Part shown: positions 1 to 64,000 of the stretch, piece by piece
Position numbering within the stretch: the stretch's first letter is position 1
How the letters are laid out: the number at the start of each line of letters is the position of its first letter
Assembly (NCBI RefSeq): GCF_003367315.1
Contig: NZ_CP031415.1
Coordinates: 2,106,001-2,170,000, forward strand
Reading direction: 5' to 3'
DNA length: 64,000 nucleotides
DNA from: Saccharospirillum mangrovi
GTDB taxonomy: Bacteria > Pseudomonadota > Gammaproteobacteria > Pseudomonadales > Natronospirillaceae
Made by a program: the position numbers and the translations under genes
The notes under the pieces: generated by a model
Told to the model about the DNA's origin: nothing
The model's input: the letters and a program-made list of their open reading frames with translations, nothing else
Databases searched by the model: none

Positions 1-421
1 TCATGGCTTCGCCCAATTCGGCAAGCAGCGCCTGGGCAATCGGATTGGCCAGCACGCGCAAACCGATGGTGCGGCGTTTCGGATGCATCAGTCGGCGCGG
101 CACTTCGCGCGTGGCCGACAGAATAAAGGTCAGCGGGCCAGGCGTGTTGTTCTTGATCAGTCGGTAAGCGACGTTATCGACCTTGGCGAAATTCGACAGC
201 TCCGACAGATCGCGACACACCAACGTAAAACGATGATCTTCCCCCACCTGACGAATGCGCCGGATGCGGTCAATCGCCGTCTTATTTTCCAGACAGCAGC
301 CGAGAGCGTAGGCACTGTCGGTCGGATACGCGATGACGCCGCCGTCGCGCAGAATGTCGACGGCCTGCTTGATCAGACGAGGCTGGGGGTTTTCAGGATG
401 GATGGAAAAAAACTGACTCAT
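1..421 (-). CDS. yciO: YciO-type YrdC/Sua5 family protein (partial)
   Basis: About 140 N-terminal residues are visible and the 3' end is cut by the left window edge. The YrdC/Sua5 fold signature is present: TDSAYALGC near residues 33-41, TPGPLTFIL near 93-101 and RTIGLRV near 116-122. Family members bind ATP, and Sua5/TsaC paralogues make threonylcarbamoyl-AMP for tRNA t6A37; the exact role of the YciO branch is less clear. The ATG at 421 is the only sensible start, as the conserved domain begins about 20 residues later. It lies downstream of the RNase AM gene in the same orientation, an arrangement known from enterobacterial yciV-yciO. Assignment to YciO rather than TsaC rests on this neighbour and is fairly safe. 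Confidence 0.85.
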   Translation of the reverse strand, partial: MSQFFSIHPENPQPRLIKQAVDILRDGGVIAYPTDSAYALGCCLENKTAIDRIRRIRQVGEDHRFTLVCRDLSELSNFAKVDNVAYRLIKNNTPGPLTFILSATREVPRRLMHPKRRTIGLRVLANPIAQALLAELGEAM

Positions 422-481
422 TGGTATTGGCTCCCGCCAAGAACTGGGCCGTGAATTGGCCCCAACTAAAAACAAAGCCGC

Positions 482-490
482 ACTTTAGCA
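482..490 (-). promoter_or_regulatory. Possible extended -10 promoter for yciO
   Basis: On the minus strand TGC-TAAAGT forms an extended -10 element about 60 bases upstream of the yciO start, in the 109-base gap after the RNase AM gene. No good -35 is visible, so yciO may have its own weak promoter in addition to read-through. Confidence 0.3.
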
Positions 491-530
491 TTGCCGCCGC
501 CGCTGGGGAAAGCGTCGAACGGACGTCGAA

Positions 531-1382
531 TCAGCCGAGCAACGCATCCACCAAACGCTTGCCCTGTGACGGCCATTGCGGGTACCAACCCAGCCGCGCC
601 CAGGGTGTGTCGGGCTGATGAAAATCGCTGCCGCCGCCGATCAGTAAATCGCGTTCAATGCAGCGTTCGACCAACCGTTGACGCATCGGTGGTTGCATCG
701 CCGGGCAGCAGACTTCGACGGCTTCGCCACCGGCCTGTTGAAAATCATCGAGCAACTGATCGAGCTTGCGCCAGGTCAGTTTGTAGCGATGCGGGTGCGC
801 CAACACGGCTTTGCCGCCGCAGGCGCGAATGTCGGCGACCGCCTGTTCCAACGGCGGCCAGCCTTGTTTGACGTCGCCAACTTTGCCGGTACCGAGCCAG
901 CGCTTGAACGCCTGAGCGCTGTCTTTCGCCTGACCGGATTTGACCAGAAACCGAGCTACGTGTGGCCGGCCCGGCAAGGCATCGCCGGCTTCGGCACGGA
1001 TGTCCGCTTCGCTGATGTCGAGGCCGGCGCGGCGCAACACAAACATCAGTCGTTCGAAACGTTGCTCGCGGGCGTGCACGTAACGTCGTTCGACATCAAG
1101 CCAGGCGTCACTGAACACGTCCATACCAATGCCAACAATATGAATGTTGCGGCTGAGCCACAGCGACGATAATTCCGCCCCCGGCCACAAGCGCAATTGC
1201 TCCGACAATTCACCGCCTTCGTGCAGCGCGCGATAACCGGCAGCGGTGTCGTGATCGGTCAACACCAGATGCGACAACCCCGCCGACAACGCCTGGTCGT
1301 ACAACGCCTGCGGCGACAGCACGCCGTCGGAAGCGTGGCTGTGGCAATGCATTTCCCAGTCGTGGGCCAGGTTGGTATTCAC
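531..1382 (-). CDS. rnm: PHP-domain 5'-3' exonuclease, RNase AM
   Basis: A 283-residue PHP-domain metallophosphoesterase. Metal-binding PHP motifs are visible: HCHSHASDG at residues 12-20, LTDHDT at 41-46, PGAELSS near 67, AHPHRY near 197 and GGGSDFH near 249. The length and motif order match E. coli YciV/TrpH, known as RNase AM, which trims the 5' ends of rRNAs and degrades short oligonucleotides from the 5' end. The start is a GTG at 1382, chosen because the PHP motif lies only 11 residues in and no ATG precedes it. It is divergent from yciI and likely cotranscribed with yciO. Confidence 0.88.
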
Positions 1383-1393
1383 GTCGGCGCCTG

Positions 1394-1423
1394 TTGCTGT
1401 CGCTTGAAAGAGTCCCGTATTAT
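1394..1423 (+). promoter_or_regulatory. Probable sigma70 promoter for yciI
   Basis: TTGCTG (1394-1399) and TATTAT (1418-1423) are separated by 18 bases in the divergent rnm/yciI gap, about 40 bases ahead of the yciI start. The -10 is 5/6 to consensus; the -35 matches only the TTG core. Confidence 0.45.
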
Positions 1424-1463
1424 GCCTGCCTTATTCCACCGCTTCACCCAGGGAGTAGTTCGC

Positions 1464-1760
1464 ATGTGGTACGCCATTGTCAGCGAGGACGTCAGCGATA
1501 GCCTGAGTTTGCGTCAGAGCGTTCGCCCGGCTCATCTTGCCCGTCTGGAAACCCTTCAGGCCGAAGGCCGCTTGCTGGTCGCCGGTCCCACGCCCGCCAT
1601 TGACAGCGACAACCCCGGCGAAGCCGGCTTCACCGGCTCAGTTGTGATTGCCGACTTCGCCTCGCTCGAAGACGCCAAGCGCTGGGCCGACGCCGATCCC
1701 TATGTTGATGCCGGTGTTTATGCCCAGGTCAGTGTCAAACCCTTTAAGCGAGTGTTTTGA
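1464..1760 (+). CDS. yciI: YciI family protein
   Basis: A 98-residue protein starting [10 protein letters not shown], typical of YciI-like alpha/beta-barrel proteins (DGPF/YCII fold). The conserved His of the family is visible in RPAHLARLE near residue 21-29, and the Asp-containing segment [12 protein letters not shown] lies near 75-86. The molecular function of bacterial YciI is not established. The ATG at 1464 is preferred over upstream in-frame codons because it has a GGGAG ribosome site 8 bases before it and matches the family N-terminus. It is divergent from rnm, and yciI is also found near yciV and yciO in other gammaproteobacteria. Confidence 0.85.
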
Positions 1761-1812
1761 TCGACCACCATTACCCCGATAAAAAGCATCGATGCGCGGG
1801 CCGATCTATGCC

Positions 1813-1840
1813 TTGCGTGGCGATGCGGATTGCTTACACT
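1813..1840 (+). promoter_or_regulatory. Possible promoter for the SH3-domain protein
   Basis: TTGCGT (1813-1818) and TACACT (1835-1840) are separated by 16 bases, leaving a leader of about 80 bases before the start at 1925. The match to consensus is moderate. Confidence 0.35.
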
Positions 1841-1924
1841 CAGGAACCTCTGCACGCCAGAGCCTCGCGACTCGCGCACCGAGGTTCCACCGACTCAAAA
1901 ACGACAGTTAACGGAAGCCGTAAC

Positions 1925-2602
1925 ATGACCCGATTCTCCACCGCCAAAGTTCTTCTCGGCCTGATGACGACCGCAGCGATCAGCGCCGGAACCCTGGCTG
2001 ACACCCGCTGGCTGAGCGACGAGCTCTGGGTAAATCTGCGCGCCGGCGCCAGCGACAGCGCCTCAGTTCTGCAAACCATCGCCTCTGGCACGCGCATGGA
2101 AACGCTGAGCGATGAAGCGCAAAACGGTTACTTGAATGTGCGCACCGAACAAGGCACCGAAGGCTGGATTCCGCGCCGCTACACCCAGACCACGCCGACC
2201 GCCTCGCTGCGTCTGAGCAACCTGGAAGCCGAGCGCGATCAGTTGCAACAGCAATTGAACGAACTGCAGCAACGCCACCGCGATCTGCTTGCCAACCGTG
2301 GCGACGTCAGCGGTGAACTGGAATCCCTGCGCGTCGAAAACGAACGCCTGGCGACCGAGCTGAACGAAATCACTCAGATCAGTGGCGACGCCATCAATCT
2401 GGATCAGCGCAACAAGGATTTGTCGGAAGACAACGCCCGTCTGAAAAACGATCTGGATCTGGCGCAATCGCAGCTGTCAGAAATTCGTGAAAGCAACGAC
2501 AGCAGCATGCTGCTGGCCGGCGGTGCTTTGATCTTTGTTGGTCTGGTACTGGGCATTGTATTGCCGCGCATCCGCGCCAAGCGTCGCGACAGCTGGGCCT
2601 GA
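1925..2602 (+). CDS. SH3-domain membrane protein, YgiM type
   Basis: A 225-residue protein with an N-terminal signal peptide (cleavage probably after GTLAD, near residue 24-26), a bacterial SH3 domain at about 27-90 (WVNLRAG, GWIPRRY), a long coiled coil at about 95-190 rich in Glu, Gln and Leu, and one C-terminal membrane span (LLAGGALIFVGLVLGIVLP) followed by basic residues. This order is that of the TIGR04211/YgiM family, thought to sit in the periplasm anchored to the inner membrane; its role is unknown. The ATG at 1925 is chosen because it directly begins the signal peptide, whereas the open frame before it lacks one. A strong terminator follows. Confidence 0.8.
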   Translation: MTRFSTAKVLLGLMTTAAISAGTLADTRWLSDELWVNLRAGASDSASVLQTIASGTRMETLSDEAQNGYLNVRTEQGTEGWIPRRYTQTTPTASLRLSNLEAERDQLQQQLNELQQRHRDLLANRGDVSGELESLRVENERLATELNEITQISGDAINLDQRNKDLSEDNARLKNDLDLAQSQLSEIRESNDSSMLLAGGALIFVGLVLGIVLPRIRAKRRDSWA

Positions 2603-2623
2603 TTTGCCCCGCCCCGCTCGTCC

Positions 2624-2656
2624 AAATCGGCACCTTCGGGTGCCGATTTCATTTTT
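2624..2656 (+). terminator. Rho-independent terminator after the SH3-domain gene
   Basis: A perfect 11-bp stem (2624-2634 with 2639-2649) closes a stable TTCG tetraloop and is followed by CATTTTT. It ends the transcript of the SH3-domain gene before the ectoine hydrolase gene. Confidence 0.9.
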
Positions 2657-2718
2657 GCCGGATCTACTGGCACCATCGGTGAAACGCAGTCCTAACGACA
2701 CCAGTCTTCGGGGGTACC

Positions 2719-3897
2719 GTGAAGCTCGCTTTCACCAAGAAGGAATACCTGCAACGCGTTAAAAAAGTGCGCCGTGAAATGCGCACCCGCAAAGTCGACA
2801 TCCTGATTGCCACCGACCCCGGCAATATGAATTGGCTGACCGGCTACGACGGCTGGTCGTTCTATGTGCATCAAGGCGTGGTGGTTCACGTCGATCAGGA
2901 AGAGCCGATCTGGTTCGGTCGCCGCATGGACGAAAGCGCCGCTTTGTTACGCTGTTTTATGAAGCGCGAAAACCTCAGCAGCTACCCCGAAGAATACGTT
3001 CAGAATCTCGACAAACACCCGATGAGCTGGCTGGCCGAACATCTGTTCATCGCCAACGGCTGGGCCGGCGCCACCATCGCCACCGAGATGGACAACTACT
3101 ATTACACCGCCGATGCGCACCGCAATTTGCGCCTAGCAATGCCCGAGGCAAGCTTTGTTGACAGCCACAATCTGGTCAACTGGTGCCGGGCCATCAAATC
3201 GCCCACCGAAATCGAATACATGCGCATCGCCGGACGCATCACGGCAAAAATTCACCAGCGCATTCTCGACGTTGCCCGCGTCGGCATTCCCAAGAGTCAT
3301 GTGGTGTCGCAGATTTATGAAACCGCCATCGCTGGCGTCGATGGCTACAGCGGCGATTACCCATCCATCGTGCCGCTGCTGCCGTCGGGTAAAGAAGCCT
3401 CGGCGTCGCACATCACCTGGGATGAAAAACCCTTCCGCGCCAACGAAGGCACTTTTTTTGAAGTCTCCGGCTGCTACAAGCGCTACCACGCGCCGATGTC
3501 ACGCACGCTCTATATGGGCCGTCCCAGCGCACGGTTTCTGAACGCAGAAAAAGCGCTGCTCGAAGCCATCGACGCCGGTCTGGAACAAGCCAAACCCGGC
3601 AACCGCACCTGCGACATCGCCAACGCCATGGACGCCACCATGGCGCATTACGGCATCGACCGTCAGGGCGCGCGCTGCGGCTATCCGATTGGGGTCAGCT
3701 ACCCACCGGACTGGGGCGAGCGCACCTCCAGCCTGCGCGCCAGCGACGAAACCGTGCTGCAACCGGGCATGACGTTTCACTTTATGCCCGGCATCTGGCA
3801 GGACGATTGGGGCATTGAGATCACCGAGAGCATTCTGATCACCGAAACCGGGGTGGAAATGCTGGTCAATTTTCCGCGCCAGCTGTTCGTCAAATAA
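2719..3897 (+). CDS. doeA: M24-family ectoine hydrolase
   Basis: A 392-residue pita-bread fold (M24, Xaa-Pro aminopeptidase-like) protein. The N-terminal half carries the segment MNWLTGYDGWSFYVHQ near residues 36-51, which is typical of DoeA/EutD ectoine hydrolases, and the length equals the family norm. DoeA opens the ring of ectoine to N-acetyl-diaminobutyrate in the cytoplasm, so the cell can use the compatible solute as carbon and nitrogen source. The start is a GTG at 2719 with a GGGGG ribosome site just upstream. Unusually, the partner genes doeB, doeC, doeD and doeX are not adjacent; it follows a terminator and precedes unrelated genes. The family assignment is good; ectoine specificity is inferred from sequence resemblance. 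Confidence 0.82.
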   Translation: MKLAFTKKEYLQRVKKVRREMRTRKVDILIATDPGNMNWLTGYDGWSFYVHQGVVVHVDQEEPIWFGRRMDESAALLRCFMKRENLSSYPEEYVQNLDKHPMSWLAEHLFIANGWAGATIATEMDNYYYTADAHRNLRLAMPEASFVDSHNLVNWCRAIKSPTEIEYMRIAGRITAKIHQRILDVARVGIPKSHVVSQIYETAIAGVDGYSGDYPSIVPLLPSGKEASASHITWDEKPFRANEGTFFEVSGCYKRYHAPMSRTLYMGRPSARFLNAEKALLEAIDAGLEQAKPGNRTCDIANAMDATMAHYGIDRQGARCGYPIGVSYPPDWGERTSSLRASDETVLQPGMTFHFMPGIWQDDWGIEITESILITETGVEMLVNFPRQLFVK

Positions 3898-3968
3898 CGG
3901 CGCCGGCTGCCGGTTGGGCGTGTGGTTGTGGTAGACTCGCGCCCAACTTTTTCTGTCAAGACGCCCCA

Positions 3969-4319
3969 ATGGCCTGGTCCGATACCCCCATTGATAAAGC
4001 CTTCAACCTCGGCAATCTGGCTGACCTGTTAAGCCAGGGATTGCTCGGCTCGATGTCACGCTTCAGCCATTTTCAGATCGTTGAATGGTGCGCGCGCTTC
4101 GGCGATGAATTCGACCGCGAAACCGACCCGCAATTGCCCACCACGCCTGAGTCTGCGCTCGACATCGCCGACGATGTCATCGTCCAGTGGGAACTGCACA
4201 TCGCCACCCAATACACCCTGGAAGACCTCGGCCGATTCGCCATCAGCGACATCGTGTTGCCCAAGCACTATTTCGAAAGCTGGCTCAACCAATTGCTGGA
4301 CTTACCGCAACCGCACTGA
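3969..4319 (+). CDS. Hypothetical protein overlapping mnmC
   Basis: A 116-residue soluble acidic protein with no signal peptide, membrane span or motif that I recognise. It contains the segments LLGSMSRFSHFQIVEW near residues 26-41 and DDVIVQWELHIATQ near 68-81. Its stop codon overlaps the mnmC start as TGATG, so the two are very likely translationally coupled. The coding signal is supported by this overlap and by normal backbone codon usage. A possible -10 (TAGACT, 3932-3937) precedes it. Function unknown; a link to tRNA modification is only guilt by association. Confidence 0.7.
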   Translation: MAWSDTPIDKAFNLGNLADLLSQGLLGSMSRFSHFQIVEWCARFGDEFDRETDPQLPTTPESALDIADDVIVQWELHIATQYTLEDLGRFAISDIVLPKHYFESWLNQLLDLPQPH

Positions 4320-6280
4320 TGGACGAACCCCTGCTGCACACCGCCGCCGATGGCACGCCGCGCTCGGCGCGCTTCGACGACGTTTATTTCTCTGCCGCTG
4401 GCGGTCTGGACGAAACCCGTCACGTCTTCTTGCAACACAATCGACTGGACGAACGCTTCACCGCCCTTTCCGAGCACGGCCATTTCAGCATCTGCGAAAC
4501 CGGCTTTGGCACGGGCCTGAATTGTCTGGCTGCGTGGCAATTGTTTGAACAAAGCGCACCGGCCAGCGCCCGCCTGACCTTTATCAGCACCGAACGCTAC
4601 CCGTTGAGTGCGACCGACATCGACCTCGCCTTAGCCACCTGGCCGGAATTGGCGTCGCTGCGCGAACGTTTGGTGGCAACCTATCCGGCGCGGTTCGAAG
4701 GTTTTCACAGCGTTGAACTGAGCGAACGCGTGACCTTGTTGCTGCTGTTCGGCGACGCCAACGACACGCTTAACGAACTAAACGCCCGCGTCGATGCCTG
4801 GTTTCTCGACGGTTTCGCGCCGGCAAAAAACCCGGACCTGTGGCAACCGGCCTTGTTTCAAGCCATGTCACGACTGAGCCACGCCGGCACCACGGCAGCT
4901 ACCTTCACCGCCGCGCGGTTGGTGCGCGATGGTTTGGCGGGCGCGGGTTTTGCCGTCGAACGCGTGCCGGGGTTTGGTCGCAAACGCGACATGGTGCGCG
5001 CCGAGTTTATCGGTCGTTGCGGCCCGCCCAAACCCGGCACCTGGCCGGCCAACGAATGGGCCTGGCCGCAACGCCGAGCCGCCGAGCGCACCGCCGTCGT
5101 GGTCGGTGCCGGTCTTGCTGGCGCGCATTCCGCCTGGGAGCTGGCGCAACGCGGTTGGCAGGTAACGGTGTTGGAACAGGCCGGCAGCGTCGCCGCTGGT
5201 GCGTCCGGTAACGCTCAAGGCGCGGTCTACGCGCGCTTGTCGGCACAGCATGCGGTGGCGAATCGTTTTCACAGCCAGGCGTTGGAACTGGCGCAACAAC
5301 GACTGGGCGAATTACCGGCGGCAATTCCACACGCCGCCTGTGGCTTGCTGCAACTGAACCAGGGCGACAAAGAAGCCGCCCGCTTCGATCAGTTCCGGGA
5401 ATCAACAATGTTCCCGCAAGACTTTGTCGAACGAATCGACGCCGACCGCGCCAGTAAAACCGCTGGCGTACCGCTGCAACAAGAAGCGTTGTTGTTCCCG
5501 AAAGGCGGCTGGGTCAGCCCGGCGGAACTCACCGCGGCCCGGTTAAAACACCCCAACATTCGGGTGCTGACGCAACATCGGTTGGTCGCAGCGGAGCGCA
5601 CCGACACCGGCTGGCAACTGCGCTGTGAAACACCGAACGGCACAGTGCAACTGACCGCACCGCAATTGATTCTGGCGACTGCCTGGCAAGCCAATGAGTT
5701 GCCAATTACTGCGCATTTACCGCTCAAGCCGATCGCCGGCCAGGTCAGCTGCATCGCCACAACTGACACGCTGGCAGCACTGAAAACCGTGTTGTGCAGC
5801 GACCGTTATCTGGTGCCAGCCGATCAGGGCCAGCACAGCCTGGGCGCGACCTTTCGACTGCGCGATAACCGCGCCGAACACTTACACAGCGACGACATCG
5901 ACAACCTCGACGCCCTGCACCAACGCCTGCCGCAATTGATTCGCGGTGACGAACCCGTGCTGTCGTCACGTGCCGGCGTGCGCTGCGCCTCGCCGGATTA
6001 TTTGCCGCTGCTCGGCCCGGTCGCCGAACCTGATTCCTTTGTCTCCATGTACGCCGAACCGTTGAAAAAACGTCGGACTGATCGAATAGCGCCGCCGCCA
6101 TTTCAGCCCGGTTTATGGGTGAATCTTGCGCATGGCTCCAAAGGGCTGACCACCATTCCGCTGGCCGCCAAAGCGCTGGCGGCCTGGCTGAACGACGAAC
6201 CCATGTCGCTGCCGCAAAGCGTCGCCAACGCGCTGAATCCGAACCGTTTCCTGATCCGTCGTTTGATCCGAGGCCAATAA
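4319..6280 (+). CDS. mnmC: Bifunctional tRNA U34 modification enzyme MnmC
   Basis: A 653-residue two-domain enzyme (E. coli 668). The N-terminal methyltransferase domain shows ETGFGTGLN near residue 60 (SAM site) and DAWFLDGFAPAKNPDLW near 158-174. The C-terminal FAD-dependent oxidoreductase domain begins VVVGAGLAG near 259 and contains GASGNAQGAVYARLS near 297-311. MnmC converts cmnm5(s2)U34 to nm5 and then methylates it to mnm5(s2)U34 in tRNAs for Lys, Glu and Gln. The ATG at 4319 overlaps the preceding stop; the longer open frame upstream is a shadow of the preceding gene. greB follows after 3 bases. Confidence 0.95.
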   Translation: MDEPLLHTAADGTPRSARFDDVYFSAAGGLDETRHVFLQHNRLDERFTALSEHGHFSICETGFGTGLNCLAAWQLFEQSAPASARLTFISTERYPLSATDIDLALATWPELASLRERLVATYPARFEGFHSVELSERVTLLLLFGDANDTLNELNARVDAWFLDGFAPAKNPDLWQPALFQAMSRLSHAGTTAATFTAARLVRDGLAGAGFAVERVPGFGRKRDMVRAEFIGRCGPPKPGTWPANEWAWPQRRAAERTAVVVGAGLAGAHSAWELAQRGWQVTVLEQAGSVAAGASGNAQGAVYARLSAQHAVANRFHSQALELAQQRLGELPAAIPHAACGLLQLNQGDKEAARFDQFRESTMFPQDFVERIDADRASKTAGVPLQQEALLFPKGGWVSPAELTAARLKHPNIRVLTQHRLVAAERTDTGWQLRCETPNGTVQLTAPQLILATAWQANELPITAHLPLKPIAGQVSCIATTDTLAALKTVLCSDRYLVPADQGQHSLGATFRLRDNRAEHLHSDDIDNLDALHQRLPQLIRGDEPVLSSRAGVRCASPDYLPLLGPVAEPDSFVSMYAEPLKKRRTDRIAPPPFQPGLWVNLAHGSKGLTTIPLAAKALAAWLNDEPMSLPQSVANALNPNRFLIRRLIRGQ

Positions 6281-6283
6281 CGC

Positions 6284-6796
6284 ATGAGCCGCTATCGCCC
6301 ACCCAGTCCACGCTCCACAGCGGTCATCACGCCTGAAGGTGAAGCCCGATTGCGCGCCGAACTGCATCAGTTGTGGAAAATCGAACGGCCGCAGGTGACG
6401 CGCGAAGTCTCCGACGCGGCCAAGCTCGGCGACCGTTCGGAAAACGCCGAATACATCTACGGCAAGAAACGGCTGCGCGAGATCGACCGGCGCGTGCGCT
6501 TTCTCAGCAAACGCCTGGAAAGTCTGAACGTGGTGCGCAACAAACCCGACGACACCCAACGCATTTACTTCGGCGCCTGGGTCCGGCTGGTCGATGAAGA
6601 CGATCAAGCCCGCCTGGTGCGGTTGGTCGGCCCGGACGAATTCGACGTCGAACCGCACTACATCAGCATCGATTCACCGCTGGCGCGGGCACTGCTGAAC
6701 AAAGCCGCCGATGACGACGTTATCGTGCAGACCCCGGCTGGCGAAGCCGAATACTGGATCGCCGCGCTCAGTTACGACGGCCCACCCGAGGCTTGA
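6284..6796 (+). CDS. greB: Transcription elongation factor GreB
   Basis: A 170-residue protein of the GreA/GreB family. The N-terminal coiled coil carries KLGDRSENAEYIYGKK near residues 47-62 and the basic patch RRVRFLSKRLE near 68-78, which favour GreB over GreA. The C-terminal FKBP-like domain contains SIDSPLARALL near 128-138. GreB enters the RNA polymerase secondary channel and stimulates cleavage of backtracked RNA. It lies 3 bases after mnmC and probably shares its transcript. Confidence 0.95.
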   Translation: MSRYRPPSPRSTAVITPEGEARLRAELHQLWKIERPQVTREVSDAAKLGDRSENAEYIYGKKRLREIDRRVRFLSKRLESLNVVRNKPDDTQRIYFGAWVRLVDEDDQARLVRLVGPDEFDVEPHYISIDSPLARALLNKAADDDVIVQTPAGEAEYWIAALSYDGPPEA

Positions 6797-6823
6797 GCGC
6801 GACCGCTGCTAAAGTGCTAGAAT
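6793..6823 (+). promoter_or_regulatory. Possible promoter for the QueD-like gene
   Basis: TTGAGC (6793-6798) and TAGAAT (6818-6823) are 19 bases apart at the end of greB. The spacing is long, but the -10 is 5/6 to consensus and lies at a suitable distance from the start at 6877. Confidence 0.4.
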
Positions 6824-6876
6824 TCGCGCCCCGCGAAACCTTGCTATCAATGACGCCATCAACCACTGGACACACC

Positions 6877-7734
6877 ATGAGCCGCCTGTTCGTCGATCAT
6901 CTGACCGTTCTCGATTTCAGCTACCTGCACCCGCATCGCGGCGTGGTCGGTGAAAGCTGGATTGTCGATGTGGAACTGGAAGGCGATCTGAACGACGAAG
7001 GCATGGTGTTCGATTTCGGCCACGTCAAAAAGCTGCTCAAACAAGCGCTCGACGGCGGCATGGACCACACCTTCGTGGTGCCGCTCGCGCTGCCCGGTTT
7101 GACACTGACCGAAACCGACGACGGCGAACGATTGGACATCGAATACCGCGACGCCAACGGCCAGCTAAAACTGCGTTATCAAGCCCCGCGCGAAGCCGTG
7201 TTTCAGCTCGACAGCGCCAGCGTTTCCATTGAAGCGGCGCGTCCGGCGCTGGAAGCCCATCTGAATACGCTGGTGCCGGCGAACGTGCGCAAGGTGCACT
7301 TGCGCTTGCACACCGAACAGATTGACGGCGCCTTTTACCACTACGCCCACGGCCTGAAAAAACACCAGGGCGATTGCCAGCGGCTGTGCCACGGCCACCG
7401 TTCGCGTCTGGAAATCTGGCGCGATGGCGAACGCGACACAGAAGCCGAACAAGACTGGGCGCAACGCTTCGCTGATGTCTATCTGGTAACACGTGAAGAC
7501 CGGCTCGCGAGCGCAGAACCCGGCCTCACCCACGTCGGTTACGACGCCGAACAAGGCCGCTTCGATGTCTGGCTGAGCGACGCGCAATGCTATGAAATGA
7601 CCACCGACACCACGGTGGAATTGATTGCCGCACACCTGGCCGCCGAACTCGGCCGCGAGCAACCGCAACACCAATGGCGCGTCAAAGCCTTCGAAGGCGT
7701 GCGCAAAGGCGCCATCGCCGAATCCCGTTCATGA
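6877..7734 (+). CDS. Double-domain 6-carboxytetrahydropterin synthase (QueD/PTPS) family protein
   Basis: A 285-residue protein about twice the length of QueD (about 120). The N-terminal half has the PTPS-like segments FDFGHVKKLLKQALDGGMDH near residues 46-65 but not the zinc HxH motif (VVGESW stands where HGHxW is expected). The C-terminal half restores HYAHGLKKH near 157-165 and CHGHRSRLEIW near 171-181, followed by TTVELIAAHLA near 248-258. The His residues of the C half could bind zinc. QueD makes 6-carboxytetrahydropterin for queuosine and deazapurine synthesis. The ATG at 6877 fits the family start MSRLFVDHLTVLDFSY; upstream codons lie within greB or its promoter. Enzymatic activity is likely but not certain. 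Confidence 0.72.
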   Translation: MSRLFVDHLTVLDFSYLHPHRGVVGESWIVDVELEGDLNDEGMVFDFGHVKKLLKQALDGGMDHTFVVPLALPGLTLTETDDGERLDIEYRDANGQLKLRYQAPREAVFQLDSASVSIEAARPALEAHLNTLVPANVRKVHLRLHTEQIDGAFYHYAHGLKKHQGDCQRLCHGHRSRLEIWRDGERDTEAEQDWAQRFADVYLVTREDRLASAEPGLTHVGYDAEQGRFDVWLSDAQCYEMTTDTTVELIAAHLAAELGREQPQHQWRVKAFEGVRKGAIAESRS

Positions 7735-7759
7735 CGCTCTGGGCGCGCGGTGTTAAACT
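7731..7759 (+). promoter_or_regulatory. Promoter for cysS
   Basis: ATGACG (7731-7736), a 17-base spacer and an extended -10 TGTTAAACT (TAAACT 7754-7759) lie about 43 bases upstream of cysS. The same -35 and -10 with the same spacing occur before metG. Confidence 0.6.
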
Positions 7760-7801
7760 GCCGCGTTCCTAATCAGATTCCAGCACGGTCCTAACGCCCG
7801 C

Positions 7802-9202
7802 ATGACGCTTTCTCTGTACAACACCCTGTCCGGCAAAAAAGAAATCTTCGAACCCCTCGACCCGAACCGGGTAACGTTCTATGCCTGCGGACCGACCGTC
7901 TACAACTACGTGCACGTCGGCAACGGCCGTTCAGCGACTGTCTTCGATTTGCTCTACCGCCTGCTCAGCAAGCTGTACCCGACGGTGGTATTCGCGCGCA
8001 ACCTGACCGACGTGGATGACAAAATCAACGCCGCCGCTCAGGCCGAAGGCGTCGATATCGGCCAGTACGCCCAGCGGTTTATCGATGCCTATCAGGAAGA
8101 CATGGACGCCCTGGGCAACTTAAGACCGACACTGCAACCACGCGCCACCGAAACCATCGACGAAATCATCGACATCATCGAGCGACTGATTGCCAGCCAT
8201 AACGCCTACGTCAGCGACGGCCACGTGCTGTTTGCCGTCGACAGCGCCAACGATTACGGCCGCCTGTCGCATCGCAAACTCGACGACATGCAGGCTGGCG
8301 CGCGCGTCGAAGTCGCCGATTACAAACGCCATCCGCTCGACTTCGTATTGTGGAAACCCTCAACCGACGACCTGCCCGGCTGGGATAGCCCCTGGGGCCG
8401 CGGCCGCCCCGGCTGGCACACCGAATGTACGGCGATGATTTTCAAACATCTGGGCGAAACCATCGACATCCACGGTGGCGGCAGCGACTTAGTGTTTCCG
8501 CACCACGAAAACGAACGCGCCCAAGGCCTGTGCTGCGTGCCGGATAACAACGCCAATGGCCGCGGCTACGCGCGTTATTGGGTGCACAACGCCATGCTGG
8601 ATGTGGACGGCGAAAAGATGTCCAAATCGCTGGGCAACTTCACCGTATTGCGCGATTTGCTGGCGACACAGCCGGGAGAACTGGTGCGGCTGGCGTTGCT
8701 GTCAGCGCATTACCGCTCGAACCTGAACTGGTCCGAACAGTTGCTGCATCAGACCCGCCAGACGCTCGACCGGCTGTATACCCTGCTGCGCGACAGCGAA
8801 GATCTGGCACCGATCGCGCCGGAAAACCCGTTGCAACTCGACGCCTTCCAGGCGCTGCTCGACGATCTGAATACACCACGCGCCCTGGCCGCCCTGCACG
8901 AAACCAGCAACCGCTTTTTCAAAAGCAGCGACGCCACCGAACGGGCGCAATTAAAAGGTGAAATTCTGGCGGTCGCCGAAACGCTGGGCATTCTGCAACA
9001 GACGCCGGAACAATGGTTCCAGGCCGGTGGCGGCGAAGGCGATTTGAGTAACGACGCCATCGATGCCCTGGTCGCCGAACGCCAAAGCGCCAAACAGAAC
9101 CGCGACTTCGCCCGCGCCGATGCCATCCGCGACGAACTGGCCGCCGCCGGCATCGTCATTCAGGACACGCGTGACGGCGCACGCTGGTCACGCGAAGGCT
9201 GA
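7802..9202 (+). CDS. cysS: Cysteinyl-tRNA synthetase
   Basis: A 466-residue class I aminoacyl-tRNA synthetase. The catalytic zinc Cys is in ACGPTVYNY at residues 28-36, the HIGH-type motif is HVGN at 38-41, zinc ligands continue in WHTECTAM near 204-211 and [14 protein letters not shown] near 225-238, and EKMSKSLGN near 270-278 is the KMSKS loop. It charges tRNA-Cys in the cytoplasm. The length is normal (E. coli 461). The ATG at 7802 matches the family N-terminus. It is followed by yidD after 6 bases and so heads a small operon. Confidence 0.97.
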
Positions 9203-9208
9203 GCGACG

Positions 9209-9466
9209 ATGAAATGGCCGCTGATCGCACTGGTGCATCTGTATCGTTGGCTGATCAGCCCGCTGCTCGGCCCGCGCTGTCGGTTTTATCCGACCTGCTC
9301 GGAGTACGCCTTGATCGCGCTGAAACATCACGGCGCGCTCAAAGGCAGTTGGCTCACCGCCAAACGCATTGCCCGTTGCCACCCAGGTCATCCGGGTGGC
9401 ATAGATCCGGTACCGGGCGTACCGCTGCACGATCGCAATGAGGATTCGAACGATGATGATCGATAA
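9209..9466 (+). CDS. yidD: Membrane protein insertion efficiency factor YidD
   Basis: An 85-residue protein with the YidD signatures [18 protein letters not shown] near residues 11-28, TCSEYA near 29-34 and [13 protein letters not shown] near 52-64. YidD is an inner membrane-associated protein assisting YidC-dependent insertion. It normally sits between rnpA and yidC near the replication origin; here it lies between cysS and ycaR. Its 3' end overlaps the ycaR start by 14 bases, which suggests coupling. Confidence 0.93.
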
Positions 9467-9668
9467 ACAGTTGCTCAACATTCTGGTGTGCCCGGTGACC
9501 AAAGCACCGCTGCAACTCGACCGGGAAAAAGACGAACTGATTTCCACCGCCGCCAAACTCGCCTACCCGATTCGTGACGGCATTCCAGTCATGCTGGAAG
9601 ACGAAGCGCGCGCCTTAGGCCAGGAAGAATTCGAATATTGGCTATCGAAAAAGAGCACGCTGCGTTAA
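9453..9668 (+). CDS. ycaR: Trm112 family protein YcaR
   Basis: A 71-residue Trm112-like protein beginning [19 protein letters not shown], with the conserved [16 protein letters not shown] near residues 36-51. Of the zinc-type cysteines only CPV remains, as is common in proteobacterial forms. The ATG at 9453 is used because AGG (9441-9443) sits 9 bases upstream; the longer frame from 9438 is less likely. E. coli ycaR lies between lpxK and kdsB, whereas here it follows yidD, whose end it overlaps. Bacterial function is not well established. Confidence 0.88.
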
Positions 9669-9691
9669 GCGAATAGCGCATTTCCAAATAA

Positions 9692-9723
9692 AAAAAACGG
9701 TGGCATTTTTGCCACCGTTTTTT
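9692..9723. terminator. Bidirectional Rho-independent terminator
   Basis: A perfect 14-bp stem (9692-9705 with 9710-9723) encloses a TTTT loop, with an A run on the left and a T run on the right. It lies between the convergent ycaR and mechanosensitive channel genes and can stop transcription both ways. Confidence 0.95.
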
Positions 9724-9747
9724 GTTTGGGACTCCAGCTTTCAGAAC

Positions 9748-10944
9748 CTACTCTTCCCCAACGTCCGGCCCAAACGTCGGCTCACCGCGGCCGGCAGCGT
9801 GTCGGGTCCGTTTCCCGCTGGCGGCCTGGCCGTCGTCGTCTTCGTTCGGCGCAATGTGCAACGTCTGCGTCGGGAAGGCGATCTCTGCATCGTGGTCATC
9901 AATGATGTCGATAATGCGCAGCATGATGTCCTGTTTGATGGCGTGATAGGTCACCCAATCGGTGGTTTTGGTGAAGGCGTAAACGAAGAAATCGATGGAG
10001 GACGCGGCGAATTTATTAACGTTCACAATCAAGGTTGAGTTGGTGTCGATGTCGTCGTTGGTTTGCAGCATGTCGCGCACCGCTTCGACAATCGAACCGA
10101 CTTTGCTGGCATCGGCATAACGCACACCAATGGTTTCATAAATCCGCCGGTTCAACATGCGCGACGGGTTTTCCACTGAAATACTGGCGAAGGTCGCGTT
10201 AGGTACATAGAGCGGGCGCTTGTCGAAGGTGCGAATGCGCGTCAGCCGCCAACCGATGTGTTCGACGGTGCCTTCAATTTCCTGATCCGGTGAACGAATC
10301 CAGTCGCCGACTCGAAACGGCTGATCGAGATACACCATCAAACCGCCGAAAAAATTCGCCAACAAATCCTTGGCAGCAAAACCCACGGCGATACCGCCGA
10401 TACCTCCGAACGCCAACACACCCGACACACTGAAACCGAGCGACTGCAACACCACCAAGGCAGTGGTGATCAGCACTGACAACCGCAGCAGTTTGCCCAA
10501 CGCAGAAGCCGTGGTGGCATCGAGCGGTTTACGAACGTGGTTCGGATCCTGAGCGGTGATTTCGCCACGCTGAATAAAGGACGTCATAAACCAGGCGAAA
10601 ATAATGATGAACGAGACTTCGCGCACTGGCTCGACAAAATCGAAAATCGGTTCGTTGGAAATGTCGCGTACGATGGATGTCGCCAGCAGCAAACCGTTAA
10701 CCCAGATAAACAGCCGCACCGGTTTGCGCGCCGAATTGACCAGTAAGTCGTCCCAGAAGGTTCGTGTTTTGGCGGCGCCGATTTCCAGGCGGTCGAACAC
10801 TTTTTTGGCAACGTAGCTGGCCAGCAAGGTCGCCAACACGATGATAAACACCTGCACAATCCAGCTGTTTTCCCGCCCCAGATTGAGCAGATCGACAACA
10901 ACATTGACGCTGCTGTTCAACGTCTCTTCCAGAGTTTCTTCCAC
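9748..10944 (-). CDS. MscS-family mechanosensitive ion channel
   Basis: A 398-residue inner membrane protein. Membrane spans lie near residues 28-46, 73-90, 107-124, 155-172 and 176-196. The pore-lining TM3 and following beta domain show GGIGGIAVGFAAKDLLANFFGG near 177 onward (given here as the core motif GFAAKDLLANFFGG), then LDQPFRVGDWI and the cytoplasmic VPNATFASISVEN. Such channels open under membrane tension and release solutes upon hypo-osmotic shock. The five-span layout resembles E. coli YnaI/YbdG more than MscS itself. The C-terminal tail is charged and disordered. It ends 24 bases from the shared terminator. Confidence 0.9.
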   Translation of the reverse strand: MEETLEETLNSSVNVVVDLLNLGRENSWIVQVFIIVLATLLASYVAKKVFDRLEIGAAKTRTFWDDLLVNSARKPVRLFIWVNGLLLATSIVRDISNEPIFDFVEPVREVSFIIIFAWFMTSFIQRGEITAQDPNHVRKPLDATTASALGKLLRLSVLITTALVVLQSLGFSVSGVLAFGGIGGIAVGFAAKDLLANFFGGLMVYLDQPFRVGDWIRSPDQEIEGTVEHIGWRLTRIRTFDKRPLYVPNATFASISVENPSRMLNRRIYETIGVRYADASKVGSIVEAVRDMLQTNDDIDTNSTLIVNVNKFAASSIDFFVYAFTKTTDWVTYHAIKQDIMLRIIDIIDDHDAEIAFPTQTLHIAPNEDDDGQAASGKRTRHAAGRGEPTFGPDVGEE

Positions 10945-11073
10945 ACCCGACTCCTTTATTCAGCCACGTTTATTCAGTCACGCCGTCGGCGCCACGGTCA
11001 GCTACAAACCACCATGATAACCACAGACGGGCGAGCGATGCAGGGGCAATGCGGTTGAAAGCGGGTGTTGGAA

Positions 11074-11358
11074 TTATTGCGCGGTTACTTGGCGACGCTT
11101 GAGCCAACCGGTTAACAGACGAATCCAGGCGTAGGCCGCGACGGCGCCAAACAAAATGATGACTTGCTGAGAAAAACCACTGCCAATAAGGCAAAAAATC
11201 AGCCCGTATTGCACAAAATAGCCACTGAGCATGGCGCTCCAGCGGCAAACGGTCGTCGAGCGAGCGGTTTCAAAAAAACACGCCAGCGGCACGAACAACA
11301 ATGCAGCGAACCATTGCAGGTTCAACAGCAGAGAATGGAATTGGGTGGTATCGATCAT
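11074..11358 (-). CDS. Small membrane protein of unknown function
   Basis: A 94-residue hydrophobic protein with about three membrane segments: QWFAALLFVPLACFF near 14-28, GYFVQYGLIFCLIGSGF near 43-59 and QVIILFGAVAAYAWIRLL near 61-78, ending in the basic tail KRRQVTAQ. The ATG at 11358 is chosen because the first span follows closely; longer versions from upstream codons add a charged stretch unlike a membrane protein. It lies 130 bases upstream of the MscS-type gene in the same direction. No family was recognised. A -10-like TAGAAT lies just upstream on the minus strand. Confidence 0.6.
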   Translation of the reverse strand: MIDTTQFHSLLLNLQWFAALLFVPLACFFETARSTTVCRWSAMLSGYFVQYGLIFCLIGSGFSQQVIILFGAVAAYAWIRLLTGWLKRRQVTAQ

Positions 11359-11525
11359 GGCGGCGCATTCTAACGACTGTGCCGTCGTCACCCCAGCCCG
11401 AGGCCGCATTATTTGCGTTAACGGGCGCACATTTTCACCGTCCTGACGCTCGATATCCGGTCGTGGGCGAGTTCCACACTCAATGGTATGCTCGAACGCT
11501 TCACCCACCACCCTCAAACGACACG

Positions 11526-12890
11526 ATGTTGAGATGGCATTTCGGCCACAAACTGGCCCTGATCATGACGCTGTTGGTTCTGGTCGCCTCCAGCATCCTC
11601 GGTTACACCCTGGTGTATCGCCAGTTTTCGATGATGGAAACCCAGTTCAACGACACCGGCTCGGCGCTGGCCGCTCAGTTGGGCGCATCGTCGGTGGAGC
11701 CTGTTTTTACCGAAGATGCCCTGGGCCTCAGCAGTCTGGTGAATTCTTTGAACGAGCAAGAGGTGGTCGCCTCGGTAGCGGTGTTTAATCGCCAGGGTAA
11801 TGTGTTGGCCGAAGCCGGTACCTATCGTCCCTTTCTGGACACAGGCAACGAAATCACCGTCACCGGCCGCCGCCTGGGCAAAGATGACATCACCTGGTTT
11901 TACGCGCCCATCGTCTTTCGCAACGTCAACGGCGGCACCGCCTGGGTTGGGCTCGATAAATCCGGGCTGGCTGCCAGCCAGGCAGCCGTGGTCCGCTCTG
12001 GCATTTTGGTGGTGCTGTTATTGGTCGTGGCGATTACCGCCGTCGCCGTACGACTGGGCCGTTCGCTGGGCAAGCCGGTCAACGATCTGATTGAAGGCAC
12101 CCAGGCCATCGAATCCGGCCGGTACGATTTCCGCATCGAGCGCCAATACAGTGGCGAATTCAAAGCGCTGACGGAATCGTTCAACACCATGGCCCGCGGT
12201 CTGGAACAAAAAGATCGGGTTGAGCGTTTGTTTTCGCGCTTTGTCAGCAACCCGGTCGCCGCGCACTACATGGCGCGGGACGAAGCCGAACCCACGCAGG
12301 AGGGGCGACTGGTCGAAGCCTCGGTGATCTTTGTCGATCTGGTTGGCTATACCGCCTTCAGCGAAGGCCGTAACCCAGCCGATGTCGCCGACATCCTGAA
12401 CCAATACTTCACCGAGTTCGCCGACATCTGCCACCGCTACCAGGGCAATGTCGATAAATACATCGGCGATTGCGCCATGCTGGTGTTTGGCTGCCCGCAA
12501 ACCGACCCGGAACACCGCTACCACGCCATGCAATGCGCTATTGGCATCCGCGAGCGCATTATCGAAATGAACCAGGAGCGCGCCGCACGCAACGAGCCTT
12601 GTCTGAACATTCGCATTGGCCTGAGCGGCGGCGAATTACTGGCGGGCCTGCTCGGTTCGCACGAACGGCTGCAATACACCGTTGTGGGCGAACCGGCGAA
12701 CCTGGCGTCACGTCTGTGTGACCGTGCTGAACACGGCCAGGTTCTGACCGACAAAGCCTTCTTCGACGCCTTGAACGAGAGCCACCCGTTGGGATCGCAA
12801 AGCACAGTCAGCATCCAGGTCAAAGGCTTTCAGGCCAAAGTCGATGCCTTGACGGTGACCGACTTCCACACCGCTACCGCCGAGAACTGA
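11526..12890 (+). CDS. Membrane class III adenylate/guanylate cyclase with HAMP domain
   Basis: A 454-residue protein: membrane span at about 9-30, a periplasmic sensor region at about 31-155, a second span at about 157-178, a HAMP domain at about 178-232, and a class III cyclase catalytic domain at about 262-445. Metal-binding Asp residues are in IFVDLVGYTAF near 266-276 and KYIGDCAMLVFG near 310-321; VVGEPANLASRL near 386-397 holds the Asn and Arg that stabilise the transition state. It likely makes cAMP in response to a periplasmic signal; GTP use cannot be excluded. The ATG at 11526 begins directly before the first span. A lipoprotein gene follows after 7 bases. Confidence 0.88.
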   Translation: MLRWHFGHKLALIMTLLVLVASSILGYTLVYRQFSMMETQFNDTGSALAAQLGASSVEPVFTEDALGLSSLVNSLNEQEVVASVAVFNRQGNVLAEAGTYRPFLDTGNEITVTGRRLGKDDITWFYAPIVFRNVNGGTAWVGLDKSGLAASQAAVVRSGILVVLLLVVAITAVAVRLGRSLGKPVNDLIEGTQAIESGRYDFRIERQYSGEFKALTESFNTMARGLEQKDRVERLFSRFVSNPVAAHYMARDEAEPTQEGRLVEASVIFVDLVGYTAFSEGRNPADVADILNQYFTEFADICHRYQGNVDKYIGDCAMLVFGCPQTDPEHRYHAMQCAIGIRERIIEMNQERAARNEPCLNIRIGLSGGELLAGLLGSHERLQYTVVGEPANLASRLCDRAEHGQVLTDKAFFDALNESHPLGSQSTVSIQVKGFQAKVDALTVTDFHTATAEN

Positions 12891-12897
12891 GCCGCCG

Positions 12898-13944
12898 ATG
12901 TTGTCGCATGTCCGTCCGCTACTGCTGTTGCCGTTGGTTGCCTGGCTCAGCGCCTGCGCCACCTTGTCGATGCCGTTCAGTGATCTGGACACGCAAGTAG
13001 CAACCTGGAGCACCGAGCACCGATACGACAAAGCGCTGTCGGCCTTGCGCGCCGTGCCTGAAGACGACGCTGCGTTCGAAGCCGTGCAACCGCGCATTCG
13101 GCAACTGGAAAGTGAGCGCAAACAGTACATCGCCGATCGGCTGCAAAGCGCGGCCAGCCAGGCGGATCAGGCCAACTTTCCAGCGGCCCTGACCATTCTG
13201 GACGACGCTCTGGAACGGCTGCCCGACACCCCCGAGTTGCAAACTCAACGCGATGACTACGAACAACAGCGCCAGCGCAGCATTCAACGGCACCGGCGTT
13301 TTATTCAACTGGCTCACGCCCGCTACCTGCTGGCAATCCGCCCCAGCGAAGAAGCGCTGTTGCAAGCCAGCCCCAGCAATCTGTTCGCGCAACAGCGGTA
13401 CCGTTCGTATCAGCAGGATTTGAATCAGGCGTCGGCCGACCTCTACGCCATCGGTCGCCAGGCGTTGTATGAAAACGACAGCGACACGGCGGTCGAAGCC
13501 TTGTCGCTGTCGAATCAGTTGGCACCAAACGAGCTGAGCAACGACCTGCTCGCCAATGTGCGCCAGGCCGAACGCTCGGAGCGCCAACGTCAGCGGGACC
13601 AGCAAGCGGCCGCAGCGCAAACGCAGTGGCCGCAACTCGAACAGCAGTTCGAGGCCTCGCTGCGACTCAACGACCTGCAAAGCGCCCGCCGGTTGCTCAG
13701 TGAAATGCAGGAGATCAAACCCGACGCCAGCGCCCCGCTGCGCCAACGGCTCGAACGCCGTATCGATGCCGAAGCCACGGCGCTGCTCGAACGCGGCCGA
13801 CTGCTGTATGGACAGGGCTTGTTGCAGGAAGCGCTGGCAGTCTGGCGCGAAGCGCTGCAATTGAAGCCCGACGACCCGGACATTCTGGCCGCCATTGAGC
13901 GCACCGAAACCTTCCTGCAGAACCTGGAGAACTGGGGGGAGTAA
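12898..13944 (+). CDS. Lipoprotein with TPR-like helical repeats
   Basis: A 348-residue protein with a lipoprotein signal ending in the lipobox LSAC (Cys at residue 20). The rest is predicted almost fully helical, rich in Gln, Glu, Leu and Ala, with TPR-like stretches (ALTILDDALERLPDTPELQ near 97-115; LLQEALAVWREALQLKPDDP near 307-326). The residue after Cys is Ala, so outer-membrane sorting by Lol is expected. It is 7 bases downstream of the cyclase and probably cotranscribed; it may present a signal to, or scaffold, the cyclase sensor region, which is inference only. Confidence 0.75.
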   Translation: MLSHVRPLLLLPLVAWLSACATLSMPFSDLDTQVATWSTEHRYDKALSALRAVPEDDAAFEAVQPRIRQLESERKQYIADRLQSAASQADQANFPAALTILDDALERLPDTPELQTQRDDYEQQRQRSIQRHRRFIQLAHARYLLAIRPSEEALLQASPSNLFAQQRYRSYQQDLNQASADLYAIGRQALYENDSDTAVEALSLSNQLAPNELSNDLLANVRQAERSERQRQRDQQAAAAQTQWPQLEQQFEASLRLNDLQSARRLLSEMQEIKPDASAPLRQRLERRIDAEATALLERGRLLYGQGLLQEALAVWREALQLKPDDPDILAAIERTETFLQNLENWGE

Positions 13945-13962
13945 AAGCGTCGGCGATTCCGT

Positions 13963-13968
13963 TATACT
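13963..13968 (+). promoter_or_regulatory. Possible -10 element for rnb
   Basis: TATACT lies 37 bases upstream of the rnb start in the short gap after the lipoprotein gene. It is 5/6 to consensus, but no -35 is convincing. Confidence 0.35.
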
Positions 13969-14004
13969 GCCGCGCCGATTTATTCGTACAGGCTAAGTCC
14001 CGTT

Positions 14005-15924
14005 ATGCTCGACGCCAACGCCCTCGCGCAGCTGCAATCCCTGAAATCCGACATCCAGTCCAGCCAACCGCGCCTGAGCGGCCGGGTCAAAGGCACCGGC
14101 CGCAGTTTCGGTTTTGTCGTGGGCGACGATGGGCTGGAATATTTCCTGCCGCCCGAAGGCATGGCGCGGGTGTTCCCGGGCGACAAGGTGACCTTCCTGG
14201 TCGAACAACAGGGCGATGGCAAAGTACGCGCCAGCCTGGAAGCGCTGGAAGAGAGTGCGCTGGATGTGTTTGTTGGCCGTTACGTCGAACGTGGCAAAGC
14301 GCAAGGCGTTGAACCCGAGGACGCCGGCCACGCCAAATGGTTGTTTGTACCGCCCAAGAAAACCGCCGATGCCCAGTCCGGCCAATGGGTGAAAGCGCGT
14401 GTCACCCGCCACCCGTGGGAAACCGGCAAGGCTCAAGCGGAGATCGAAGGCATTCTCGGCGCCGAAAACGAAGCCGGCACCTGGCACCGTCTGGCGATTG
14501 AAAAATACCAACTGGTCAGCGAATTCAGCGCTGAAGAATTGGCCGCTGCCGATGCCCTCGATGCCAACCTGATCGAGCAACTGGCCGATACGCGCAGCGA
14601 CCTGACCGACCTGCCCTTCGTCACCATTGACGGCGCCACCACACGCGACATGGACGACGCCTTATTTGCCGAAGAAATCGACACTGGCTGGTTGCTGCAC
14701 GTTGCCATTGCCGATCCGTCAGCCTGGTTCGAAACGAACTCTGCTCTAGACAACGCCGCACGCAAACGCCTGACCACCACCTACCTGCCCGGTCAACCGC
14801 TCGACATGCTGCCCAAGCGCCTGGCGGAGGATTTGTGCTCGTTGGTTCCCGACGCGGTTCGTCTGGCGTTGGTGTTTCATCTGCACGTCGATCGCGACGG
14901 TACGCTGTCGAAACTCGCCATTACACCGGCGCGCATTCGCTCTACCGCCAAACTGAGTTACACCGACGTCAGCCGCTGGCTCGACGGCGAGGAGCCGATT
15001 CCCGCTCAACACTGGCATCTGGAGACGCTGCGCGCTTGCAGCAACGCGCTCAATACCTGGCGTCAGAACGAAGCTTTGGTCATGGCCGACCGGCCCGACT
15101 ACCGCATTCGTGTCGACGAACAACTCGCCGTTACCTGCGTTGATCGCGAAGACCGCACCACGGCTCACGCTTTGGTTGAAGAAAGCATGCTGGCGACCAA
15201 CCGCATCGCCGCTGCCTGGCTCGCCGACGACAGAGCGTTGTTCATGACGCATCCAGGCTTTCGTGGCGAACGCGAAGAAGAACTCAAAGGCCTGCTGCGA
15301 GAATGCGCCCCGAGCGTGGCCGACGAAGACGGCAACCAACTCGACGGTTATCGCCGCATCCTGCGTGCAGCGCGCGATTGCACCGATTTCCCGCTGCAAA
15401 AAGTGCTGCAAAAACGACTGGAACGTGGCCTCTGGACAGCTCAGGCCGCACCGCATTTTGGTTTGGGTTTTGAGCAATACACCACCGTTACCAGTCCGAT
15501 CCGCAAATACAGCGATCTGACCGTGCACCGGCTGATCAAAGCCAAGCTGAACGACGAAGCCTTTGCCATCGACAACGCCTTAGTCGACACGCTGAATGAT
15601 CGTCTTGGCGCCAGCCGCAAAGCCGCCAATGAAGTCGACAACCACCTGCGCCTGCAATGGCTGGCGCAGCTCAGCGAACAACAGCCGGAACAGACCTGGG
15701 CGGCCACCATCGTGCACATCAACGCAGGCGGCTTGATCGTTCAATTGGACGACAACGGCGCCAGTGGTTTTGTCGATTTGCGCAGCGGCGAGGAAAAGTT
15801 CAGCTACGACGCGCTGCGTATGTTGATGAAGAGTGAGACACGCCAGTTTGTGCTGGATCAGGCGTTAACCGTGCGCATTCAGGCCAACGATGGCCAGAAA
15901 CTGGAACTGGCTCTGGTCGAATAA
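14005..15924 (+). CDS. rnb: Exoribonuclease II
   Basis: A 639-residue 3'-5' exoribonuclease (E. coli RNase II 644). Cold-shock-type RNA-binding domains occupy about 20-175 (GRSFGFVVGDDGLEYFLPP near 33). The RNB catalytic domain begins near 200, with Mg-binding Asp residues in IDGATTRDMDDALF near 207-220, and ends with SPIRKYSDLTVHRL near 497-510. An S1 domain is at about 560-639. The length excludes the larger RNase R. It degrades mRNA processively in the cytoplasm. A strong terminator directly follows. Confidence 0.95.
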   Translation: MLDANALAQLQSLKSDIQSSQPRLSGRVKGTGRSFGFVVGDDGLEYFLPPEGMARVFPGDKVTFLVEQQGDGKVRASLEALEESALDVFVGRYVERGKAQGVEPEDAGHAKWLFVPPKKTADAQSGQWVKARVTRHPWETGKAQAEIEGILGAENEAGTWHRLAIEKYQLVSEFSAEELAAADALDANLIEQLADTRSDLTDLPFVTIDGATTRDMDDALFAEEIDTGWLLHVAIADPSAWFETNSALDNAARKRLTTTYLPGQPLDMLPKRLAEDLCSLVPDAVRLALVFHLHVDRDGTLSKLAITPARIRSTAKLSYTDVSRWLDGEEPIPAQHWHLETLRACSNALNTWRQNEALVMADRPDYRIRVDEQLAVTCVDREDRTTAHALVEESMLATNRIAAAWLADDRALFMTHPGFRGEREEELKGLLRECAPSVADEDGNQLDGYRRILRAARDCTDFPLQKVLQKRLERGLWTAQAAPHFGLGFEQYTTVTSPIRKYSDLTVHRLIKAKLNDEAFAIDNALVDTLNDRLGASRKAANEVDNHLRLQWLAQLSEQQPEQTWAATIVHINAGGLIVQLDDNGASGFVDLRSGEEKFSYDALRMLMKSETRQFVLDQALTVRIQANDGQKLELALVE

Positions 15925-15931
15925 AACGCGC

Positions 15932-15958
15932 AAAAAGGGGCTGTTACAGCCCCTTTTT
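15932..15958. terminator. Bidirectional terminator between rnb and galE
   Basis: A perfect 12-bp stem (15932-15943 with 15947-15958) with a TTA loop starts with five A and ends with five T. It separates the convergent rnb and galE genes. Confidence 0.93.
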
Positions 15959-15993
15959 ACTTTGATAATGTTAGCTTCGATAATTTTAGAGTT

Positions 15994-17007
15994 TTAGCTT
16001 CGATAGCCTTCTGGATTCTGGCTTTGCCAGCGCCAGGCATCCGCCATCATTTCATCCAAGCCTTTTACCGCCGTCCAACCCAATTCGCGTTCGGCAAAAG
16101 CCGGATCGGCGTAGCAACGGGCGATATCGCCCGGCCGACGCGGTGCGATCTGATAAGCGACTTTGCGACCAGAGGCGACTTCAAACGCCCGCACCATGTC
16201 CAGCACGCTGTAACCCAAGCCAGTGCCCAGGTTGTAGGCGACGCAACCGCTTTGGTCGTGCAATTTTTCCAGCGCTTTCAAATGGCCCTGCGCCAAGTCC
16301 ACCACGTGGATGTAGTCGCGCACGCCGGTGCCATCCGGGGTGTCGTAATCGTCGCCGAACACCGATAACCGCTCGCGGCGGCCGATAGCAACCTGGGCAA
16401 TGTAGGGCAAGAGATTGTTCGGGATGCCGTTCGGGTCTTCACCGATGCGGCCGGATTCATGCGCACCCACCGGGTTAAAATAACGCAACACCGCAATGCG
16501 CCAACGCTCGTCCGAGCGCGCCAGGTCCTGAAGCAGCAATTCAACCATCAGCTTGGATTGGCCATACGGGTTGGTTGCGCTGAGCGGGAAATCTTCACGG
16601 ATCGGGACGCTGGCCGGGTCGCCATACACAGTGGCGGACGAACTGAACACCAGTCGGGTGACATCGTGACGACGCATCACCTGCAGCAGTGTGATCGTGC
16701 CGGCAACGTTGTTTTCGTAATAGTCGAGCGGAATTTCAGTGCTCTCGCCGACGGCCTTTAAACCGGCAAAATGTACTACAGCCTCGATGTTATGCTCGGT
16801 AAACAGGCGTTCGAGCAAAGCGCGGTCGCGAATATCGCCTTCAACAAAAGGCACCGCCTGACCGACGATGCCTTCCACGCGCCGCAACGCTTCGCGCGAA
16901 CTGTTGCAGAGGTTGTCGAGCACCAGCACGTCCTGTCCGGCTTCAATCAACTCAACGCAGGTGTGACTGCCGATGTAGCCCGCGCCACCGGTTATCAAAA
17001 TAGTCAT
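15994..17007 (-). CDS. galE: UDP-glucose 4-epimerase
   Basis: A 337-residue extended short-chain dehydrogenase. The NAD-binding GGAGYIGSH is at residues 7-15, the catalytic Ser lies in SSSATVYG near 121-128 and the Tyr-Lys pair in YGQSK near 147-151. GalE interconverts UDP-glucose and UDP-galactose (or the N-acetylated forms), supplying precursors for LPS core and O-antigen. It follows manB on the minus strand with an 80-base gap holding a hairpin, and ends at the shared terminator with rnb. It forms the left edge of the polysaccharide block. Confidence 0.95.
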
Positions 17008-17019
17008 GAATCGATTCCT

Positions 17020-17040
17020 CGCCCTGAAAGATTCAGGGCG
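17020..17040 (-). other. Intergenic hairpin between manB and galE
   Basis: A perfect 9-bp inverted repeat (17020-17028 with 17032-17040) with a 3-base loop lies just upstream of galE. No T run follows on the minus strand, so it is more likely an mRNA stability or attenuation structure than a terminator. Confidence 0.5.
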
Positions 17041-17086
17041 TCACTGTAATTTTGAAAACGTTTCCAAGCAAGGACTGACCGACGCG

Positions 17087-18454
17087 CTACTGACGAATCA
17101 AAGCCAGCAGTTCCTGAGTCTTTTCGTCCATCAGTGCTTTGTCGCCACGGGTTTCAACGTTCAGGCGAATCACCGGTTCGGTGTTGGATTTGCGCAGGTT
17201 AAAGCGCCAGTCCGGAAATTCCAGTGACAGGCCATCGATGCGGTCTTCCGCCACGGCTTTGGCTTTGTAGGCTTCGTATACACGCGTCATCGCTTCATCG
17301 GCATCAGCGACCTGGCTGTTAATTTCACCCGGCGACGGGAAGTTGGCCATTTGCTGACCAACCAGCGCTTTCAACGAGGTTTGTTTCTTGCTCAATAAGT
17401 CGATCACCAACAGCCAGGGCAGCATGCCGGAATCGCAATAGGAGAAATCGCGAAAATAATGGTGCGCGCTCATTTCGCCGCCGTAGATGGCGTCTTCTTT
17501 GCGCATTTTCTCTTTGATAAAAGCATGGCCGGATTTGCACATCACCGCCTTGCCTCCATTACCTTCGACAATCTCGACGGTGTTCCAGGTCAGGCGTGGG
17601 TCGTACACAATTTTCGAGCCCGGTTGTTTGACCAAAAACGCCTCGGCCAGTAAACCAACGATGTAATAACCTTCGATAAAGTTGCCGTCTTCGTCCCACA
17701 AAAAACAGCGGTCAAAATCGCCATCCCAGGCAATGCCCAGGTCGGCTTTGTTTTCTCGCACCGCTTTCGAGGTGACCGGTTGCTGTTCGTGCAGCAGCGG
17801 ATTGGGAATGCCATTGGGAAAAGTGCCATCCGGCGCGTTGTGCAGTTTGACGAATTCCAGCGGCGCACCCGCCGCCAACAACGCTTTTTCCAATCGATCC
17901 AGAGACGGGCCTGCCGCGCCGTTGCCGGCGTTGGTTACCAATTTCATCGATTTGAGGCCTGCGATATCGACGAAACTGAGCAAATGGTCAACGTAGGCCT
18001 GGCTGTTATCCAGCGTTTTCAATGTGCCGGGTTTGGCCGCGGCTGGACCAAAATCGGCGGCTTCGGCCAGACGCTTGATGTCATCAAGGCCAGTATCACG
18101 GGAAATGGGCCGCGACTCTTCACGCACCATTTTCATGCCGTTGTAGTTGATCGGATTATGACTGGCCGTAACCATGCAGCCACCGTCGGCTTTCAGGTAG
18201 TCCGTCGCGAAATAAACCTCTTCGGTGCCGCACAGGCCGATGTCGATGACATCAGCGCCAAAATCCATGACGCCTTGCGCAAAGGCGGCTTTCAGCTCAG
18301 GAGACGTCTCACGCACATCACCGCCTACTACGACGGTTTTCGGCTGCAAAAACTCCGCAAAGGCACGGCCAATGCGATAGGCAATGTCCTTATTCAGCTC
18401 GGTGCCCAACTGTCCGCGAATATCGTAGGCGCCAAAGCAGGTCAATTCGGTCAT
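17087..18454 (-). CDS. manB: Phosphomannomutase
   Basis: A 455-residue alpha-D-phosphohexomutase close to E. coli CpsG/ManB. The phosphoserine loop is TASHNP at residues 96-101, the metal site is DGDFDRC near 244-250, the sugar-binding [10 protein letters not shown] lies near 325-334 and the phosphate-binding [12 protein letters not shown] is near 425-436. It converts mannose-6-phosphate to mannose-1-phosphate for GDP-mannose, the substrate for ManC, which is encoded at 54.4 kb. It is divergent from the Wzz-like gene and upstream of galE. Confidence 0.93.
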
Positions 18455-18471
18455 TCATAACTCCAGTGAGA

Positions 18472-18480
18472 GGCGGTAGC
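18472..18480 (+). promoter_or_regulatory. Candidate ops (RfaH recruitment) 9-mer upstream of the Wzz-like gene
   Basis: GGCGGTAGC, the core of the ops element, occurs in the correct orientation 142 bases before the Wzz-like gene. The best promoter I see for that gene is downstream of this site, so function needs an additional upstream start. An identical 9-mer also occurs by chance inside another gene, so this is a weak call. Confidence 0.25.
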
Positions 18481-18546
18481 AGGGGCCAACTGTACCTTGT
18501 TTCAAACTGGCAGTGCTACCGGCATTCCCAGGGTGAACGCAATGAG

Positions 18547-18575
18547 TTGGACGACCGCCAAGGCTCTCGTATACT
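18547..18575 (+). promoter_or_regulatory. Probable promoter for the Wzz-like gene
   Basis: TTGGAC (18547-18552) and TATACT (18570-18575) are separated by 17 bases, with the start codon about 46 bases downstream. The -10 is 5/6 to consensus and the -35 shares only the TTG core. Confidence 0.45.
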
Positions 18576-18621
18576 GCCGCTTCGCCTTTCGACCGACGCC
18601 TTTTAGGGAGTAGAGTCACCG

Positions 18622-19818
18622 ATGTCCCCCAATGAACAACAACACGACCTTGCACACTTGAACCCACATCACCACGACGACGACACCATTGATTTAGGCG
18701 CCTTGCTCAGAGGGCTGTTCGAACAGTGGAAGTTGATTGGCGCAATTGCAGGTGTGACTACAGTCCTGGCCGTGGTCGTCGCCTTGATTCTTCCCAACAA
18801 ATTCAAAGTGGAAGCCATTGTCTCTGAACCGACACGTCGTGATGTTCAGGCTCTGCTGGCACAGTCAGTCGAGCCGATTACGGTCGAAGACATCAGCCGG
18901 ACTCTTTTGGTAAACATCCAATCGTTTTCATTGGTGCGCGGTGCCTATGAAGAATCCGGTATGGCTGAGCAGGCAGAAGAGACCAATCAGACAGAAGAAG
19001 AACGAGTCAGTACCATTCGCGACCTGCAACGCAGCCTGGTTATCGAGCCGGTTGACCTGTCCTTCCTTGGCGAAACGGACACCACCTCCTTGGAAAACGT
19101 CAGCGTAAGCCTGTTATCAACCAACCCAGCCATCGCCAAAAATTTCCTGGACCTGCTGGTTACCGGTGCGGCCAATAAAACGCTCGACGATTACAAACGA
19201 AATATTGAAGCCGCCCGCGACATTCGCATCGCCCACATTCGGTCACAGCTCAACAGCATCGAACGCTCTGCCGAAGCAGCGTTGGAACGCCGCACACTGG
19301 AACTGGAACAGGCACTCAGCATCGCGGATAGCTTGAACATTGAAGAACCGACCAACTGGGATGCACTGGTTCACGGTGCGGACAATGGTCAGTACATCAA
19401 CCTGCGCGAGCAAACCAACGGTGACCTCTTTATGCAAGGCACGCGCATTATCCGTGCGCAACTGGAAGGTTTGCGTCGCGAAGGCACCAACCGGCTGTTT
19501 GAAAGCAGCATCCAGGAAACCCAAGTCGTTACGCCCGATGCTGCAAACCGAAACAGCAATGAGTTGGTCGTGCCTGTCGTCACCAACCGCACCATCAGCC
19601 CCATTGAATTGCGCGGTGAACTGGCAGCGTTGCAGGATATTCGTATTGATCTGAGTCGAGTAGCGCTGGTTGAAGACGATAACCTGGCCAGCATCCCGGC
19701 CAATGCCGACTCCCCCAATCGCAAACTGATTGTTGCAGCGGCCCTGGTACTTGGAGGCTTCCTAGGCATCTTTGTAGCGCTCATTCGCATGGCCGTTCGT
19801 GACGACGAACATCATTAA
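18622..19818 (+). CDS. Wzz-like polysaccharide chain length regulator
   Basis: A 398-residue polysaccharide co-polymerase (PCP). A His/Asp-rich N-terminus (HHHDDD near 17-22) precedes a Wzz motif (DLGALLRGLFEQW near 24-36), a first membrane span at about 38-56, a long periplasmic part with coiled coil around 190-240, and a second span at about 372-391 (LIVAAALVLGGFLGIFVALI is the end region). No tyrosine-kinase domain is attached, pointing to a PCP1 O-antigen regulator. Such proteins set the modal chain length made by Wzy. It is separated by about 25 kb from the Wzx/Wzy operon. A stem-loop follows. Confidence 0.8.
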   Translation: MSPNEQQHDLAHLNPHHHDDDTIDLGALLRGLFEQWKLIGAIAGVTTVLAVVVALILPNKFKVEAIVSEPTRRDVQALLAQSVEPITVEDISRTLLVNIQSFSLVRGAYEESGMAEQAEETNQTEEERVSTIRDLQRSLVIEPVDLSFLGETDTTSLENVSVSLLSTNPAIAKNFLDLLVTGAANKTLDDYKRNIEAARDIRIAHIRSQLNSIERSAEAALERRTLELEQALSIADSLNIEEPTNWDALVHGADNGQYINLREQTNGDLFMQGTRIIRAQLEGLRREGTNRLFESSIQETQVVTPDAANRNSNELVVPVVTNRTISPIELRGELAALQDIRIDLSRVALVEDDNLASIPANADSPNRKLIVAAALVLGGFLGIFVALIRMAVRDDEHH

Positions 19819-19824
19819 CACAGC

Positions 19825-19851
19825 TCAAGGGCGACCTCGGGTCGCCCTTGA
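19825..19851 (+). terminator. Stem-loop after the Wzz-like gene
   Basis: A perfect 12-bp stem (19825-19836 with 19840-19851) with a TCG loop lies 7 bases after the stop. No T run follows, so it may protect the 3' end or attenuate rather than fully terminate before lptF. Confidence 0.5.
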
Positions 19852-19894
19852 ATGGCGCCAAAGCAGCCCCCGTTTACTCTGACTGGATAACGCC

Positions 19895-20941
19895 TTGTTC
19901 ACTTGGTATTTGTGCCGTGAAATTCTCAAGCCCTTTATTCTGATCACGGCAATCCTGTCGGCCCTGCTGGTGGCCGGAGAAATGAGCGACATTCTCGGTC
20001 GGGTAGTCTCTGGTCAGTATTCCGACTGGGCCATCGTCGCGATCATTGGCTATCAATTACCGATTCTGATTCCCGAGTTATTGCCGGCGGCGTTTTTCCT
20101 TGCCGCATTAACCAGCTTGAATCGAATGAGTGAAGAATCCGAGCGGATAGTTCTGCATGCTATTGGTCAATCAGACAGTGGCATCCTGGTTAAAGTAATC
20201 GGCTATACAGCCATTCCCGCTATGGTGGTCATGCTGTTATTCACACACTGGCTGACGCCATTGGCCGAAGGAAGTCTGACCCGTTATATCATCGAACAAC
20301 AAAATCGACCGTTAACGGATATCGTCACGCCAGGTGAATTTTTTTCTCTAAATAAAAGAGAAACAACGCTGTATGCACGTCGCTCCAACCCCGCTGAAGG
20401 CACCCTGCTGTCTGTCTTTATGGTTCGGGTTGATGACGGCCGTATCGCGGTGAACACAGCACCTTCAGCAAGGATCGAAAATCAACTGCAGCGACAATAT
20501 TTAACGCTGTTCAACGGCGCACAACGGGTATTTTCGTTGGAACCCGACGATACCGAGCAGATTAATTATCGCCAGTTTGCCCTGTACATCCCCAGTGTTG
20601 AAGCCGATTCAGCCAGTGCCTCAAAAGACGCGGCCAGTACATCAACTTTGTGGAACAGCAGTCATAGGTCCCTTCGAAGCGAGGCCATAAACCGAACATT
20701 GCTGCCCGCCCTAATACCTGTACTGGCCGTTTGGGCGGTTGCCTTGACGCGGGTTAAACCACGCAAAGGCAGAGTGGGTGCTGTTGCACTTGGTATCGTC
20801 TTGTACATCCTGATTACCTTCGGGCAAAGAACGCTACAAACCTCCGTCGAAAAAGGCCAACTTCCTTTGCTTGCAAGCCCCTGGTGGTATCTGTTGTTTC
20901 TGGCTGGAATTGCGCTGCTGTTGGTCAGGAGGCGAGCCTGA
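19895..20941 (+). CDS. lptF: LPS export permease LptF
   Basis: A 348-residue YjgP/YjgQ-family inner membrane protein. Three N-terminal spans (about 10-32, 48-72, 95-118), a periplasmic beta-jellyroll domain of about 130-255 (ARRSNPAEGTLLSVFMVRVD near 162) and three C-terminal spans (about 268-285, 293-312, 322-342) give the LptF/G layout. With LptG and LptB2 it extracts LPS from the inner membrane. The likely start is a TTG at 19895, giving the family-like start FTWYLCREILKPF; no ATG occurs before the first span. Its stop overlaps the lptG start as TGATG. Usually lptF is beside pepA; here it is beside polysaccharide genes. Confidence 0.9.
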   Translation: MFTWYLCREILKPFILITAILSALLVAGEMSDILGRVVSGQYSDWAIVAIIGYQLPILIPELLPAAFFLAALTSLNRMSEESERIVLHAIGQSDSGILVKVIGYTAIPAMVVMLLFTHWLTPLAEGSLTRYIIEQQNRPLTDIVTPGEFFSLNKRETTLYARRSNPAEGTLLSVFMVRVDDGRIAVNTAPSARIENQLQRQYLTLFNGAQRVFSLEPDDTEQINYRQFALYIPSVEADSASASKDAASTSTLWNSSHRSLRSEAINRTLLPALIPVLAVWAVALTRVKPRKGRVGAVALGIVLYILITFGQRTLQTSVEKGQLPLLASPWWYLLFLAGIALLLVRRRA

Positions 20942-22005
20942 TGTTGTCGATCCTCAACGCATATATTGTTCGCAGAACGGCGCTTTTTATCTCCATTGTC
21001 GTACTGGCGATCGGTGGTTTATTACTGATCATGGGTATTGCGGATGAATTAAGTCGTCGGGCCAGTGAAAACTACGGAGTATGGGATGCGCTGATCTATA
21101 AGCTGTCGGGCTTGCCATCGGAAATTTACCAGTACATTGGACCGATGGTTTTGCTAGGGACATTAATTTCAGTTGCTGGAATGGCTAAAAACAATGAACT
21201 GGTCATCGTTCAATTGGCGTCGACCAGTGCGGTGGCCCTACTCTTTCGACTCATGCTCCCAGGACTGATTTTGTTGCCACTGGTATTTTGTATCGGTGAA
21301 TGGGTCGGACCTCAATTACGTCAGCAGGCAGAACTGGTCAGAGCCATAAAACTTGACCGGCAACTGCCTACGTTGAGTGGAGAGTGGTATCAGGATAATC
21401 AATGGATTATTAACGTCGACTTTGTTTCCCCGGAACGGGACATTCGAGGGCTGACGGTATTCGAAATGTCGTCGGAAAATGATCTGCTAACAGTTCTCTA
21501 CGCACCGCAAGCCCGTCCGATTAACCAAGGCTGGGAATTGCTAGAAGGCCGGCGTGTCGACTTCAAAGATCAACAAGTGATCCATTCCGATTTTGATCGT
21601 TATCTTTGGCAGCCTGATAATTTCAATGCCGACCTTTTGGGTCTACTGAGTCAACGCAGCTACCGACTCACATTGCCACAGGTTTGGCAGCAAATGCAGT
21701 TTTCGCAGCAACAACGACAGGTTGATCCAGAACTGGCTCTCGCTTTTTGGAACCGTATGTGGTTCCCGATTATCTACCTTGGCATGCTGTTTCTGGCGCT
21801 TATTTTTTCTTTCGGTTCTTTCCGCCAGCGAACCCTGGGTGACGCTGCATTCAAAGGTGTCGCACTGGCAATCGCCATTCAATTGGTTACTGAAACCAGC
21901 GCCAGCCTCCTTCTTGTCGTCGGCTTAAGCGCACCTTATGCCGCCCTGCTCCCACCGATGGTATTCTTTATCGGCACGGTGCTGGCTATAAGGCACCGTT
22001 TATAA
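20941..22005 (+). CDS. lptG: LPS export permease LptG
   Basis: A 354-residue YjgQ-type protein with three N-terminal spans (about 10-32, 60-80, 98-120), a periplasmic jellyroll domain (about 130-265) and three C-terminal spans (about 275-295, 303-322, 328-348). The segment GMAKNNELVIVQLAS near 80-94 is typical of LptG coupling helices, and FWNRMWFPI near 264 starts the last membrane block. The ATG at 20941 overlaps the lptF stop; the in-frame region upstream is within lptF. It converges with msbA. Confidence 0.92.
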   Translation: MLSILNAYIVRRTALFISIVVLAIGGLLLIMGIADELSRRASENYGVWDALIYKLSGLPSEIYQYIGPMVLLGTLISVAGMAKNNELVIVQLASTSAVALLFRLMLPGLILLPLVFCIGEWVGPQLRQQAELVRAIKLDRQLPTLSGEWYQDNQWIINVDFVSPERDIRGLTVFEMSSENDLLTVLYAPQARPINQGWELLEGRRVDFKDQQVIHSDFDRYLWQPDNFNADLLGLLSQRSYRLTLPQVWQQMQFSQQQRQVDPELALAFWNRMWFPIIYLGMLFLALIFSFGSFRQRTLGDAAFKGVALAIAIQLVTETSASLLLVVGLSAPYAALLPPMVFFIGTVLAIRHRL

Positions 22006-22041
22006 TGTCGCTATGGCAGTGAGTGATCCATTTAAATTCAC

Positions 22042-23829
22042 TCAACTTTCAAACGTAGAATGCAATTGAAAGTAAGCACCCCGCCTTTCCATTAGCTCAT
22101 GATGTGTGCCACTTTCAATAACCCGTCCCTGCTCAAGCACGTGGATCAGATCCGCGTTCATGACCGTAGACAAACGGTGGGCAATAACTAATGTGGTTTT
22201 TCGTTTAGCCAAATCTTCCAACGTCTGCTGAATCAACTTCTCAGTACGCGTATCCAGAGCAGATGTCGCTTCGTCCAAGAGTAATATCGGTGCGTCGCGC
22301 AACAGTGCCCGGGCAATCGCTACTCGTTGCCGCTGGCCACCAGACAGGTTGGAACCTCTCGGCCCTGCAAGGGTATCCAGCCCGGCTTCCAAATGACGCG
22401 TGTATTCTTCCACCAATGCTTCGCGTGCCGCCTGCGCAAGCTGATCATCGGCTGCATCGAGATTACCCAACAATATATTTTGACGAATGCTTTCATCGAA
22501 CAAGGCTGAATCTTGACTGACAACCGAATAGAGCGACCGCAGTTCTGTCAGATCAAGATCATGAATGGGTTGATCGCCTAAACGAATCACCCCCTGCTGA
22601 GGGTCAACCAGCCGGGTAAGCAAATTGAACACCGTGGACTTGCCGGCGCCGGAAGCCCCCACCAATGCGGTCATCTTTCCAGCCGGCGCAACCAAGTTCA
22701 GCCCTCGAAGGACCGGTTGGTCCCCGTAAGAAAACTCAACCTTATCCAAGACCACATCGCATTGCGAAACATCGGCGGGCAGAGATTGGATCAACGCTGG
22801 GCTGGTGATTTTGGGTTTCAGGTCCAACACCGAAAATATCCTCTCCAAGCTGGCACTGGCCGCCTGAAAAGCGCCGCTGATATTTGACAGTCGTCGTAAC
22901 GGATCGAAAATCAACGCCATAGCAGTGAAGAAACTCATAAACTGACCAATGGTTTTTTCACCATCAATTATTTGATAGCCACCGTAGATCACTACGAAGA
23001 CAAAACCTAACCCAGCAACGAGATCAATCATTGCAGGCATAGCCGCCTTGCCAATCTCTGAGCGCCGCTGATACTTAAAGAAACGGTTGGTTTCGTTAGC
23101 AAAGCGTTGATCTTCGTACGTTTCCAAATTATTTTGCTTGATGGCATTGATACCATGAAATATTTCATCAAGACGCATAGACATCATTGAAGAAATATTC
23201 CGGGAATTCCGAGTGGTTTTCAAAATAAGGCGCCGTAATTGTGCAATGGGGTATGACAACAGGGGTAACCCCACCAACGCAAACAAAGTCCAGCGCCAAT
23301 CGGCCAACATAGCAACAACAATCAGCGCGACTAGGGAAATGGAATCGCGTCCTAGGTTAATTAGAGATGTACTGGCAAAGTTTTTTAATGCTTGAGTATC
23401 GCCTCGCACACGCTCAATTAAACCACCTGGTGGATGTTGACCAAAAAAGACAGAGTCTTGTCGGATCAAATGAGTCAACATATCTTTCTGCATGTCGGTA
23501 ATAATGCGAAGCCCAACGGTCAGCGTAATCACGCGCTGACCAAAGCCACCTAATGCTCGGGATGAAAATACGATAAAAATTGCCAATGCGATCCAGATTA
23601 CATCGCCTTCATTGCCATCAACAAAGATCCTATCAAACATCGGTTGGACCAAATAACTCAACAATCCCAACGCGCTGCCCTCTACCGTGACTAGAATCGC
23701 CGCAATTATCAGCCAAGGCCAATGCGGTTTAATGTAGTCACGCCAAAGACGAAAGATAAGCTGCTTACGAGGGGTATTCTGGTGCTGGTCCAGATTGAAA
23801 TCATTCACGTCGAAGAACCTTGTCGACAA
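22042..23829 (-). CDS. msbA: Lipid A-core flippase MsbA
   Basis: A 595-residue half-size ABC exporter. Six membrane spans occupy about 38-330. The nucleotide-binding domain contains Walker A GASGAGKST near 391-399, the Q loop VVSQDSALF near 435, the signature LSGGQRQRV near 494-502, Walker B ILLLDEATSA near 512-521 and the switch His in VIAHRLST near 548. MsbA flips lipid A-core across the inner membrane before ligation of O-antigen and Lpt export. lpxK is not adjacent, unlike in E. coli. The 5' end overlaps the phosphatase gene by 29 bases, which suggests cotranscription. A later start is possible but would lose conserved-looking sequence only marginally. Confidence 0.93.
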   Translation of the reverse strand: MSTRFFDVNDFNLDQHQNTPRKQLIFRLWRDYIKPHWPWLIIAAILVTVEGSALGLLSYLVQPMFDRIFVDGNEGDVIWIALAIFIVFSSRALGGFGQRVITLTVGLRIITDMQKDMLTHLIRQDSVFFGQHPPGGLIERVRGDTQALKNFASTSLINLGRDSISLVALIVVAMLADWRWTLFALVGLPLLSYPIAQLRRLILKTTRNSRNISSMMSMRLDEIFHGINAIKQNNLETYEDQRFANETNRFFKYQRRSEIGKAAMPAMIDLVAGLGFVFVVIYGGYQIIDGEKTIGQFMSFFTAMALIFDPLRRLSNISGAFQAASASLERIFSVLDLKPKITSPALIQSLPADVSQCDVVLDKVEFSYGDQPVLRGLNLVAPAGKMTALVGASGAGKSTVFNLLTRLVDPQQGVIRLGDQPIHDLDLTELRSLYSVVSQDSALFDESIRQNILLGNLDAADDQLAQAAREALVEEYTRHLEAGLDTLAGPRGSNLSGGQRQRVAIARALLRDAPILLLDEATSALDTRTEKLIQQTLEDLAKRKTTLVIAHRLSTVMNADLIHVLEQGRVIESGTHHELMERRGAYFQLHSTFES

Positions 23830-24508
23830 ACCATGACGAAAAGCCCTGTGGCTTAAAATTACGCTTCAAAACCTTAGCATCGTAAACCTCTACTACCCAG
23901 TCCATAAATGCTAAAGGTGTTTGAGCGCTGTAGCGTTCATACTCGCAAAAAAACTCGTACAACATGCCCGTTTTGGCACCCTTAAAATGCAGATAGCGCC
24001 ACGACAATTGCTTCTTGGCAGCGGCAACATCACCTTGACCGCTTATCAACAAATACAGGCCTGCGACAAAACCCGATCGGTCAGCGCCCGATTTGCAATG
24101 GAACATGACAGGATGATCGACTTGTTGAATTATCTCAGCCAGCCGAAGAATCACCTCCGCTTTGGGAGCACCACGCGATGACATTCGAAAATCAACCAGC
24201 TCAACACCAGACTGACGACAGGCTTCTTGTTCGTATAGCCAGGCACCATGATTTCCACTGCCACGCAAATTAATAATGGTTTTGATACCGCGCTTTGCCA
24301 GAGCTCTTATCTGCCGGGGGCTGGGTTGATTCCCCCTCCAGGCATCGATAGCAAATTGCTCTGGGCGATTCCATAAAGGACGCACCAAACCATGATCAAC
24401 AAACAGCGCTTGCAGCCAGGCGGCTAAACGTACACTTGGGCGATCAAAATGATCACGCCAGCCTTTACGCCATGCTTTATAACCACTGCCCAAGGGAGAG
24501 TCAGGCAT
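23801..24508 (-). CDS. Dual-specificity/tyrosine phosphatase-like protein A
   Basis: A 235-residue protein with the CX5R active site HCKSGADRSG near residues 139-148, preceded by TIINLRGSGNHGAW near 81-94, a layout seen in small bacterial and fungal atypical dual-specificity phosphatases. A possible general-acid Asp lies in VDFRMSS near 105-111. The substrate is unknown; being sandwiched between msbA and a YrbL-like gene suggests lipid A/core phosphate or a regulatory protein, which is inference. It overlaps msbA by 29 bases and the YrbL-like gene by 8. A second copy-like gene lies 0.8 kb upstream. Confidence 0.78.
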   Translation of the reverse strand: MPDSPLGSGYKAWRKGWRDHFDRPSVRLAAWLQALFVDHGLVRPLWNRPEQFAIDAWRGNQPSPRQIRALAKRGIKTIINLRGSGNHGAWLYEQEACRQSGVELVDFRMSSRGAPKAEVILRLAEIIQQVDHPVMFHCKSGADRSGFVAGLYLLISGQGDVAAAKKQLSWRYLHFKGAKTGMLYEFFCEYERYSAQTPLAFMDWVVEVYDAKVLKRNFKPQGFSSWFVDKVLRRE

Positions 24509-25139
24509 AGCCTGCCTCCGCGATCGTACGCTTTAATCGCTCAACAAAACGTCGCTTGCGACGACCGGCCACCTTGGAAAACCATTGACTCGCGGGAATA
24601 AGCGTCCGATCACCCAAACCATCAATGATTTGAAATTGCTCCCGACTCTCATCACCAGCCCACTGCAATACGATGTTTTCCCGGTTCAGATCACCCAGAG
24701 GGAATTCACTGTTAATAATCGCATCCAAAAGCCGTTGCAATTTCTCATGACGCGACTCGGTTAAAGCGCCTTCACGCAATAGGCGACGCACGGTCGGGGC
24801 TAGATGACCGTCGCTACTGCGCACCGCCGAAACCAACAGGCCGAGTCCGAGATCGGTCTCAATTACACCGTGTATCGGTGCGATATAGGGGATGATTGGG
24901 TCTTGCCGCCTGGGCGGGTACCGGGCTTCAACATACTGTTTGAATTCGCGCAGGATGCCAGTGGCGTATAGGAAGTGGTCCTTACGGCGTTCAAACCAGG
25001 TCGGCAGGCTATCGTGAGGCAATCGGTTGATATGCACCTTTACCAACAAATCTTCACTTTCAGGATGTTCGAACAACAGCCGTGTTTTGCTGCTCAACAA
25101 GGCACTCTGGCCGGACAGATTCAGGGTGTCAAAAATCAT
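24501..25139 (-). CDS. YrbL-like kinase-fold protein
   Basis: A 212-residue protein of the PhoP-network YrbL family (E. coli 210). Kinase-like elements are visible: a beta-strand Lys in LLVKVHINR near 31-39, a catalytic-loop-like GDLNRENIV near 151-159, and IIDGLGDRTLIP near 173-184 in the DFG region. YrbL is induced by PhoP in enterobacteria, but its substrate is not known. The ATG at 25139 is preferred over the TTG one codon upstream. It overlaps phosphatase A, so the two are probably translated together. It could phosphorylate core sugars as WaaP/KdkA kinases do; this is a hypothesis. Confidence 0.75.
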   Translation of the reverse strand: MIFDTLNLSGQSALLSSKTRLLFEHPESEDLLVKVHINRLPHDSLPTWFERRKDHFLYATGILREFKQYVEARYPPRRQDPIIPYIAPIHGVIETDLGLGLLVSAVRSSDGHLAPTVRRLLREGALTESRHEKLQRLLDAIINSEFPLGDLNRENIVLQWAGDESREQFQIIDGLGDRTLIPASQWFSKVAGRRKRRFVERLKRTIAEAGYA

Positions 25140-25258
25140 CAATAGACCCAGTGGGGACGCATTAGGGGCTTACTTCATCAGAATCATACAATGGCTCACG
25201 ATTTAAGCGACGCCGAGTTCGCGTCCCTTAATGGCGGCGGTAAAGGGACAATACAACC

Positions 25259-25969
25259 TTACTCCCGCTTCAAAACACGGCTGACCAGCCACTCGCTCCA
25301 GGGCTTGGGTGTAAAGCTGTTCAAGATGTAGTCCCGGTCATAGCCATCCTTCAGCCAGTCATCAAAGCTGATCGGCTCCAACCGGTTGGCTGCCTCGTAA
25401 GTCTCAAGAAAATAGTCCAGCATGCCGGTCGACGCGCCTTTGAGGTGCAGAAACCGGAGACTGAGCTGACGCTTGGCTACTGCAATGGGCTGACCATCAT
25501 AGATTTTGACCAGAGCTGATGCCAACCCTGCCCTATCTGCGCCGGATTTACAGTGCAGCAACAGCGGCCGTGGCGCTTCAGCCAAAACTGACTTCAACTG
25601 CTCCACTTTATTGAGATCCGGAGGACGGCGTGCGCTCATCTTAACGTCGTACATAGCCAAACCAAGGCGGTCACAGTAAAACCGCTCTAGCTGATAGGCC
25701 CCGCCTGAGTCCGGGCCTCGCAGGTTAATCACGCTTTTGAAACCACGACCAGCCAATGCCTTTAATCGCCAGGGTGTTGGCTGATTAGACCTCCATATCC
25801 CAGGCACAACCTCATAGGGGTGGTTAACGGCAAAGCGCAACAGGGCGAAGTCGAATAGCCAGAGGTCCAGCAAAGCAACAAAACGATACCAGGGGTTGTT
25901 TAAATCGCCCTCACAAAGCGCATGCCATTTCTGTTTAAGCCGCTTGCGCCAACTGTTATTGTTCGCCAT
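25259..25969 (-). CDS. Dual-specificity/tyrosine phosphatase-like protein B
   Basis: A 236-residue paralogue of protein A. It shares WRSNQPTPWRLKALAGRGFK near 63-82 (shown here to core length), SVINLRGPDSGGAYQLE near 83-99, the CX5R site HCKSGADRAG near 140-149 and LKGASTGMLDYFLETYE near 172-188, so the two genes arose by duplication. The candidate acid is the Asp of YDVKMSAR. The ATG at 25969 is used; a GTG five codons upstream is possible. It heads the minus-strand group leading to msbA, with a 119-base gap to the YrbL-like gene. Confidence 0.76.
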   Translation of the reverse strand: MANNNSWRKRLKQKWHALCEGDLNNPWYRFVALLDLWLFDFALLRFAVNHPYEVVPGIWRSNQPTPWRLKALAGRGFKSVINLRGPDSGGAYQLERFYCDRLGLAMYDVKMSARRPPDLNKVEQLKSVLAEAPRPLLLHCKSGADRAGLASALVKIYDGQPIAVAKRQLSLRFLHLKGASTGMLDYFLETYEAANRLEPISFDDWLKDGYDRDYILNSFTPKPWSEWLVSRVLKRE

Positions 25970-26200
25970 CCGGAAACTACCCACTATGCCAAAGCGCGCA
26001 TAATACGCAAAAGGCTATTAGCGGACAAACCGACAGCACAACAACGAATATTGCTCTTCGCCCGGATGGGCCAATGCATAGTTTCGAAGCGATGTTTGTC
26101 AGTTCTTGTGAGTGACAACGTCGCAACGTTAAGAGAGAAATATGCACGACAGACTGATATCGCTTACGCTATCAGAAATATCAAATGTTAAGGGAACAAC

Positions 26201-27073
26201 ATGCTGAATTTATTCTTTAAGCGACAAAAGCACCACAGCAAAAACCATTGGCCAACGGAAAATGGCATCGTCTTTATCCACCATCAGCCAGCGATCTACA
26301 ACATTGGTGACGACCTTTGTTCGCCTCGACATTATTTCAACTTTGAAACAGACATAGACGGCTTAACAATCCTCGGAGGTGGTGCGTACAGCAACTATGG
26401 TTTGAAAACAGTACGTAAGGAAAAACTCAACCTTAATAGAACGATCTCCTGGGCCACCGGTGAATCCACCCCCAAAAAGGCGCTGCCTCATATAGCCAAA
26501 CTTCCCTATGCAGCCTGGGGCATTCGTGACAGAAGTCGTACTAGTGAAAGTAATTTCCTACCCTGCCCCTCGTGCCTAAACAGCTTTCTTGAATCACCTC
26601 CTGGAGATGAAGGTACTCTGCTGTTTCTAAACGCTGACCCCAGAGTCACGGACTCCAGTCTTAGTACGGAGTATCAATCAATTGCTTACCGTTATGGCTG
26701 GAAACTATTGTTCAACAACTGCTCAATAGCCGAGCTAACAGATGCATTGCAAACCAGTAAACGAGTAATCACCAACTCCTACCACGGCGCATACTGGTCG
26801 CTCTTATCAGGTCACAATCTTGTTTTACTTGGCTATTCCTCAAAATTCACAGGCCTTTTTGATAGTTTAAATTTAGACAGCGGGCATATTTCTATGATTA
26901 CAAAAGGGTCCGGCAAACAATTATTGCAGGCGATTAAAGGAGTTATTGAGGACGAAGGCATTCGACTAGTAGACCATAAACTCGTACTGAATGAGTTCAG
27001 GAAAATGAACATTGAGTTCGCAAAAACCTTATGCAGTAAAGGGTTGATCCATACCTTTCGGCTAAAAAGGTAG
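26201..27073 (+). CDS. Polysaccharide pyruvyltransferase-like protein
   Basis: A 290-residue protein with weak but recognisable pyruvyltransferase features: NIGDDL near residues 32-37 (Asn-x-Gly-Asp motif), LGGGAYSNYG near 58-67, and TNSYHGAYWSLLSG near 187-200, the counterpart of the Ser-x-x-HG motif. Family members transfer pyruvate from PEP to sugars, or in some cases act as glycosyltransferases. AGGGA lies 6 bases before the ATG. It is alone on the plus strand between two minus-strand groups. Base composition is more AT-rich than the backbone. The family is moderately sure; the substrate is unknown. Confidence 0.65.
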   Translation: MLNLFFKRQKHHSKNHWPTENGIVFIHHQPAIYNIGDDLCSPRHYFNFETDIDGLTILGGGAYSNYGLKTVRKEKLNLNRTISWATGESTPKKALPHIAKLPYAAWGIRDRSRTSESNFLPCPSCLNSFLESPPGDEGTLLFLNADPRVTDSSLSTEYQSIAYRYGWKLLFNNCSIAELTDALQTSKRVITNSYHGAYWSLLSGHNLVLLGYSSKFTGLFDSLNLDSGHISMITKGSGKQLLQAIKGVIEDEGIRLVDHKLVLNEFRKMNIEFAKTLCSKGLIHTFRLKR

Positions 27074-27252
27074 CTATCTATTTTTGAGATTTCAGCTGAG
27101 AAGGCGCAGAGGTAGTAGCTGTCAACTTAAAATCCGTCAACCACATTCTGCGATTAAACAATGGACATCCAGCTTATGGTAAGACCAAATATTATGCTCA
27201 ATGATGTCCGCTTCGTTCTTGACGAGAATCACCACGACCAAACGGAACAATG

Positions 27253-28371
27253 TCAATACCCTGCGACCCTCTTGCGTTGAATTTCAGTTAATCGATCAAC
27301 GACTGCTTTCAGATGCTCATTCGATGCTTCATGCCAATCGCCCGGGACTTGATAGTGCGCTGCCAAATATCCGAGAAACCCCATACGCAATGTTTCATCA
27401 GGTTGCCAAGTGGATAGATCAGCCATTGCAACTTTCAATTCGTCAAGAGTAGCCGCGGAGAGAGTCAGCCCCGGGAGATCGTAAAATGCCTGGCCAAGTA
27501 CAATTACCGGCACGCCCTGAATTAAAGCCTCCATGCCGACGGTTGAATTCAGAGTGATGACCGCACTACTTAACGGCAACAGTTCATTAATGCCGACATC
27601 AAAAACCACCTCAATATCGGCTTTTCGCAAACGGTCAAATAGTGACTTCTGGGGCGTGCTGCACTTTGGATGTGGCTTGACCAGCAACCGGTAACCCAGT
27701 GCTTCGCACTGAGGTTTGATTTTCAATAACACATCAACCATATCAGCCATGTTGCGTATCCATGGGGAATAGCGAACGACCTGACTATCGCTGTTAACCT
27801 GGAACGGAACCAAGATAATGGAACGTGTTTCAGCTGCAGTATTTTTCTGACATTTTGACAAGTAGGTTTTGCCAGCTTCGATATGGGCGGCATTAGTAAA
27901 ATAACTCACTTGCCGAGATACCGAATTACCGTAATTCACACCCTTTTCATCCAGCGTTGTAAAGCCTGGAAGCAAGCCGTTCTCCATATAGCAGACATTC
28001 ACTTTCTCGTCTTCGCAGGCAAGACACCACAGCCGTTGACGAAATTTCAAACCATTCCAGACCACGCTTTCTGTAATTTGGAACTGGCGTAACCAGCGAC
28101 GATATTTGGCATACAACCAAGTTGCGCGCAGCCAATGGGACCCACTCAACAACCAGACTGTGGGACGGCGAACACGGCCACCTCGTGCATTGGCCGACTT
28201 CACAATTTCCTGATTAATATCGAAGCTAACGCGGCGCCAAGACACGCACCTAGGCAAAAAGAACGAGGGTGATTTATACCAAAGTAAAAAACCGTCGTTT
28301 CCCATGACTGAAGCCAATTGCGCAAAGTATTGACGCTGCTTGTAGGAACAGGCAAACAGAGCAGTTTTCAT
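27253..28371 (-). CDS. Capsule-synthesis domain protein, KpsS/beta-Kdo transferase-like
   Basis: A 372-residue GT-B-like protein. The diagnostic segments are ENGLLPGFTTLDEKGVNYG near 129-147, VPFQVNSDSQVV near 187-198, LLVKPHPKC near 230-238 and LNSTVGMEALIQGVPVIVLG near 271-290. These fit the Capsule_synth (PF05159) family, whose KpsS and KpsC members add beta-Kdo to lipid or glycan. No other capsule export genes are present, so action on the LPS core is more likely than a group 2 capsule. The ATG at 28371 is chosen; a GTG precedes it directly. It probably forms a pair with the DUF115-like gene 52 bases upstream. Confidence 0.7.
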   Translation of the reverse strand: MKTALFACSYKQRQYFAQLASVMGNDGFLLWYKSPSFFLPRCVSWRRVSFDINQEIVKSANARGGRVRRPTVWLLSGSHWLRATWLYAKYRRWLRQFQITESVVWNGLKFRQRLWCLACEDEKVNVCYMENGLLPGFTTLDEKGVNYGNSVSRQVSYFTNAAHIEAGKTYLSKCQKNTAAETRSIILVPFQVNSDSQVVRYSPWIRNMADMVDVLLKIKPQCEALGYRLLVKPHPKCSTPQKSLFDRLRKADIEVVFDVGINELLPLSSAVITLNSTVGMEALIQGVPVIVLGQAFYDLPGLTLSAATLDELKVAMADLSTWQPDETLRMGFLGYLAAHYQVPGDWHEASNEHLKAVVDRLTEIQRKRVAGY

Positions 28372-28423
28372 CACTCTAAAGATCCATGGTTCACGTCTAT
28401 ACTCAACTTTATTGACATAGGTT

Positions 28424-29392
28424 TTATAGCAAATTTCTATTCGCCGCAGGCATCAAACAATCGTTAAATGGCAAAAGCTCTGTCGGCAGAATAGAAGTAT
28501 GTGAACAATTCTCGATCGACATTCCAAATTCATTAGCTGTTTTTACTGCCAATTCAAACGCCGGCAAGATCCTGTTTTGGTAGGCCTTGGCCAGCCCTGT
28601 CCAGGCTGCATTTTGAGCCGTCTCGTAAAAACGAGGTTGGTTCAAATTTGTCATATCAAAACCGACCAGGCAAAGCTGCTTGGCACGAACGTGAAATCCC
28701 ATCTGTACACCGCTATACATCACCGTACCGCAGCCAAAATGGCCGATACTCAGATCCAGACTCAGCATTAGCTGGCCATCGGTTCGATAAAACGGAGCAT
28801 CTGCTTCAGTCAAGATCCGCTTGGCTTCACCGTAATGGGAGTCAAACCCCTGCATAAAATACAACTTAAAACGCGAATACAACCCGGGGTCAACTTCACC
28901 TAACGCCTGAAGCGCTGGCCCAACCAGGCACAGCGGCGTCCCCGCCGGCAACTGCCGCAACATATCGGCACGCTCAAGAATGAATCTGGCATCCTCAACC
29001 ATGACGGCAAAAGGCTCGGGCACTACGCCGTTCAACACCAGACTGATGGCTCCATTGAGCAATACCGCCGGGCTCTGCGCCAATGGCGCCAGGTTTTGTT
29101 CCGCCATTGATGGACCGCTGCCCACACTGTAAAGGCGTTCGGGCTGTTGTGCGCGGAAGTCATTCCAATCGTGAGTTTGAGCTTGCCAGCGACCACGCCA
29201 GTATATGTCCCACACGCGCCCATTAGGTTTGAGCTTCAAATGGGGCAACAACCTAGCGTTGTGATGCATAGAGCGAGGATGAGTCAGACGATACCCCTGT
29301 CGTACCAATCGCCCCCAAGGAGTAGTTTGCCTGTAGCGCTTCTTAATAAGGGCATCCCCTATAATGGTAACCAAAGGTATATAGTATCCCAA
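28424..29392 (-). CDS. DUF115-like core polysaccharide protein
   Basis: Up to 322 residues. The Rossmann-like motif SVGSGPSMAEQ near residues 89-99 followed by LLNGAISLVLNG near 110-121, and later LCLVGFDMTN near 239-248, resemble DUF115 (MptE-like) and GT42-like proteins found in LPS and flagellin-glycan loci. No signal peptide is seen. The start is uncertain: the listed start is TTG and the next ATG is 41 codons in. It is encoded directly before the KpsS-like gene, so both may act on the same inner-core sugar. The molecular function is not known to me. Confidence 0.6.
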   Translation of the reverse strand: MGYYIPLVTIIGDALIKKRYRQTTPWGRLVRQGYRLTHPRSMHHNARLLPHLKLKPNGRVWDIYWRGRWQAQTHDWNDFRAQQPERLYSVGSGPSMAEQNLAPLAQSPAVLLNGAISLVLNGVVPEPFAVMVEDARFILERADMLRQLPAGTPLCLVGPALQALGEVDPGLYSRFKLYFMQGFDSHYGEAKRILTEADAPFYRTDGQLMLSLDLSIGHFGCGTVMYSGVQMGFHVRAKQLCLVGFDMTNLNQPRFYETAQNAAWTGLAKAYQNRILPAFELAVKTANEFGMSIENCSHTSILPTELLPFNDCLMPAANRNLL

Positions 29393-29526
29393 AACCCAAT
29401 AGGGCTATGCAATCGCCCCAACCAATACCCATTGGCATAGAGCCGACACTTGGTTAATCTAATCCGCCACCAGAGACTCCAAATCCATAGCTCGAACGCT
29501 CCAGCGCCAAACCAGAGAATAGCAAA

Positions 29527-30660
29527 ATGCCTCGTGCCTTAATTTTCAGAAAAGAACTGCTTCCATACACGGAGACATTTATCGCAGAACAGGCGCATCA
29601 TCTGCCAAACTGGGAACCGGTTTTCATCGGCTTCAAAAGAAATTCAGCTGGCTATAGACTAATAAAGGACAAAGCGGTATCTAACAAGCCATACCACATC
29701 TCGATTGAAAGCGACTACAGCACACTGCCAAAAATTACCTCAGGGCTACATAAAAAATTTGGCATCTTAAACAAAAGATGGCTCAATAATTTGAGCGATT
29801 TTTCTCCTAGTATTATTCACGCTCATTTTGGCTCCAACGCCATGAATTGCATTCCCCTGAGCCGGGCTCTTGGCATTCCTCTAATTACCACTTTCCATGG
29901 TAACGATATAACCCAGAATACACCCAGAAACTACTACCGAAAGAATCGGAATCTGGTATTTGAAAACTCAATAAAAGTAATCGCTGTATCAAACTTCATT
30001 AGAGATGAATTGCTTAAAAAAGGCTGCCCCGAAGATAAAATCATCCAACACTACATTGGAATTAACACCAATGTTTTCACTCCGCCAGAAACAGCACCAA
30101 CAAAAAACAAAATTGTATTTGTTGGGCGGCTTGTAGAAAAAAAAGGATGCGAATACCTGATACAAGCGATGCAACAGCTAGCGCAAAAAAACAGCCAAGT
30201 AACACTATCTATTATTGGAGATGGCCCACTCAAAGAGCACTTACAGAAGCTTGCGGCGTCTAAACCTTGCAATGTGAATTTTTTAGGCAGAATGACACCG
30301 GATCAACTTGCGTTAGAAGTAAAGATGTCGCAGTTGCTGTGCGCCCCCTCAATAACTGCTACCAATGGCGACCAAGAAGGCCTCCCTATGAGCATCCTGG
30401 AGGCACTAGCGTCCGGCGTCCCCGTCGTTAGCTCATACAGTGCCGGCATCTCAGAAGCTATTGACGATGGTTCAAATGGCTATCTAACTCATGAGCGCGA
30501 TGTCGATACTCTAGCTGAGAAAATACAAGCAATCTGCTCAAACCCTGACTTACGCCACCAGATGTCGGCCAGTGCTCGAAAAACAGCACAAACAAGATTT
30601 GATCTCGATAAACAGTCCACATTGTTGGAAGAGATCTATGTGAATGCCATCTCAAGTTAA
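29527..30660 (+). CDS. GT4 family glycosyltransferase
   Basis: A 377-residue GT-B glycosyltransferase. The acceptor domain shows ELLPYTETFIAEQ near 10-22 and HAHFGSNAMN near 98-107; the donor domain shows IVFVGRLVEKKGCEYLIQAM near 195-214, IIGDGPLKEHL near 230-240 and QEGLPMSILEALASGVPVV near 283-301, where the first Glu of the E-x7-E motif binds the nucleotide sugar. It adds a sugar to the LPS core or O-unit. It lies upstream of the O-antigen ligase gene in the same direction. Sugar specificity cannot be read from the sequence. Confidence 0.85.
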   Translation: MPRALIFRKELLPYTETFIAEQAHHLPNWEPVFIGFKRNSAGYRLIKDKAVSNKPYHISIESDYSTLPKITSGLHKKFGILNKRWLNNLSDFSPSIIHAHFGSNAMNCIPLSRALGIPLITTFHGNDITQNTPRNYYRKNRNLVFENSIKVIAVSNFIRDELLKKGCPEDKIIQHYIGINTNVFTPPETAPTKNKIVFVGRLVEKKGCEYLIQAMQQLAQKNSQVTLSIIGDGPLKEHLQKLAASKPCNVNFLGRMTPDQLALEVKMSQLLCAPSITATNGDQEGLPMSILEALASGVPVVSSYSAGISEAIDDGSNGYLTHERDVDTLAEKIQAICSNPDLRHQMSASARKTAQTRFDLDKQSTLLEEIYVNAISS

Positions 30661-30774
30661 GAAGTACTTGTACGACACTAAAAATTCATTAACGCTTCTG
30701 GAGGCATCACCCGTGCTAAGCTTACTCTACAATAACTCTTCTAATTTTGTATGCTTTGAATAGGCCCAACAACA

Positions 30775-32100
30775 TTGAACTTAATACTCTCCAGATCTTT
30801 CCCGAGCACCTATAACCGTGGCCCTAGCTTGTTAGTCTGGCTTAGCTTAGCGGCAGTATTTCTAACGGCCATCATGAAACTTTCAAGCGCCACCTCCTTG
30901 AACCGAGTACCCGAATTCTTAGCATTTATTGCGTTTATAGGCGTCTTGTTTTTTCGCCCTATGTTAAGGCGTGAACCCATGGTCCTTCTGATGGGTATTG
31001 CCATCATTCTGCCGGTACTGCTTTTCGGTATAAATTACCTGCGCAACCCGGAAGAAGCTTTAGCATTTAAGGCCATGGGACAACTACCAAGGCTATTTTT
31101 ATTTGTATGTTTTGGCTGGTGGTTGGGTGGCAAAGAGCGCAACTGGATGTTTTTCTTGATTTTGGCATTTAGTGGACTGTTGCTTGCCACTGCGCTTGAT
31201 CCAGATCTGAAACGACACATCATTCAACTTTTCAAGGGTCGCAGAGTCGATTTCAACATTCTGAATGAGCAGCATGTTGCCTTATTTTATTCAATTGCAT
31301 TTATTGGCTTGCTGGCTTTCAGCCACAGAGCGTTTCGGATTAGCCGAAGGTCTTTACGATGGGTCGTATTCGTACTTTGCCTATTCGCAATGGTGATTTG
31401 CGTAGTGGCCATACTAGGCACCCAAACGCGAGCAGCCTGGCTGGGCTTGGGAGTTTGCCTTCTCGTCTGGATAGTTCATGGTACCCTTTATCTGTTTAGA
31501 CAACGTCACCAGGGCCCTATCATCTGGATAGCTACATTGGTTATTGTATTGGCTAGTAGCAGCATCTTCCTTTTCAAAGATAGCATCAGCCACCGCCTAG
31601 CATCCGAATCAAAAACACTTAACGCCCTGGCCAATGGCGATTTTGATAACGTGCCCTATACCAGCATTGGCATTCGCATTAATACCTGGATTGAAGCCAT
31701 ACCATGGATAATGGAACGCCCACTAACCGGCTGGGGTGGCAACGTTCGCAGCACGGTAATAGACACCTCAGACCGCCTACCGAAACAGGTAAAAGCACGC
31801 TTCGGCCATTTCCACAATGTATATATAGAGTTCACCCTGGCCTACGGCCTACTTGGGCTAGCCGTCGCCCTAGCGCCATTTTTCTGGTGCATAAGCACTG
31901 GCTGGCGCTACTTGCACGATGGCAAATTGCCATTAGACTTGCTGGCCTTTACTGCTTACGGGAGTCTGCTATTAGCCGTCATGAGCACATTCGAGTCTTA
32001 CCTGTTCTTCTGGAGTGGCGCGTATGTAATGACGGTTTTGCTTACCCCCATATACAGCCATTTATTAGGCTGCAGACAACCCACAGCCAGCAACCCTTAG
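30775..32100 (+). CDS. waaL: O-antigen ligase family protein
   Basis: A 441-residue polytopic protein with about 11-12 membrane spans and a large loop near residues 265-350. The conserved GTQTRAAWLGLGVC near 218-231 and GHFHNVYIEFTLAYGLLGLA near 344-363 are typical of the WaaL/Wzy_C (PF04932) family; the His of the loop is the ligase catalytic candidate. It likely joins undecaprenyl-linked O-antigen to lipid A-core in the periplasm. A separate Wzy-like polymerase at 36.8 kb supports the ligase role here. The start is a TTG at 30775; the exact start is uncertain. Confidence 0.75.
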   Translation: MNLILSRSFPSTYNRGPSLLVWLSLAAVFLTAIMKLSSATSLNRVPEFLAFIAFIGVLFFRPMLRREPMVLLMGIAIILPVLLFGINYLRNPEEALAFKAMGQLPRLFLFVCFGWWLGGKERNWMFFLILAFSGLLLATALDPDLKRHIIQLFKGRRVDFNILNEQHVALFYSIAFIGLLAFSHRAFRISRRSLRWVVFVLCLFAMVICVVAILGTQTRAAWLGLGVCLLVWIVHGTLYLFRQRHQGPIIWIATLVIVLASSSIFLFKDSISHRLASESKTLNALANGDFDNVPYTSIGIRINTWIEAIPWIMERPLTGWGGNVRSTVIDTSDRLPKQVKARFGHFHNVYIEFTLAYGLLGLAVALAPFFWCISTGWRYLHDGKLPLDLLAFTAYGSLLLAVMSTFESYLFFWSGAYVMTVLLTPIYSHLLGCRQPTASNP

Positions 32101-32162
32101 GTTCGGCTGGCTAGAGTGATAAGCTATACCTTCGTCAACCAATAGGAACAGCATCCAAGCCA

Positions 32163-33290
32163 ATGGCAGCGCAAGGTACCATCATAGAATTGCCGGGCCT
32201 GATCTTGCCCGAAGAATCTTCTATCCGCCGTCAACATGTTCGCAAGCCTAATCGTTGGACCGAGCACTACATAGAACGCTACGACAGCACCACCTTCCTG
32301 TATGACTGCTTTTATCAACCGGAAAAAGGTTGTTATGTAGTCACTGCGCCACGTTTTCTGAACCTTTGGCCTTACTTGAAAAATCACCTTTACGCCAACG
32401 GACAGCGCTTTAAAGGTCGCATCAAACGTTTTACCTGGCAGCGCTGTGAGCAAGCTGAAATCTACGCCCCTGCCGAATCCCACCTAACAATTATGGCTGA
32501 CGACTTCACCGACGCCCTGCCTGTTCGGCAAACCGAGCAGGACCGCTTCGCAGGCCTGAACGTGGCTATGGCCATGAACAAGAACAATAAGTTGGAATGG
32601 ATACGGGACTGGGCGCTTTACCACGCTCACAACCACGGCTTAGAAGGCGTCTGCTTGTTTGACAACGGCTCCACCGATTACAGCCGCGAAGACCTATTAC
32701 AAACCCTTCAGACTGTTCCAGGCATAAAACAAGCAGTCGTCATTCACGCGCCCTTTCCCTATGGCCCAGTCAATAAAAGCAAAAAGCTGGAGATAAGCCC
32801 ACGCTTCTTACAGACATCCATGTTTAACATTGCCAGGCGTGACCTATTCAATAAAGCCAGGGCCATACTCAATGTCGATATAGACGAACTCGTTGTTCTA
32901 AATAAAGAAACCAGTGTATTTGATGCTGCAGTAAACTCTCGGTTAGGGGCTGTATCATTTCGAGAACTTAGGGTTCATCCCAACAAAGATGACGCTACAG
33001 CGGCCAGTCACCGTAGTCACGCCATGGTTAAGAAAGACGCCAAGCCAGGTAACACTAAATGGTGTGTAAAGGGAAGCGGCTTCATGAACCACTTTGGTTG
33101 GGCAGTTCATCGCTTTGGTGGCGGCTTCTTTCTGCTTACAGAAACAAAATCCTTCACCTATTTGCACTGCCATTCGGCTACGACCAACTGGAAAAACCGA
33201 ATTCGGAAACAAGAAAACTTAGAGGAAAGTAAGTTTGCAAAAGCCGCATTGAGTAGGTTTCCAGGCTTAGAGCAAACCGATAAGCAATAA
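32163..33290 (+). CDS. GT2-like glycosyltransferase (PF13704 type)
   Basis: A 375-residue protein. The N-terminal 120 residues are of unknown fold; then follow MNKNNKLEWIRDWALYHAH near 138-156, GVCLFDNGSTDYSRED near 161-176 and ILNVDIDELVVLN near 238-250, where D-x-D binds the metal and nucleotide sugar. These are features of the Glyco_tranf_2_4 group, also seen in GT92-like proteins. The C-terminal part contains YLHCHSATTNWKN near 337-349. Located between the ligase and the initiating transferase genes, it probably acts in core or O-unit assembly. Confidence 0.7.
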   Translation: MAAQGTIIELPGLILPEESSIRRQHVRKPNRWTEHYIERYDSTTFLYDCFYQPEKGCYVVTAPRFLNLWPYLKNHLYANGQRFKGRIKRFTWQRCEQAEIYAPAESHLTIMADDFTDALPVRQTEQDRFAGLNVAMAMNKNNKLEWIRDWALYHAHNHGLEGVCLFDNGSTDYSREDLLQTLQTVPGIKQAVVIHAPFPYGPVNKSKKLEISPRFLQTSMFNIARRDLFNKARAILNVDIDELVVLNKETSVFDAAVNSRLGAVSFRELRVHPNKDDATAASHRSHAMVKKDAKPGNTKWCVKGSGFMNHFGWAVHRFGGGFFLLTETKSFTYLHCHSATTNWKNRIRKQENLEESKFAKAALSRFPGLEQTDKQ

Positions 33291-33407
33291 GCAGAACTCC
33301 GAATAAGACTTTGAATTTCAAACTTTAGAAGACACTGGCGACTCCGGATACTTTACCAAGGCCGAAGAAGTCAGCAGAATTACGACCCAACCAGTTATCT
33401 TCCGTTG

Positions 33408-34712
33408 ATGGAACAACACAGGCAAAGGCAACGACTCATGGTCTCAGAACTCAACAAACGCCACTCTCGTTGGTATGAACAATTAGTCTTCAGCCTTATT
33501 TTTCAGTTGATAGCTGGCTGGTTAGTGGTGGCATACCTACCGGCCGTGGTGTTATGGGACGCACTCTATTGGAGTGACTTGAGCATTACTGAACGCAATT
33601 CTTTGATCGGAGTTAGCATTGTCATTGTGTTTAGCATCGTGACTTTAAGAAAAATTTTCCGCTATCCTGGCACCATCACAGCCGCTTATATTTTGCCCAC
33701 ACTGATCGGTTTATACGCACTGCTGTTTTTTATTTTAGTGATAGGCCGAATCGATTATGCACGGTCTCTACTTCTAACCAGCGGCAGTATACTTGTTATA
33801 CTTTGTTTCTTTGGTCAGCGATTAGCAAATAAGCATGCCCGCCAAAAATTAGCAGTCGTTCCAATGGGCAGGACCAGCCAATTGCATGACTTCAAGAACG
33901 CTAGCTTTCATCAGCTAACCCAGCCGGCCTTAGGCAATACACGCTATAACGGTGTGATCGCAGACCTTCATGCCAATCTGCCAGCCGAATGGCAGTTATT
34001 TCTCGCCCAATGCACTCTCGCACGCATTCCTGTATATCACTACAAACAGATCATGGAATCACTGACAGGCAAAGTAAAACTGGATCACCTATCGGAAAAC
34101 CAGTTTGGGATGCTTACTCCCAATCCTTACTATGAAGGATTAAAACGTTTTATTGACTTAGTGGCTGTATTTATTACCGCTCCAATTATAATTCCAATCA
34201 CCCTGCTAACCGCCATTGCCATTCGAATTGAATCCACCGGCTCTGCACTTTTTACACAAGAGCGTGTCGGTCAAGGCGGAAGGACATTTCGAATCTACAA
34301 ACTGCGCAGCATGGTGAAAGATTCAGAAAAAGACGGCGCTCAATTTGCCCAGGAAGGTGACATGCGAGTCACCCGAATCGGCGCCGTTATCCGCAAGTTG
34401 CGTATAGACGAGCTACCGCAGTTTTGGAATATTCTAAAGGGCGATATGAGCTTAATAGGCCCACGCCCAGAGCAAGAGGCTTTTGTTTTAGAATTTGAGA
34501 AGAGTATTCCTTTTTATTCGTATCGGCACGTTGTAAAACCTGGCATTACTGGTTGGGCTCAAGTTCGTCATGGATACGCTGCAAATGCCGATGATACGCA
34601 GGAAAAAATCGAACACGACTTTTACTATATTAAAAATTATTCACTATGGCTGGATATCCAAATCGTTATAGATACCATACGGACTGTACTTACAGGGTTT
34701 GGCGCTCGCTAA
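33408..34712 (+). CDS. Polyprenyl-phosphate hexose-1-phosphate transferase (initiating enzyme)
   Basis: A 434-residue WbaP/WcaJ-type PHPT. Four N-terminal spans lie within about 20-150, a middle domain covers 150-240, and the catalytic C-terminal domain begins GLKRFIDLVAVF near 245. Catalytic features are RVGQGGRTFRIYKLRSM near 286-302, the Asp-Glu pair in RIDELPQFWNILKGDMSLIG near 331-350 and GPRPEQE directly after. It transfers a hexose-1-phosphate (Gal, Glc or similar) to undecaprenyl phosphate, starting O-unit assembly. ATG 33408 is used; a TTG precedes it. Its stop is only 2 bases from the end of the convergent glycosyltransferase gene. Confidence 0.85.
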   Translation: MEQHRQRQRLMVSELNKRHSRWYEQLVFSLIFQLIAGWLVVAYLPAVVLWDALYWSDLSITERNSLIGVSIVIVFSIVTLRKIFRYPGTITAAYILPTLIGLYALLFFILVIGRIDYARSLLLTSGSILVILCFFGQRLANKHARQKLAVVPMGRTSQLHDFKNASFHQLTQPALGNTRYNGVIADLHANLPAEWQLFLAQCTLARIPVYHYKQIMESLTGKVKLDHLSENQFGMLTPNPYYEGLKRFIDLVAVFITAPIIIPITLLTAIAIRIESTGSALFTQERVGQGGRTFRIYKLRSMVKDSEKDGAQFAQEGDMRVTRIGAVIRKLRIDELPQFWNILKGDMSLIGPRPEQEAFVLEFEKSIPFYSYRHVVKPGITGWAQVRHGYAANADDTQEKIEHDFYYIKNYSLWLDIQIVIDTIRTVLTGFGAR

Positions 34713-34714
34713 GA

Positions 34715-35521
34715 TCAGCGAAATTTTCGGTACATCCATGCTTTGAAAGTATTTGGTGAGAGTCTTAGTGCGGACCTCACCAAAAAATTAAACATAAAAA
34801 GACTAAACCCAATGAAGCCGATGCGCCTCTGGAATCTCAATAAACGAAATTCGGCCAATAAATATTGCGAACCCCGACGTTGCATCATACCGCGCCCTGC
34901 TCTCATCTTGACCAAACAAGCGTCTATATTTGCAATGGAATAGCTATTCACCAGAAGCATAGACCACAATGCATAATCCTGTGCTTTACGCAATTCAGGG
35001 TACCCACCAACACCTTGAACAACAGACTTACGAAACATCACGGCCGGATGGCTCAAAGGACACCGTCGCTTTGCATATTCGAATAGTTCACTTGATTCAG
35101 TTGGTAACTTTCGAACCGATATCCGACGTTCAAAACTTTCATCCCATTCTTCAACAAGACCACTTGATGCAGCAATTTCAGGGCTTTGTTTCATAAAAGC
35201 ATATTGAAGTTCAAAGCGGTCGGGCACTGCCCGATCGTCAGTATCCATCCGCGCAACTAGATCATAACTACACTTTTCCATACCCGCATTCAATGCAGCG
35301 CCCAAGCCTTTATTTTCTTTTAATGAAACTAAAGTCAATATATCACCCAAACGTTCCGACCAGCCTCCAATGACGGAATCTAGCTCTCGGGTTAAAGGGC
35401 CATCCTTCACAATAACAATCTGCGATGGTTTCTGAGTCTGATCATCCCAAACACTTCGTATCGCTTCATCCAGAAAGCTGGGTGATTCTGACTGATATAC
35501 AGACATCAATACTGAAAACAT
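34715..35521 (-). CDS. GT2 family glycosyltransferase
   Basis: A 268-residue GT-A enzyme. FSVLMSVYQSESPSFLDEAI at the start, IVIVKDGPLT near 35-44, LKENKGLGAALNAGMEKC near 67-84 and the metal-binding DTDD in ARMDTDDRAVPDRFE near 90-104 place it with small O-antigen GT2 enzymes; a C-terminal hydrophobic stretch (near 230-250) may attach it to the membrane. Its ATG overlaps the stop of the beta-propeller gene (TAATG). It is the last gene of the minus-strand operon and converges with the PHPT gene. Confidence 0.85.
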   Translation of the reverse strand: MFSVLMSVYQSESPSFLDEAIRSVWDDQTQKPSQIVIVKDGPLTRELDSVIGGWSERLGDILTLVSLKENKGLGAALNAGMEKCSYDLVARMDTDDRAVPDRFELQYAFMKQSPEIAASSGLVEEWDESFERRISVRKLPTESSELFEYAKRRCPLSHPAVMFRKSVVQGVGGYPELRKAQDYALWSMLLVNSYSIANIDACLVKMRAGRGMMQRRGSQYLLAEFRLLRFQRRIGFIGFSLFMFNFLVRSALRLSPNTFKAWMYRKFR

Positions 35522-36783
35522 TAAAGATCCAAATCCATACGGTATAAGTGCCGTTCACCACTCCAAACAGAATCAAAATACACAGACTTTCCGTCTGGAG
35601 AAAAACGAGGATGGAGATCACATCTAGATTCTCCAGAGTAGCGGAAAGGGTGATAAAACTCGCCCAAGTGACGTACCTCTCCAGTTTTCCAATTAGCAAG
35701 CAATAAATGCTGCATTCTAGACTTATCCGGATATGTATCAGTAACAAACCAATCCCCATTAACATGAGGATGACCATCACCATAGGATTTGAGTGCTTCG
35801 GTAGGAGAAAGACTAAAGCGCCCCGATGATACTTGAATCAACCAATATCCGTCTTGACCATTAGGACCACGCAAGTATCCTAATACGGTGTCGTTATCTA
35901 ACCAATAACAATGACTAACCATTCCATAATCAGATAACAAAGCCATTTCAGAAGTTTTCAGATCAATACTCAATAATCGATCAAACCGCCGCCCCTTAAT
36001 CAAATAGCGATGCATAAATATAGCGCGATCACCACTGGGAGATATCATTACATGATTAAATTTGTGAAAAGCAATTTTAAAGTCAGGAATTGACCTTAGT
36101 CGACACGCATTTTCTATACTAACCAACAAACGTGAATTTCCAGTTTTATAATCCACATACCAAAGACCATCACGTTTAATATCCTTTATTTCGACAGCCG
36201 ATAATGTAGGCAAATTTCTATATCCATAATCAGGCCGAAGCGACATTAACCTACGGTAATTTAGTGAAAGGAAAAAAATATTTTTAAATGAATCTTGAAC
36301 AGGATGATCATACTTCGCTATTTGCTTACCAGCAGAAACTGAAAAAACCTTCGCCACATATCGATTTTCCACTTCACAAAAATCATTATATACAAATATA
36401 TTTTCACTTAACCAGTGAGCTCTTGCACCTTGCTGTAAATTAAAGGCCTTAGTTGAAACCAGACTATGAAGGTTTCCTTGTCTATCAAAAACACCTATTT
36501 TAATTTCTCGGCTTTTATATGAAATACTCGATGTACCATGATCTGTTACACAAGCCAGAACCAAACCATTTGTGTTTTCCGGAGATTTATCATAATAACC
36601 AAAAAATGTTCCTGCACTAGCAGGATCGAACCCAAAAAGAGGATATAGAGACTTTCGGATATATTTTTTTTTATTTACCAAAAACACCACTCTTGCGTAT
36701 AAAAATTTTGCAGTGCTCTTTAGCAATGGATATCGAACCAACAAAGATGCTAACTTTCGCTCAACCAAATTATAACGACTCAA
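35521..36783 (-). CDS. Putative beta-propeller protein of the O-antigen cluster
   Basis: A 420-residue protein with no signal peptide or membrane span. The sequence has repeated beta-rich units with TolB/WD40-like features, for instance GTFFGYYDKSPENTNGLVLA near 58-77, FNHVMISPSGDRAIFMHR near 236-253, HCYWLDNDTVLGYLRG near 285-300 and DLHPRFSPDGKSVYFDSVW near 390-408. I know no defined function for such proteins in O-antigen loci; it could be a carbohydrate-modifying lyase-like enzyme, or a scaffold for glycosyltransferases. The start is a TTG overlapping the wzy stop (TTGA), and its stop overlaps the GT2 start, so it is tightly embedded in the operon. Confidence 0.6.
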   Translation of the reverse strand: MSRYNLVERKLASLLVRYPLLKSTAKFLYARVVFLVNKKKYIRKSLYPLFGFDPASAGTFFGYYDKSPENTNGLVLACVTDHGTSSISYKSREIKIGVFDRQGNLHSLVSTKAFNLQQGARAHWLSENIFVYNDFCEVENRYVAKVFSVSAGKQIAKYDHPVQDSFKNIFFLSLNYRRLMSLRPDYGYRNLPTLSAVEIKDIKRDGLWYVDYKTGNSRLLVSIENACRLRSIPDFKIAFHKFNHVMISPSGDRAIFMHRYLIKGRRFDRLLSIDLKTSEMALLSDYGMVSHCYWLDNDTVLGYLRGPNGQDGYWLIQVSSGRFSLSPTEALKSYGDGHPHVNGDWFVTDTYPDKSRMQHLLLANWKTGEVRHLGEFYHPFRYSGESRCDLHPRFSPDGKSVYFDSVWSGERHLYRMDLDL

Positions 36784-37790
36784 TTATCCATCCTCATAAA
36801 TAATCTTTCAATTTGATCAAAATTTAACATATCTTCTTCAATATCCAAAACCGTACCTAAGAAGTTAATGAGTATCAACAAACCAAACATGAATTTAAAT
36901 TGGACTCTAAACTCAAGACCAAATCTATTAATAAAGTTTATCAGCGAAACCAAAATAAATGGCAGCAAAAAATTAACAAACCTAAGATAAATCTCTTGCG
37001 ATATATAAACAATATTAAACAACCAAAATACCGTCACACTTACCATTATCAAAGATAGGAACCAGTCGCGCTGAATCCCAGAAAAAAACATAAGATTAAA
37101 TAACACTACTAAAACCAACACTATCGCCAGGAAATTCGGATAAGCTAAAACATCTAAATTCGAAGAAGAATACTTACCGTACCCGATATACTCAACAACA
37201 ACACCACCTGCAATAGTCGTGAAAACCAAGCCAACAGCGAACACCGCCAACATAATGCGCACACCTAAAATACGCAATGCAATATAATAAAAAACCACTA
37301 ACAAATAAAACAAAGCCGATATGTGGAAAGATGTAGCAATTACTGCCGCAGCAAGCAATCTTCTATAGCTCAACTTCTGAGAAAATAAATCGTTTACAAA
37401 CGCCTGAAGAAATATACCGATCGCCAACCATGTCTGCAAAGCATTTAGTAAACCAATAGCAATGTTCGGAACAAACAAAAAGAAATACAGCCCTAGAAGA
37501 GGCGAATTAACACTATAAAAAAACCTTAAAAGTAGTCCCATAGTAATTATACGAAAAAACAACACTATGGCTTCTGGTGATAAACCTAGCTTTAATAGAA
37601 ATAATACAATTGATGAAAATCCAGGCTCTCGGAAATATTCTCCCGAACCTATTTCACCAATTATCCTTACATAATTAAAATAATCTCGACCAACTTCAGG
37701 ATTGATAGCAACAAAAAAACACAAACACAAAAAAACCATTACATATAAATAAAGTGATGGCAGCCTAACTAATTTTATAGTGCTACTCAT
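36780..37790 (-). CDS. wzy: Wzy-type O-antigen polymerase (EpsG-like)
   Basis: A 336-residue protein with about 9-10 membrane spans. EpsG/Wzy-like features are GRDYFNYVRII near 34-44, REPGFSSIVLFLLKLGLSPE near 54-73 and the segment ATSFHISALFYLLVVFYY near 151-168 with its central His. Such proteins polymerise undecaprenyl-linked repeat units at the periplasmic face. It overlaps the GT2 gene before it (ATGA) and the beta-propeller gene after it. AT-rich codon use is pronounced. Assignment as polymerase rests on topology, EpsG-like motifs and the presence of a separate flippase and ligase. Confidence 0.75.
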   Translation of the reverse strand: MSSTIKLVRLPSLYLYVMVFLCLCFFVAINPEVGRDYFNYVRIIGEIGSGEYFREPGFSSIVLFLLKLGLSPEAIVLFFRIITMGLLLRFFYSVNSPLLGLYFFLFVPNIAIGLLNALQTWLAIGIFLQAFVNDLFSQKLSYRRLLAAAVIATSFHISALFYLLVVFYYIALRILGVRIMLAVFAVGLVFTTIAGGVVVEYIGYGKYSSSNLDVLAYPNFLAIVLVLVVLFNLMFFSGIQRDWFLSLIMVSVTVFWLFNIVYISQEIYLRFVNFLLPFILVSLINFINRFGLEFRVQFKFMFGLLILINFLGTVLDIEEDMLNFDQIERLFMRMDN

Positions 37791-38701
37791 GGCTTATAAA
37801 TAACTCGCTTCATTTTAGCAGTGAACTTTTTATTTAAAAATAACGCCAGAACTGAAGGGGATGGAAATAAAATAAGAGCCAAAAACGATCTAAACCAGTA
37901 TCTAGGCGACCTATTTTTCTTATGCATTTTTGCTAGATATTTTTGATGGTTAGACTCAGCTTGCAATTTCTCAAGGCATCTCAGATGAGCATTTGAAGTA
38001 TTCACCTTTTTAATTTGGCGCAATTTATTAATCGCGACTACATGCTTATCAAAAAGGACATCATTACTTATCGAAGGACTGAGTACATTTTCCGTCCAAC
38101 AAAATGTAATATCCTTTAAGCAAACAAAGTGACCGAAAACAGAACAGCCAAGCCACAATGCATAATCTTGCCGGGCAGGCATTGTCACATCAAATCCACC
38201 AGAGGCCAATACAACTGATGTATTAAGCACAACCCCAGATGTAACTCCAACATAATTCTCGATATAAAGATCGTGCAAAGATACAGTAGACTTTCTTCTA
38301 AAAGCAACATCAACTATTTCGCTAGTTCGCTCAGTTATTATATTTGCAGAAGCTGCGACTCCAACAACATTACCTTTAAAAGAAGCCAATGCCTTTGTAT
38401 AAAAATCTGGAAGTACAAAGTCATCATCATCTAAAAAATGCACATAGTCTGAAGTTACAAGCGAAAGACCTATATTCCTCGCCTCAGGTGCACTATAAAC
38501 ATCAGGCCGTTCCATACAATGTAATTTTCTATTTTTAGCAGCGTAAGTTTTGAATTGCTCATATCCATAACTCGCATTTACACCATTAAATACAACTATA
38601 ATTTTTTTTACGCTACTCTCTTTTGAAACTGACTCAACCGCCCTTTGTAATAGCCACCCTGGCCGAGTGCATGGAATAACCACACTTATTTCATTTTTCA
38701 T
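37787..38701 (-). CDS. GT2 family glycosyltransferase
   Basis: A 304-residue GT-A enzyme starting ISVVIPCTRPGWLLQRAVESV near 5 onward, with ERPDVYSAPEARNIGLSLV near 67-85, the D-x-D motif in VHFLDDDDFVLPDF near 91-104 and MPARQDYALWLGCSVFG near 174-190. The C-terminal 60 residues are basic with a hydrophobic stretch that may associate with the membrane. It adds a sugar to the O-unit on the cytoplasmic face. It overlaps wzy by 4 bases and follows the GT4 gene after 34 bases. Confidence 0.83.
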   Translation of the reverse strand: MKNEISVVIPCTRPGWLLQRAVESVSKESSVKKIIVVFNGVNASYGYEQFKTYAAKNRKLHCMERPDVYSAPEARNIGLSLVTSDYVHFLDDDDFVLPDFYTKALASFKGNVVGVAASANIITERTSEIVDVAFRRKSTVSLHDLYIENYVGVTSGVVLNTSVVLASGGFDVTMPARQDYALWLGCSVFGHFVCLKDITFCWTENVLSPSISNDVLFDKHVVAINKLRQIKKVNTSNAHLRCLEKLQAESNHQKYLAKMHKKNRSPRYWFRSFLALILFPSPSVLALFLNKKFTAKMKRVIYKP

Positions 38702-38735
38702 CTTACATCACTCTAAATTTCTTAAATGAATAAAT

Positions 38736-39977
38736 TTAACTATTCAGACCTACAACATGCGCTATAAATGACTTACTTATCTCCTTACTATCAAAAGAAT
38801 TTCTAACAACGTACCTTGCGTTTTTTGACATCTTGCCCAAATCGTACTTATTATTAAAAATATCATTCAATACGTTTGCTATCATGCGCTCATTTTTCTC
38901 TTCAACAAGAAAACCTGAAACCTCATTCTCTATTAATTCAGGGATACCGCTATGAAAAGTCGAAACAACAATAATCCCTTTCGCCATTGCTTCCATTAAA
39001 GAAACAGGTATACCTTCTTTATCGCCATTTGGAGCCATTACAGAAGGCAATAAAAATACATCCGTTTCATTCAACAGATTATTAACTGCATCAGATGATA
39101 AGTGCCCATGAAAATGAATGTGCTTATTTAAATTTAACCGATTGACCTCTTCGATCAACCTCTCTTTTTCTGGCCCCTCACCAACAATATCGTATTTAAA
39201 GGCTACCCCTAAGCTTCTCAACATACTCATTGCCCTAATTGAATACTTCAATCCTTTTTTAGGGACCAATCTAGCAACAGAGGCAATTGAGATAAGTGAT
39301 TTATAATCTTCGTTTCTCTTTATTGAAGCATTATAGTAATTTAGATCCACACCCATCCGGAATATAGATATCTTATCCGCCACACAACCTAGCTCTAATA
39401 GCTTTTCTTTCCAATAGTTGCTTATTGGACATATTGAACTTGATATTCTAAAGAGTCGTCTATATTGATTTTTATATCTTTTAATAATGTTATCTACTGA
39501 TATTTCATAGCCATGGAATATAGCAATCAATTTAGAATCAATTACACCCAAATCAATCAAATTAGCTGCAATTGTTGCCGTTGTCCCGAAATGACAGATA
39601 ATCACGTCAGGTGGGCTTTGAAAGATATTGTTTGCCCGCTTCGTTATAGATGGCAACAATAAACTAATACTATCAATTCCATACTTAAAAAAGTTTAACG
39701 ACTTGGCGGTTTTTAAATTAAAGATACCAGCACAAACACTTTTCAATCTTTTCCAAAGTCTAATATATTTTTTTTGACTTAAACTCTCATCAGTTAAGTA
39801 TGTGGTATAGTCATCCATTCCGTATAAAGAATATTTTTTATGACCAGCCCCTAACCCTCCTCGAATTATTGATACAATTTCAACATCCACACCACCATCA
39901 ATAAAATCGGCAATCTGGTTAACTACAAACGTTTCTGATGGTACCGGAAATTGACGTAAGAAAAACACGACCTTCAT
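38736..39977 (-). CDS. GT4 family glycosyltransferase
   Basis: A 413-residue GT-B enzyme. It starts MKVVFFLRQFPVPSETFV and shows CHFGTTATIAANL near 131-143, FHGYEISVDNII near 155-166, SVARLVPKKGLKYSIRAM near 234-251, IVGEGPEKERLIEE near 263-276 and KEGIPVSLMEAMAKGIIVVS near 321-340, with the Glu pair of the donor site. The ATG at 39977 is preferred to a codon 17 residues upstream because the conserved N-terminus begins there. It resembles the GT4 gene at 29.5 kb in layout. It is the first gene after the IS remnant. Confidence 0.86.
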   Translation of the reverse strand: MKVVFFLRQFPVPSETFVVNQIADFIDGGVDVEIVSIIRGGLGAGHKKYSLYGMDDYTTYLTDESLSQKKYIRLWKRLKSVCAGIFNLKTAKSLNFFKYGIDSISLLLPSITKRANNIFQSPPDVIICHFGTTATIAANLIDLGVIDSKLIAIFHGYEISVDNIIKRYKNQYRRLFRISSSICPISNYWKEKLLELGCVADKISIFRMGVDLNYYNASIKRNEDYKSLISIASVARLVPKKGLKYSIRAMSMLRSLGVAFKYDIVGEGPEKERLIEEVNRLNLNKHIHFHGHLSSDAVNNLLNETDVFLLPSVMAPNGDKEGIPVSLMEAMAKGIIVVSTFHSGIPELIENEVSGFLVEEKNERMIANVLNDIFNNKYDLGKMSKNARYVVRNSFDSKEISKSFIAHVVGLNS

Positions 39978-40315
39978 ATAACTAGCCCACACCCTCTTTG
40001 CATCGTGATCGACCAACCATATATGCAAATTTATTTTAAAATATTAAGTTTAATAATTTTCCAGGAAAGCGTTGAAAAAATCCATCCAGAAGACCTACCA
40101 TTAGTGCTGAAACGGGAAGAATAAAATTTCGGAATAAGTATCGACGACAATTTGCAGTGCTTTGCTGGACAACTATATTTATGTCATTATAAAAAATCTC
40201 AATTATCGACACAATGCCTTATATAAATGCTAAAAGCAGGGACATATATTCAATAAACATCTCAGATATTAATTTCTCTATTTATTAAATTTTCTCGTAT
40301 GGTTTACCCCAAGAT
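39978..40315. other. AT-rich intergenic stretch, nothing recognised
   Basis: This 340-base stretch between the GT4 gene and the IS remnant is very AT-rich. No open frame with a recognisable product, no clear terminator and no convincing promoter was found, though it must carry whatever leader the GT4 gene has if the IS remnant breaks the operon. Confidence 0.5.
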
Positions 40316-41280
40316 TCACTCCAACGGCGCTCTAGTAATGTCCGTTGCGTTTGTATCTTTTATCGCTTTTCGAACTGTCGCTTCATACTCCAATTGTGCT
40401 TGATAACAATGCGATAAATAACGTTGACATACAATGCATTCCCATCGCCAATGATTGATCTCTTGCCGAACGTTGGCAATATCTTACAATCAATGTCTAC
40501 TGAAACATTCGTCCCGAAATTTCCCATTGAAGCTCTCAATATAGATATTTTGCGCGGGCCTTCCCGAATTGAACGGTTTCAGCTCGACGCCGTGACATAC
40601 GCCCATTGACCCAAAGCTTTACCCTTATAATCTGGGCCTTGATAGGTTCCGATCAACTTCGGAAACCCCCTGAATGCAGCACAAGCATCGAGCGTTCGAA
40701 CGACCTGATCATCTGAGATGCCTATGACAACGGAGATATCCAGACGTCCACGTAGAACTCATCCACAATCGCCAGGCTTACTGAATCAGCAGCCAGTGGC
40801 AACCACTTCCATTACAATCATCCATCGACCATTTGTGGTTAAGCGCTTCTAGTAACATCAGCGGCTTTCGTTAATCCATTGCGTCTTGATGAAGCAGAGC
40901 TGGCGAACTGCAATTCCGGTTTTGCGGTAGAATTGGTAATCCTTCATATAATTCACGTCCGCCCCTCACAGCACACCATTTGATGGACACGCAGGCAATC
41001 AAACCTGCAACGTTTATAGGCAATGGATTGGATGCGACCCGACAATACCCGACCCTATACAACCAACGTGGTCGAATACCTTAAAGTAGCGTCAGATAAC
41101 CCGACAAGTGGATAAGCTTTGCGCTCAGATACCGACGTCTGTACGGCTACGGAGCACAAAGCGTCAGTTCTCGACGGTCAGTAGCACGACCAACAGAACT
41201 ATGGCATTCAGCATAGGTTCGACTAGCTGTTTCAAACCGGGCGTTCTTGTCCTCTAGCGCTTAAAATGTAACAAATCTCG
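40316..41280 (-). pseudogene. Decayed IS3-family transposase (orfA/orfB remnant)
   Basis: Translating the minus strand in shifting frames gives IS3-type transposase pieces in the right order: LKQLVEPML near 41235 (OrfA end), SERKAYPLVGLS near 41120, VNYMKDYQFYRKTGIAVRQ near 40955-40900, NHKWSMDD near 40835, VVRTLDACAAFRGFPK near 40700 and GVELKPFNSGRPAQNIYIE with SFNGKFRDECF at about 40590-40505. The last is the conserved region around the third residue of the DDE triad. Several frameshifts and stops show that it is dead. No clear terminal inverted repeats or target duplication were found. It lies inside the O-antigen operon. Confidence 0.82.
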
Positions 41281-41477
41281 AGAATTCAAGGTCGCCGTGC
41301 TACTTCATCGCTCCATATGTTGATGAACACTACTTGGATCACTTTAGATTAGAAAGAGGGGGCAGGTCGTCAATGATTTGATGTATCAAATAAAATCTCA
41401 GTCAATTAATAAATCCATCTCAATCAAATCAAATTGTTTTAGAGAAATTCATTAATGTGTCCGAATAGACACAGGTA
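41281..41477. other. Spacer between the IS remnant and the pyruvyltransferase gene
   Basis: About 200 bases without a gene. It becomes AT-rich towards the pyruvyltransferase end. No terminator with a stable stem was seen, nor a clear IS end. Confidence 0.4.
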
Positions 41478-42554
41478 TCATAGCAATCCTAATTGATTCG
41501 GTAACTTATCAAAATATTTTTCACAAAAATCAGGGCTTTCTAATAAGTTATCTGTCAACACTTGATGAAGTTTTTGATCTATTTGATCAGGTGAAGGTGA
41601 AAAAGCCACAAAACTGGTTGAATTAAACCAATCCATTGCAGATGTTAATTTATGGTCCACTGTTTTGAGAACCACCGCAGGACGCTTTGCGATTACTGAA
41701 AAAATCAAACCGTGAAATCGATCTGTTACAACAGCTTCGTGCTCTAATACATCGAAAATGAACTCTTTAATAATTTCAATTCTATTTTCTGAGTTTATAG
41801 GCTTGGAAAGAGTTGTATCAGTGAGCAAGGTCTTTTCACCTAAACTTTTAGCGATGCTCTGACGATCTTCAACAGATAGGACCGACTCATCATCGACTCT
41901 TAAGCACGCTAAAATTTCTCCTTTTTTTGATGAAATGTCAGACATACCAAGGTCTTCTAATTTTAGCGAAAGTACAAAATCCGGTACAACTAGAACCTGA
42001 GCTTTAGGAAAAATTCTTTCGGCTAAAAGGCCACTCTCTTTGTCTCGCCCAATGATTGTTAAATTTGGATGACCGGCATATATTTCTTGTGAAATAGACT
42101 GCTGTTTTTGACCTTCAGCTGTATCGCTAAAAAATATAGTCTGGGGAAGTGAAATAATTCTATTTTGGTGAAAGTTATTTATCATCAACCTCCGGCCCGT
42201 TTCAGACCAAATACCTCTATCCCCCATGTTTCCTCCAGAATGAAGGAAAATAAGATCATCTGGAGCGATCAATTTCTTTAACAGACGCTGCCCGTAGATA
42301 ACTTCATTTTTATCTACCTCTAAGACGGAGTAATCTGGGAAATGCTTTTTAAACCACAGCTCAATTGCCACTACCTGCGCATGATCTCCAATATTCGCCA
42401 GTTGAGGCGTAGGCGTTAAAGCGTAAATAATCCTTTTGCCGATTTTTAAATTACGAACTCGCAAATTTAATCGATAAATTGCCAGCCATTTCCTATAAAA
42501 TTCTCGCAACATTCGAAGCGTATTAAAAAGAAAACTTGGTAAATATTTCTTCAT
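41478..42554 (-). CDS. Polysaccharide pyruvyltransferase family protein
   Basis: A 358-residue protein. The family motifs are ANIGDHAQVVAIELW near 53-67, LHSGGNMGDRGIWSETGR near 104-121 and VVTDRFHGLIFSVIAKRPAVV near 273-293, containing the Arg-x-His-Gly element. It is closer to the ExoV/PssM pyruvyltransferases than the copy at 26.2 kb. It should transfer pyruvate from PEP to a sugar hydroxyl pair or an alternative group in the O-unit, making the polymer acidic. It is downstream of the MenD-like gene with a 46-base gap. The acceptor sugar is unknown. Confidence 0.8.
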   Translation of the reverse strand: MKKYLPSFLFNTLRMLREFYRKWLAIYRLNLRVRNLKIGKRIIYALTPTPQLANIGDHAQVVAIELWFKKHFPDYSVLEVDKNEVIYGQRLLKKLIAPDDLIFLHSGGNMGDRGIWSETGRRLMINNFHQNRIISLPQTIFFSDTAEGQKQQSISQEIYAGHPNLTIIGRDKESGLLAERIFPKAQVLVVPDFVLSLKLEDLGMSDISSKKGEILACLRVDDESVLSVEDRQSIAKSLGEKTLLTDTTLSKPINSENRIEIIKEFIFDVLEHEAVVTDRFHGLIFSVIAKRPAVVLKTVDHKLTSAMDWFNSTSFVAFSPSPDQIDQKLHQVLTDNLLESPDFCEKYFDKLPNQLGLL

Positions 42555-42600
42555 ATTATCACTAAAACCTTACACGAGGACATACTAAGTCGTCGGATAG

Positions 42601-44337
42601 TTAACCAATGATCTTTTTTATGGTTTTTATTTGTTTATCACTAAGGAGACGGCGCGCTGCTACTTTAACAGATTTTTTACTGTCTCTGCTTACATTTCTA
42701 ATCATATCTAACGCCAAACTTTCATCATCACCATTTGTGAATACTTCAAAAACCATTGATTCATCAGATGCACCCTTCACTACAAACTCTTGATACACCG
42801 AATCAAACTCTTCTTTAGATGAAGCACTAATATACTTAAGTCCCAAATCTTGAGCATAGTTTTTTACTAGCGTTGGTGACTTATTGCCAAAGTGCCCTAG
42901 CGCACAGATAAAATCGTCAGCTTGCTCTTCAAAATGTCCAACCAAACCATCTGTGCGTCGCATCTCGAACCCTTTTCCATTATTAACTACCATAAGCCGT
43001 AAATTATTTCCGACATGTCGGTTACCCAATGCATTCATATCGTAGAAAAAGGAAAGGTCACCGATTACACCAAAAAATGTTTTCTTTTGATTGGCCAAGG
43101 ACGCTCCTATAAGGCTTGAAAGTGAGCCATCTATGCCAAACCCCCCGACATTTGCTGTAGAGGTAACTGATTGGGGAAGGTCAAAGAAGTTCCAGCTACG
43201 TAGACTATTCAGAATTCCAAAATGAATCACAGAACCTTCCGGAATTAAGTGCGCCATCCGGGATGCTACCCAGACATTAGAAAAAGGGATATTAGGAACA
43301 CTATTCCGAATTTCCTCTAAGCGCTTCTGACATCGTTTTAAGCTGCCATCGGATGGGGCTTTAGATTTATCGGTATAACGTTCAAAAAATGTTTTTTCAT
43401 CCATCTCAAAAATATATTTTAGCTTTTTGAAAGTATCACGAAGCTCGCCATCAGGACTTACACGCCAAACTTCTTTTCCGACCATCGGAATACTTGCATA
43501 GTCACCAGTTACTTCACCTATGTGGATTGTAATATCAGGTTTGTCCTCACTCATATCTCCTTTCATTTGACTGGCGGCTAGTGCATACCCCACTCGATAT
43601 TTTCCATTAAAACTGCTAGTATGATCACAAAAAACTACTGCATCGTTTGCAGCACAGAATTGGTCAATTGCATCTATTTCTTCTGATGTAAATTGTCTGT
43701 GAGCACCAACGAATATCCCAACTTTGCCATTTATCTCTGGAAATTCATCCACAACGGTAAATCGATCCATAACCCTGCAAGTTGGTAGTTTTTTTGTATC
43801 ATAATTTTTACTGTAGCGTGTTGGCAAATTAATATGGACGGGACCACCACCACCACGTTTTAGCTCTAATATAGCTTGATTGACTTTAACCTCACAATCC
43901 CAAAAGTCGTCTTCGTCCTTTACTATTGGGAGCGTTACACTAAGTCGTTGGGTGTCGTTGGGCTTCTTACTTCTATCAATTATCTGGCCAATATTATGAC
44001 CCACTAGCCCAGTTGCTTGCGTAGATGTAATCGATAACACAGGCAATTTACGATAATACGCTTCAGTCATCCCAGGCATATAATTACGAGAAGCGGTTGC
44101 ACCTGTGCAGCTAATTACGACCGGCTCACCAGTTTCATGCGCCATACCGCAAGCCATGTAAGCTGCAGACCGTTCATCAACGGCCGAATAGAGTTTAAAA
44201 AACGGATCTTGCTGAACGCTTGCAACGAACGCTACATTAGTGGTTCCTGGCGAGACTATAACCTTACTAATCCCGTTCGCTTTTAAAAGCGAAATGATGA
44301 TAAGGACATTTTTTTCGTCAGTATAAAGCTTACTCAT
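42601..44337 (-). CDS. MenD-like thiamine diphosphate-dependent enzyme
   Basis: A 578-residue ThDP enzyme with the three-domain MenD/decarboxylase layout. The N-terminal PYR domain has VSPGTTNVAF near 28-37 and the cofactor-activating Glu in SAVDERSAAYMACGMA near 51-66. The C-terminal PP domain has FGIDGSLSS near 398-406 and the ThDP/Mg motif GDLSFFYDMNALGN ... VVNNGKG near 423-456. Compared with MenD, the Arg of NRGASGIDG is replaced by Val (NVGGFGIDG), so the 2-oxoglutarate pocket appears changed. It is probably not a menaquinone enzyme; a role in making an unusual O-antigen sugar or side group is inferred from its neighbours, the SDR and pyruvyltransferase. Confidence 0.75.
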   Translation of the reverse strand: MSKLYTDEKNVLIIISLLKANGISKVIVSPGTTNVAFVASVQQDPFFKLYSAVDERSAAYMACGMAHETGEPVVISCTGATASRNYMPGMTEAYYRKLPVLSITSTQATGLVGHNIGQIIDRSKKPNDTQRLSVTLPIVKDEDDFWDCEVKVNQAILELKRGGGGPVHINLPTRYSKNYDTKKLPTCRVMDRFTVVDEFPEINGKVGIFVGAHRQFTSEEIDAIDQFCAANDAVVFCDHTSSFNGKYRVGYALAASQMKGDMSEDKPDITIHIGEVTGDYASIPMVGKEVWRVSPDGELRDTFKKLKYIFEMDEKTFFERYTDKSKAPSDGSLKRCQKRLEEIRNSVPNIPFSNVWVASRMAHLIPEGSVIHFGILNSLRSWNFFDLPQSVTSTANVGGFGIDGSLSSLIGASLANQKKTFFGVIGDLSFFYDMNALGNRHVGNNLRLMVVNNGKGFEMRRTDGLVGHFEEQADDFICALGHFGNKSPTLVKNYAQDLGLKYISASSKEEFDSVYQEFVVKGASDESMVFEVFTNGDDESLALDMIRNVSRDSKKSVKVAARRLLSDKQIKTIKKIIG

Positions 44338-44511
44338 AATTTCACCCAGCGAATTGCTTAAATTTAATAAATCGAAAATTAAAAATTTTATTATCTATTT
44401 AAAGCTAACAAGCTCTTTCAGGTTTGCCATTTCTCCACTTTGTTGGACTTTTCCGCCAATCACTGGCAGCAGGCTGCGGTTTTCCAACAAATTCAATTCA
44501 TAATAGGTAAT

Positions 44512-45381
44512 TTATTTTAGCGAAAATCCCCCGTCGCATACGATAGTCTGGCCAACTATAAAGTTTGATGCATCGCTGGATAGAAACGCTGCTAATTCAG
44601 CAATTTCCTCAGGAATAGCAAATCGACCAAGAGGATTCTTTTCGCAGAAATTATTCTCACCCTGCTTTAATGTTCCGGGTTGCATGGCTGTAGCAATGAT
44701 TCCTGGAGCAATTCCATTAACAATTATCCCATGTGGTGCTAGTTTCACTCCAAGGCCTTGCGTTAGCCCTGCGATATCCCACTTTGTCATACGATAAGGG
44801 TAGGTGGCACCAACAAAGCCACCTTGAGAAGAAATATTTATTATCTTTTTAAGTTTATTAGACCTTCGAGACAGCCATCGTTTACAGATAGCTTGACTCA
44901 AAAAAAACAACCCCTTGTGATTTATTTTATATACATCATCCCACATCTCTTCGAGAACATCAGGAAACTGTATTCCGCGTACAATACCAGCATTGTTTAT
45001 TAATATATCTATATCTTCGCCAAGCAAATCCTTGCATTCATTAAGGTTTTGCTCAATGACCGAGATGTCAGCGGCATCCCAGACTATCCCCTTCAAATTT
45101 CCGCTATTAATTTCACTTAAAGCAGCATCTAACTTATTCTTATCGCGCCCAGTGATAACGACCTTCGCACCCTCTGCAATAAATTTTTTTGCAATGGACA
45201 AACCAATTCCTGCACTACCCCCCGTCACCAGTACATTTTTTCCATGTAGAATCTCACCATAATTTATGGTTGAAATTTCAAATACGGAGTAGCCACCAGT
45301 ACGATATATTTTCCGAAGCGAGGTTAAAATTAAAGGAGTTTTTTTCAAGAAATTGAAAGCAAACCGAATCATCTTTTTCAT
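44512..45381 (-). CDS. Short-chain dehydrogenase/reductase
   Basis: A 289-residue classical SDR with an N-terminal extension of about 45 residues. The cofactor motif TGGSAGIG is near 53-60, NNAGIVRG near 128-135, the catalytic Ser in INISSQGG near 180-187 and Tyr-x-x-x-Lys in YPYRMTKWD near 191-199; the end IVCDGGFSLK is typical of FabG-like enzymes. It probably reduces a keto group, perhaps on the product of the MenD-like enzyme encoded 174 bases downstream. The basic N-terminal extension (KKMIRFAFNFLKK) could give membrane contact. Substrate unknown. Confidence 0.8.
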   Translation of the reverse strand: MKKMIRFAFNFLKKTPLILTSLRKIYRTGGYSVFEISTINYGEILHGKNVLVTGGSAGIGLSIAKKFIAEGAKVVITGRDKNKLDAALSEINSGNLKGIVWDAADISVIEQNLNECKDLLGEDIDILINNAGIVRGIQFPDVLEEMWDDVYKINHKGLFFLSQAICKRWLSRRSNKLKKIINISSQGGFVGATYPYRMTKWDIAGLTQGLGVKLAPHGIIVNGIAPGIIATAMQPGTLKQGENNFCEKNPLGRFAIPEEIAELAAFLSSDASNFIVGQTIVCDGGFSLK

Positions 45382-45551
45382 CTAACCAACTCACATTTAT
45401 CCACAAACACTCTTATATAGGCTCAATAAAATATAACTCTAAAATTTTAATTCTAAAGAAATTGCACGTTTATAAGTGTGCAACAACAACTGGACTATTT
45501 GACCAGTTTAAGGGATTTTCACCTGTAGAATACTCATTTCATCGGTATTGC

Positions 45552-47105
45552 CTAAAACCGCATTCTTTGCAATGAAATTTTCAATTTAAGTAAGCGAGAG
45601 CGTATCGTCTCCACAATTTTTTCCCTCCAAGATTTGTCAAGCCCAATGGAGTACATGGCTATAGATGAGACTGCGAAACTAGCAAAGATGACCAATACCG
45701 ACCAGTAAAATCCATTTGGTAGCAGATGATTCATTACAGTGATAGGCAGCGCGGAGATCGAAACGATGCCTATAATCGGTAGTGCGGTGAACCTCAGAAA
45801 GTTCTCCACCGGAAACCCGGTAAGCCAATTCACGAGAAACAGCCGGACTCCAAACATTAGAATATTCGCCAAAATCGCGACAATAAAGACAGCGTAAGCA
45901 GGTGCACCCGCAGCGACTACCGCCCACGCCGTTAAGAGTATGCCTATTTGAATAGAGCCCAGAGTAAGCTCATAGACTTTCATCTTTCCTGGCGCTCTGG
46001 CCGCGGCGAACAATGGCATACTAATCGACATTATTAGGGCTTCAACAAGGGCTAGTTGTGAGAAAAGTACCGCATCTGAAGGTACCGTCTTAAGCCAGAT
46101 GCTTAATACGGCATCCATCTTGACCATCATAGGCAGTGCAAAAATCCATAGTAGAAAAAACGTTATTTTTGAACCACCGGTTATTAACCCATACATCTCC
46201 TGACGCTTATTGGCGGCGTAGGCTTTGATAATGGGTGGATAAAGACTGCTGTTAAAATTACTCGAGAATATGTTTACTTGGCCTGCAATTTGAACAGCAA
46301 GCGCCCTTGCCGCCACAACAGCCGGACTAAACGACTGGTTAAGCAAAACTGTCACCGCGTGAGTACGGGCAACAGTTGAAATAGCACCAAATAAAGTCCA
46401 GCCGGTGAAGCCGATAATCTCCCGGAACAGTGCAGCGTCCCAATAGAATTTACGGAACTGGCATTCGTCATATCTATACAAGCAAATACCGATGTATAGC
46501 ACTGCGTTTATTGTGCCCACACATAGTACTAGCAGCCCGTACAGTTCCAGCTTATCCCAAGCAATGTATTGAAGAAGGAACACGACGCCCAGCTTCATGA
46601 ACGCTTCAATGATTGATATGTATGCGTACAGCTTCATATCTTCATGGGCCATGATAATGGCCATGAAGGGACTGGTTATCACGCTAACCAGAAAAGTCAG
46701 CGTCGCATAGTGATATAAGGTTTTAGCGGCTTCAAACCTGCCTTCAGGTACGGACAGCTCAGTATTCACAAACCAGAGCCCGATGGTTTGAAGAGCAATT
46801 AACGCTATCAAGGCTACCGAGACATAAAGAGTAAGATTGACAGAAAAGGTTTTTTTCAACCGCTCGTCGTTTTGCTCACCCAGGGCGAATGAAAAGAAGC
46901 GTTGTGTTGCTTGTGCCAAAGTGCCAGGTAGAAAAGCGCTAAGTGCTACGAGACCACCCACCGCGCCATAGATACCGTAATCTTCTACGCCCAGTTGATG
47001 CAGAACGATTCGAATGGTGTATAGACTTACAAATAAGATTAATAATTGACGAAAATAGAGCATTAGCGTGTTATGGGCTATTCGTTTGTTTCTTTCTGAA
47101 ACCAT
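45552..47105 (-). CDS. wzx: O-antigen flippase Wzx
   Basis: A 517-residue polytopic protein with 12 or more predicted spans of the polysaccharide transporter/MATE superfamily. Features include VSLYTIRIVLHQLGVEDYGIYGAV near 26-49 (core: LGVEDYGIYGAVGG), LPGTLAQATQRFFSFALG near 59-76 and IAGQVNIFSSNFNSSLYPPI near 269-288. Wzx flips undecaprenyl-linked O-units to the periplasm. It is the first structural gene after the regulatory genes and lies downstream of the candidate ops site. Its base composition is closer to the backbone than that of the following genes. Confidence 0.85.
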   Translation of the reverse strand: MVSERNKRIAHNTLMLYFRQLLILFVSLYTIRIVLHQLGVEDYGIYGAVGGLVALSAFLPGTLAQATQRFFSFALGEQNDERLKKTFSVNLTLYVSVALIALIALQTIGLWFVNTELSVPEGRFEAAKTLYHYATLTFLVSVITSPFMAIIMAHEDMKLYAYISIIEAFMKLGVVFLLQYIAWDKLELYGLLVLCVGTINAVLYIGICLYRYDECQFRKFYWDAALFREIIGFTGWTLFGAISTVARTHAVTVLLNQSFSPAVVAARALAVQIAGQVNIFSSNFNSSLYPPIIKAYAANKRQEMYGLITGGSKITFFLLWIFALPMMVKMDAVLSIWLKTVPSDAVLFSQLALVEALIMSISMPLFAAARAPGKMKVYELTLGSIQIGILLTAWAVVAAGAPAYAVFIVAILANILMFGVRLFLVNWLTGFPVENFLRFTALPIIGIVSISALPITVMNHLLPNGFYWSVLVIFASFAVSSIAMYSIGLDKSWREKIVETIRSRLLKLKISLQRMRF

Positions 47106-47319
47106 TAGAATTCTCTTAGCTGAGACGGACTAGCACTGGTATTGCTATGGTGAGGTCGTCTTCCATCAACAAGACGGACAACCCTGGCAATCAGGCTGAA
47201 ATCGGAAGTATTTTTAATGGTGTGGCGAATAACGGCGGACCAAATAAGACCAATGAAGTCCGTTTCCAAATTTTTATGTTTTGGCTCTATCTTTTAGATG
47301 CAGAACACCAGATATAAAA

Positions 47320-47667
47320 TTAGCCTGTTTGCTTACTATTGACTGAAAATTGAGAAACTTCTTCTCGTAATTCATCTATATCTCGTTGAATCTGCTCATG
47401 CTCTTCCAATTTGTGTTTTAGAAATCGCATAGTGACATTTAGTTTTTCTTCAACACCTGAAGGAGTAAGAATATAGGCATATCCAAGTTTATTGGGATTC
47501 TTCGTAAAGTTCCCAGCTTTTATCCATCCCTTTTCCACCAATGCTTTCAGGCAGTAGTTAACCTTCCCCAAACTGACACCCAATTCTTGAGCCAGCTCAC
47601 GCTGGCTAGCACCTGGGTTTGCTTCGAGAGCCTTTAGCAACTTATAGCGAGATTCTTCGGGCAACAT
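47320..47667 (-). CDS. EPS-associated MarR-family transcriptional regulator
   Basis: A 115-residue winged-helix protein. The DNA-binding part is SRYKLLKALEANPGASQREL with AQELGVSLGKVNYCLKAL at about residues 6-43, then KGWIKAGNFTKNPNKLGYAY near 48-67 and a C-terminal coiled coil (KHKLEEHEQIQRDIDELREE, near 82-101). This matches the small MarR-type family seen beside exopolysaccharide and O-antigen loci. The ATG at 47667 matches the family start MLPEESRYKLL; an open frame extends 80 codons further upstream but shows no conserved-looking sequence. It lies between rfaH and wzx and probably tunes the operon. Confidence 0.82.
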   Translation of the reverse strand: MLPEESRYKLLKALEANPGASQRELAQELGVSLGKVNYCLKALVEKGWIKAGNFTKNPNKLGYAYILTPSGVEEKLNVTMRFLKHKLEEHEQIQRDIDELREEVSQFSVNSKQTG

Positions 47668-47836
47668 GGTGTTTATAAAAACCTCGTAACAGATTGAATG
47701 GAGGTTACAGATAGTTTCCAAGAGATTTCGGACCGAGTACTTTTCATCTTTCGGTGATTTTTCAACGTCAGGTAATACCACAGCTCCTGATGGTCTTTCA
47801 GCCCTACCCTTGGGTAACGTTATGTAACGGGGGTAA

Positions 47837-47845
47837 GCTACCGCC
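47837..47845 (-). promoter_or_regulatory. Candidate ops element for RfaH
   Basis: On the minus strand GGCGGTAGC matches the core of the ops element that pauses RNA polymerase and recruits RfaH. It sits in the 258-base leader between rfaH and the MarR-type gene, in the right orientation to load RfaH onto the transcript of the wzx operon. The next bases (TTACC) differ from the usual GTG. No clear promoter was found just upstream. Confidence 0.5.
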
Positions 47846-47925
47846 CGGCCGGATACAAGGCACACCAATAGAATTGTTTTAACATTCGTTTGGCGACGTT
47901 GACTCACTGTTCGTCGCGATTTTAA

Positions 47926-48441
47926 TTAAGCGAACTGCACTGCTTTTATCGGTAACTCCAACCGCTGCTCTTTGCTCAACAGCTGCAACAACAACACTAC
48001 CCTATCCTCACCGCGAGTCATTTGAACAATCGCTTGGAGGTGCTTGAAGCAACCTTCGGTAATAGTCACTACTGTGCCAGCTTTAAGCTCGGGTTCGGGT
48101 GCTTCATTATTCAGTACCTGGCACTGCTTTATCACGCTGGCGACGATTGCATCAGAAACGACCAGCGGGCGGCCAAGGCTATTAACTAATCGCGCCACAC
48201 CTCGGGTACTGTTGACCTTGGCGACACTTTGATCGGCGTTGAGTCGGACGAAGAGGTAATGCGGAAACAGGCTTTCAACTTGCCAGTGCAGTTGGCCGGC
48301 ACGGCGGCGGCGCACTCGGTGTGTTGGATGGAAGCAGTGAATCTGCTGGTTGGCCAGATGTTCGGCGGCACGGAAACCTTCTTTGGGTTTGCATTGCACC
48401 AGATACCAGCTTGTTTGACCGTTGTTAGAGACCGCTTCCAT
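47926..48441 (-). CDS. rfaH: Transcription antiterminator RfaH
   Basis: A 171-residue NusG-family protein. The NGN domain contains SWYLVQCKPKEGFRAAEHLA near 11-30, CFHPTHRVRRRR near 36-47 and SLFPHYLFVRLN near 57-68; the segment RGVARLVNSLGRPLVV near 80-95 is typical of RfaH, and the C-terminal domain begins AGTVVTITEGCFKHLQAIV near 121-139. RfaH binds polymerase paused at ops and allows transcription and translation of long horizontally acquired operons such as O-antigen clusters. Finding it directly ahead of such an operon is meaningful. A linked gene position next to the target operon is unlike E. coli, where rfaH is elsewhere. Confidence 0.88.
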   Translation of the reverse strand: MEAVSNNGQTSWYLVQCKPKEGFRAAEHLANQQIHCFHPTHRVRRRRAGQLHWQVESLFPHYLFVRLNADQSVAKVNSTRGVARLVNSLGRPLVVSDAIVASVIKQCQVLNNEAPEPELKAGTVVTITEGCFKHLQAIVQMTRGEDRVVLLLQLLSKEQRLELPIKAVQFA

Positions 48442-48612
48442 CGGTTTTCCGTCACTGTGTTCAAGCGATGAACGCAGACTCTAAAGGAGCACGGCGATCA
48501 ATACAATCCCAATACCCGTCTTTCTGTTCGATTTCTGGTGATCGCTGTTTGGCGTTGAATTCAGCAATGCTTATGGCTTAGAAACTGCTTATTCGACAGC
48601 TGTTCGAACGCT

Positions 48613-49392
48613 TTAACGATAGTTTCGAGGTGCCGCAATAAAGAACGGATTCAACAAGCTCTCACTCTGGTTGTACTTCACAGGTTCACTGTCCACCGCA
48701 TTAAAGAGCTCACCGCCGGCTCCACGCAACAAGGCGTGCGCTGCGCCGGTGTCCCATTCGCTGGTCGGCCCTAACCGGGGGTACAAGTCCGCAGCGCCTT
48801 CGGCCACCAGGCAGATTTTCAATGAACTTCCCAGGCTCTTTATTTCCGGGTGATCGAAATCCTTCACGAAGGTTTGGAAGGCATCGCTTTGATGCGAGCG
48901 ACTGCCAACGATCCGCCATCCGGCTTTGCCTTTCGGTAGTGACGACACCGAAATTCCTTGCTCGTTTCCGTCTTGTTCTTTTCGGCTGCCACCCACCGCT
49001 GTTCCACCGACATAGGTGCAGTCCAGCACCGGTGCGTGCACGACGCCCCAAACCGGTTCCCCCTTGTCAATTAAAGCGATATTGACGGTGAATTCGCCAT
49101 TTTTCTTGATGAATTCTTTGGTGCCATCCAGCGGGTCCACCAACCAATACTGCTGCCAGCTCTGCCGTTCGTGCCAGGCAATGGTGGCGCTTTCCTCCGA
49201 GAGGATGGGAACCTGAGGTGTTAATTGACTCAAGCCAGCAACGATGGCTTGATGTGCAGCCAAATCGGCCGCCGTCAACGGGCTAGTGTCGGCTTTGGTT
49301 TCGACATCAAAATCCTGTTCATAGATTGCTAAAATCGCTTCACCAGCTTGCTTAGCCAGATGAACAACGGCGCGAAAGTCGATCGTCGTCAT
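48613..49392 (-). CDS. cysQ: 3'(2'),5'-bisphosphate nucleotidase CysQ
   Basis: A 259-residue inositol-monophosphatase-fold enzyme. Metal-binding motifs are ILSEESATI near 60-68, WLVDPLDGTKEFIKKNGEF near 82-100 and TSEWDTGAAHALLRGAGG near 211-228. CysQ hydrolyses PAP, the by-product of PAPS use, to AMP and phosphate. It is the third gene of a minus-strand group cysC-SLC13 transporter-cysQ, with 10 bases to the transporter. The length fits the family (E. coli 246). Confidence 0.92.
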   Translation of the reverse strand: MTTIDFRAVVHLAKQAGEAILAIYEQDFDVETKADTSPLTAADLAAHQAIVAGLSQLTPQVPILSEESATIAWHERQSWQQYWLVDPLDGTKEFIKKNGEFTVNIALIDKGEPVWGVVHAPVLDCTYVGGTAVGGSRKEQDGNEQGISVSSLPKGKAGWRIVGSRSHQSDAFQTFVKDFDHPEIKSLGSSLKICLVAEGAADLYPRLGPTSEWDTGAAHALLRGAGGELFNAVDSEPVKYNQSESLLNPFFIAAPRNYR

Positions 49393-49402
49393 TGAAAATC
49401 CT

Positions 49403-51145
49403 TCAATAAAAAATCACGGGTAACCTGGGCACAATTAAGGTGGTTAATGTTGCACTGAATATCACCAAGGGTGTGCCAAATTTCAAATAATCGAGCGGAC
49501 GATAATTGCCCGCAGACAATACCATCAGGTTGGTTTGATAACCGAATGGCGTTATGAAACTGGTTGAAGCTGCCATCATCACGGTAATTGCAACTTGTTC
49601 TACAGATAATCCCGCAACCTGACCAATGGATAAGGCAAACGGTAACATCAGCGCGGCGGCAGAATGGTTGGTTATTAGCTCAGTCATCACCCAACAGAGC
49701 GCAAAAATCACCAAGACACCTAAAGCTGCGGATTCAATCAAACCCATAAAGGGTGACAACAGCCACACATCCAACTGCGTCTTTTCAACTGCGGTTGCAA
49801 GCGCTAACGCGCCAATCAATATCCCGAACAGCTGGACGTCGATGCCTCTCATAAAATCAGCGGGTTGGGCAACCCTCAGTAAGAAACTTAACGCCAGATA
49901 CAACACCGTCACTTTCAGCAATGGCATGCCCATCAAGGTACCACCCACCACCATGATAGGGAAAAGCAACAGCATGAAATAACCGCGTCGTTGGTCTGCG
50001 GTCGAGTGTGCAGACTGATGGCGATTCAACACCGTTAAATCCGCCGATGGCGGGAATGTTTGCGACGAGGGTGTTTCCAGCAGCAGTAAATCACCCGCTT
50101 GAATATTGTATTCGCCAAGTTTGCCAAAGTGTTGATCGGTCTGATGGGCAACGCTAACAATCACCGCACCATATCGCTTGCGAAATCCAATGGCGCGAGC
50201 CGTTTGCCCGATCAAAGCCGATCCTACCGGCACAATGGCTTCGAGCAAGTGTGTGGGTTCACCCGTACTCTGGCCCTGGCGAATCACATTGATGCCCGGC
50301 ACTAAAGATAATTCCTGGATCAATCCCGGCGATCCTAAAAATACCAAACGGTCGTCCGCTTTTAAGCGTGTGTCTGCACCCACTTGCTGCCATTCATTGG
50401 CGCGTTGTAAGCGATACAAATAACCTTGCTTTAAATGCCGCAATCCAGCCTCTGCGACACTGAGCCCTTCGATAGAGGCATCAATCTGGGCATGGATCTG
50501 AAATTCAGTCACACGTTCGGGCGAGGCATTGACGGGTATCCGTTTCGGCAGCCAACGCTTTGCCATTCCGTAATACAAGAGGAAGACCAACAACAGCGGC
50601 AACCCAACCCATACTGGACTGAATACATTCAATTGGTGCCCCGGAGCCAGATCTGTCAACAGGCCGAACACCACCAGATTCGTACTGGTGCCAACCAGGG
50701 TCAGAGTGCCGCCGATGATGGCCGCGTAGCTCAGTGGCAATAGATAACGACTGGGTGCATCGCCTCGACGAATGGCCCACTCCCGGATGGGATGCAGCAA
50801 GACAGCGACAATAGGGGTGTTATTCAGGAATGCCGAGATCAACGCCACTGGCGCCAATACCAACAAGAACCCACCAGAGTGATGTGACGTTCGGTTGAGC
50901 AGTGTATCCAGCGGGCGATTGAGTAAGCCGCTGGCCTGGATGCGATGGGCAATAACCATCAACAACGCCAGGGTGACTACGCCTTCATTCACCAACCCAC
51001 TCAGCGCTTCCGGTAAGGTGAGGACGCCCAAGCCATACAGCCCGGCAGCAGCGCCGAAAAACCAATAAACCGGACGACCACGACCGCTGTAGAGGCCGAT
51101 CAAGGCCAGCATCAATGCGCCCAGGGTGATCAGTTGCGGCATCAT
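49403..51145 (-). CDS. SLC13-family anion transporter with TrkA-C domains
   Basis: A 580-residue inner membrane protein. Two membrane halves flank a soluble insert of about 200-385 with two RCK_C/TrkA-C-like units (GADTRLKADDRLVFLG near 250; IQAGDLLLLE near 350). SLC13 signature elements are FLNNTPIVAVLLHPI near 107-121, GTLTLVGTSTNLVV near 146-159, ELITNHSAAALMLPFA near 487-502 and ITPFGYQTNLMV near 527-538. Between cysC and cysQ it is most likely a sulfate importer, but other divalent anions are possible. The ATG at 51145 is used; a TTG three codons upstream is an alternative. Confidence 0.85.
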   Translation of the reverse strand: MMPQLITLGALMLALIGLYSGRGRPVYWFFGAAAGLYGLGVLTLPEALSGLVNEGVVTLALLMVIAHRIQASGLLNRPLDTLLNRTSHHSGGFLLVLAPVALISAFLNNTPIVAVLLHPIREWAIRRGDAPSRYLLPLSYAAIIGGTLTLVGTSTNLVVFGLLTDLAPGHQLNVFSPVWVGLPLLLVFLLYYGMAKRWLPKRIPVNASPERVTEFQIHAQIDASIEGLSVAEAGLRHLKQGYLYRLQRANEWQQVGADTRLKADDRLVFLGSPGLIQELSLVPGINVIRQGQSTGEPTHLLEAIVPVGSALIGQTARAIGFRKRYGAVIVSVAHQTDQHFGKLGEYNIQAGDLLLLETPSSQTFPPSADLTVLNRHQSAHSTADQRRGYFMLLLFPIMVVGGTLMGMPLLKVTVLYLALSFLLRVAQPADFMRGIDVQLFGILIGALALATAVEKTQLDVWLLSPFMGLIESAALGVLVIFALCWVMTELITNHSAAALMLPFALSIGQVAGLSVEQVAITVMMAASTSFITPFGYQTNLMVLSAGNYRPLDYLKFGTPLVIFSATLTTLIVPRLPVIFY

Positions 51146-51160
51146 TGACGTCAACAGCGC

Positions 51161-51784
51161 TTACTGCATCAGTGTCAGAATATTTTTAACGCTTTTCTCG
51201 ACGTTACTGCGGCTGGTATCGATTTCCAGTTCAGCCGCCTGGGGCGCCTCATAAGGATCGCTGATACCGGTGAATTGTTTGATGATGCCGGCGCGTGCTT
51301 TTTTGTATAACCCTTTGGGGTCGCGTTGTTCGCACACATCCAACGGCGTGTTCAGGAAAACTTCGATGAATTGGCCAGGCGCAAAAATTGAACGCACGAT
51401 CTGTCGATCGCGGTTGTAAGGGGAGATAAACGCGCAGACCACAATCAATCCGGCATCCACCATTAACTTGGCGACTTCACCCACGCGGCGAATGTTTTCG
51501 GCACGATCTTTTTCGCTCATGCCCAAATCTTTGTTCAGACCGTGACGAACATTATCGCCATCGAGCAAAAACGTTTTCACGCCATTGGCGTGCAAGGTGG
51601 CGTCCAGTGCGTTGGCAATGGTGGATTTTCCCGAGCCGGACAAGCCGGTCAACCAGATGCAACGCGGTTGTTGTTGCATCAGTTGAGCGCGGTCACTGGG
51701 CGACACACTTTGGGTGTGCCAAACGGCCTCGGATCCTAAATCCAGGCCCTTGAAAACATAGGGTGATTCCGGGTTTTGGCTCAT
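51161..51784 (-). CDS. cysC: Adenylylsulfate kinase CysC
   Basis: A 207-residue APS kinase. The P-loop GLSGSGKST is near residues 46-54, followed by [17 protein letters not shown] near 71-87, [17 protein letters not shown] near 94-110 and [14 protein letters not shown] near 117-130, with the lid motif [10 protein letters not shown] near 153-162. It phosphorylates adenosine phosphosulfate to PAPS. The ATG at 51784 is chosen over a TTG eight codons upstream. cysD and cysN are not in this window. It leads the cysC-transporter-cysQ group, 49 bases after ugd. Confidence 0.94.
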
Positions 51785-51833
51785 GCGAGTCTCACTACCA
51801 ACAGACAATGTTTCCAGGGCCTGAGTATTACGA

Positions 51834-53162
51834 TCAGACCGGCTGGCGACCGACTGCGTAATAACGGAAGCCCTTCTTCTTCATACGAGCAGGCTCGTAC
51901 AAATTACGACCATCAAACACCAGCGGTTCAGTCAGTTGTTGTTTGATGACATCAAAGTTCGGCGCCCGGAAGGTTTGCCATTCCGTCACGATGATTAACG
52001 CATCGGCCGCTTTCAAAGCACTCTCTTTGGTGCCGCACAAAATCAAATCGTCACGGTCACCATAAATACGTTGCGTCTCTTCCATTGCTTCCGGGTCGAA
52101 TGCCTGCACCTTGGCGCCGGCGGCCCACAAAGCTTCCATCAAGACGCGGCTGGGTGCTTCGCGCATATCGTCGGTGTTGGGTTTGAAACTCAACCCCCAC
52201 AATGCAAAGGTTTTGCCAGCCAATTCACCCTGATAATGCGCGTGAATTTTTCGATAGAGCGTGGTTTTTTGATCGTAATTACGCGCTTCCACGGCCTTCA
52301 AAATTCCGGCGTCGAAATCGATGTTATCCGCCGTGCGAATCAACGCCTGAACGTCTTTCGGAAAACAGGAACCGCCGTAGCCAACACCGGGATAAATAAA
52401 GTGGTAACCGATGCGCGGATCGCTGCCAATGCCCTGACGAACGGCTTCAATATCGGCGCCCAAACGCTCAGCCAGATTGGCCATTTCGTTCATGAAACTG
52501 ATCTTAGTTGCCAGCATGCAGTTGGCGGCGTATTTGGTCAGTTCGGCGCTGCGTACATCCATGACAATCATTTTGTCGTGGTTGCGGTTAAAGGGCGCGT
52601 ACAGTTCACGCAACATTTCTTCGGCGCGTTCGCTGTCGGTTCCGATGACGATACGGTCCGGGCGCATGCAGTCGTTTACCGCAGCGCCTTCTTTCAGGAA
52701 TTCCGGGTTGGATACCACGTCAAAACTCAAATCACTACCGCGTTTTTTCAGTACCTCAGCAATGGCTGCGGTGACTTTGTCGGCGGTGCCGACCGGCACG
52801 GTCGATTTGTTGATGACGACTTTGTGATCGTTCATCTCTTCGGCGATGGTCCGCGCCACCGTCAAGACGTATTTCAGATCGGCGCTGCCGTCTTCATCGG
52901 GTGGCGTGCCGACTGCAATAAACAGGATTTCGCCGTGGCGAACGGCTTCGGCGGCGTCGGTGGTGAAGTTCAGCCGACCTTCCTGATAATTCTCTTTGAC
53001 CAGCGGTTCCAAACCGGGTTCGTAAATGGGAATACGCCCCTGTTTGAGGTTTTCAACGCGACTGGCGTCGACATCCACACACACCACATCGTGGCCGGCT
53101 TCCGCCAAACAAGTCCCTTGAACCAGGCCGACATAGCCAATACCAAAGACGGTTACTTTCAT
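51834..53162 (-). CDS. ugd: UDP-glucose 6-dehydrogenase
   Basis: A 442-residue NAD-dependent dehydrogenase. The N-terminal Rossmann motif GIGYVGL is at residues 7-13, [16 protein letters not shown] near 82-97, the catalytic Cys in [14 protein letters not shown] near 256-269 and the C-terminal domain has [15 protein letters not shown] near 322-336. It oxidises UDP-glucose twice to UDP-glucuronic acid, a precursor of uronic acids in O-antigen or core. The ATG at 53162 precedes the Rossmann fold directly; the longer frame upstream is ignored. It lies 100 bases after mrp. Confidence 0.95.
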
Positions 53163-53262
53163 GGAGCTTCCTATACCTGCTGAATCAAAAAATGATGGAT
53201 GTCGGGCCAGGTTCGAACCCGGCACAGACTATGACACCCGAGTGACAGTTCGATGACAGTCG

Positions 53263-54330
53263 TTATTGGATGGAGATACTAGGCCCAGCATCCGCGCCCT
53301 GCAACGCCAAAACAGCCGCCGTGCGCCGCGCCAGCAATTGATAGTGCGCGGTGATCTCGCCATCGGGCTCGGCCACTACGGTGGGTTCGCCATTGTCCGT
53401 CTGTGTGCGGATACCGAGATCCAATGGCAGGCTTTCCAGCAGAGTGACGTCGTAGTCGGTCGCCAATCGTGTACCGCCGCCTTCCCCAAAAATATGTTCG
53501 ATGTGACCGCAATTGGAACAGATGTGCATGGCCATGTTTTCGACGATGCCCAGTACCGGAATATTGACCTTGCGGAACATTTCGATGCCTTTGCGCGCAT
53601 CCAGCAAGGCAATGTCTTGTGGTGTCGTCACAATCACCGCACCCGATACCGGCACTTTTTGCGCCAACGTCAGTTGAATGTCGCCAGTGCCCGGTGGCAT
53701 GTCGATAACCAGATAGTCCAGTTCGTCCCATAACGTTTGCGTCAACAACTGCTGTAACGCACCAGACACCATGGGTCCGCGCCACACCATGGGAGTTTTC
53801 TCGGTGACCAGATAAGCCATCGACATGCTTTGCAAGCCGTGTGCTTCTACCGGAACAAAGTATTTTTCGTCGCGTGTTTGCGGTCGAGTGCCGTCAGCCA
53901 CGCCAAGCATGGCGGCTACGCTCGGGCCGTAAATATCGGCATCCAGGATACCCACTCGTGCGCCTTCAGCTTGCAGCGCCAAGGCCAGGTTAACGGCCGT
54001 GGTGCTTTTGCCGACGCCGCCTTTTCCCGATGCTACGGCGATGATGTTTTTTACGCCCTTCAGCGCCGGCTGATCGATCCGAAGGTTTACTGCACTGGCG
54101 GACCAATCCACCGTCACTTCGGTCTCAACGTCGTCCAGGTGCGCTTCCAGATGGCTTTGCACCAGCATCGTTAAACCACGCGCGTAATGACCGGCCGCAT
54201 AATGCAAGGTGATGTGCACCCTGACCGGGTGATCGCCGTCCAGGCGAATGTCTGCACTGTCGGTTAACGGCCGCTCGGTGTGCGGGTCGGTCAAGGTACC
54301 CAGCAGGGTGTGGATGCGATCGTGGGACAT
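53263..54330 (-). CDS. mrp: Iron-sulfur cluster carrier Mrp/ApbC
   Basis: A 355-residue deviant-Walker P-loop NTPase. An N-terminal MIP18-like domain (about 1-90) precedes ASGKGGVGKST near 98-108, DADIYGPSVAAMLG near 129-142, IDMPPGTGDIQLTL near 201-214 and the Fe-S binding CSNCGH near 267-272. It carries and transfers 4Fe-4S clusters. In many gammaproteobacteria mrp is beside metG and the rnf genes; here manC separates mrp from metG. The Rsx complex genes downstream of metG are Fe-S rich. Confidence 0.94.
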   Translation of the reverse strand: MSHDRIHTLLGTLTDPHTERPLTDSADIRLDGDHPVRVHITLHYAAGHYARGLTMLVQSHLEAHLDDVETEVTVDWSASAVNLRIDQPALKGVKNIIAVASGKGGVGKSTTAVNLALALQAEGARVGILDADIYGPSVAAMLGVADGTRPQTRDEKYFVPVEAHGLQSMSMAYLVTEKTPMVWRGPMVSGALQQLLTQTLWDELDYLVIDMPPGTGDIQLTLAQKVPVSGAVIVTTPQDIALLDARKGIEMFRKVNIPVLGIVENMAMHICSNCGHIEHIFGEGGGTRLATDYDVTLLESLPLDLGIRTQTDNGEPTVVAEPDGEITAHYQLLARRTAAVLALQGADAGPSISIQ

Positions 54331-54427
54331 ATCAAACTCGATTGGAAAATGGACGCGAGGGCTAGATGGGGATTCGGTCGGGCCTTCTAAAGTCGGCCCG
54401 ACCTGTTCAAGCTAAGCGGTAGGCGAA

Positions 54428-55831
54428 TTAACTGCGGCCGTAGCGATCGGTGAAACGCACGATGTCGTCTTCACCCAGGTAACTGCCGGTCTGGACTTCA
54501 ATCAGTTCCAGCGGAATCTTGCCCGGGTTTTCCAGTGCGTGAACGGTACCGATGGGAATGTAGACCGATTCGTTTTCGCTCAGCATGCGGGTGTCGTCGC
54601 CAATAGTGACATTCGCCGTACCGCTGACCACCACCCAATGTTCGGCGCGATGGTGATGCATCTGCACCGACAACTTTTCTCCCGGTTTGACGGTGATGCG
54701 TTTCACCTGATGGCGCTCGCCCATATTGATGGTTTTGTACGCCCCCCAGGGGCGATGAACGCGTGCATGCAATTGATGTTCGCTGCGACCGTCTTGTTTG
54801 ATCTGGTTAACGATCTCTTTGACGTCTTGCGCCCGCTCGCGCGGGATAACCAGCACCGCATCGTCGGTTTCGATGATCGCCAGGTCATTCACACCTACGG
54901 CCGCCACCAGCCGACTTTCGGCACGGATCAAATTGCCGCTGGCCTGATGCGTCAATACATCGCCTTGCAACACGTTGCCATCGCTGTCTTTGTCGCTCAG
55001 ATCGTACAGCGCCGACCAGGCACCGATGTCGCTCCAATCGCCGGCGTAGGGCACGACGACGGCCCGGTCGGTGTGTTCCATGATGGCGTAATCGATGGAA
55101 TCGGACGGGCTTTTGGCAAAGGCTTCGGCGTCGACGCGGATAAAATCCAGATCGTTGTATTCGCCCGCCATAGCCGCTTCAGTAGCACTGTAAATCGCTG
55201 GCTGGTGGCGCTTCAGCTCATCCAGATAGATGCTTGCCTTGAACACGAACATGCCCGAGTTCCAATAGTGACGACCACTTTGCACATAGCCAGCAGCCGT
55301 TTCGGCATCGGGCTTTTCCCGGAATGCCGCCACGGCACTCACCTGCCCTGGCTGAGCAGCTTCGATGTAGCCATAGCCGGTTTCCGGATACGTTGGCTGA
55401 ACACCAAAGGTAACCAGTTTGTCCGCTTGCGCTTGTTCCAACGCTTGCTGCAGCACGGCACCAAATGCGGCCTGATCCTGAATCACATGGTCGGCCGGTA
55501 ATACCACCAGCACCGCATCGGGATTGCGTTGCAGCGCCTGAAAGGCCGCCAATGCAATGGCCGGAGCGGTATTGCGGCCTTGGGGTTCGAGAATCAAATC
55601 GCCCTTAATGTTCAGGTCAGACAATTGTTGAGCAATTAAAAAACGGTGTTCGTCATTACAGACAACAATGGGCGCTTCAACCAGACCCGCCACTTGTGCC
55701 CGTTCAATGGTTTGCTGAATCAGGCTGTGTTCTGTGCTGGTCAGTCGGATGCACTGCTTGGGAAAGAGCTCTCGTGATACCGGCCATAGCCGTGAGCCCA
55801 CACCACCAGCCAACAAAACGGGAATAATCAA
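54428..55831 (-). CDS. manC: Mannose-1-phosphate guanylyltransferase/mannose-6-phosphate isomerase
   Basis: A 467-residue bifunctional type II PMI. The nucleotidyltransferase signature LLAGGVGSRLWPVS is at residues 6-19, VLPADHVIQ near 109-117 and FREKPDAETA near 169-178. The C-terminal cupin isomerase has HRPWGAYKTI near 355-364 and VQMHHHRAEHWVV near 391-403. It makes GDP-mannose from mannose-6-phosphate with ManB. The start is a TTG at 55831, supported by AGGAG about 10 bases before and by its direct fit to the family N-terminus. An extended -10 promoter lies upstream. Confidence 0.94.
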   Translation of the reverse strand: MIIPVLLAGGVGSRLWPVSRELFPKQCIRLTSTEHSLIQQTIERAQVAGLVEAPIVVCNDEHRFLIAQQLSDLNIKGDLILEPQGRNTAPAIALAAFQALQRNPDAVLVVLPADHVIQDQAAFGAVLQQALEQAQADKLVTFGVQPTYPETGYGYIEAAQPGQVSAVAAFREKPDAETAAGYVQSGRHYWNSGMFVFKASIYLDELKRHQPAIYSATEAAMAGEYNDLDFIRVDAEAFAKSPSDSIDYAIMEHTDRAVVVPYAGDWSDIGAWSALYDLSDKDSDGNVLQGDVLTHQASGNLIRAESRLVAAVGVNDLAIIETDDAVLVIPRERAQDVKEIVNQIKQDGRSEHQLHARVHRPWGAYKTINMGERHQVKRITVKPGEKLSVQMHHHRAEHWVVVSGTANVTIGDDTRMLSENESVYIPIGTVHALENPGKIPLELIEVQTGSYLGEDDIVRFTDRYGRS

Positions 55832-55869
55832 CCTGAGGTCTCCTTGGTCGAGGTTGTCAGAATGCGCGG

Positions 55870-55878
55870 ATCATACCA
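55870..55878 (-). promoter_or_regulatory. Extended -10 promoter for manC
   Basis: On the minus strand TGG-TATGAT (TATGAT at 55870-55875) forms an extended -10 about 40 bases before the manC TTG start. The -35 region is poor, as is usual for extended -10 promoters. Confidence 0.5.
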
Positions 55879-55919
55879 CCGGCAGGCGGGCACTGCCCAC
55901 GCTCACCGTCACACTGCGG

Positions 55920-55948
55920 ATGACGCTGAAATTGCCTTCGGGTAAACT
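55920..55948 (+). promoter_or_regulatory. Promoter for metG
   Basis: ATGACG (55920-55925), a 17-base spacer and TAAACT (55943-55948) lie about 65 bases before the metG start, divergent from the manC promoter. The elements and spacing are the same as those before cysS. Confidence 0.55.
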
Positions 55949-56012
55949 GTGCGGCCCTTTCCGGCCGCCGTTGCGCGGTCGCCGTCGTTGATTCATGAGG
56001 AAGTGCAAAGCA

Positions 56013-58061
56013 ATGAGCGAACCCCGCAAGATACTGGTGACCAGCGCCCTGCCTTACGCCAACGGGCCGATCCATCTGGGTCATATGCTGGAACACATTC
56101 AGACCGACATCTGGGTTCGCTTTCAAAACAGCATGGGCAATATGTGCACCTACGTTTGTGCCGACGACACTCACGGTACGGCCGTCATGCTGCGCGCGGA
56201 AAAAGAAGGCAAGACACCGGAAGATCACATCGATGCCATGCGCGAAGAACACGTGCGTGATTTCCGCGGATTCCTGATCGATCACCACAATTATTACAGC
56301 ACCCACTCGGACGAAAACCGGGTGTTTTCCGAGCAGATTTATAGCCGTTTGAAAGCCAACGGCCACATCACCGTCAAGACCATTCGCCAGCTGTATGACC
56401 CTGAAAAAGAAATCTTCCTGGCCGACCGCTTTGTCAAAGGCACTTGCCCGAAATGCGGCAGCGCCGATCAATACGGCGACGCGTGCGAAGTCTGTTCTGC
56501 AACTTACGAACCGAACGAATTGATCAACCCGCGTTCGGTGTACAGCGGCGCCACACCGGTGGAAAAAGAGTCCGAACACTACTTCTTCGACCTGCCGCAA
56601 TTCCAGGACATGCTGCGCAGCTGGACGCGCTCCGGCACCTTGCAGGACAGCGTTGCCAACAAGCTGGCCGAATGGGTCGACGCTGAGCTGCAACCTTGGG
56701 ATGTCAGCCGCGATGCGCCCTATTTTGGTTTCGAAATTCCCGATGCGCCGGGCAAATATTTTTACGTCTGGTTGGATGCGCCAATCGGTTACATGGCGAG
56801 TTTCAAAAACCTGTGCGACCGTCGCGACGATCTGAATTTCGACGATTACTGGAACAAGGATTCCAGCGCCGAGCTGTATCACTTCATCGGCAAAGACATC
56901 ATCAATTTCCACGCCCTGTTTTGGCCGGCCATGCTCGACAGCGCCAACTACCGTAAACCCAGCGGCGTCTTTGCACACGGCTATGTGACGGTCAACGGCG
57001 AGAAGATGTCCAAGTCGCGTGGCACCTTCATCATGGCCAAAACTTACCTGGAACATCTGAGTCCGGAGTATCTACGTTACTACTACGCTGCCAAATTGGG
57101 CGACGGCGTGGAAGACATCGATTTGTCGCTGACCGATTTTGCCCAGCGGGTGAATTCCGATCTGGTTGGCAAGGTCGTGAACATCGCCAGCCGTTGCGCC
57201 GGTTTTATTAAGAAAGCCGGAGGTAACCTGTCAGACAACGTTGCCGAACCCGCCATGCTGGCTGACTTTCAGGCCGCTGGCGAACGCATCGCCGCGTATT
57301 TCGAAGCGCGTGAATACAGCCGCGCCATTCGCGAAATCATGACGCTGGCCGACCGCGCCAACGAATACATTCAGGCGAAAGCGCCGTGGAGCCTGGCAAA
57401 AGAAGACGGCCGCGATCAAGAAGTGCAGGACATCTGCTCCATGGGCATTCATCTGTTCCGTCTGTTGGCGATTTACCTCGGCCCGGTGCTGCCAGCAATG
57501 AGCGAAAAGATTCGTGAGTTCCTCAACGTTGAAACGTTGCACTTCACGGATCGTCAGACAGTGCTGACCGGTCACGCCATTAACAAATTCAAGCCGTTGC
57601 TGACCCGCATCGAAATGGAACAGATCGATGCCTTGATCGAAGCCAGCAAGGAAGACGCCGCTGCCGAAGCCAAACCGGCCGCATCGAAACCGGCTGAGAA
57701 AAAAGACCCCAAACCGGCCCCCACCGTCGACACAGCCGAAATCGAATTTGCCGATTTTGCCAAGGTCGATCTGCGCGTCGCCAAAGTATTGAGCGCCGAT
57801 TACGTCGATGGCGCCGACAAGCTGCTGCAACTGCAACTGGATGCCGGCAACGGCGAAACCCGTCAGGTGTTTTCCGGCATTCGCAGCCATTACGAACCGG
57901 CCGATCTGGTCGGCAAGTCGGTGGTGCTGGTGTACAACCTGAAGCCACGCAAGATGCGCTTTGGTCTGTCCGAAGGCATGGTGCTGGCGGCCAGCGGTGG
58001 CGACGATCTGTGGGTACTGGAAGGTCCGGCTGCCGCCGCGCCTGGTACCAAAATCAGCTGA
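56013..58061 (+). CDS. metG: Methionyl-tRNA synthetase
   Basis: A 682-residue class I synthetase (E. coli 677). HIGH motif: [11 protein letters not shown] at residues 14-24. The zinc knuckle is [17 protein letters not shown] near 145-161, the KMSKS loop [10 protein letters not shown] near 329-338, and a C-terminal EMAP-II-like tRNA-binding domain covers about 580-682 ([15 protein letters not shown] near 580). It is preceded by an Ala/Lys/Pro-rich linker. The ATG at 56013 has GAGGAAG about 10 bases upstream; an ATG six codons earlier is less likely. It starts a plus-strand run towards the rsx operon. Confidence 0.96.
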
Positions 58062-58084
58062 TTCCAACAATCGACTGATACCCA

Positions 58085-58945
58085 ATGGGCGAACTCTTCG
58101 CGCTGTTGGCGGCACTGTCCTGGACAGTCGCCGCCTACGGTTTCCGGCATCTCGGCGGCCAACTGACACCGCTGCAACTGAACTTCTGGAAAGGTGTGTT
58201 GGCCTGCTTTGGCCTGGCGGTGTTTATCGCCTTATCAGGCCAATGGATTGCTCTGCCCGCCCGTGTCTGGACACCGCTGTTGCTTAGCGGCCTGATCGGC
58301 ATCGCGCTCGGCGATACGCTGTTGTTTTCGGCGCTGAACCGCATCGGTGAACGCACTACCCTGACCATTGCGGAATCTGCCGCGCCATTGTTCACCATCG
58401 GCCTGGGCATGTTGTGGCTGGGCGAGTTTCTGACGCTGTGGCAATGGCTCGGTGCGGCCTTAATTTTGCCCGCGCTGTTTTGGGTGTTGGAGCCAAGTAA
58501 TCCGACGCATCGCAACCATCCTTTATCGGGACTGAGTTTTGCGATAGGAGCCGCTTTGTGTCAGGCGTTGGGCATAATATTAACGCGCCAGGTATTTCTC
58601 TCTATTGATTTGCCCGCCAGCCAGGGGGCGTTGTTGCGAATCGCCGCAGGCGTTGCCGTCTTGCCTTTGGTATTACGGCTGCGTAACCAGCCGATTTGGC
58701 TCAGACTCAATGCGCGGCAATGGCTGCTGCTGGTCATTAGCACTTTCTTAGGCACGCTCTTGGGCATCTGGTTTCAACAACTGGCCGTTAAACACGCCGA
58801 AGCTGGCGTGGTACAAACGCTGATTGCCACCTGCGCCATCATGGCCTTTGCCATTGACCGTTTACGCGGCAACCGCGCTTCAAACAAAGCCTGGGTTGGA
58901 TTGGCGCTGGCGTTCAGTGGCGTTGCGTTAATCGCTCTGAGCTGA
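58085..58945 (+). CDS. EamA/DMT-family transporter
   Basis: A 286-residue protein with ten predicted membrane spans in two EamA repeats (about 1-132 and 147-286). Typical elements are ALLAALSWTVAAYGFRHL near 6-23, ALGDTLLFSALNRIGERTTL near 77-96 and GTLLGIWFQQLAVKHAEAGVV near 223 onward. The family exports metabolites or drugs; the substrate is not predictable. It follows metG after 23 bases and may be cotranscribed, and is separated from rsxA by a strong promoter. Confidence 0.85.
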   Translation: MGELFALLAALSWTVAAYGFRHLGGQLTPLQLNFWKGVLACFGLAVFIALSGQWIALPARVWTPLLLSGLIGIALGDTLLFSALNRIGERTTLTIAESAAPLFTIGLGMLWLGEFLTLWQWLGAALILPALFWVLEPSNPTHRNHPLSGLSFAIGAALCQALGIILTRQVFLSIDLPASQGALLRIAAGVAVLPLVLRLRNQPIWLRLNARQWLLLVISTFLGTLLGIWFQQLAVKHAEAGVVQTLIATCAIMAFAIDRLRGNRASNKAWVGLALAFSGVALIALS

Positions 58946-58987
58946 ATCCATCGTTCTTGCATTCGACGCGAACCCGGCATAGCGACC

Positions 58988-59016
58988 TTGAGAGGCCGGA
59001 GTCATTTCCCGATAAT
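58988..59016 (+). promoter_or_regulatory. Strong sigma70 promoter for the rsx operon
   Basis: TTGAGA (58988-58993, 5/6) and GATAAT (59011-59016, 5/6) have the ideal 17-base spacing, 37 bases ahead of rsxA. It is the best promoter match in the window. Confidence 0.78.
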
Positions 59017-59053
59017 GACGCCCGCTTCCGCCCGGCATTTAGGACCGACTGCC

Positions 59054-59638
59054 ATGACCGACTACATTCTGCTGTTGGTAGCCACCATTCTGGTGAACAA
59101 CTTTGTGTTGGTTCAGTTTCTGGGCCTGTGTCCGTTTATGGGCGTGTCCAACAAGCTGGAAACCGCCGTTGGCATGTCGTTGGCAACCACCTTCGTATTA
59201 ACGCTGTCGTCGGTCGCCAGCTACGTCGTTTATGCCTGGCTGCTGGAACCACTCGGTCTGACCTATCTGAAAACCATCAGCTTTATTCTGGTGATCGCCT
59301 TTATGGTGCAGTTCACCGAAATGCTGGTGCGTAAAACCAGCCCGTTGCTGTATCGAGTGTTGGGTATTTTCCTGCCGCTGATCACCACCAACTGCGCCGT
59401 GCTCGGCGTCGCTTTGCTCAACATCAGTCGCCAGAATTCGCTGGTGGAAAGTTTCCTCTATGGCTTTGGTGCGGCAGTCGGTTTTTCGCTGGTGCTGGTG
59501 TTGTTTGCCGCGCTGCGTGAACGCCTGGCCGTGGCTGACGTGCCGCAGCCGTTTCAAGGCCCGGCGATTGGCATGATGACCGCTGGCATTATGGCGCTGG
59601 CCTTTATGGGCTTTTCCGGCCTGGTTGCGGTGGGCTGA
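59054..59638 (+). CDS. rsxA: Electron transport complex subunit RsxA
   Basis: A 194-residue membrane protein with six spans (E. coli 193). The start [21 protein letters not shown] and the segments [12 protein letters not shown] near 20-31 and [15 protein letters not shown] near 110-124 are typical; the two conserved Cys of these segments bind an intramembrane Fe-S cluster in Rnf/Nqr. The Rsx (Rnf) complex couples electron transfer between NADH and ferredoxin or SoxR to ion movement. The ATG at 59054 is used; the upstream in-frame TTG is part of the promoter. Confidence 0.95.
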
Positions 59639-59641
59639 GCG

Positions 59642-60202
59642 ATGTGGACAGCCGTTATTACTCTGTTGATTGTCGCCGCTGTACTCGGCGCCGCACTCGG
59701 TTATGCGTCGGTGCGGTTTAAGCCCGAAGGCAATGCCATTGTCGATGAGATCGACAACGTACTGCCGCAAACACAATGCGGCCAATGCGGCTATCCCGGT
59801 TGCCGACCCTACGCCGAAGCCATCGCTGGCGGCGACAAGATCAACAAATGCCCGCCCGGTGGCGAATCAACGATTCAGGCGTTAGCCGATTTGCTGGACG
59901 TAGAACCGGAACCGCTCGATGCCGAACACGGCGTTGAAAAAGCCAAGATGGTGGCAGTGATTCGCGAGGCCGAGTGCATCGGCTGCACCAAGTGCATTCA
60001 GGCCTGCCCGGTTGACGCCATTCTCGGCGCCGCCAAACAAATGCACACCGTGATCGAAAGCGAATGCACCGGCTGCGATCTGTGCGTTGAGCCGTGCCCG
60101 GTCGATTGCATCGACATGGTGGAAGTCGCCACCGATTTCGACCACTGGCATCTGGCTAAACCCGCAGCGCTGATCGCCACCGACCGGGAGCACGCCGCAT
60201 GA
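59642..60202 (+). CDS. rsxB: Electron transport complex subunit RsxB
   Basis: A 186-residue Fe-S protein. An N-terminal membrane anchor (about 5-24) is followed by the Cys cluster [13 protein letters not shown] near 45-57 and a later Cys (INKCPPGG near 68-75), and two 4Fe-4S ferredoxin motifs [12 protein letters not shown] near 110-121 and [12 protein letters not shown] near 140-151. RsxB passes electrons between RsxC and membrane subunits. It starts 3 bases after rsxA and overlaps rsxC by 4. Confidence 0.95.
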
Positions 60203-61980
60203 ACGCGCCGCTGATCATCACCGACCGGCCGCATCGTTTTCACGGCGGTATCCACCCGGCCGACAACAAGGCCCAGTCCAACGCGACCGCCATCGAAGCG
60301 GTGCCGTTGCCATCAACCTTGATTCTGCCGCTACGCATGCACCTGGGTGCGCCGGCCGAGCCACGCGTCAATGTTGGCGGCACCGTATTGAAAGGCGACA
60401 TCCTGGCCGACGCGGTCGGCGCCATCAGCGCGGCTGTGCACGCACCAACGTCTGGTCGCATTGTCGCCATCGAAGAACGAGTGATCGCTCACGAATCCGG
60501 TCTGAGTGCGCCCTGCATCATTCTCGAAGCCGATGGCGAAGATGCCTGGCGCGAACGCCACGGCTACCCCAACTGGCGCCAGCAAGACGCCGCGACACTG
60601 ATTCAGCGGCTGCGCGACTGCGGCCTCGCCGGCCTCGGTGGCGCGGGTTTTCCGACCGATGTGAAATACCGCAACCGACATCAGCCGATAACGTCACTGA
60701 TCATCAACGCTGCCGAGTGCGAGCCCTACATCACTGCCGACGACCGGCTGATGCGCGAACGCGCCGCCAAAATTGTCGAAGGCGCGGCCATCGCAGCATC
60801 GTTAGTCGGCGCCACTCAGCTACGCCTTGGCATTGAAGACAACAAGCCCGAAGCACTGGCGGCAATGACGGCGGCAGCCGAAGCACTGGGCATTGCCTTG
60901 CGCGTTACCGTTGTGCCGACTAAGTACCCGAGCGGCGGTGAAAAACAACTGATCCAGTTGATCACTGGTCAGGAAGTGCCGGCCGGTGGCCTGCCGTCGG
61001 ACCTCGGCATCGTCTGCCAGAACGTCGGCACGCTGGCGGCCATTCGCGCCGCCGTGGTTGAAGATGAACCGCTGATACGCCGCATCACCACCGTTACTGG
61101 CGGTGCCGTTGAGCGCCCCGGCAACTACGAGGTGTTGATCGGTACGCCAATCGAAACCCTGTTGAACCACGCCGGTGTGCATCTGAAGAACGCCGACCGC
61201 GTGATTATGGGCGGCCCGATGATGGGTTTTGCGTTGCCCGACATAACCGCGCCGCTGGTCAAAACCACCAACTGCCTGCTGGCGCCAACGCGACGTGAAT
61301 TGCCCAAACCACAGCCGGACAACCCCTGCATTCGCTGCGGCCAATGCGAGCAGGTATGCCCGGCCGGGCTGCTGCCCCAGCAATTGTTGTGGGCCGCCAA
61401 GAGCCGCAATCTGGACAGCGCCGAACTGCACTCCATTGCCGATTGCATCGAATGCGGCGCCTGCGCCTGGGTCTGCCCGAGCCAGATTCCGCTGGTGCAT
61501 TACTACCGCTACGCCAAAGGCGAAATTCGCCAGGAACGCGAAGAGCAGGACCAATCCGATCGCGCCCGCGCCCGCTTCGAAGCGCGCCAGGCGCGATTGG
61601 AAAAAGAGCAGCAGGAAAAAGAAGCTCGCCGCGCCGCCCGCGCTCAAGCCGCCGCCGAAGCACAGGCACGCAAACAGGTGGAAAGCGGCGATGGCTCCGC
61701 CGATCCGGTTCAGGCAGCACTCGAGCGAGCCCGCGCCAAACGCGCTGAGCGTCAGGCAAATCCAACCGCAGACGCTGCGCCGACCTTGGCCGAGCTGGAA
61801 AAAGCGCTCGCAACCGCCGCAGCCAAAGTTGAAAAAGCCAACGAGCGTTTGCTGGCGGCCGAAAAAGATGCGCCCGACACCGTGCCGGCGCTGCAACAGG
61901 CCATCGGTAAACTCGAAGAAAAACACCGCCAGGCGCAACAAGCGCTGGAAGCGGCGCGCGATAAGGACGCTTCCGTATGA
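60199..61980 (+). CDS. rsxC: Electron transport complex subunit RsxC
   Basis: A 593-residue NADH/FMN/Fe-S subunit. The FMN- and NADH-binding part contains [16 protein letters not shown] near 139-154 and [13 protein letters not shown] near 170-182. Two 4Fe-4S motifs follow: [12 protein letters not shown] near 377-388 and [12 protein letters not shown] near 416-427. From about 440 to the end lies a charged Ala/Glu/Lys/Arg-rich coiled-coil tail, a feature of gammaproteobacterial RsxC whose length varies. It is the peripheral subunit that takes electrons from NADH. It overlaps rsxB and rsxD by 4 bases each. Confidence 0.95.
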
Positions 61981-63008
61981 TGCCCGTGTCGAATTCCGCA
62001 CCCCACCTGCAAGGGCCAGGCTCGGTCCAGCAAGTCATGGGGCTGGTTCTGGTGGTGCTGATTCCCGGCTGGGTCGTGCTGATCGGTTCGTTTAGCTGGG
62101 GTTATTTGATCAACCCGCTGCTGGCTGGCGCGACGGCGTTGGCCGCAGAAGCTGCATTACTGAAACTGCGCGGCCGCCCGGTGTTGTTTTTCCTCAAAGA
62201 CCTCAGCGCCCTGGTGACGGCCGCCTTGTTGGCGCTGGCACTGCCGCCCTTGTCGCCCTGGTGGCTGACGATATTAGGCACCGCCATTGCGCTGGTGTTC
62301 GCCAAGCATCTGTTTGGCGGGCTCGGCAACAACCCGTTCAACCCGGCGATGGTGGCGTATGCAATGCTGCTGGTGTCGTTGCCGCTCTATATGACCACGC
62401 GTTGGGCGAATCCGGATCAGTGGCTGTCGTTCAGCGATACGCTGGCCGTGATTTTTGCCGGCGGCGTGCCAATCGATGCGGCGACTGCGGCGACGCCGTT
62501 GGATGTCTACAAACTGAACATCGCCAGCCAAACGGCCAGCGAAGTGCTGCGCGCGCCTGTGTTTGGCAGTTTTGTCGCTCAAGGTTGGGATGTCGCCAAT
62601 CTGGCGTTTTTGCTCGGCGGTTTGTTTTTGATCTGGCGGCGCATCATCAGTTGGCACATTCCGCTGGCGTTGCTCGGCACGCTGGCGTTGATGAGTCTGT
62701 TGTTCGGCTCCGATGCCGATCTGCGCGTGCCGTTATCACTGCATTTGCTCGGTGGCGCCACCATGTTGGGGGCGTTTTTTATCGCCACCGATCCGGTCAG
62801 CGCTGCAACCTCCAACAAAGGCAAACTGATTTATGGCGCCGGCATTGGTGTGCTGATCTACCTGATCCGCACCTGGGGCAACTACCCGGATGCGGTGGCG
62901 TTCGCGGTGCTGTTGATGAATTTCGCCGCACCGCTGATCGATCATTACAGCCGGCCGCGCGTTTACGGGCACGACAAGGCCATCAAAGGATACAAGCGCG
63001 ATGACTGA
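61977..63008 (+). CDS. rsxD: Electron transport complex subunit RsxD
   Basis: A 343-residue membrane subunit of the NqrB/RnfD family with about ten spans. The segment [20 protein letters not shown] near 110-129 is highly typical, and [10 protein letters not shown] near 167-176 corresponds to the region where RnfD carries covalent FMN on Thr (probably Thr173). The C-terminal part has [18 protein letters not shown] near 267-284. The start is the first of two adjacent ATG codons overlapping the rsxC stop. It overlaps rsxG by 8 bases. Confidence 0.94.
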
Positions 63009-63678
63009 CTCGACCGACACCCTGACGCTCAGCGGTGCCATTCGTCGCGGCGCCATCGGCCTGGGTTTGTTTGCGGTGTTCACCGCCGGCCTGATTGCCG
63101 CCACTCAGCAATGGACCGCCGAACGCATCGCCAACAATCAGCGCGCCTTTGAAGCCCAGACGTTGTTAGCGCTGGTGCCGGAAGAGCAGCACGACAACCA
63201 ACTGCTCGACACCGCGTTCAGCACGCAATTACCGACGCTGACCGACACAGATTTACTGCGCCTGCCGGAACCGGCGGACTGGTATCAGGCAAAGCTGAAC
63301 AACGAGGTCGTTGCGGTGATCCTGCCGTTGGTCGCCCCCGAAGGCTACACCGAGGCCATCCGCCTGATCATGGCCGTAGACCGCAGCGGCACCTTGCTCG
63401 GCGTGCGCGTTACCGCCCATCGTGAAACACCGGGTTTGGGCGATCAGGTGGAGTTGAGCAAATCGGACTGGATTTTGAATTTCGACGGCCAATCGCTGAG
63501 CCAACCGCCACTCGAAAACTGGCAAGTCAAAAAAGACGGCGGTGCGTTTGACCAACTGACCGGCGCCACCATCACGCCACGCGCTGTTGTTCGGGCGGTG
63601 GCGCGCGGTCTGCAATTTTTCGAACGTAACCGGGCGGTGTTGTTATCGTTGAATCCGACGGAGGCTGAGGCGTCATGA
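63001..63678 (+). CDS. rsxG: Electron transport complex subunit RsxG
   Basis: A 225-residue subunit with one N-terminal span (about 17-36) and a periplasmic FMN-binding domain. [12 protein letters not shown] near 141-152 and the flavinylation motif [15 protein letters not shown] near 186-200 are visible; the second Thr of TGAT is the expected covalent FMN site, normally attached by ApbE. It overlaps rsxD by 8 bases and its stop overlaps the rsxE start (ATGA). Confidence 0.94.
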
Positions 63679-64000
63679 GTAGCGCAACCGAACTGACTCG
63701 CAACGGCCTGTGGAGTAACAACCCGGCGTTGGTGCAATTGCTCGGTCTGTGTCCGCTGCTGGCCGTTACCGGCTCGGTAGTGAATGCGTTGGGCTTGGGT
63801 TTGGCGACGCTGGTCGTGCTGGTTGGCTCCAACACCGCCGTGTCGCTGATTCGCCATTACGTGCCCGATGCGGTGCGGCTGCCTGCGTTCGTGATGATCA
63901 TCGCCTCTTTTGTCACCTGCGCTGAATTGTTGATGCAAGCCTTCACTTACGAGCTGTATCAGGTGCTGGGCATCTTCATTCCGCTGATCGTCACCAACTG
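63675..64000 (+). CDS. rsxE: Electron transport complex subunit RsxE (partial)
   Basis: The first 108 residues of RsxE are visible; the gene is cut by the right window edge. It begins [20 protein letters not shown], followed by [20 protein letters not shown] near 22-41 and [12 protein letters not shown] near 97-108, the two segments that mirror the RsxA Cys-containing half-spans. RsxE pairs with RsxA in the membrane core. The start overlaps the rsxG stop. nth often follows in related genomes but lies outside. Confidence 0.93.

Follow-up and report, generated by a model that had tools for sequence, protein, structure and literature searches.

The window analysed in this study, a 64,000-nucleotide stretch of the Saccharospirillum mangrovi genome, carries a gene for a MenD-type ThDP enzyme among genes for a surface polysaccharide. 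This raises the question of whether the enzyme is a MenD at all and, if it is not, which reaction it may contribute to the polysaccharide. The original prediction described a MenD-type enzyme with intact cofactor motifs and an altered substrate pocket, located in an O-antigen operon and perhaps forming a C-C bond on a sugar in the manner of YerE.

The ThDP gene and its polysaccharide cluster

The features of the cluster, by position in the window, are:

33405-34712, plus strand: initiating polyprenyl-phosphate sugar-1-phosphate transferase
34715-35521, minus strand: GT2 glycosyltransferase
35521-36783, minus strand: 420-aa protein with weak beta-propeller similarity
36780-37790, minus strand: EpsG-family membrane protein (EpsG match), likely polymerase
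37787-38701, minus strand: GT2 glycosyltransferase (Pfam)
38736-40028, minus strand: GT4 glycosyltransferase; nearest model WcaL, below its cut-off
41478-42554, minus strand: PF04230 'polysaccharide pyruvyl transferase' family protein, 358 aa, the next gene downstream of the ThDP gene
42601-44337, minus strand: MenD-derived ThDP enzyme, 578 aa, open from ATG to stop; predicted catalytic Glu55, ThDP/Mg motif Asp427-Asn453, rebuilt pocket of Thr33, Gln107, Ile375, Leu376, Arg380, Val397, Phe400 and Glu458, and a basic C-terminal extension
44371-44442, minus strand: probable remnant of a RED4-type reductase C-terminus, between the SDR and ThDP genes and on the same strand
44512-45381, minus strand: partner carbonyl reductase RED5, a classical SDR of 289 aa with a basic N-terminal extension
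45552-47105, minus strand: probable MOP-type flippase (Wzx-like), 517 aa, 12 hydrophobic segments
47926-48441, minus strand: NusG-family protein at the head of the cluster, by inference an RfaH-like antiterminator

All of the motifs quoted in the original prediction, which named no strand, were found in the minus-strand gene at 42601-44337 (AVDERSAAY at residues 52-60, NSLRSWN at 377-383, NVGGFGIDG at 396-404, GDLSFFYD at 426-433 and VVNNGKG at 450-456), and its description as a MenD-type ThDP enzyme with intact cofactor motifs is upheld. Pfam returned a match to TPP_enzyme_N and a weak match to TPP_enzyme_C.

The window brings together an initiating transferase, three glycosyltransferases and a predicted flippase and polymerase, and by this gene content the cluster is of the Wzx/Wzy type; whether its product would be an O-antigen, a capsule or an exopolysaccharide is indistinguishable from sequence. 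The original prediction was therefore right to place the gene in a polysaccharide cluster, while the more specific label of an O-antigen operon could not be established. The window flippase matched no Pfam family, and of two relatives compared with MatE one (locus L009) scored over the cut-off and the other (L008) under it. Apart from its weak beta-propeller similarity, the 420-aa protein matched no family. Since the G+C content of positions 34715-47105 is 38.9%, compared to 55.8 and 56.8% in the flanks, the cluster was probably imported. Between the GT4 and PF04230 genes lie about 1.4 kb without a long gene (40030-41477), the minus strand of which resembles what we take to be a decayed IS3-type transposase (SFNGKFRDECF).

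Separation from MenD and the rebuilt pocket

The best NCBIfam model for the window enzyme is menD (TIGR00173), with a score of 170.9 bits against a cut-off of 244.2. No menD and no menB gene scored over cut-off in the genome of the window, where the ThDP gene itself is the best MenD-like gene. Coexistence with MenD was examined in the genomes of 50 of the best 80 loci, 49 of which were searched: 20 of these 49 carriers encode a true MenD over cut-off beside the family member, with true MenDs scoring 343-458 bits and family members at most 191. In a phylogenetic tree, 38 family members fell on one side of a branch with an SH-aLRT of 100 and a long stem. A quick tree placed the family beside seven MenDs, among them the faecal Bacteroides-like menD of locus L011; however, a tree with all MenDs held together was better by 25 log units and was not rejected (p-AU 0.803), and the nesting of the family inside MenD was dropped. 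On these trees the family is a clade separate from MenD, with an origin from or beside it. The score, the separate clade and the coexistence with true menD genes all indicate that the enzyme is not MenD. The original prediction had proposed phylogeny, the men pathway and a search for a true menD elsewhere as checks on its reading; with the family forming a clade of its own, no menB over cut-off in the genome, and a true menD over cut-off absent from this genome but present in 20 of 49 carriers, that reading was not refuted.

Residues were compared with E. coli MenD (from MG1655) across 85 complete family members, the window included and the partial L010 omitted, and across 22 MenDs, namely E. 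coli MenD, the L011 menD and 20 proteins over the MenD cut-off. As predicted, the alignment of the window enzyme with E. coli MenD shows Arg395 kept (Arg380), Arg413 changed to Val397 and Ser391 to Leu376; in addition, Ser32/Arg33 correspond to Thr-Thr, Arg107 to Gln, Lys292 to Tyr, Asn390 to Ile, Ser416 to Phe and Ile474 to Glu. Across the 85 members, Ser391 is replaced by Leu in 83, Asn390 by Ile in 84, Arg413 by Val in 74 and by Thr in 10, Ser416 by Phe in 83, Arg33 by Thr in 80, Arg107 by Gln in 72, Lys292 by Tyr in 76 and Ile474 by Glu in all 85, with Ser32 retained in 8 and Arg107 in 3. Glu55, Gln118, Asp442 and Asn469 are each retained in 85/85 and Arg395 in 84/85. At the switched positions the true MenDs carry the MenD residue in 21 or 22 of 22 (Ile474 in 22/22), and the Ser416 position holds Ser in 18 and Asn in 4; in total, nine columns are conserved differently between the family and MenDs. 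Because the switches are present in most of the 85 members and the MenDs retain the MenD residues, they are not attributable to chance.

The roles of these positions can be read from Listeria MenD. In the portion of PMC12312563 considered here, LmoMenD Ser408, Arg412 and Arg431 contact the 2-oxoglutarate-derived carboxylate with Asn434 near it, Ile491 contacts ThDP, and Ser34, Arg35, Arg108, Gln119 and Arg301 are the residues inferred to meet isochorismate. By alignment, the donor-site and ThDP residues map to E. coli 391, 395, 413, 416 and 474, and the isochorismate set to 32, 33, 107, 118 and 293, with an offset of one at the first two. Within the trio for the distal carboxylate of 2-oxoglutarate (Ser391/Arg395/Arg413), only Arg395 is retained in the family, and among the isochorismate contacts (Ser32, Arg33, Arg107, Lys292/Arg293 and Gln118) only Gln118. 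The altered pocket of the original prediction thus extends family-wide, with most 2-oxoglutarate and isochorismate contacts lost.

An AlphaFold2 model of the window enzyme, built on 64 aligned sequences, reached a pLDDT of 87.8 and a pTM of 0.86. The 50 Foldseek matches listed of 449 (E up to 0.001) were all MenDs, with TM scores of about 0.4-0.5 and an rmsd of 17-19 A over the chain. Given this rmsd, the modelled domain arrangement, which either differs from MenD or is misplaced, was set aside and is no evidence here. Beyond the end of MenD, the family carries a basic C-terminal tail. In the 70/85 members measurable by an anchor motif, the last 30 residues have a median net charge of +5.5 (from 3 to 10), compared to +2 in the 7/22 MenDs measurable. 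RED4 reductases (see below) have a basic C-terminus (median +4 over the last 25 residues in 37 sequences, lowest -1), and RED5 reductases a basic N-terminal extension (median 41 aa and +7, 33/34 measurable). According to the part of PMC12312563 considered, the last helix is itself longer in Listeria, Bacillus and Staphylococcus MenDs than in those of E. coli and M. tuberculosis. The basic extensions of all three proteins and the frequent association with a flippase would fit work at the membrane.

Family distribution and the reductase partner

Of 57 genomes drawn as relatives, that of the window alone gave a match at E 1e-20; in 369 genomes of the class, searched at E 1e-30, there was one further match, with 30% identity, that resembles a true MenD (PGSRN, ADRAPE). 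A homologue with 45% identity is located near PF04230, flippase and reductase genes on a Ruminococcus albus plasmid. By record title, the best 80 of 497 contig matches belong to Bacteroidota (41), Pseudomonadota (25), Bacillota (7), Verrucomicrobiota (2) and five other groups (1 each), although bin labels can err. Ten matches came from 'phage' records. Four of these are 49-52% identical and lie on unannotated faecal scaffolds, three of which carry polysaccharide genes; on the fourth, the ThDP gene is cut by the contig end, with a flippase-like gene and an aldo/keto reductase nearby. A fifth reads as a true menD locus, and two scans of viral contigs found no relative. A phage origin was therefore rejected, the five best of the ten records being unverified faecal scaffolds with polysaccharide or menD loci. 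Alistipes sp. dk3624 has two family copies (L064 and L046) about 1.8 Mb apart. Genes annotated menD on plasmids NZ_OY725958.1 and NZ_OY725779.1 (Bacteroides, Parabacteroides) are 28-35% identical to part of the window protein.

Neighbouring genes were sought by tblastn within 3.5 kb at 86 loci, comprising the window, the five loci L006-L010 and, as L013-L092, the 80 most similar of the 497 matches; the counts accordingly reflect the closer portion of the family. Seventy-four loci had at least 3 kb on both sides; among these well-flanked loci, a flippase gene was found in 64, a PF04230 gene in 57, and a reductase, flippase and PF04230 gene together in 48. Overall, a PF04230 gene lay within 3.5 kb at 62/86 loci. 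The window PF04230 protein resembles pyruvyl transferases of the WcaK/CsaB type in matching PF04230 (68.6 bits), but it differs from CsaB, reaching 25 bits against a cut-off of 213. The role of these proteins is a guess, as four neighbours compared with the window copy are only 10-20% identical to it. A 405-aa protein encoded at L089 (4879-6093), like its relatives at five other loci, has flippase and reductase genes nearby; the L089 copy matched nothing in Pfam, NCBIfam or PDB sequences and carries a CSVCHKC motif and a SAGIDAF that is presumably PP-loop-like. At L010 (3838-4464) and L080 (7402-7995), the genes for the aldo/keto reductase and the ThDP enzyme are separated by one for a small protein whose N-terminus is hydrophobic.

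The partner that the original prediction did not foresee is a dedicated, swappable carbonyl reductase. One was found within 3.5 kb at 70/74 well-flanked loci (77/86 overall), as a raw frequency; no reductase of the three kinds was found within this distance at the other four (L067, L079, L083 and L086). The kinds are RED4 (39 of the 74 loci), which is extended-SDR-like and matched PF01370 in both members tested, RED5 (30), a classical SDR, and an aldo/keto reductase, AKR (2, or 3 of all 86 loci as partner); two kinds may occur at one locus. A permissive test found the YxxxK pattern between residues 101 and 260 in 37/37 RED4 and 37/37 RED5 cluster members.

RED4 is dedicated to the ThDP enzyme. 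With the L013 RED4 as query over 49 carrier genomes, matches were obtained in 37, of which 36 were strong (>200 bits), with one such gene per genome (in two pieces in G457). As judged by comparing positions by eye, the strong match and the ThDP gene were less than 1 kb apart in 35/36 genomes, the exception being G447, whose two genes lie on different contigs. Three other matches were weak, at 63-72 bits, and occurred elsewhere. RED5 was the best-scoring SDR of its genome and within 1 kb of the ThDP gene in 12/12 genomes, all of which, the window's included, were picked as RED5 carriers.

The three reductase kinds replace one another repeatedly along the enzyme tree. On a tree of 85 members, 76 of them labelled by reductase kind, parsimony required 16 changes, fewer than with shuffled labels (26.9), which indicates inheritance of the kind with frequent exchange. 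The supported branches by themselves require no fewer than 7 changes for RED4 and 7 for RED5, and the window itself falls in a supported group of 8 members, 6 with RED4 and 2 with RED5.

The interval between the RED5 and ThDP genes of the window may preserve such an exchange. Positions 44371-44442 match the RED4 C-terminus with 15.2 bits, a score equalled by 0/12,000 shuffled frames (mononucleotide shuffles; best 8.3), and form the top six-frame match in the window (E 0.005, the next being 1.1); the likeness was spotted first and these statistics were computed afterwards. The segment escapes a full-length RED4 profile (E 16), and the eight best matches listed do not include the corresponding gap of L019, which is the second RED5 locus nearby. 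The segment is a probable relic of an in-place reductase swap.

Proposed function and alternative explanations

Since unlike reductases are exchanged beside a conserved ThDP enzyme, the best account is that this enzyme releases a carbonyl that needs reduction. We lean, with slightly better than even confidence, towards a decarboxylating C-C ligase that acts with the ketoreductase to make a carbon-branched or acyloin-derived residue of the polysaccharide. Given its intact motifs, the enzyme would attach ThDP to a 2-keto acid, followed by decarboxylation. The donor may be a small or hydrophobic 2-keto acid such as pyruvate: the enzyme has lost the basic residues that meet isochorismate and two of the three that hold the distal 2-oxoglutarate carboxylate, and by alignment Ile375, Leu376, Leu379, Val397 and Phe400 line the donor end. 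The acyl carbanion would then pass to a carbonyl acceptor and the adjacent reductase would reduce the resulting ketone, with different kinds of reductase possibly giving different stereochemistry. The product could enter the repeat unit, an attachment that the adjacent PF04230 protein may carry out, and the co-occurring flippase would export the unit bearing it. Several observations count against this account: the kept Arg395 may still bind a carboxylate, an invariant Glu near ThDP (Glu458) would suit a simple decarboxylase as well, 4/74 loci have none of the three reductase kinds, and most flanks lack a gene for an activated keto-sugar.

There are several alternative explanations for this gene. 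That it is a divergent true MenD supplying SEPHCHC, present in a polysaccharide cluster by accident, is extremely improbable. The family shares with MenD the fold, the ThDP-binding motifs, the catalytic Glu and the equivalents of Gln118 and Arg395, its best matches among solved structures are MenDs, and the window gene is the most MenD-like of its genome; however, this identity was rejected on account of the score under the MenD cut-off, the absence of a menB over cut-off, the coexistence with true MenD in carrier genomes and the switched donor and acceptor contacts. Moreover, the family differs from MenD in its basic C-terminal extension, its reductase partner and its location, which is in polysaccharide clusters with flippase or PF04230 neighbours at most loci and not among men genes. 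In the main rival reading, the enzyme is a non-oxidative 2-keto acid decarboxylase and nothing more, and its aldehyde product would be converted by the reductase to an alcohol or hydroxy acid that decorates the polysaccharide; we regard this as unlikely, although deserving of serious consideration. Decarboxylases carry their Glu at the sixth residue after the metal-ligand Asn, whereas the Glu of this family is at the fifth, and the ancestry shared with MenD favours ligation. Still, Glu458 (85/85) replaces Ile474, equivalent to the ThDP-contacting Ile491 in the part of the LmoMenD study considered, and could protonate the enamine; Glu mutations in pyruvate decarboxylase (E473 of the Zymomonas enzyme) affect decarboxylation, as far as the excerpt of PMC3534367 goes. 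Any of the three reductase kinds would serve such a pathway, and most flanks have no gene for an activated-sugar acceptor. A small alcohol or acid would, however, need activation, and there is no CoA ligase among the named neighbour clusters, many clusters being unnamed.

In the remaining alternative, which takes up the comparison with YerE in the original prediction, the acceptor of an acetyl unit is a nucleotide-linked 4-keto sugar, and the reductase then turns the added group into a hydroxyethyl branch; we consider it improbable. In the parts of PMC4753412 and PMC10338323 considered, YerE (yersiniose) is a TPP-dependent flavoprotein of the acetolactate-synthase type that makes a C-4 acetyl branch, and Pau7, an AKR ketoreductase, performs the acetyl-to-hydroxyethyl step in paulomycin. 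The gene logic is the same here, a ThDP enzyme and a carbonyl reductase forming a presumed two-step unit for a sugar in a polysaccharide cluster. The dedicated reductase that such chemistry would need is present, and at 3/86 loci this partner is likewise an AKR. The present family is, however, MenD-type; the acetolactate synthase model (TIGR00118), with its cut-off of 538 bits, gave the window enzyme only 49.7 bits, the best stretch covering residues 12-174. In flanks of up to 8 kb a side (for L013-L092; clusters named from representatives, epimerase/dehydratase by Pfam), RmlA-like genes were present at 7 of the 86 loci, RmlC-like at 8 and UDP-glucose-dehydrogenase-like at 12, and a mixed epimerase/dehydratase cluster including RmlB-like members at 27; most flanks contained no sugar-nucleotide pathway or recognised nucleotide-keto-sugar gene. 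The dTDP-glucose 4,6-dehydratase (rmlB) was over cut-off in 28/37 carrier genomes searched, that is, in 27 of 36 others and in the window's own, where it lies outside the cluster (3,510,321-3,511,340); the other nine had none over cut-off, two of them without any match at E 1e-30. Owing to these sparse keto-sugar genes and the nine genomes without the dehydratase, a YerE copy acting on dTDP-4-keto-6-deoxyglucose is weakened as the general case; the original interpretation is partly supported, a nucleotide-keto-sugar as the general acceptor not being so.

Among the open-access (PMC) papers listed, none describes a MenD-type enzyme in a polysaccharide cluster, which is weak evidence of absence; in the part of a Vibrio capsule paper considered (PMC11641403), neither thiamine nor TPP occurs. 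Favouring the ligase-reductase pair, we put forward, as a tentative and rather doubtful extension, that a MenD-derived ligase and interchangeable reductases constitute a mobile cassette of two enzymes. In the surface polysaccharides of several phyla, this cassette would build a carbon-branched residue unrecognised until now, possibly on a membrane-linked glycan before flipping. If true, the MenD lineage would gain a branch with a new job, and a widespread route to new carbon skeletons in surface glycans would span gut Bacteroidota, Clostridia and marine Proteobacteria (organisms by record title). Annotators would gain residues and a neighbour rule that separate genes of this family from menD, and the dedicated reductase and the PF04230 protein would become candidates whose functions can be tested jointly.
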